This document shows positions 1 through 17,891 of a DNA stretch of 17,891 nucleotides, one piece after another (the first letter of the stretch is position 1; every line of letters begins with the position of its first letter). Source of the DNA: Acidobacteriota bacterium (GTDB taxonomy: Bacteria; Planctomycetota; Phycisphaerae; WQYP01; JAJZKJ01); contig JAJZKJ010000003.1 of NCBI GenBank assembly GCA_021804195.1, forward strand, positions 1 to 17,891, written 5' to 3'. The notes under the pieces were generated by a model. It made no database searches. It saw nothing but the letters and a program-made list of their open reading frames with translations, and had not been told where the DNA came from. The position numbers and the translations under genes are program-made.

Positions 1-72
1 GTTGGCGGCCCGGCTGACCGTAGGGCAGACGCGGAGCAAGTCCTCGATATCGATTTGGCCGGCTATCTTCAT
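1..72 (-). CDS. 5' fragment of an unidentified gene downstream of the RidA-family gene
   Basis: An ATG at 72 opens a reading frame that stays open for 24 codons to the window edge, starting MKIAGQIDIEDLL. It begins only three bases after the stop codon of the RidA-family gene, so it is probably the next gene of the same operon. The visible part is hydrophilic, with no signal peptide, and is too short to assign to a family. The acidic IDIEDLL stretch vaguely recalls the start of DUF1858-type helical domains, but this is not evidence. That it is a gene rests on the tight spacing and the absence of stops. Confidence 0.5.
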   Translation of the reverse strand, partial: MKIAGQIDIEDLLRVCPTVSRAAN

Positions 73-75
73 GCC

Positions 76-564
76 TTATGCGCCTTCCGATTCGAAGACC
101 GCGATGGCTTCCATTTCGATTAACAGCTCGGGGCGGCATAAAATGGCCTGAATGCCGGTCGAGGCGGGGAGCGGAGCCAACCCCTGGCGGTGGAAAAACT
201 CCGAGCGGATTTCGTTGAAAGCGGCGTAATCGCGCTCGATATCGCGTAAATAACAGGTGGTGCGCACAACGTCTTTCCAATCTGCCCCCTCAGCCTTGAG
301 CAGCGCAGTGACATTCTGGTAAGTGCGCCAGGCTTGAGCGCGGAAATCGCCTTCGTGCACGCTGCGCCCGAATTCATCGATGCTGGCCGTGCCGGAAATA
401 AACAGGAACGCCGTCCCCTTGAGATTGATCCGCAACCCGCGGGAAAACGATGACGGTTTCGCGTAGCTGTAGGCTTCATTCAACACCTCGGGAGCGCTCA
501 TGGCGTGTTTGGCAATGGGCGTGTGAACATGGGACAGAGTAGCGATTTTGTTATCGATGGGCAT
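76..564 (-). CDS. RidA-family (YjgF/YER057c/UK114) protein lacking the catalytic arginine
   Basis: This 162-residue protein has the RidA fold signature: LFISGTASID (residues 54-63), a central helix with QNVTALLKAEGA, the YLRDIERDYAAFNE segment, and the C-terminal strand LIEMEAIAV. RidA proteins are cytoplasmic trimers; the archetype hydrolyses reactive 2-aminoacrylate-type imines. In E. coli RidA the catalytic Arg105 lies in PARSCVEV; the aligned stretch here is PASTGIQA, so Ser135 replaces Arg. It therefore belongs with the Arg-less Rid subgroups, whose substrates are poorly known. An upstream in-frame ATG at 594 exists, but AGGAG sits just before the ATG at 564, which is preferred. The start lies inside the 3' end of the propeller gene (14-bp overlap), indicating translational coupling. 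The family call is firm; the function is not. Confidence 0.85.
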   Translation of the reverse strand: MPIDNKIATLSHVHTPIAKHAMSAPEVLNEAYSYAKPSSFSRGLRINLKGTAFLFISGTASIDEFGRSVHEGDFRAQAWRTYQNVTALLKAEGADWKDVVRTTCYLRDIERDYAAFNEIRSEFFHRQGLAPLPASTGIQAILCRPELLIEMEAIAVFESEGA

Positions 565-1717
565 GTCGGTCTCCTGTCGGGCTGGCGATGCCATGGCTTA
601 AGCCGTCGGCGGTGGCCACCCAGATATCCCGACCCTGAAAGGCCAGGCCTAGAACATAGTTGTGCGCCAACGAAGTTGCGGTTTCGATGCGGCGCGGTGG
701 ATGGTGGGGAACGGTGATAAGAATTTCGCCTCGCCCCGGAGGAGGAGGCGTTGCGGTGTCGAAGGCCCGCCAGTTCGCCGGACGGTAGGTGATCCAGACA
801 TGGGTGGCCGGATCAAACTCCGTGAGGCCGCGCTGGGTCGCGGCCCACACCCGCCGGCCCTGAAGGGCAACGCTGTTGACAAAATTGGACGCCAAGCCGC
901 TGTCCTGCCTTAGATAGTTATGCCAGCGGCGGCCATCATAGCCGCTCAGGCCAAAATAAGTTCCCGCCCAAAAGGAGTTGCTTTGCGGGCGGTGGGCAAG
1001 GCTGCTGACCATGTTGCTGATCAAGCCCTGATTGCGGTAAAGCAGGATTTCCGCGGAACCGGCTGGGTTGAGATAGGGGCGCCAGGTCTGGCGGCGCGGG
1101 TTATAAACCACCACACCGCCCCCCCACAGCCCCATATAGACCTTGTGCGGACCGATGGACAAGGCATAGGCCCACGGCTCCTTAAAGGGAGCGCTGGGCT
1201 GGCTCATCACACTGAAAATATGCCAGGTGTGCGTCCAGGTGTTGAACCGGCTGACGCCAGCCGCGGTCGCGGCCCAAACGTATTTGCCGTGCACCGCAAC
1301 GCTGTAGACCAGGTCGTTAGCCAAACCGCTGGACAATACCGTATAGCGCGTAAATTTGCCGGCCGAGTAGCGGCTTAACCCGCCCAGCGACGCCACCCAG
1401 ACACTGCCCGTATGCCGATTGACCGCGATCGACATGACCGCATAGCCGGCCAGGCCGTCGGCGCGGGTAAAGACCTTTTTCACTCGTCCCTGTTCGATCA
1501 AGACCAGCCCATGTTCGGTGCCCGCCCAGATGCGTTGCCCGTCAATGGCGACGCAGTACACCTCGCCGGCGGGAAAGCCGTTGGCGGGAGTGTAGTTGAT
1601 CCAGTGTGTGTAGAGTGGCGGCAATGGCGATGCGGCGCGGGCAGCCCACGCGAAGCTGGAGACGAGTCCCCAGCAGCCGAGAGCGCCTATGAGCCGGAAG
1701 CGTGTTTTGCGTTTCAT
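551..1717 (-). CDS. Secreted seven-blade Reg_prop-type beta-propeller protein
   Basis: The 388-residue protein starts with a Sec signal peptide (MKRK, hydrophobic core LIGALGCWGLVSSFAWA, likely cleavage after about residue 28 at AARA). The rest is seven repeats of the two-component-regulator propeller type, each ending in a W/Y-x-A/G-x-x-x-G-L/V element: IWAGTEHGL, VWVASLGGL, VWAATAAGV, VYMGLWGGG, FWAGTYFGL, VWAATQRGL and IWVATADGL. Such propellers are usually the periplasmic sensor part of hybrid histidine kinases. Here no Y_Y_Y, membrane or kinase part follows, so it is a free-standing propeller. Its ATG overlaps the stop of the cytochrome gene (ATGA, 1714-1717). It probably binds a ligand or partner outside the cytoplasm; the ligand is unknown. 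Confidence 0.8.
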   Translation of the reverse strand: MKRKTRFRLIGALGCWGLVSSFAWAARAASPLPPLYTHWINYTPANGFPAGEVYCVAIDGQRIWAGTEHGLVLIEQGRVKKVFTRADGLAGYAVMSIAVNRHTGSVWVASLGGLSRYSAGKFTRYTVLSSGLANDLVYSVAVHGKYVWAATAAGVSRFNTWTHTWHIFSVMSQPSAPFKEPWAYALSIGPHKVYMGLWGGGVVVYNPRRQTWRPYLNPAGSAEILLYRNQGLISNMVSSLAHRPQSNSFWAGTYFGLSGYDGRRWHNYLRQDSGLASNFVNSVALQGRRVWAATQRGLTEFDPATHVWITYRPANWRAFDTATPPPPGRGEILITVPHHPPRRIETATSLAHNYVLGLAFQGRDIWVATADGLSHGIASPTGDRHAHR

Positions 1718-3663
1718 AGCGATTTTAAAAATTGGATCAGATCGTTCAGCTGTTCTTTGTTCATATCCGAAGTAAATCCATGACGGTTGTGCGGGTTGAA
1801 CTTGGTCCAGATTTCTTCCAGACTTTGCGCCTCGCCATTGTGCAGATAGGGCGGCCGCATATAGATCCCTTCCAGCGAGGGGACTTTGAAAGCCTTGGTA
1901 TTGTCGAATCGAGTAGCGGTGCCGACGTTCATCAGCACCCGCGAAGTGTAATGGGTGAGCGGGGCATGACAGCGATAGCAGCGGTCATCCACGGGGATGA
2001 TTGCGCCGGTATTGGTGTGGGAACGAAAGAAGATTGCCCGGCCCCGCGCTTGCGCCGCCGTCAGCCGCCCATCGGGAGCGCGATAGGGGTTGGGCGGCAA
2101 GCGGAGGGAATTGACAAAGGAGACCAGGTCCCTGACCTGCCGCGGGCTGAACCCCTGGGAACGGAAAATGTACGTCGCCGTGCGCGGCCCGTCCTGAGTG
2201 GCGAGATTGGGATTCAACCCGTTCCATTTGAACGGCCCCGTGCCGCGTATGGCCCGGAGGGTTTTGTTTACCACGATGTCCTGGCCGAGATGCGGAACCT
2301 CGAAACTCCACATCAGGCCATCTTCGAAGCCTTCATCCGGATGACAGGTCGCGCAGGCCAGTTCCCGCTCATGTGCATGATCCGCATCAAAAAACAACTG
2401 CTGGCCGCGCCGCACCTCGGTCACCGTGTGCCTACCGCCGAGGCGAATCAGCCCGTCACTGCGCAAACCGTGCAGGTTGATCACGCTGATGGTGTCGTCC
2501 GTGCGGTTGGCGATATAGGCGTAGTGGCCGTCGGCCGAGGCGACAACCGCGGTGGGATCGTGTCCGGTCGGCAGGCGCCGCACGATGAAGCGGGCTGCAT
2601 CGGCCAGATTCCGTGACAGGTCCGCCGCGGCCGGCGATCGCAGCAGGCGCAGGAGCCGATTCAGGTCAAGGATCGAGACGCGATCCACTCCCGAGGCGGT
2701 GATCAGCGCCCATGGAGTATGCGGCGCCACCACCGCCCCGTAACCGTTGGCATAGGCACGATTCAAGCCGTCGAGCAATACTTCGCGCACGCGCGGACGG
2801 GCATGCCCATGCATTTCGACGATTGCCAATCCGTTGGCCGCGTACCAATCCCGGCGTAGCACGATCAGGGGAACCAGGTTGTGGGGTTGCAGAAAGGGAA
2901 TCAGCAGGTAGTCGCCGTGCCGCGTCGAAGCCTGCGCGATTTGGCGCATCTGAATCGCTCCCGGAACCAGGATGCGCCGCGCCACTTGCCGCGTGGCCGT
3001 ATCCACGAGCGATAGCTGGTCCACGGGTGGCTGCTCGGGGGATCCCGGCTGCGCCAGCAAATCAGAGACCGCAATCAATCCGCCGCGAAGCCGTGCCGCG
3101 AACGCTGGAAAATGCCCGGCCGACAGGCGCCTGATTTCCCGCCCCGTGGCTAACTGGACCACCGAAATGTCATTGCCCAGCGTGTTGGCAGTATAGAGGT
3201 AGCGGCCGGTATGGTCCGTGGCCAGGCCCTCTGGTCCCCAGCCGACCGGCAAAGTGCGGGTTACCCGCCATGCTCGCGTATCAATCACACTGACCGAATT
3301 GCTCCAGTTATTGGCCACATAGAGCCAGCGTCCGCCGGGGGAAAGCGCCAGCCCTTTGGGGTGCCGGCCGACAGCAAGCTCACCCATGACGCGGCGGGTA
3401 TGCGTATCGACTTCCAGAACTTCATTGCGCCCTTCGCAAGCCACGTACAACCGCCGGCCACGGGGAGAAATCTGCAAGGCTACCGGATCGAAATAACGCC
3501 GGGTGGAATAAAAACGCTCCCAGTAGGCGCTGCCACGCCGCTCACGCCGCATCGCCAGGCTGAGCGCCGCCACCAATAGTCCCAGGGTGAGGACGATCCA
3601 GCGTGTGGCGCCCCGCCAGCGCCGGGAAGAGCGGCTGACCGGCCATGGATGCCCGGTTCTCAT
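1714..3663 (-). CDS. Membrane-anchored YVTN beta-propeller fused to a dihaem MauG/cytochrome c peroxidase-like domain
   Basis: This is a 649-residue protein. A basic N-terminus is followed by one membrane segment (residues 22-38, WIVLTLGLLVAALSLAM), anchoring it to face the periplasm. Residues from about 58 carry YVTN-type repeats such as RLYVACEGRNEVLEVD, WLYVANNWSNSVSVID, YLYTANTLGNDISVV and YAYIANRTDDTISVIN. The C-terminal third has two haem c sites, CATCH (437-441) and CYRCH (562-566), and the family motif KVPSLEGIYMRPPYLHNG, which matches bacterial dihaem peroxidases and MauG-like enzymes. These use periplasmic electrons to reduce peroxide or oxidise partner proteins. An in-frame ATG at 3768 exists, but the ATG at 3663 overlaps the previous stop (ATGA) and begins the protein sensibly just before its anchor. 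The physiological substrate is unknown. Confidence 0.85.
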   Translation of the reverse strand: MRTGHPWPVSRSSRRWRGATRWIVLTLGLLVAALSLAMRRERRGSAYWERFYSTRRYFDPVALQISPRGRRLYVACEGRNEVLEVDTHTRRVMGELAVGRHPKGLALSPGGRWLYVANNWSNSVSVIDTRAWRVTRTLPVGWGPEGLATDHTGRYLYTANTLGNDISVVQLATGREIRRLSAGHFPAFAARLRGGLIAVSDLLAQPGSPEQPPVDQLSLVDTATRQVARRILVPGAIQMRQIAQASTRHGDYLLIPFLQPHNLVPLIVLRRDWYAANGLAIVEMHGHARPRVREVLLDGLNRAYANGYGAVVAPHTPWALITASGVDRVSILDLNRLLRLLRSPAAADLSRNLADAARFIVRRLPTGHDPTAVVASADGHYAYIANRTDDTISVINLHGLRSDGLIRLGGRHTVTEVRRGQQLFFDADHAHERELACATCHPDEGFEDGLMWSFEVPHLGQDIVVNKTLRAIRGTGPFKWNGLNPNLATQDGPRTATYIFRSQGFSPRQVRDLVSFVNSLRLPPNPYRAPDGRLTAAQARGRAIFFRSHTNTGAIIPVDDRCYRCHAPLTHYTSRVLMNVGTATRFDNTKAFKVPSLEGIYMRPPYLHNGEAQSLEEIWTKFNPHNRHGFTSDMNKEQLNDLIQFLKSL

Positions 3664-5357
3664 CGCGCCAGGCCTTTCCCGGGGGCTGCCGTTTTTTCGG
3701 GTTCCTTGACGTGCAGAATCTGGTCGGCGGGAATGTCTTGCAACACTTGCACCGTGCCGCTCGGCCAATGCAGCGTCAGCCGGTCAACTTGTTTGTGATG
3801 GCCCAGCCCAAAGTGGGGCCGTGGATCGGACTGCGATAGGTAACCGGATGCGGAAACGGCCTCGACCATCTGCCGCAAACCGCCGGCGGCCGCCACCAGG
3901 CGTGTGCCGTATCCATCCCGATTGCTGCGTGTGCCCTCCAGCCGGAGGGTCAGCCAGTGTTGCCGGGCTCCCTCGGGAGGAGTATTGCGCAGCAAAATGC
4001 CCGGGCCGCCTAAAGTGGTCAGAAAGGCGTCCACATAGCCGTCATTGTCGTAGTCGCCAAAACAGGCGCCGCGGCAAACATGGCGCTGCGCGAAAAAGCC
4101 GCCCTCCCGCACCCAATGGAAACCGCCCCGGTGATCGTTGCGTAGTAACACGCTCTTCATGGGAATCATCCAGGCCAAGCCGCCATCGCAAATGAAGATA
4201 TCCTTCCAGCCATCGTTGTCATAGTCGAAGACGCCGTCGCCCCAGCCAACGAACTGGCCGCAGACGCGGCCGATGCCCGATTGGGCGGTGCGGTCCAGGA
4301 AGAAAGCCTGATGCGCCGCGCGGCCGTTTTGATAGTACCGGTGATAGCTGGCGTCGGAGACAAACAGATCGAGCCAGCCCTGGTTATGGCAATCGGCAAA
4401 CACCGGGCCCATGGCCGTCGTGGCCTCGCCGTTTTGACCGAAAGCCACGTTCTGTTCGATGGCTACATTGGTGAATGTTCCATCGTGGTTATTGCGATAC
4501 AAAAAACTCTCCATCGTGTCGTTGGCAACGAAGATGTCGGGCCAGCCATCGTTGTTGTAATCGCCCACGGTGACGCCCATGGCGCGTCCGGCAACGCGGG
4601 CGATCCCCGACTCGCGCGATACGTCCGTGAAGGTGCCGTTGCCATTGTTGTGCAGCAAACGGTTGAATTGCGGGGCGTAATCCAACGGCCCGGGATAGTT
4701 ATCTCCGGGATAGTAATGCCTGTAGCTTGGTATAAAATGCAGATAGTTGCCAATAAATAAATCCAGGCGTCCATCACGGTCATAATCGAGAAAAGCCGCG
4801 CCTGTGGCGTAGTACGGGTTGCCAGCCCCGGCATCTTCGGTAACGTCGGTGAAGGTGCCGTCGCCGTTGTTGTGATAGAGCACGGACTGCAAATACCCGG
4901 TAATAAAAATATCCGGCCAGCCATCGTTGTCAAAGTCCCCCACGGTCACTCCGGTGGCAAAGCCACGGCCGCCAACGCCGGCTTCACGGGTGACGTCGGT
5001 GAAGGTGCCGTCGCCGTTGTTGCGGTAGAGATGGTTGGTGGCATCACGGCCGTCCGGCGCGGAATGATTCGTCACGCCAGGGAGATAGCGCCCGTTGGCA
5101 ACGTAAAGATCGAGCCAGCCGTCATTGTTGTAATCCAGCCAGGCGCAGCCGGCGCCCGTGCCTTCCAGGATCGAGCTGAGATGCTTCTCGCCGAAGGAAT
5201 GCCGGTAATGAATGCCCGAGCGCGCCGTAACATCCAGAAATTGTGGTCCGGCGGGAGGCGCATCCCGGGGGACGCGTCCCAGCCCCCAGCCACGCAGCGC
5301 GCCCCATGGGGCGGCAGCGGCCGCGGCGGCCAGCAGTTGTCGTCTCGAAAGCGTCAT
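3660..5357 (-). CDS. Tat-exported CRTAC1-type VCBS/FG-GAP propeller with ASPIC/UnbV C-terminal domain
   Basis: The 565-residue protein opens with a twin-arginine signal (MTLSRRQLLAAAAAAAPWG; RR at 5-6), predicting export in a folded state. Seven calcium-loop repeats of the VCBS/FG-GAP type follow: DYNNDGWLDLYV (from residue 75), DFDNDGWPDIFI, DYDRDGRLDLFI, DYNNDGWPDIFV, the degenerate DCHNQGWLDLFV, DYDNDGWKDIFI and DYDNDGYVDAFL. Seven loops suit a seven-bladed, integrin-alpha-like propeller. About residues 467-550 are the ASPIC/UnbV domain, with HWLTLRLEGT, NRDGYGTRL, SASGYLSQSDPRPHFGLG and LHWPSGTVQ. The reading frame extends upstream to 5834, but the start at 5357 is chosen because it gives the Tat signal, follows GTGAGGAC, and overlaps the upstream stop as ATGA. 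The family is common in Acidobacteriota and Planctomycetota; its biochemical role is not established. Confidence 0.88.
   Translation of the reverse strand: MTLSRRQLLAAAAAAAPWGALRGWGLGRVPRDAPPAGPQFLDVTARSGIHYRHSFGEKHLSSILEGTGAGCAWLDYNNDGWLDLYVANGRYLPGVTNHSAPDGRDATNHLYRNNGDGTFTDVTREAGVGGRGFATGVTVGDFDNDGWPDIFITGYLQSVLYHNNGDGTFTDVTEDAGAGNPYYATGAAFLDYDRDGRLDLFIGNYLHFIPSYRHYYPGDNYPGPLDYAPQFNRLLHNNGNGTFTDVSRESGIARVAGRAMGVTVGDYNNDGWPDIFVANDTMESFLYRNNHDGTFTNVAIEQNVAFGQNGEATTAMGPVFADCHNQGWLDLFVSDASYHRYYQNGRAAHQAFFLDRTAQSGIGRVCGQFVGWGDGVFDYDNDGWKDIFICDGGLAWMIPMKSVLLRNDHRGGFHWVREGGFFAQRHVCRGACFGDYDNDGYVDAFLTTLGGPGILLRNTPPEGARQHWLTLRLEGTRSNRDGYGTRLVAAAGGLRQMVEAVSASGYLSQSDPRPHFGLGHHKQVDRLTLHWPSGTVQVLQDIPADQILHVKEPEKTAAPGKGLAR
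4843..5022. repeat. Two 30-bp identical direct repeats within the VCBS gene
   Basis: The 30 bases at 4843-4872 recur exactly at 4993-5022, 150 bp apart, and a diverged copy lies near 4622-4652. On the minus strand they encode the NNGDGTFTDVT element that links successive propeller blades. Identity at DNA level across two blades suggests recent blade duplication or gene conversion rather than an independent repeat family. Confidence 0.85.
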
Positions 5358-6796
5358 CGGGTCCTCACTTTCGCGGCGCTTCTCGGAGCCGCCGCAGGCA
5401 GGCCGATGGGAATCGGCGCGCGGAGACGCCGGAGCACCCGCGGCCAATGGTTGACCGGCGTGAGCGCGGGGCCTTCGTGGCAGCCCTCGCAACCGGCATC
5501 TTCGCCGGGCCGTATCCAGATCCAGCTTCGCTGCGCTTTCACCACTGCGCCGCGGGCGTTGAGGAGATCGAAGCGCAGCGGCAGATTCGCGGGCAAGCGC
5601 AGGTAAAAGGAGCCGTCGGGTTCGACCTGCGCCGCGCCGAGCATCTCCGGTTGCGCGTGCTCCAATGCCATAACCCGCACCCGCATCAACCCGCCAGGCA
5701 AATGATCGCCCGGTGCGCCAGGCGAACGGTAGGCATCCAAACAAATGACACGGCCGCTCGCAAGTTGCGGATTGACTAGGCTGAAGTACAGTTGCGGCGT
5801 GGGATGCGATGTGAGCGGCGTCGCTTGCGCGCAAGTGATGCCCGGTGCGCTATATACGGAAGCCGCAAGGCGGCCGGTCGCGGAGTCGAAAATATGGATG
5901 CCGCACCCCGCCATTTTATCGAGCGCTGTGCCGCTGAGCAGCCAGCGCTGGCCTTGGAACGGCCGTATCGAATTGAAGGCTGGCATCGCCCGCGGCACTC
6001 GCACCGCGTGCGGCGATTGAGGCGTGTACCATGCCAGATCGCCCCATCCGGCTGGAGCGTGGTGCGCCGCGGAAGCCGCCCGGCGAGCAATGAACGCCAC
6101 CACTCCATGGGGCATGGCACGAGCGCTGCCGGGCACGGTGTGTGCCGGATAGGAGCCCCGAAACAGCCGTAACGCGGACCCATCGGGCCGCAGCGTATAC
6201 AACGCCCGCGCGCTTCTCGATGCGTCTGCAACCAACGGCGACGCCGCTGAGACCAACAAGCGGCCGCTGGGCAGGACTGCTTCCACGCGAAAGTTACCCG
6301 GACCAAAGGTGATGGGCTGCGGCTCGCCGCCATTGGCTCTCGATCGGTAAATCTGCGAACCAAGCCTCCCCGCTTCCCCTCCCTGTAACGTATAAATGAT
6401 CCAACCGCCAGGCAGCCAGGCCGGACGCAAACAATTCGCCGCGCAATGTGTCACCTGGATTGGTTTTCCGCCCATGGCGGCCATTCGCCACACTTGCCAA
6501 TGCCCGCCGCGCCGGCGCTGCCCGGCAAACAAGATCTGACGCCCATTGAAGGAAACGCGCGGGTCGGCAGCAGCGTACAAATCGGGGGTAAGGTCGGTCG
6601 GGACGGCGTGATCCGGCGACCAGCGCACAAGGCGGCTCCCGAGCGGAAACCGCCGTACGAATAGGTCGGGAGATTCCCGCGCCGTTTCTACAAATACCAG
6701 GCTCGGCAGTCGCGTCGCGCTGCCATGTTCCGTGGCGGCTAGCCCTAATATGGCTAGCATCAACGGTATCGCGAAAGTTGAGCGTGTTTTTACCAT
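5354..6796 (-). CDS. Secreted PD40-type propeller with one C-terminal haem c site (hydrazine-synthase-alpha-like family)
   Basis: This 480-residue protein is the first gene of the operon. Residues 1 to about 26 are a Sec signal peptide (MVKTRSTFAIPLMLAILGLAA). The body shows PD40/TolB-like blade motifs such as DPRVSFNGRQILFAGQ, WQVWRMAAMGGKPIQVT, LRPAWLPGGWIIYTL and SQIYRSRANGGEPQPITFG. The C-terminal part has the pattern PDGSFYLRLPANLPLRFDLL, then RSWIWIRPGEDAG and a haem c site CEGCH (436-440). That combination is typical of the family annotated as hydrazine synthase alpha middle-domain-like, which is widespread outside anammox bacteria. Only one CxxCH is present, so hydrazine synthesis is not implied. 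In-frame ATGs upstream (to 6928) give a non-signal, low-quality N-terminus; the ATG at 6796 is preferred, with GACAGG weakly serving as its ribosome site. It ends in an ATGA overlap with the CRTAC1-type gene. Confidence 0.8.
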   Translation of the reverse strand: MVKTRSTFAIPLMLAILGLAATEHGSATRLPSLVFVETARESPDLFVRRFPLGSRLVRWSPDHAVPTDLTPDLYAAADPRVSFNGRQILFAGQRRRGGHWQVWRMAAMGGKPIQVTHCAANCLRPAWLPGGWIIYTLQGGEAGRLGSQIYRSRANGGEPQPITFGPGNFRVEAVLPSGRLLVSAASPLVADASRSARALYTLRPDGSALRLFRGSYPAHTVPGSARAMPHGVVAFIARRAASAAHHAPAGWGDLAWYTPQSPHAVRVPRAMPAFNSIRPFQGQRWLLSGTALDKMAGCGIHIFDSATGRLAASVYSAPGITCAQATPLTSHPTPQLYFSLVNPQLASGRVICLDAYRSPGAPGDHLPGGLMRVRVMALEHAQPEMLGAAQVEPDGSFYLRLPANLPLRFDLLNARGAVVKAQRSWIWIRPGEDAGCEGCHEGPALTPVNHWPRVLRRLRAPIPIGLPAAAPRSAAKVRTR

Positions 6797-7366
6797 CGCC
6801 TGTCTTTTCCACACATCTTTGCGCACTGGGTTACGGCTATTGTTCGAATCGCGGGCGATACAATCAACGATTTTCCATATGTGAACGCTGCCAATCACAG
6901 TCATTAATTTTTTTCTACTACACCTCAACTAATCACATTCCATCTCGCGGCCTAGTGTGGATCCCCGGGCTGATATAACTGAATAAGACACGCTTACTTC
7001 TTGGCGAATGGAGAATTGTGTCATGGGATTGAAGCCATGAAAATTCACGCGGGAGTTTAAGGAAGCCGGCGTGTTGCGCGCGAGTGGCGGCGGCGGGTTT
7101 GGCGGGTGTGCCGTAAGAAAGTGCGGGGCTGATGCGCGAAGGCAATCGGTTGTGTTTGCGCAAACGCGGATGCGTGGCCGCTGCCTATTCCAATCACGAT
7201 CTGCTGGCGTATTCCAATCTGGCGGGATCTCGAGTTGACTCGAGGCGCGCGCGCAAATGGAACGGGGTTGGACTGGAATCCAAGCGGCTTCTACGCTTGA
7301 AAAGAACGGCAAATTCTGAAACAGCCTGGTCCTTCATGACTAGCTTTTGATAAACTGAATCTCCGC
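6797..7366. other. Intergenic region between the propeller operon and the gal genes
   Basis: No convincing intact gene is seen in these 570 bases, which look lower in GC than the flanks near 6900. For the minus-strand operon, a weak sigma-70-like pair can be read: TTGATT (complement of 6862-6867), a 17-base spacer, and AACAAT (complement of 6839-6844), which would give a leader of about 35 bases. Other small structures are a perfect hairpin CTCGAG-TTGA-CTCGAG at 7229-7244 and the direct repeat TATTCCAATC at 7186-7195 and 7210-7219. The stretch from 7041 resembles a transposase start and is listed separately. No tRNA or terminator was recognised. Confidence 0.4.
7036..7082 (+). pseudogene. Possible relic of a transposase OrfA start
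   Basis: Codons from 7041 read KFTREFKEAGVLRA, which resembles the start of IS3-type OrfA transposase subunits (typically (R)KFTREFK-EAV-L). An ATG-AAA at 7037-7042 lies directly upstream but is displaced by one A; removing one A would give MKFTREFKEAGV. After about 14 residues the resemblance fades, and the frame carries no recognisable helix-turn-helix, so if real it is a decayed fragment. A 14-residue match in translated intergenic DNA can arise by chance. Confidence 0.22.
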
Positions 7367-7525
7367 ATGAAAAAACGCGCCATCGCCGCCCCAACCCCAG
7401 CCCCAAACACGGTCCTGCGCCGCCAGGACCTGACCAAGCCCGACGGCCGTAAATTGTTTCTTTATACCTTCGCTGAAACTAAATCGGCCCCCTCAACCCC
7501 GGCGGCATCGCCGCGCAAAAGCTGA
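7367..7525 (+). other. Probable N-terminal segment of GalT, in a different frame from the galT core
   Basis: ATG at 7367 to TGA at 7525 encodes 52 residues with GC-rich third positions, including the stretch LTKPDGRKLFLYTF. GalT proteins of the SELRxDPLLGEW-HRQ-RT type (as in Streptomyces) normally carry an N-terminal extension with an ADGRELIYYD-like motif about 30 residues before the SE(L/V)R motif. Here the distance from DGR to SELR would be about 34 residues if the frames are joined. The joining shift is +1. Reading through AGC-TGA-T with one base skipped gives DFSQNAMSELRW; one base fewer in the C5 run at 7488-7492 also joins the two frames. Either an extra base (natural or from sequencing) or recoding could explain this. 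Confidence 0.6.
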
Positions 7526-7541
7526 TTTTTCGCAAAACGCT

Positions 7542-8525
7542 ATGTCGGAACTGCGCTGGAATCCGCTGCTGGGCGAATGGGTGGTTACGGCCACGCACCG
7601 CCAGGACCGCACTTTTCATCCTCCGCCCGACTATTGCCCGCTCTGTCCCACCCGGCCGGGCAAAATGGAAACCGAGATTCCCTTTCCCGATTTCGAAATC
7701 GCGGTCTTTGAAAACAAGTTTCCCTCCTTTCAACGCCATCCGCCCCGGCCCGCGGTGCGGGGAACAAAGCTCACTCCGGTGCGGCCGGCGCGCGGCGCCT
7801 GCGAGGTGGTGGTTTATTCGCCCCGCCACGACACCACGCTGGCCCAGGAACCGGTGGCCAAGATCGAGCGCCTGATCCGCGTCTGGCGCGACCGCTATCA
7901 GGAGTTAAGCCGGCGGCCGGAAATTGAATATGTTCTGATCTTTGAAAATAAAGGCGAGGTCATCGGCGTCACACTGTCGCACCCGCACGGCCAGATCTAT
8001 GCCTTCGACTATATTCCGCCCATTCCGGCCCGCGAACTGCAGCAGATGCGCGGCCACTGGAGCAGTCATCATGCTTGTCTGCTCTGTGCGCAATTGGCCA
8101 GCGAGCGCCGCCAGGGCCGGCGCGTGGTCTACGAAAACGCCGCCTGCACCGCCGTCATCCCCTTTTACGCCCGCTATCCATACGAGACCCATCTGCTGCC
8201 GCGCCGCCATCTGGGCAGTCTGCTGGAGCTGACGGATCATGAAATTCAACTCTGGGCCCAGGCACTGCAACGCGTGCTCACGGGCTTTGACCGGCTATTT
8301 AATTTTTCTTTCCCCTACATGATGCTGCTCCATCAGTCTCCCTGTGACGGCCGTTCCCACCCGTATTTTCATTTTCATATTGAATTTCTGCCGCCCTACC
8401 GCAGCGCCACTCGCCTGAAATATCTGGCCGGCTGCGAATCGGGCGCGGGAACGTTCATCAACGATACGCTGGCCGAAGAGAAGGCCGCCGAGTTGCGCCA
8501 GGCTATCGGGAGCGCGGGCGCATGA
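7542..8525 (+). CDS. galT: Galactose-1-phosphate uridylyltransferase (catalytic core)
   Basis: GalT exchanges UMP between UDP-glucose and galactose-1-phosphate in the Leloir pathway, in the cytoplasm. The 327 residues shown contain SELRWNPLLGEW at the start, a metal-binding cysteine pair CPLC (32-35), the active-site motif SHPHGQ (146-151; His149 would carry the UMP), a second pair C179/C182, and the late HFHIEFLPP strand of the HIT-like fold. The ATG at 7542 has no clear Shine-Dalgarno sequence, and the usual N-terminal extension appears to lie in another frame at 7367-7525, so this may be a 5'-frameshifted gene. The core is intact. Its stop overlaps the galK start (ATGA at 8522-8525), so the two are co-translated. 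Confidence 0.9.
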   Translation: MSELRWNPLLGEWVVTATHRQDRTFHPPPDYCPLCPTRPGKMETEIPFPDFEIAVFENKFPSFQRHPPRPAVRGTKLTPVRPARGACEVVVYSPRHDTTLAQEPVAKIERLIRVWRDRYQELSRRPEIEYVLIFENKGEVIGVTLSHPHGQIYAFDYIPPIPARELQQMRGHWSSHHACLLCAQLASERRQGRRVVYENAACTAVIPFYARYPYETHLLPRRHLGSLLELTDHEIQLWAQALQRVLTGFDRLFNFSFPYMMLLHQSPCDGRSHPYFHFHIEFLPPYRSATRLKYLAGCESGAGTFINDTLAEEKAAELRQAIGSAGA

Positions 8526-9691
8526 GCCTGTCGTCATCCCAGCGGCTGACTCCGGCGGCAGTGCGGGAAATGGCCAGCGCCCGGCTGTGCGGTCCGGTGC
8601 GCTTGTTTCGCGCTCCCGGACGCGTCAACCTGATCGGCGAACATACCGACTACAATCTGGGTTTTGTCCTGCCGGCCGCAATTGACCGTTACACTTATGT
8701 CGCCGCCCGCCCCCGCGCCGGCCGCGAGTTGCGCATGGCCAGCGCGCAGTTTCCGGAAACCTTTTCCCTGTCACTCGATCAACTGAAGCCTCTGCGCGGC
8801 TGGGGCAATTATCTGGCGGGTGTCGCGGATGGCCTGCAAGTGCAAGGCCTGCCCCTGCATGCCGCCGAGCTTTTTGTCACCAGCGAGGTCCCCTACGGAG
8901 CCGGGCTCAGCTCCTCCGCCGCGCTGGAAATATCCACCGGCCTGGCCCTGGCCAGCTTGTCGGGCGCGTCATTCGATCCCCTGCATCTGGTGCGCGCCGG
9001 CCAGCATGCGGAGCATGCCTTCGCCGGCACTCAATCCGGCGTCATGGATCAATTTATCAGCACTTTCGCCCGCGCCGGTCATGCCCTCCGCCTCGACTGC
9101 CGCAATCTGGAATGGGAACTGGTTGCCCTGCCCGCCGGCTGCGCCCTGGTCATCTGCAACACCGGGGTCAAACACGAGTTGGCCGGCTCGGAATATAACC
9201 AGCGCCGCCAGGAATGCGAAACCGGAGTGGACCTGCTGCGCCGCGATCGGCCCGAAATCGCCAGTCTGCGGGATGTAACCATCGCGGAATTAACCGCGCA
9301 TCAAGCCGATCTGCCGCCGGTGATCTTCCGCCGTTGCCGCCATATCGTCACCGAAAATCAGCGCGTGCTGGATGCGGGACGGGCCTTCCATGACGGCGAC
9401 TTTGCCCGTTTAAGGCGCCTGTTTTCCGCTTCCCATGCCAGCATGCGCGATGATTATGAAATCTCCTGCCGCGAACTCGACATCATGGTCGCGGCGGCCG
9501 AAGCGGCGCCGGGGTTTCTGGCCGGCCGCATGACGGGCGGCGGCTTCGGCGGGTGCACCGTCAATCTGGTGCGCCCCGAGCTGGTGGAACCATTCCGCAG
9601 CGCCACGGCGCATGCCTATGCCCAGGCCACCGGGCGGGAAGCCGAAATCATCGCCACGCCCGCCGCCGCCGGCTGCGAAGAATTGCTTTAA
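8522..9691 (+). CDS. galK: Galactokinase
   Basis: GalK phosphorylates galactose at C1 with ATP, the entry step of the Leloir pathway, in the cytoplasm. The 389-residue length is normal. All three GHMP-kinase signatures are present: the galactokinase motif GRVNLIGEHTDY (33-44), the ATP-binding motif VPYGAGLSSSAALE (123-136), and MTGGGFGGC (337-345). The catalytic Asp is D176 in GVMDQF. It overlaps galT by four bases, and its TAA (9689-9691) directly abuts the end of larB on the other strand with no spacer. No epimerase (galE) or galactose transporter gene is in the window. Confidence 0.95.
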   Translation: MSLSSSQRLTPAAVREMASARLCGPVRLFRAPGRVNLIGEHTDYNLGFVLPAAIDRYTYVAARPRAGRELRMASAQFPETFSLSLDQLKPLRGWGNYLAGVADGLQVQGLPLHAAELFVTSEVPYGAGLSSSAALEISTGLALASLSGASFDPLHLVRAGQHAEHAFAGTQSGVMDQFISTFARAGHALRLDCRNLEWELVALPAGCALVICNTGVKHELAGSEYNQRRQECETGVDLLRRDRPEIASLRDVTIAELTAHQADLPPVIFRRCRHIVTENQRVLDAGRAFHDGDFARLRRLFSASHASMRDDYEISCRELDIMVAAAEAAPGFLAGRMTGGGFGGCTVNLVRPELVEPFRSATAHAYAQATGREAEIIATPAAAGCEELL

Positions 9692-10471
9692 TCAGCTTTT
9701 CATTGTTTCCCGGCCGGCGAGCCGCATGATTTGCGCCGCCACATAGCCCGCGCCAAAGCCGTTATCAATATTGACCGTGACCACATTCGACGCGCAGGCA
9801 TTCAGCATGCCCATCAATGCGCCCACGCCATGCAGTCCGGTCCCATAGCCGATCCGGGTGGGCACCGCGATCACCGGCGCCTGCGTGAGTCCGCCGACCA
9901 CGCTGGGCAGCGCCCCTTCCATGCCCGCCACCACGATCACCACCCCCGCCTGCTGCAATCTGGGCACATGCGCCAGCAGCCGGTGCAGGCCGGCCACGCC
10001 CACATCCTGAATCAACTCGGTGCGGCAGCCCAGGGCGTCCGCGGTCAGCATCGCTTCTTCCGCCACCGGATGGTCGCTGGTTCCGGCGGAAACGATCAGC
10101 ACCGGCAATCGCGCCGCGGGCTTATTTTTTTTGCCTTCCGCGCGCCAGCGGATCACACCCGAAGCGGGGTAATACCGGGCTTGCGGCCAGCGCCGCTTCA
10201 CCGCCCGCGCCACCGCCGGCGTGGCGCGAGTGATTAAAAGATTGGCCTGCTTGCGCCGCAGCGCGGCGGCAATGGCCACCACTTGCCGCGGGGTTTTTCC
10301 TTGGGCGAAAATCACCTCGGCCGCTCCGTTGCGCAGGGCGCGGTGATGGTCCACCTGGGCGAAGCCGAGATTTTCAAACGGTAATTGCCGCAATTCAGTT
10401 TGCGCCCGCGCCGGCGAAACCTTGCCCGCCGCCACCTGTTCCAGCAGTTGCCGCAGTCGTTCCGGTTGCAC
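9692..10471 (-). CDS. larB: LarB, nickel-pincer cofactor biosynthesis (AIR-carboxylase-like)
   Basis: LarB carboxylates and hydrolyses nicotinic acid adenine dinucleotide as the first step in making the nickel-pincer nucleotide of lactate racemase and related enzymes. This 259-residue protein has a normal length and the PurE-like C-terminal half: GTSDHPVAEEA (130-140), QDVGVAGLHR (155-164), VAGMEGALPSVVGG (181-194) and PTRIGYG (204-210). The N-terminal part (LPFENLGFAQVDHHRALRNG) is also typical. The start is GTG at 10471, with no good ribosome site. It is convergent with galK and divergent from the pseudouridine synthase gene, so it is transcribed alone; larC, larE and larA are not in the window. 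Confidence 0.9.
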   Translation of the reverse strand: MQPERLRQLLEQVAAGKVSPARAQTELRQLPFENLGFAQVDHHRALRNGAAEVIFAQGKTPRQVVAIAAALRRKQANLLITRATPAVARAVKRRWPQARYYPASGVIRWRAEGKKNKPAARLPVLIVSAGTSDHPVAEEAMLTADALGCRTELIQDVGVAGLHRLLAHVPRLQQAGVVIVVAGMEGALPSVVGGLTQAPVIAVPTRIGYGTGLHGVGALMGMLNACASNVVTVNIDNGFGAGYVAAQIMRLAGRETMKS

Positions 10472-10554
10472 CTATCTATTGTGCCGCAGCCGCAGCGGTC
10501 CACACTCCGCATTTCACGTTATTCTGGTTTCGCCCCAATCTCCCTGTGGTTGCC
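10472..10554. promoter_or_regulatory. Divergent promoter region between larB and the pseudouridine synthase gene
   Basis: These 83 bases separate two genes read away from each other, so they should hold both promoters. TATTCT (10519-10524) could be a -10 element for the plus strand, and CACAAT (complement of 10479-10484) one for the minus strand. No matching -35 boxes are clear, so the individual sites are not assigned. Confidence 0.35.
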
Positions 10555-11313
10555 ATGCCTTCAACCCCCCTCCGGCAAAAACCCGCGCGCCGGCACAAGC
10601 CCGAACTGACTCTCGACCGGCTGCTTTCGCGCAGCGGACTGATGTCGCGCGCCCAGGCGGCCGAAGCCATCCGGGCCGGACGGGTCAGCCTGCAAGGCCG
10701 GCGTATCAGCGATCCTTTGACCTGGGTGGAGGCCAAAGACCCCAGCCTGCGTCTGGACGGCCGGCGGCTGAAAAACGCGCCCCGGCAATACTGGGTCATG
10801 CATAAGCCCAAAGGCGTGCTCACCGCCCATGGCGACGCGCGCGGCCGCAAAACGGTTTACGATCTTATCGCTCAGAAGCTCCGCCTGGGCCAGGAAGGCA
10901 AATGGTTGTTTCCCGTCGGCCGGCTCGATCTCGACAGCAGCGGATTACTGCTCCTGACGAATGACAGCATCTTCGCCGAGCGTATCACCCAGCCCGCCAC
11001 CAAGGTGCCCAAGACTTACCTGGTAAAAGTGAATGCGATTGTGGATGAAGCCGGTCTGGCGCGGCTCCGTCAGGGTCTTGATATTGGCCGGGGCGAGCGC
11101 AGCGGACCCGCCGAAATCAACTATATCGGCGATAACGGCCGCTTCTGCCGTCTGGAGATCACCCTCACGGAAGGCAAAAACCGGCAGGTACGGCGCATGC
11201 TGGAGGCGCTGGGGCACACGGTTTTGAAGCTGGTGCGAACCCGCATCGGCAAACTGGAGCTGGCGGATCTTCCCCCCGGCGAGTTTCGCAAAATCCGGCC
11301 CGATCAAATATAA
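10555..11313 (+). CDS. RsuA/RluB-family ribosomal pseudouridine synthase
   Basis: The product isomerises a uridine of ribosomal RNA to pseudouridine. From the ATG at 10555 it has 252 residues: an S4 RNA-binding domain (about 18-65, LTLDRLLSRSGLMSRAQAAE and AGRVSLQGRRI), then the synthase domain with HKPKGVLTA, TVYDLI and the catalytic-Asp motif VGRLDLDSSGLLL (Asp125), and the C-terminal NRQVRRMLEALGH-V-KLVR motif of the RsuA/RluB/E/F group. An in-frame GTG at 10546 (three residues longer) is an alternative start; neither has a clear Shine-Dalgarno sequence. Which rRNA site it modifies cannot be told here, though RluB-like is the best guess. A terminator-like hairpin follows immediately. Confidence 0.88.
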   Translation: MPSTPLRQKPARRHKPELTLDRLLSRSGLMSRAQAAEAIRAGRVSLQGRRISDPLTWVEAKDPSLRLDGRRLKNAPRQYWVMHKPKGVLTAHGDARGRKTVYDLIAQKLRLGQEGKWLFPVGRLDLDSSGLLLLTNDSIFAERITQPATKVPKTYLVKVNAIVDEAGLARLRQGLDIGRGERSGPAEINYIGDNGRFCRLEITLTEGKNRQVRRMLEALGHTVLKLVRTRIGKLELADLPPGEFRKIRPDQI

Positions 11314-11347
11314 AGGGCGGCCAACCGCTGCGGCTGCCGCCCCTTTT
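11312..11347. terminator. Bidirectional terminator-like hairpin
   Basis: GGGCGGC (11315-11321) pairs with GCCGCCC (11336-11342) across a 14-base loop that itself can form CCG/CGG. On the plus strand it is followed by CTTTT, and on the minus strand by TTTATATTT. It lies between two convergent genes (pseudouridine synthase and atpE) and overlaps the stop codon of the former, so it can serve both. Confidence 0.6.
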
Positions 11348-11370
11348 CAACTCCCCAAATTTCATCCCGT

Positions 11371-11688
11371 TTATGTTTTCATCAGGATGATGACAAAGGT
11401 GTACAGGGCCAGAGACTCAATCAGCACCAGGCCCAGAATCAGCGAAAAACGAATGCCGGCGGCCGCGCCGGGATTGCGGGCCAGAGCCTCGGAAGCGCCG
11501 GCGGTGGCCATGCCTTGGCCGATGCCGCACAGCCCGGAGGCAATGCCCATGCCGATGCCGGCGCCGATCGGCACCCAGCTTGCCACCGAACCGGTAGCGG
11601 CTCCCGCACCGGCGCTTTGGCCAAATAATGGAGTAGCCGCCAGAAAAATTGCGGCCAGGGTCAAAAACGATTTCCAATAACGACGCAT
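11371..11688 (-). CDS. atpE: ATP synthase Fo subunit c, with an N-terminal signal-like extension
   Basis: Subunit c forms the membrane rotor ring of F-type ATP synthase. The 105 residues are longer than the usual 70-90 because a signal-peptide-like stretch (1 to about 23, RRYWKSFLTLAAIFLAATPLFG) precedes the hairpin. Helix 1 is GAGIGMGIASGLCGIGQGMA, the loop is ARNPGA (the usual R-x-P), and helix 2 is LILGLVLIESLALYTFVIIL with the ion-binding carboxylate Glu91. Gln58, Glu91, Ser92 and Tyr96 match positions that form the sodium site of Ilyobacter-type c subunits, but the next residue is Leu rather than Thr. A strong AAGGAG precedes the ATG. It is the last Fo gene here: no atpF or F1 gene follows. 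Confidence 0.93.
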   Translation of the reverse strand: MRRYWKSFLTLAAIFLAATPLFGQSAGAGAATGSVASWVPIGAGIGMGIASGLCGIGQGMATAGASEALARNPGAAAGIRFSLILGLVLIESLALYTFVIILMKT

Positions 11689-11714
11689 ACGCTTCTCCTT
11701 CGCGGAACGGCCGC

Positions 11715-11755
11715 GCCCGGGTTATGAAATCCCGCTGGGAGGTGGTTCCCCGGGC
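11715..11755 (-). promoter_or_regulatory. Intercistronic stem-loop between atpB and atpE
   Basis: GCCCGGG (11715-11721) is complementary to CCCGGGC (11749-11755), with a 27-base loop that contains a smaller TCCC-GCT-GGGA hairpin. It lies in the 107-base gap upstream of the atpE ribosome site. Subunit c is needed in many copies, so an mRNA structure that alters its stability or translation would make sense, but this is inferred from position alone. Confidence 0.3.
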
Positions 11756-11795
11756 CGCGCAGGATCCGGGGCTCACGCCATCGGGCACTGCAAAC

Positions 11796-12551
11796 TTATG
11801 CCACGGCCGCTTCTTCCGCCGGTCCGTGGTGCGATTCCACCGCCCCGGCCAGATAGATCATGGCCAGCAGGACAAAAATGTAGGCCTGCAGCAGGGCAAT
11901 AAAGAAATGAAAGGTCATGAAGACCACCCCGGCCAGGGGAAACAAGGCCATCATGATCTGAATGATCATGTCGCCGGCGAACATGTTTGCGAATAAGCGC
12001 ACTGAAAGCGAAAGGATGCGCGCCAGATGGCTGATGAGCTCGATCGGCAGCATCAGAAATGCCAGCAGCGGAATCGGCCCCAGGAAGGTTTTCCCATAAC
12101 TCAGCCAGCCCTGCCGGCGAATGCCCTGCATGTGGTAATAGACAAACGTGACCAGGGCGCAGCCCAAAGGCACCGTGATTTGCGCTGTCGGCGCGGCCAG
12201 ACCCGGAATCAGGCCCATCAGGTTGCCGACTAAAATGAGCACGGCCAGGGTCATCAAAAATCCCAGAAAGCGCTGGGCATCATGGCCAATCACTTCCTCC
12301 GCCTGGCTTTCGATGCCCGTCCATAAAAGCTCGAGGATGTGCTGCCAGGCGCCTGGTTTGTCCACCGAAAGCCGCGGCCGTATCCAGACCGCGAATAGCG
12401 CGATGATCAATGCCGCCAGAACTTCCATCGCCACATGATTGGGGATGGGCGCGGCAGGATGCGCCGGCGCCACATGCAGCAGCCGCAGCAGCGCGTCGGC
12501 GGGGCGGGCGAAAAGTGCGTTCAGCCAGCGTGTAAACCAGAGTTGATGCAT
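11796..12551 (-). CDS. atpB: ATP synthase Fo subunit a
   Basis: Subunit a forms the ion half-channels next to the c-ring. The 251-residue protein is strongly hydrophobic and has the key features of the family: the essential arginine in LSLSVRLFANMFAGD (Arg185), PIELISHLARIL before it (Glu171), NLMGLIPGL (110-118) in an earlier helix, and the final helix with LLQAYIFVLLAMIYLAGAV (Gln222). The C-terminus has a short Ala/Glu/His tail. The start at 12551 is 25 bases after the subunit I stop, with only a weak GGAAAC ribosome site. It is co-transcribed with the upstream subunit I gene and probably with atpE 107 bases downstream. Confidence 0.95.
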   Translation of the reverse strand: MHQLWFTRWLNALFARPADALLRLLHVAPAHPAAPIPNHVAMEVLAALIIALFAVWIRPRLSVDKPGAWQHILELLWTGIESQAEEVIGHDAQRFLGFLMTLAVLILVGNLMGLIPGLAAPTAQITVPLGCALVTFVYYHMQGIRRQGWLSYGKTFLGPIPLLAFLMLPIELISHLARILSLSVRLFANMFAGDMIIQIMMALFPLAGVVFMTFHFFIALLQAYIFVLLAMIYLAGAVESHHGPAEEAAVA

Positions 12552-12576
12552 GGGTGCGCGGTCGTTTCCGTGCCCT

Positions 12577-13071
12577 TTATAAGTTGTGCCTCAAATATTG
12601 CGTCAGCAGATAGCCGGCTTCCAGCATCACGCCGCCGGCCAGCGAGGAAAACCCCGCCAGCACCGCTAACGGCGGCAGCCAGGCAACTTTTAATGTAGCA
12701 TAAAGCACGCCTGCCAGTATCAGCCAGCGCAGCCAGCCCAGCAGCTTTTTATATTTTGCTGGAGCTGGAAGCGCCGCTCCCGCAACCGCAGGCGCGTTCC
12801 GGGCCGCCTGCGTGATGGGCTGAATCATCCAGCGGTCCACCTGACGGCCAATCCAGCGCAAGTGCCACTCCGCCAGAATCGCGCCCGCGGCGGCGCCGAA
12901 GGCCGCGCGCCAGCCGAAAAAAACTCCGGCCAGCCCCGTGGCGGCAATCCCCAGCAGCCGCATCAACAGCCTGATGCGCCGCTCTGCGGCCTTTAAGCCG
13001 GGGTCATTCAGGGCCGCGGCCGCGGGATTCATGTCCGCTGCCGGCGCGGAGAGGGGTGCGCCTTCGGGCAT
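12577..13071 (-). CDS. atpI: ATP synthase subunit I-like membrane protein
   Basis: This is a 164-residue small membrane protein with four probable helices: about residues 38-70 (LLGIAATGLAGVFFGW, AAFGAAAGAILAEWHL), and two more near the C-terminus (LRWLILAGVLYATLKVAWL, PLAVLAGFSSLAGGVMLEAGYLL). The size, four helices and position just before atpB fit subunit I (AtpI), which assists c-ring assembly and may handle Mg2+ in other bacteria. The reading frame extends upstream to 13194, but the ATG at 13071 is chosen because it overlaps the stop of the CDGSH gene (TAATG) and removes a basic, non-conserved stretch. Sequence similarity alone is weak in this family; the call leans on context. Confidence 0.75.
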   Translation of the reverse strand: MPEGAPLSAPAADMNPAAAALNDPGLKAAERRIRLLMRLLGIAATGLAGVFFGWRAAFGAAAGAILAEWHLRWIGRQVDRWMIQPITQAARNAPAVAGAALPAPAKYKKLLGWLRWLILAGVLYATLKVAWLPPLAVLAGFSSLAGGVMLEAGYLLTQYLRHNL

Positions 13072-13310
13072 TAGCTGGATGACTGCGCTTTGGCGGCTTC
13101 CGCCGCCAAAACCGCCGCTTCGGCGCCTTGAAAGCCGATCTTGCTGTGCGTGCCGTCGCAGAAAGGCTTGTTCGTGGAACCGCCGCAGCGGCAAAGCGCG
13201 ATGACCGGCTTGTCCACCGTGATGGTCTGGCCATTGGAATCAATGAACTGAAACGGGCCCTGCACCACCAGGGGTCCGTTGCGGCGAATGGTAATGCTGA
13301 CACCAGACAT
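13071..13310 (-). CDS. CDGSH iron-sulfur (NEET-type) domain protein
   Basis: This 79-residue soluble protein carries one complete CDGSH signature, CRCGGSTNKPFCDGTH (residues 40-55). Cys40, Cys42, Cys51 and His55 would bind a 2Fe-2S cluster in the three-Cys/one-His manner of the family. Bacterial small CDGSH proteins are thought to transfer or sense redox state or clusters; the role is usually unknown. The N-terminal strands (MSGVSITIRRNGPLVVQGPF) are typical of the stand-alone bacterial type. GGAAATCC provides a ribosome site before the ATG. Its stop overlaps the subunit I start by one base (TAATG), so its expression is coupled to the Fo genes. Confidence 0.9.
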   Translation of the reverse strand: MSGVSITIRRNGPLVVQGPFQFIDSNGQTITVDKPVIALCRCGGSTNKPFCDGTHSKIGFQGAEAAVLAAEAAKAQSSS

Positions 13311-13348
13311 GCTGGATTTCCTTTTGCGATGATCGTATGCGGAACTTA

Positions 13349-13354
13349 ATTTTA
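13349..13354 (-). promoter_or_regulatory. Possible -10 element for the CDGSH-atp operon
   Basis: The complement reads TAAAAT, one base from the sigma-70 -10 consensus, inside an AT-rich 81-base gap between rbfA and the CDGSH gene. It would give a leader of about 32 bases. No good -35 box is present at 15-18 bases, so this is tentative. No terminator for the nusA-rbfA operon was recognised in the same gap. Confidence 0.25.
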
Positions 13355-13391
13355 CTACGAAGAAGAACGAAAGAATTTTTGCCGCCGTAAG

Positions 13392-13751
13392 CTAATTTGC
13401 GGCCTTGGGATGTTTTTTGCGGTCGCGCCGCAGCAGCGTATCGAGCCGCGATTCCAGCTCTTCCGAGCGGTCAATTTCAAACCGCAGTTCGGGCATCTGG
13501 CGAATTTGCAGCCGCTGGGCCAGTTGGGCGCGGAGAAAGCCGCGCGCCGACATCAGCCCGGCCAATGTGTGGCGCTCCTGCTCGGCGCCTCCCATGACGC
13601 CAACATAGACCAGCGCCTGATGCAGATTGGGCGCGACTTTAATTTCTGTAATTTGAGCCAGCCCCACGCGCGGGTCCGCGACCTCGCCGCTGATCAGGTC
13701 GGTGAGCTCTTCGCGCAGCATTTCCGCCAGGCGTTCCGGACGGTGCGGCAT
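13392..13751 (-). CDS. rbfA: Ribosome-binding factor A
   Basis: RbfA is a KH-like protein that binds the 30S subunit during late 16S rRNA maturation. The 119 residues show the family pattern: an N-terminal helix HRPERLAEMLREELTDLI, the DPRVGLAQITEIKVAPNLHQALVYV strand-helix-strand core, and RGFLRAQLAQRLQIRQMPELRFEID near the C-terminus. A clear GGGAGG ribosome site precedes the ATG. It is the last gene of the nusA-infB-ylxP-rbfA cluster; truB, which often follows, is absent here. Confidence 0.93.
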   Translation of the reverse strand: MPHRPERLAEMLREELTDLISGEVADPRVGLAQITEIKVAPNLHQALVYVGVMGGAEQERHTLAGLMSARGFLRAQLAQRLQIRQMPELRFEIDRSEELESRLDTLLRRDRKKHPKAAN

Positions 13752-13779
13752 AATGAACCTCCCGGGGCGCGTGCCGGCC

Positions 13780-14085
13780 TCAGCCGCCGTCCTCCGCGTC
13801 CTCCCAGATGGCGATTTCTCCCAGACTCACGTTTTCGCCCGGCAGCGCCGATATCGCGCTTTCCCCCACGCGCTCGAGTTGTCCGCGCAGATAAGCGGCA
13901 TCGCGGCTGACGGCGGCAACCGTAAGGCTGGCGCGATTCCAGACCACGGCGGCATCCATTTCCGCGACCGCGACATTGAAACGGGCGCGCAGCCGCTGTT
14001 TGAGCGAGCGCACCACGTTGCGCCGGTCTTTCAGCGAGCGTGCGCCGGGAATCTCGATTTCGATTTGCAAGCGGCCGACGGGCAT
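13780..14085 (-). CDS. ylxP: DUF503 family protein (YlxP-like)
   Basis: A 101-residue protein with the DUF503 pattern: MPVGRLQIEIEIPGARSLKDRRNVVR-SLKQRLRARFNVAVAEMD, then VGESAISALPG. Members form a small ferredoxin-like alpha/beta fold and almost always sit between infB and rbfA, as here, suggesting a role in ribosome maturation. It begins 36 bases after infB and ends 28 bases before rbfA. The ribosome site is weak (GGCGG). Confidence 0.88.
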   Translation of the reverse strand: MPVGRLQIEIEIPGARSLKDRRNVVRSLKQRLRARFNVAVAEMDAAVVWNRASLTVAAVSRDAAYLRGQLERVGESAISALPGENVSLGEIAIWEDAEDGG

Positions 14086-14121
14086 GGGGAGCCGCCGTGC
14101 GGCATTTTGCGGCCCGGGCCG

Positions 14122-16821
14122 TCAGGCCAGAGCCAGGGCGCTGATCTTTTCCACCGTAAAGGTTTCGAGCACATCACCGGCCTTTACGTCGGCGAAATTG
14201 GCGATGCCGATGCCGCATTCCATATTGTTTTTGATTTCGGTGACATCTTCCTTGAGATGGCGCAGCGATTGGACCCGGCTGGTATAGACCACGGCTCCGT
14301 CGCGCACCACCCGCAGCTGTGCGTCGCGGTGGATTTTGCCTTCGCGCACCAGGCAACCGGCGATGGTGCCCACCTTGGGAATGCGGAAGACTTCGCGCAC
14401 TTCGGCGCGTCCGGTCACGGTTTCCTTGAACACCGGCTCGAGCAGTCCGGTCATGGCCTTGCGCATTTCGTCCATCAGCTCATAGATGATGGAGTGCAGG
14501 CGGATATCCACTTTTTCCTGCTCGGCCAGCTCGGTCGCCTTGCGCTCGGGGCGCACGCTGAAGCCCACGATGACGGCATTCGATGCCGAAGCCAGCAGCA
14601 CGTCATTTTCCGTAACCGCGCCCACGCCCGAATGCAGAATGACCAGCCGCACTTTGGGGTTGGAAAGCTTCTGCAAAGCGTCGGTCAGCACCTCAACCGA
14701 GCCCAGCACATCGGCCTTGAGGATCAGCGGCAGGTCCTTGACTTCCCCGGACGCCATCTGCTGGCTCAGGCTTTCAAGATTATGGCGGGCGGCGCGCGCC
14801 AGGGCGATATCGCGGGCCTTCTGCTCGCGGAATTCCACCATCTGGCGGGCTTTGATGCGGTCCTGCATGGCGACCAGCCGGTCGCCGGCCTCGGGCAGTC
14901 CCTCGAGGCCCAGCACTTCAACCGGGGTTACCGGCCCGGCTTCGGTCAACGGCCGGCCGCGATCGTCAAACATCGCGCGCACCCGGCCCATCACCGCCCC
15001 AGCCAGCACGGTATCTCCCGGCTTGAGGGTTCCCGTCTGCACCAGCACATGCGCCACCGGCCCGCGGCCGCGGTCCAGTTCGGCTTCCAGCACCACGCCT
15101 TGTCCGGGCTGGTCGGGATCGGCTTTGAGATCCTGCAGGTCGCTCACCAGCAGAATCATTTCCAGCAGCAAGCGCAGATTGGTTTTGGCCTTGGCCGAGA
15201 CATCCACCATGACCGTCTGCCCGCCCCACGCCTCGGGGACCAGCCCGCGGTCGGCGAGCTGTTTCTTCACCCGGTCGGGCACGGCATCGGGCTTGTCAAT
15301 TTTGTTGACCGCGACGATCAGCGGCACGCCGGCGGCCTTGGCGTGGTCCATCGCTTCCAGCGTCTGGGGCATCACGCCGTCATCGGCGGCGACAACCAGC
15401 ACCACAAGATCGGTGACCTTCGCCCCGCGGGCGCGCATGCGGGTAAAGGCCTCATGCCCCGGGGTATCAATGAAGACGATGCGGCGGCCCACGGCCGGCG
15501 ATTCGGGATCGGTGATTTCCACCGAGTAGGCGCCAATATGCTGGGTTATGCCGCCGGCTTCGCCGCCGGCCACGTTGGTTTGGCGGATGGCGTCGAGCAG
15601 CGAGGTTTTGCCATGATCCACGTGGCCCATGATCGTGACCACCGGGGCGCGCGGGCGCAGGTTCTGCGGACCGGCTTCGGCGCCGGCCGGCTCCTGGTCC
15701 TGCAGCGTCTGTTCCTCGAAGGAAACAATGCGGGCTTCCGCCCCCAGTTCGGCCGCCACTTGTTTGGCGACTTCCAGATCAAGCGACTGGTTGACGGTCG
15801 CCATGACGCCGCGGTCAAACAGTTTGCGGATGACATCGCGCGCGCGCATGCCCAGGCGTTCGGAAAAATCCTTAACCGTCAGCCCCTCGCTGATCACGAT
15901 GTTTTGATTGGCTGCGACCGCGGCGGCCGCGGCCTCGCCGCGGGACTGGTATTTGAGCGGGCCTTCCTTCACCCGCGGCTCATGCCGGCGGCCGGCGGGT
16001 GCGGCCGGGCGGCCGCCGCCCGGCCGGGTGGGATGCTGCGGCCTGCGGCCCTCGGGAGTAAAGCTGGGCCGGGCGCCGGCGGGGGCCGGACGCTGATAGA
16101 TCGGTTTGCCCGGCGTCAGCGCTTGGGTGCGTGCCACCAGGGGCTTGCCCGACACCGGTTTATCGGGGGCTTTGTAAATCGGCCTCTCGCTCGCAACCGG
16201 CACGATTACGCGCCGTCCGGGCTGGGCGGCGGCTGGTTTTGCTATCGTGCTGCTGGGCGCGGTGCGCAGTCCCGGCGTGGCGGCCGGAGTATAGCGTCCG
16301 GGCTGCAAGGGCGCGGGACGGATGCCGGGCGCGGGCGAGCTGGGCTTTGCCGCGGGACGCAATCCCACCGCCGGAGGCGGCGCCTGCGGCCGTGCCGGTT
16401 TCGCCGGCGCGGCTTTGCTCACGGCCGTAGGCTTTTTGGCGGCCGGAGCCGGCGCTGATTCAACTGCGGCGGCCGCGGAGTCTGCCGGCGCGGCTTCGGC
16501 CGGCGCGGCTGCGGCGACCGGTGCGGTTGGCGCGGCTTCTTCCGGCGCCGCGGCGGGAGCTGTTTCCGGCGCCGCTGGGACCGGAGCCGCGGGCACGGCT
16601 GTAATCGGAGCCTCTTCCGGCGCCGCCGCCGCTCCCGGCAATATGCCGTCGCGGATATAGCGGCGCACATGCTCGGCCAGATCTTCATCAATCGTGCTGG
16701 AGTGGGTCTTTTTTTCCGTGAACCCCAGTAAGGGCAGGGATTTCAGGAGCTCGCTGGATTTCACCTCCAGCTCGCGCGCCAGATCGTTGATCCGGATCTT
16801 TGCTGTTGTCGTTTCGCTCAC
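14122..16821 (-). CDS. infB: Translation initiation factor IF-2
   Basis: IF-2 is the GTPase that brings initiator tRNA to the 30S subunit and promotes subunit joining. The 899-residue protein has an N-terminal IF2_N domain (IRINDLARELEVKSSELL, 9-26), a long Ala/Pro-rich linker (about 61-295, first acidic then basic), a second IF2_N-like domain (314-360), and the G domain with GHVDHGKT (399-406), GGITQHIG (423-430), DTPGH (452-456), NKID (506-509) and SAKAK. Domains II to C2 follow and are complete, ending in DVLETFTVEKISALALA. The start codon is GTG at 16821, in the 71-base gap after nusA, with only a weak ribosome site. There is no ylxR gene between nusA and infB. Confidence 0.97.
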   Translation of the reverse strand: MSETTTAKIRINDLARELEVKSSELLKSLPLLGFTEKKTHSSTIDEDLAEHVRRYIRDGILPGAAAAPEEAPITAVPAAPVPAAPETAPAAAPEEAAPTAPVAAAAPAEAAPADSAAAAVESAPAPAAKKPTAVSKAAPAKPARPQAPPPAVGLRPAAKPSSPAPGIRPAPLQPGRYTPAATPGLRTAPSSTIAKPAAAQPGRRVIVPVASERPIYKAPDKPVSGKPLVARTQALTPGKPIYQRPAPAGARPSFTPEGRRPQHPTRPGGGRPAAPAGRRHEPRVKEGPLKYQSRGEAAAAAVAANQNIVISEGLTVKDFSERLGMRARDVIRKLFDRGVMATVNQSLDLEVAKQVAAELGAEARIVSFEEQTLQDQEPAGAEAGPQNLRPRAPVVTIMGHVDHGKTSLLDAIRQTNVAGGEAGGITQHIGAYSVEITDPESPAVGRRIVFIDTPGHEAFTRMRARGAKVTDLVVLVVAADDGVMPQTLEAMDHAKAAGVPLIVAVNKIDKPDAVPDRVKKQLADRGLVPEAWGGQTVMVDVSAKAKTNLRLLLEMILLVSDLQDLKADPDQPGQGVVLEAELDRGRGPVAHVLVQTGTLKPGDTVLAGAVMGRVRAMFDDRGRPLTEAGPVTPVEVLGLEGLPEAGDRLVAMQDRIKARQMVEFREQKARDIALARAARHNLESLSQQMASGEVKDLPLILKADVLGSVEVLTDALQKLSNPKVRLVILHSGVGAVTENDVLLASASNAVIVGFSVRPERKATELAEQEKVDIRLHSIIYELMDEMRKAMTGLLEPVFKETVTGRAEVREVFRIPKVGTIAGCLVREGKIHRDAQLRVVRDGAVVYTSRVQSLRHLKEDVTEIKNNMECGIGIANFADVKAGDVLETFTVEKISALALA

Positions 16822-16892
16822 AAATCTCTGATTTTCTGCCCGGGATTTCCGGCCCAGCCGGCTCCCAGGCTCATCAATGTTTCATGCCCCGG

Positions 16893-17891
16893 TCATAAAC
16901 TCGGCCCCGCGCCCGGTCCTTGCGGATCGGGACCCGACTGGTCTTCCGGATCAGGGGTTTCCGATTTCCGGCGCTCGCTGGCCGCGGGAACATCGAGCAC
17001 GCTCTGTTCGCGCTCTTCGTCCAGCGCCTGACCGGCCGTATCCCCGGCCGCGGTGGCATTCGTATCGTCCACCCCGGTTTCCGCGTCCACGGTTCCCGTT
17101 GCGCCGCTTTCCCTGCGTGGACCGGCCGCATCGGGCGAATCCGGCGCGGGCGTGCCGCCTTCTTCGCCTTCTTCGGCATTGGCGCCTTCCACATTCGCGC
17201 CAAAGAAGCGGTTCACCAGCACAAAAATCTTTTCCACCGTTTTGGGCCCGATGCCGGGAATTTCCTGCAGCTGTTCCGGCGTCATGCCGCCCAGTTGCTC
17301 GACCGTGGTGATATTGGCCGCCGCGAGGTTGGCGCGGACGGCTTCACTCAAGCCCGCCAGTTCGGCCAGCGCCGTCTCACTGGGCGGAGACGAAACCAGC
17401 GCCGCCATCTGTTCTTCCACTTCGCGCCGCTTTTCCTCTTCGCTCTTGATGTCCACTTTCCAGCTCAGCAGCTTGGAGGCCAGCCGCACGTTCTGTCCCT
17501 TTTTCCCGATCGCCAGTGAAAGCTGGGTGTCATCCACCACCACTTCCAGGTGGTGGGCTTCGGAATCGAGAATGGTCACCCGGCTGATCTTGGCCGGGCT
17601 GAGCGCGTTGGCGGCAAATTGCGCGATCTCGGAATGGTATTCGATAATGTCGATTTTTTCGCCCCGCAGCTCGCGAATCACGCTCTGCACCCGCATGCCC
17701 TTCATCCCCACGCAGGCGCCCACGCAATCCACGTCCTTGTCGCGGGAATAGACCGCGATTTTGGTGCGCTCGCCCGCCTCGCGGGCCACCGCCTGAATCA
17801 CGATGGTGCCGTCGTAAATTTCCGGCACCTCCGATTCAAACAGCCGCTGCACCAGCAGCGGCTCCGTGCGCGACACCACGACTTGCGGTCC
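16893..17891 (-). CDS. nusA: Transcription factor NusA, 5'-truncated by the window edge
   Basis: NusA binds RNA polymerase and nascent RNA and acts in pausing, termination and antitermination. The visible 332 residues start within the S1-KH1 junction (GPQVVVSRTEP, then RLFESEVPEIYDG). They include KH1 with GACVGMKGMRVQSVIREL, KH2 with LSLAIGKKGQNVRLASKL, and a helix-hairpin-helix domain with LQEIPGIGPKTVEKIF. The N-terminal polymerase-binding domain and S1 domain lie outside the window. After the hairpin domain there is a tail of roughly 100 residues, acidic and rich in Gly/Ala/Glu/Asp (VEGANAEEGEEGGTPAPD onward), with no recognised domain. It heads the cluster with infB. Confidence 0.95.
   Translation of the reverse strand, partial: GPQVVVSRTEPLLVQRLFESEVPEIYDGTIVIQAVAREAGERTKIAVYSRDKDVDCVGACVGMKGMRVQSVIRELRGEKIDIIEYHSEIAQFAANALSPAKISRVTILDSEAHHLEVVVDDTQLSLAIGKKGQNVRLASKLLSWKVDIKSEEEKRREVEEQMAALVSSPPSETALAELAGLSEAVRANLAAANITTVEQLGGMTPEQLQEIPGIGPKTVEKIFVLVNRFFGANVEGANAEEGEEGGTPAPDSPDAAGPRRESGATGTVDAETGVDDTNATAAGDTAGQALDEEREQSVLDVPAASERRKSETPDPEDQSGPDPQGPGAGPSL

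Follow-up and report, generated by a model that had tools for sequence, protein, structure and literature searches.

A five-gene operon with a core related to hydrazine synthase in an acidobacterial genome

Layout of the operon

The window, a stretch of 17,891 nucleotides from contig JAJZKJ010000003.1, carries five genes in a row on the minus strand, in the order alpha-CRTAC1-betagamma-Reg_prop-RidA. The core of this operon consists of relatives of hydrazine synthase (HZS). In the order of transcription, its features are:

5354..6796, minus strand: HZS-alpha-like protein, first gene (PF18582, E 4.8e-18; 480 aa)
5477..5491, minus strand: CEGCH haem motif, equivalent of HZS haem alphaI, followed by EGPALTP, without Ser590-Tyr591
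5354..5357, minus strand: ATGA overlap alpha/CRTAC1 (TCAT on the plus strand)
3660..5357, minus strand: CRTAC1/UnbV-type FG-GAP plus ASPIC protein with a twin-arginine start (PF13517, PF07593; 565 aa)
3660..3663, minus strand: ATGA overlap CRTAC1/betagamma (TCAT on the plus strand)
1714..3663, minus strand: HZS beta-gamma fusion-like protein (NF052342, E 1.8e-51; 649 aa)
2341..2355, minus strand: CATCH, haem gammaI site
2224..2226, minus strand: Trp480 in place of HZS gamma His144 (CCP/MauG-type tryptophan)
2191..2193, minus strand: Asp491, where HZS gamma has Cys165 (third haem thioether)
1966..1980, minus strand: CYRCH, haem gammaII site
1780..1782, minus strand: His628, equivalent of the distal ligand gamma His332
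1714..1717, minus strand: ATGA overlap betagamma/Reg_prop (TCAT on the plus strand)
551..1717, minus strand: Reg_prop propeller with a signal-peptide-like start, without CxxCH (PF07494, E 1.8e-10; 388 aa)
76..564, minus strand: RidA-family protein, fifth gene (PF01042, E 4e-20)

A first-pass annotation had described four coupled genes for exported or membrane-tethered propeller proteins, two of them with c-type haem motifs. The four reading frames (480, 565, 649 and 388 aa), the three successive ATGA overlaps and all three haem motifs are where it placed them, and the products, as part of a conserved operon, fit its description. What does not stand is the gene number: the RidA gene, sharing 14 bases with the end of the Reg_prop gene, had been missed. 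The ATGA junctions are common among homologues without being a fixed feature. With start codons picked by script and loci L049 and L050 excluded, a start at -4 is possible at 31/71, 33/78 and 48/81 of the three homologous junctions; a start within -20 to +40 is possible at 66/71, 69/78 and 69/81 of them, respectively. Rfam matches nothing in the window; across seven related loci it returned a single tRNA (L033) and no hint of a riboswitch.

The hydrazine-synthase-like chains

HZS, the key enzyme in anammox, has long seemed to stand without relatives. The alpha-like protein, previously read as a PD40-type protein with CEGCH, keeps that motif and can now be identified more closely. It combines a signal-peptide-like start, a PD40/TolB-type propeller and an HZS_alpha middle domain with one CxxCH. 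NF052339 matches it with E 5e-19 and 67.7 bits (the curated cut-off of 800 is not reached), and the best matches of its predicted fold are 5c2v_D and 5c2v_A (E 5.5e-22 and 1.1e-21, TM 0.75 and 0.76). Haem alphaII is missing together with the C-terminal ~100 residues, the chain ending soon after its single CxxCH. Also missing is Tyr591, the haem ligand that follows CxxCH: the window reads CEGCHEGPALTP where all six anammox sequences have CxGCH[YD]GSY, and a tyrosine three to five residues after the haem histidine occurs at 0/70 alpha sites recognised by pattern (six sites were unrecognised). PF18582 by itself is no marker of the system, one Pirellulaceae genome holding 85 matches.

The betagamma protein consists of an N-terminal helix (residues 15-40), which is likely a membrane anchor, a YVTN propeller and a di-haem gamma domain. 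CATCH and CYRCH, with Trp480 between them, are its only haem motifs, and both belong to the gamma domain. Its NF052342 score is 175.2 bits, below the curated cut-off of 1250. Pfam finds the propeller and CCP_MauG (E 1.2e-08), and the NCBIfam models for MauG and MbnH match at 3.5e-08 and 6.1e-08, both under cut-off. The earlier reading as a membrane-anchored YVTN propeller with a MauG/peroxidase-like domain is right in its motifs and in the CCP_MauG match, but the protein as a whole is HZS beta-gamma-like, and its haem domain is closest to HZS gamma, with the distal histidine of haem II retained.

By profile, by comparison with solved-structure sequences and by predicted fold, chains homologous to HZS alpha, beta and gamma are all present, with three CxxCH haem sites; for gamma, the match is one of sequence. 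Structure prediction covered two single chains. The part of the gamma domain near haem I is modelled with low confidence (block mean pLDDT 41-58, residues 451-500). 5c2v_C is outside the top 50 fold matches, and VIA-align, whose list is filled by propellers, gives 5c2v_B without 5c2v_C.

Active-site residues were aligned for the window and 19 hand-chosen loci (of 90) against six anammox HZS, and the four main gamma positions were rescored on all 90 loci with a single HZS as reference; these 90 include two genomes twice (L032/L049 and L033/L050). Tryptophan at gamma 144 and histidine at gamma 332 are found in 90/90 loci, and the aspartate at 168 in 0/90, the window having threonine. At the third-thioether position, gamma Cys165, 80 loci have 59 Cys, 18 Asp and 3 Ala; cysteine is present in 48/74 two/three-haem loci, while the window's group has aspartate instead.

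These substitutions bear directly on whether the complex could be a true hydrazine synthase, converting NO and ammonium to hydrazine in a hidden anammox-type host. Overall homology and the operon would fit. Against it, alpha lacks Ser590-Tyr591 and a second haem site, gamma His144 is Trp, Asp168 is Thr and Cys165 is Asp, and an octahaem HAO-type protein (PF13447) is absent from the four cluster-bearing genomes of the window's family. We consider this identity highly improbable: hydrazine synthesis by the window complex is unlikely because alpha Tyr591, gamma His144 and Asp168 are missing, Cys165 is replaced and those four genomes have no octahaem HAO-type protein. Anammox in disguise was rejected on the same grounds. 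Individually, G003, G004, G005, G008 and G031 contain no PF13447 (HAO/HDH-type) match; weak PF13447 proteins are present in five other cluster-bearing genomes.

The same domain could instead belong to a maturation enzyme. MauG oxidises a side chain of its target protein, and betagamma might act in a MauG/MbnH-like manner on CRTAC1 or Reg_prop. The CCP_MauG, MauG and MbnH matches given above, the invariant tryptophan at gamma 144 and the nearly constant co-encoding of exported partners are consistent with such a role. However, the HZS beta-gamma match is far stronger than that to MauG (1.8e-51 against 3.5e-08) and the modified residue would be putative, and we regard the maturation role as quite unlikely. 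Haem II in MauG and cytochrome c peroxidase is ligated by Tyr or Met. The window shares with these enzymes the di-haem domain and the tryptophan between the haem sites, but at haem II a histidine, as a candidate ligand, occupies the position of the HZS distal ligand, and the MauG profile match is much weaker.

Partner genes and their distribution

The gene order alpha-CRTAC1-betagamma-Reg_prop-RidA is kept in 10/10 nearest loci. Among 80 further loci (the best 80 of 435 relatives), with both classes pooled and only loci whose relevant flank spans 4.5 kb or more counted, 53/54 have alpha, 53/54 have CRTAC1 and 57/61 have Reg_prop. The set is neither confined to one genome nor freely swapped. 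Split by class among the same best 80 of 435, two/three-haem clusters have alpha in 42/43, CRTAC1 in 42/43, Reg_prop in 45/49, RidA in 41/49, a binding protein in 46/49 and DAHP synthase (DAHPS) in 17/34. The corresponding figures for ten-haem clusters are 11/11, 11/11, 12/12, 1/12, 12/12 and 0/10. Downstream binding-protein genes are common to both classes; RidA and, in part, DAHPS are added in the acidobacterial class. Our own tree has 44 rows and 37 hand-chosen loci. One locus (L126) is labelled Bacteroidales, which may be a binning error.

Pfam confirms the FG-GAP and ASPIC domains of the CRTAC1 protein, an orthologue of which is present in all ten nearest loci. Its Tat-type start (RRQLL), as first annotated, is seen in the window and in L031-L034, but the N-termini of L035-L040, with starts chosen by script, have no twin arginine. 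Reg_prop is a core member of the cluster and, as far as our literature search reached, a new one. When 396 Acidobacteriota genomes were drawn evenly from the phylum, betagamma was found in 19 and Reg_prop in 17, and all 17 Reg_prop genomes have betagamma at most 1 kb away.

RidA orthologues follow Reg_prop in 10/10 nearest loci, with 62-88% identity. No export signal was seen by eye in the window RidA. The imine deaminase activity of the family depends on an arginine after PA (Arg105 in E. coli); Ser135 occupies this place here (PAST against PARV of 2dyy), and does so in 11/11 aligned rows. The even draw gave 23 RidA matches in 21/396 genomes, five of them in loci already known. Near the other 18 (L147-L164), an HZS-like alpha was found in four cases (L150, L156, L159 and, weakly and at a contig end, L149) and DAHPS in seven; five of these contigs are shorter than 8 kb. 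Betagamma is also encoded in 12/21 RidA genomes, in G455 far from RidA, and not found at that cut-off in 9/21, so RidA was rejected as an exclusive marker of the cluster. Since RidA and DAHPS are rare or absent in ten-haem clusters and are paired away from the cluster in L152, L153, L154 and L157, they may form a separate module. Neighbours of off-cluster RidA genes (10 proteins scanned) include PD40 plus TPR proteins, PPK2, UbiA and prephenate dehydratase, among others, and have no common theme.

The window ends at RidA, and binding proteins and DAHPS are consequently known from relatives only. In 9/9 genomes with a DAHPS in the cluster, it comes on top of another copy elsewhere; in the two copies scanned, the alignment to the model (338 positions) begins only at position 63 or 82. 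Compared with solved structures, the binding protein of one relative is of general LivJ/HAAT type, with no specific ligand indicated.

GMC-like oxidoreductases occur in 15/90 loci and Gluconate_2-dh3-like proteins in 13/90 (flanks up to 9 kb; Pfam was run for L049 and L055 only), and the first 12 loci listed for each family fall in the window's betagamma group or adjoin it. Two loci, L055 and L059, have the GMC gene directly after betagamma, and no Reg_prop, RidA or binding protein was found there. This would fit an electron relay in which alpha and betagamma serve as the cytochrome module of a flavin dehydrogenase in the periplasm. The GMC oxidoreductase, together with a gluconate-dehydrogenase-type small subunit, would oxidise a sugar or alcohol and pass electrons to the three haems. 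However, neither family was found at this similarity in the other loci, and CRTAC1, Reg_prop, the binding proteins and RidA would be left unexplained. We think a relay of this kind rather unlikely, if the least so of the three alternatives considered.

Known relatives and a possible function

The first-pass annotation knew of no named system with this composition. That claim fails: the core matches hydrazine-synthase-like gene clusters, clades I-IV, already described in 2025 (PMC12758564). The main text of that paper reports the order alpha-CRTAC1-betagamma for "clade I and II" clusters and, for clade II, an alpha with haem alphaI only, a shorter C-terminus and no Tyr591, CRTAC1 between alpha and a fused betagamma, no extra haem motifs in betagamma, and Trp at gamma 144. 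The window shares gene order, single-haem short alpha, two-haem betagamma, Trp 144 and the lack of Tyr591, and is assigned to clade II by this published description rather than by placement in the paper's trees. Figures and supplements aside, the text consulted names none of Reg_prop, RidA and DAHP synthase, the first two of which the window has, and the main text contains no word beginning 'acidobacteri'. Binding proteins are described there in clade III, and gamma Cys165 in clade I; the two/three-haem loci here also have this cysteine, in 48 of 74 cases. Its main text, too, judges hydrazine synthesis unlikely for the homologues it describes.

HzsABC-like genes of Phycisphaerae and KSB1, with hzsA-like directly upstream of fused hzsBC-like, have the same alpha-then-fused-betagamma arrangement; the available text lacks the terms CRTAC and propeller, and its authors suggest that the enzyme family is broader and includes members acting on other substrates (PMC10732223, 2023). 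The available text of PMC10875860 contains no hydrazine, CRTAC or FG-GAP term. With anammox HZS (PDB 5C2V), the window shares the alpha propeller and middle domain, the beta propeller, the di-haem gamma and the haem gammaII distal histidine. It differs in the fused betagamma, in having the alpha gene first rather than last, in the single alpha haem site and in the missing active-site residues.

At roughly even odds (probability about 0.5), we read the operon as encoding a periplasmic, membrane-tethered HZS-like complex of clade II type, in which haem gammaI carries out MauG-like oxidation of a small organic substrate. By analogy with the crystal structure of HZS, alpha would bind betagamma and haem gammaII would pass electrons to or from haem gammaI, with a path onward to the alpha haem. 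The near-constant, haem-free partners CRTAC1 and Reg_prop are probably scaffold or docking subunits. Peroxidase/MauG-like oxidation would be the most likely chemistry at haem gammaI because residues that mark hydrazine synthesis have been lost whereas the tryptophan of the CCP/MauG type is present. This chemistry would rest on one tryptophan and family kinship, with which electron transfer without catalysis would be equally compatible. In relatives, the downstream gene for a LivJ-type binding protein presumably supplies the component that presents the substrate. A compound derived from chorismate or an amino acid is suggested by RidA and by the additional DAHP synthase that relatives carry, but the substrate is a guess.

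More broadly, and as a long shot, Acidobacteriota and non-anammox Planctomycetota might use a standing HZS relative of many subunits (alpha, betagamma, CRTAC1, Reg_prop, binding protein) that retains the two-haem, channelled architecture but acts on an aromatic or organic nitrogen compound. In Acidobacteriota, it would be fed by its own unregulated shikimate entry and a RidA-like enzyme. If so, anammox would be one specialised offshoot of an older and wider family of channelled haem enzymes. The five-gene operon, its near-constant partners and the natural changes at the third thioether offer proteins for testing the ancestral activity. Concrete hints to the substrate come from the conserved Reg_prop, from the binding proteins and from RidA and the additional DAHP synthase. 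In this acidobacterium, the operon core is only distantly related to hydrazine synthase and is chemically altered, so that finding a 'hydrazine synthase' annotated in a soil genome does not necessarily point to anammox.

Operon layout in the window

The operon comprises five overlapping genes, the first and third encoding proteins like hydrazine synthase (HZS) alpha and an HZS beta-gamma fusion (alpha and betagamma):

6796-5354, minus strand: gene 1, alpha
5357-3660, minus strand: gene 2, CRTAC1 (FG-GAP/ASPIC protein)
3663-1714, minus strand: gene 3, betagamma
1717-551, minus strand: gene 4, Reg_prop (propeller)
564-76, minus strand: gene 5, RidA-family protein (PF01042, E 4e-20)

The first-pass annotation was right about the three ATGA overlaps and about the haem motifs CEGCH, CATCH and CYRCH, all of which are present in the window. 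Its four genes also stand, but its gene count does not: it omitted the RidA-family gene, which starts 14 bases before the end of gene 4. This protein carries a serine at the site of the RidA-family arginine. The same RidA subtype is encoded without an HZS-like cluster in loci L147 (8968-9474), near a 2OG-Fe(II)-oxygenase-like gene, UbiA and prephenate dehydratase, and L148 (5899-6699), near a similar oxygenase-like protein (judged by eye only).

Divergent from the operon, galT and galK (window 7542-9691) overlap by 4 bases. In 8 related loci a gene for a Crp/Fnr-type regulator is found upstream of alpha (e.g. L052 4706-5422; Pfam assignment for L052 only); none was seen in the window's 745-base gap between operon and galT. 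The window also encodes an ATP synthase c subunit (11371-11688, PF00137) with a long signal-like N-terminus and the pattern Q...ES....Y, which presumably recalls sodium-binding c rings.

Conservation of the partner set

Gene order, which the first-pass annotation had proposed as a check, is the same (alpha-CRTAC1-betagamma-Reg_prop-RidA) in 10/10 of the loci nearest the window operon (L031-L040), although alpha identity falls to 27%. The five-gene set is absent from the eight P4-paralogue loci (L041-L048) retrieved alongside them. The ATGA junctions it had singled out fared less well: overlapping starts are common but not fixed, with a start at -4 in 31/71, 33/78, 48/81 and 12/61 cases at the four successive junctions.

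We scanned one genome per species for betagamma relatives, kept the best 80 of 435, and counted a partner only where the flank on the side in question was 4.5 kb or longer. Among these 80, the two/three-haem-motif class (64 loci: Acidobacteriota and L126) has alpha in 42/43, CRTAC1 in 42/43, Reg_prop in 45/49, RidA in 41/49, a binding protein in 46/49 and DAHP synthase in 17/34. The ten-haem-motif class (16 loci: 13 Planctomycetota-named, L105 from Bryobacteraceae and two labelled just 'bacterium') has alpha in 11/11, CRTAC1 in 11/11, Reg_prop in 12/12 and a binding protein in 12/12, with RidA in 1/12 and DAHP synthase in 0/10. Loci departing from the set are L055, L059, L070, L093 and five lacking RidA only or mainly. 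L055 and L059 are reduced variants in which alpha and betagamma are followed directly by a GMC oxidoreductase and gluconate dehydrogenase subunit 3 (Pfam assignment for L055 only); no Reg_prop, RidA or binding protein was found in either.

Because these loci had been found via betagamma, we added a test with a different starting point, on 396 evenly drawn Acidobacteriota genomes (cut-offs E<=1e-90 for betagamma and E<=1e-60 for Reg_prop). Betagamma occurs in 19 genomes and Reg_prop in 17, all within the 19, and the two lie less than 1 kb apart in 17/17. The distribution of the cluster is thus patchy, yet its gene linkage is tight; the chance of such co-occurrence is ~6e-28 under the assumption, not valid for related genomes, that genomes are independent.

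In relatives, genes for LivJ-type periplasmic binding proteins come next in the operon. DAHP synthase often adjoins the cluster, downstream in L031-L033 and upstream in L035-L040, where 4/6 show a 4-base overlap. In 9/9 genomes with such a cluster gene it is an extra copy, the genome having 1 to 3 further ones that pass the family cut-off. In the two cluster copies scanned, the alignment begins at model position 63 or 82 of 338, and therefore the N-terminal part, which is regulatory in DAHP synthases of this type, is missing. Since RidA and DAHP synthase also stand side by side off-cluster (L152, L153, L154, L157), we read them as a linked metabolic pair acquired by the acidobacterial cluster, probably outside its oldest core.

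Haem sites compared with HZS

As reference we used six true HZS gene sets drawn from Planctomycetota genomes. The gamma alignment has 26 rows (six HZS, the window and 19 chosen loci), with four positions rechecked on all 90 loci; residues follow HZS numbering. All 26 rows retain His332 and the two CxxCH sites, and all 90 loci retain His332. Position 144 is His in 6/6 HZS and Trp in 90/90 loci and the window; Asp168 is found in 6/6 HZS and 0/90 loci. Cys165, the third thioether, is kept in 6/6 HZS, 16/16 ten-haem loci and 48/74 two/three-haem loci, the remaining 26 having Asp (22), Ala (3) or Gly (1); the window also has Asp. The alpha haem site reads CxGCH[YD]GSY in 6/6 HZS versus CEGCHEGPALTP in the window. 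Tyr591 of HZS alpha is a haem ligand according to PMC12607021; a Tyr 3-5 residues past the haem-site His was found in 0/70 recognised alpha haem sites.

In a 44-row betagamma tree, the HZS branch is long (2.34). The window pairs with L031 (support 100/100) within an acidobacterial group containing the Asp165 rows; placement of the long-branched L034 and L126 is unsure. L040 betagamma (4265-6313) has a third CxxCH within an insert ahead of the gamma domain, resembling the additional one described in clade III.

No match to PF13447 (HAO/HDH-type octahaem) turned up in genomes G003, G004, G005, G008 and G031; weaker matches number one each in G043, G051, G057 and G058 and two in G056, and two anammox genomes have 12 and 14. 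PF18582 (HZS_alpha domain) is matched 85 times in G063 (genome of L107, Pirellulaceae, 11.7 Mb) and 22 times in G062; these genomes, not known to be those of anammox bacteria, hold a large family of paralogues.

Relation to described clusters and proposed working

The first-pass annotation knew of no named system of this composition. However, HZS-like clusters in which alpha and CRTAC1 accompany a fused betagamma were already described in PMC12758564 (Dec 2025), which assigns them to clades I-IV and proposes that they are unable to produce hydrazine. In the features tested, the window agrees with clade II. PMC10732223 (2023) suggests a broader enzyme family acting on other substrates, but considers certain Phycisphaerae that carry these genes to be possible new anammox bacteria. 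Among open-licence PMC papers (for PMC12758564, its text), we found none that names any of Reg_prop, RidA and DAHP synthase as a partner. The core is already known, and what we add is the set of partners, how well it is conserved and the group with Asp in place of Cys.

Family, haem sites, absence of the HZS residues and near-constant partners are established. Alpha and betagamma would pair as in the anammox HZS structure 5C2V, anchored by a betagamma helix (residues 15-40). Haem II would act as an electron relay, and oxidation of a small substrate would take place at haem I, which has the CCP/MauG-type tryptophan; CRTAC1 and Reg_prop may hold or dock partners. The substrate might perhaps be an amino-acid- or chorismate-derived compound.
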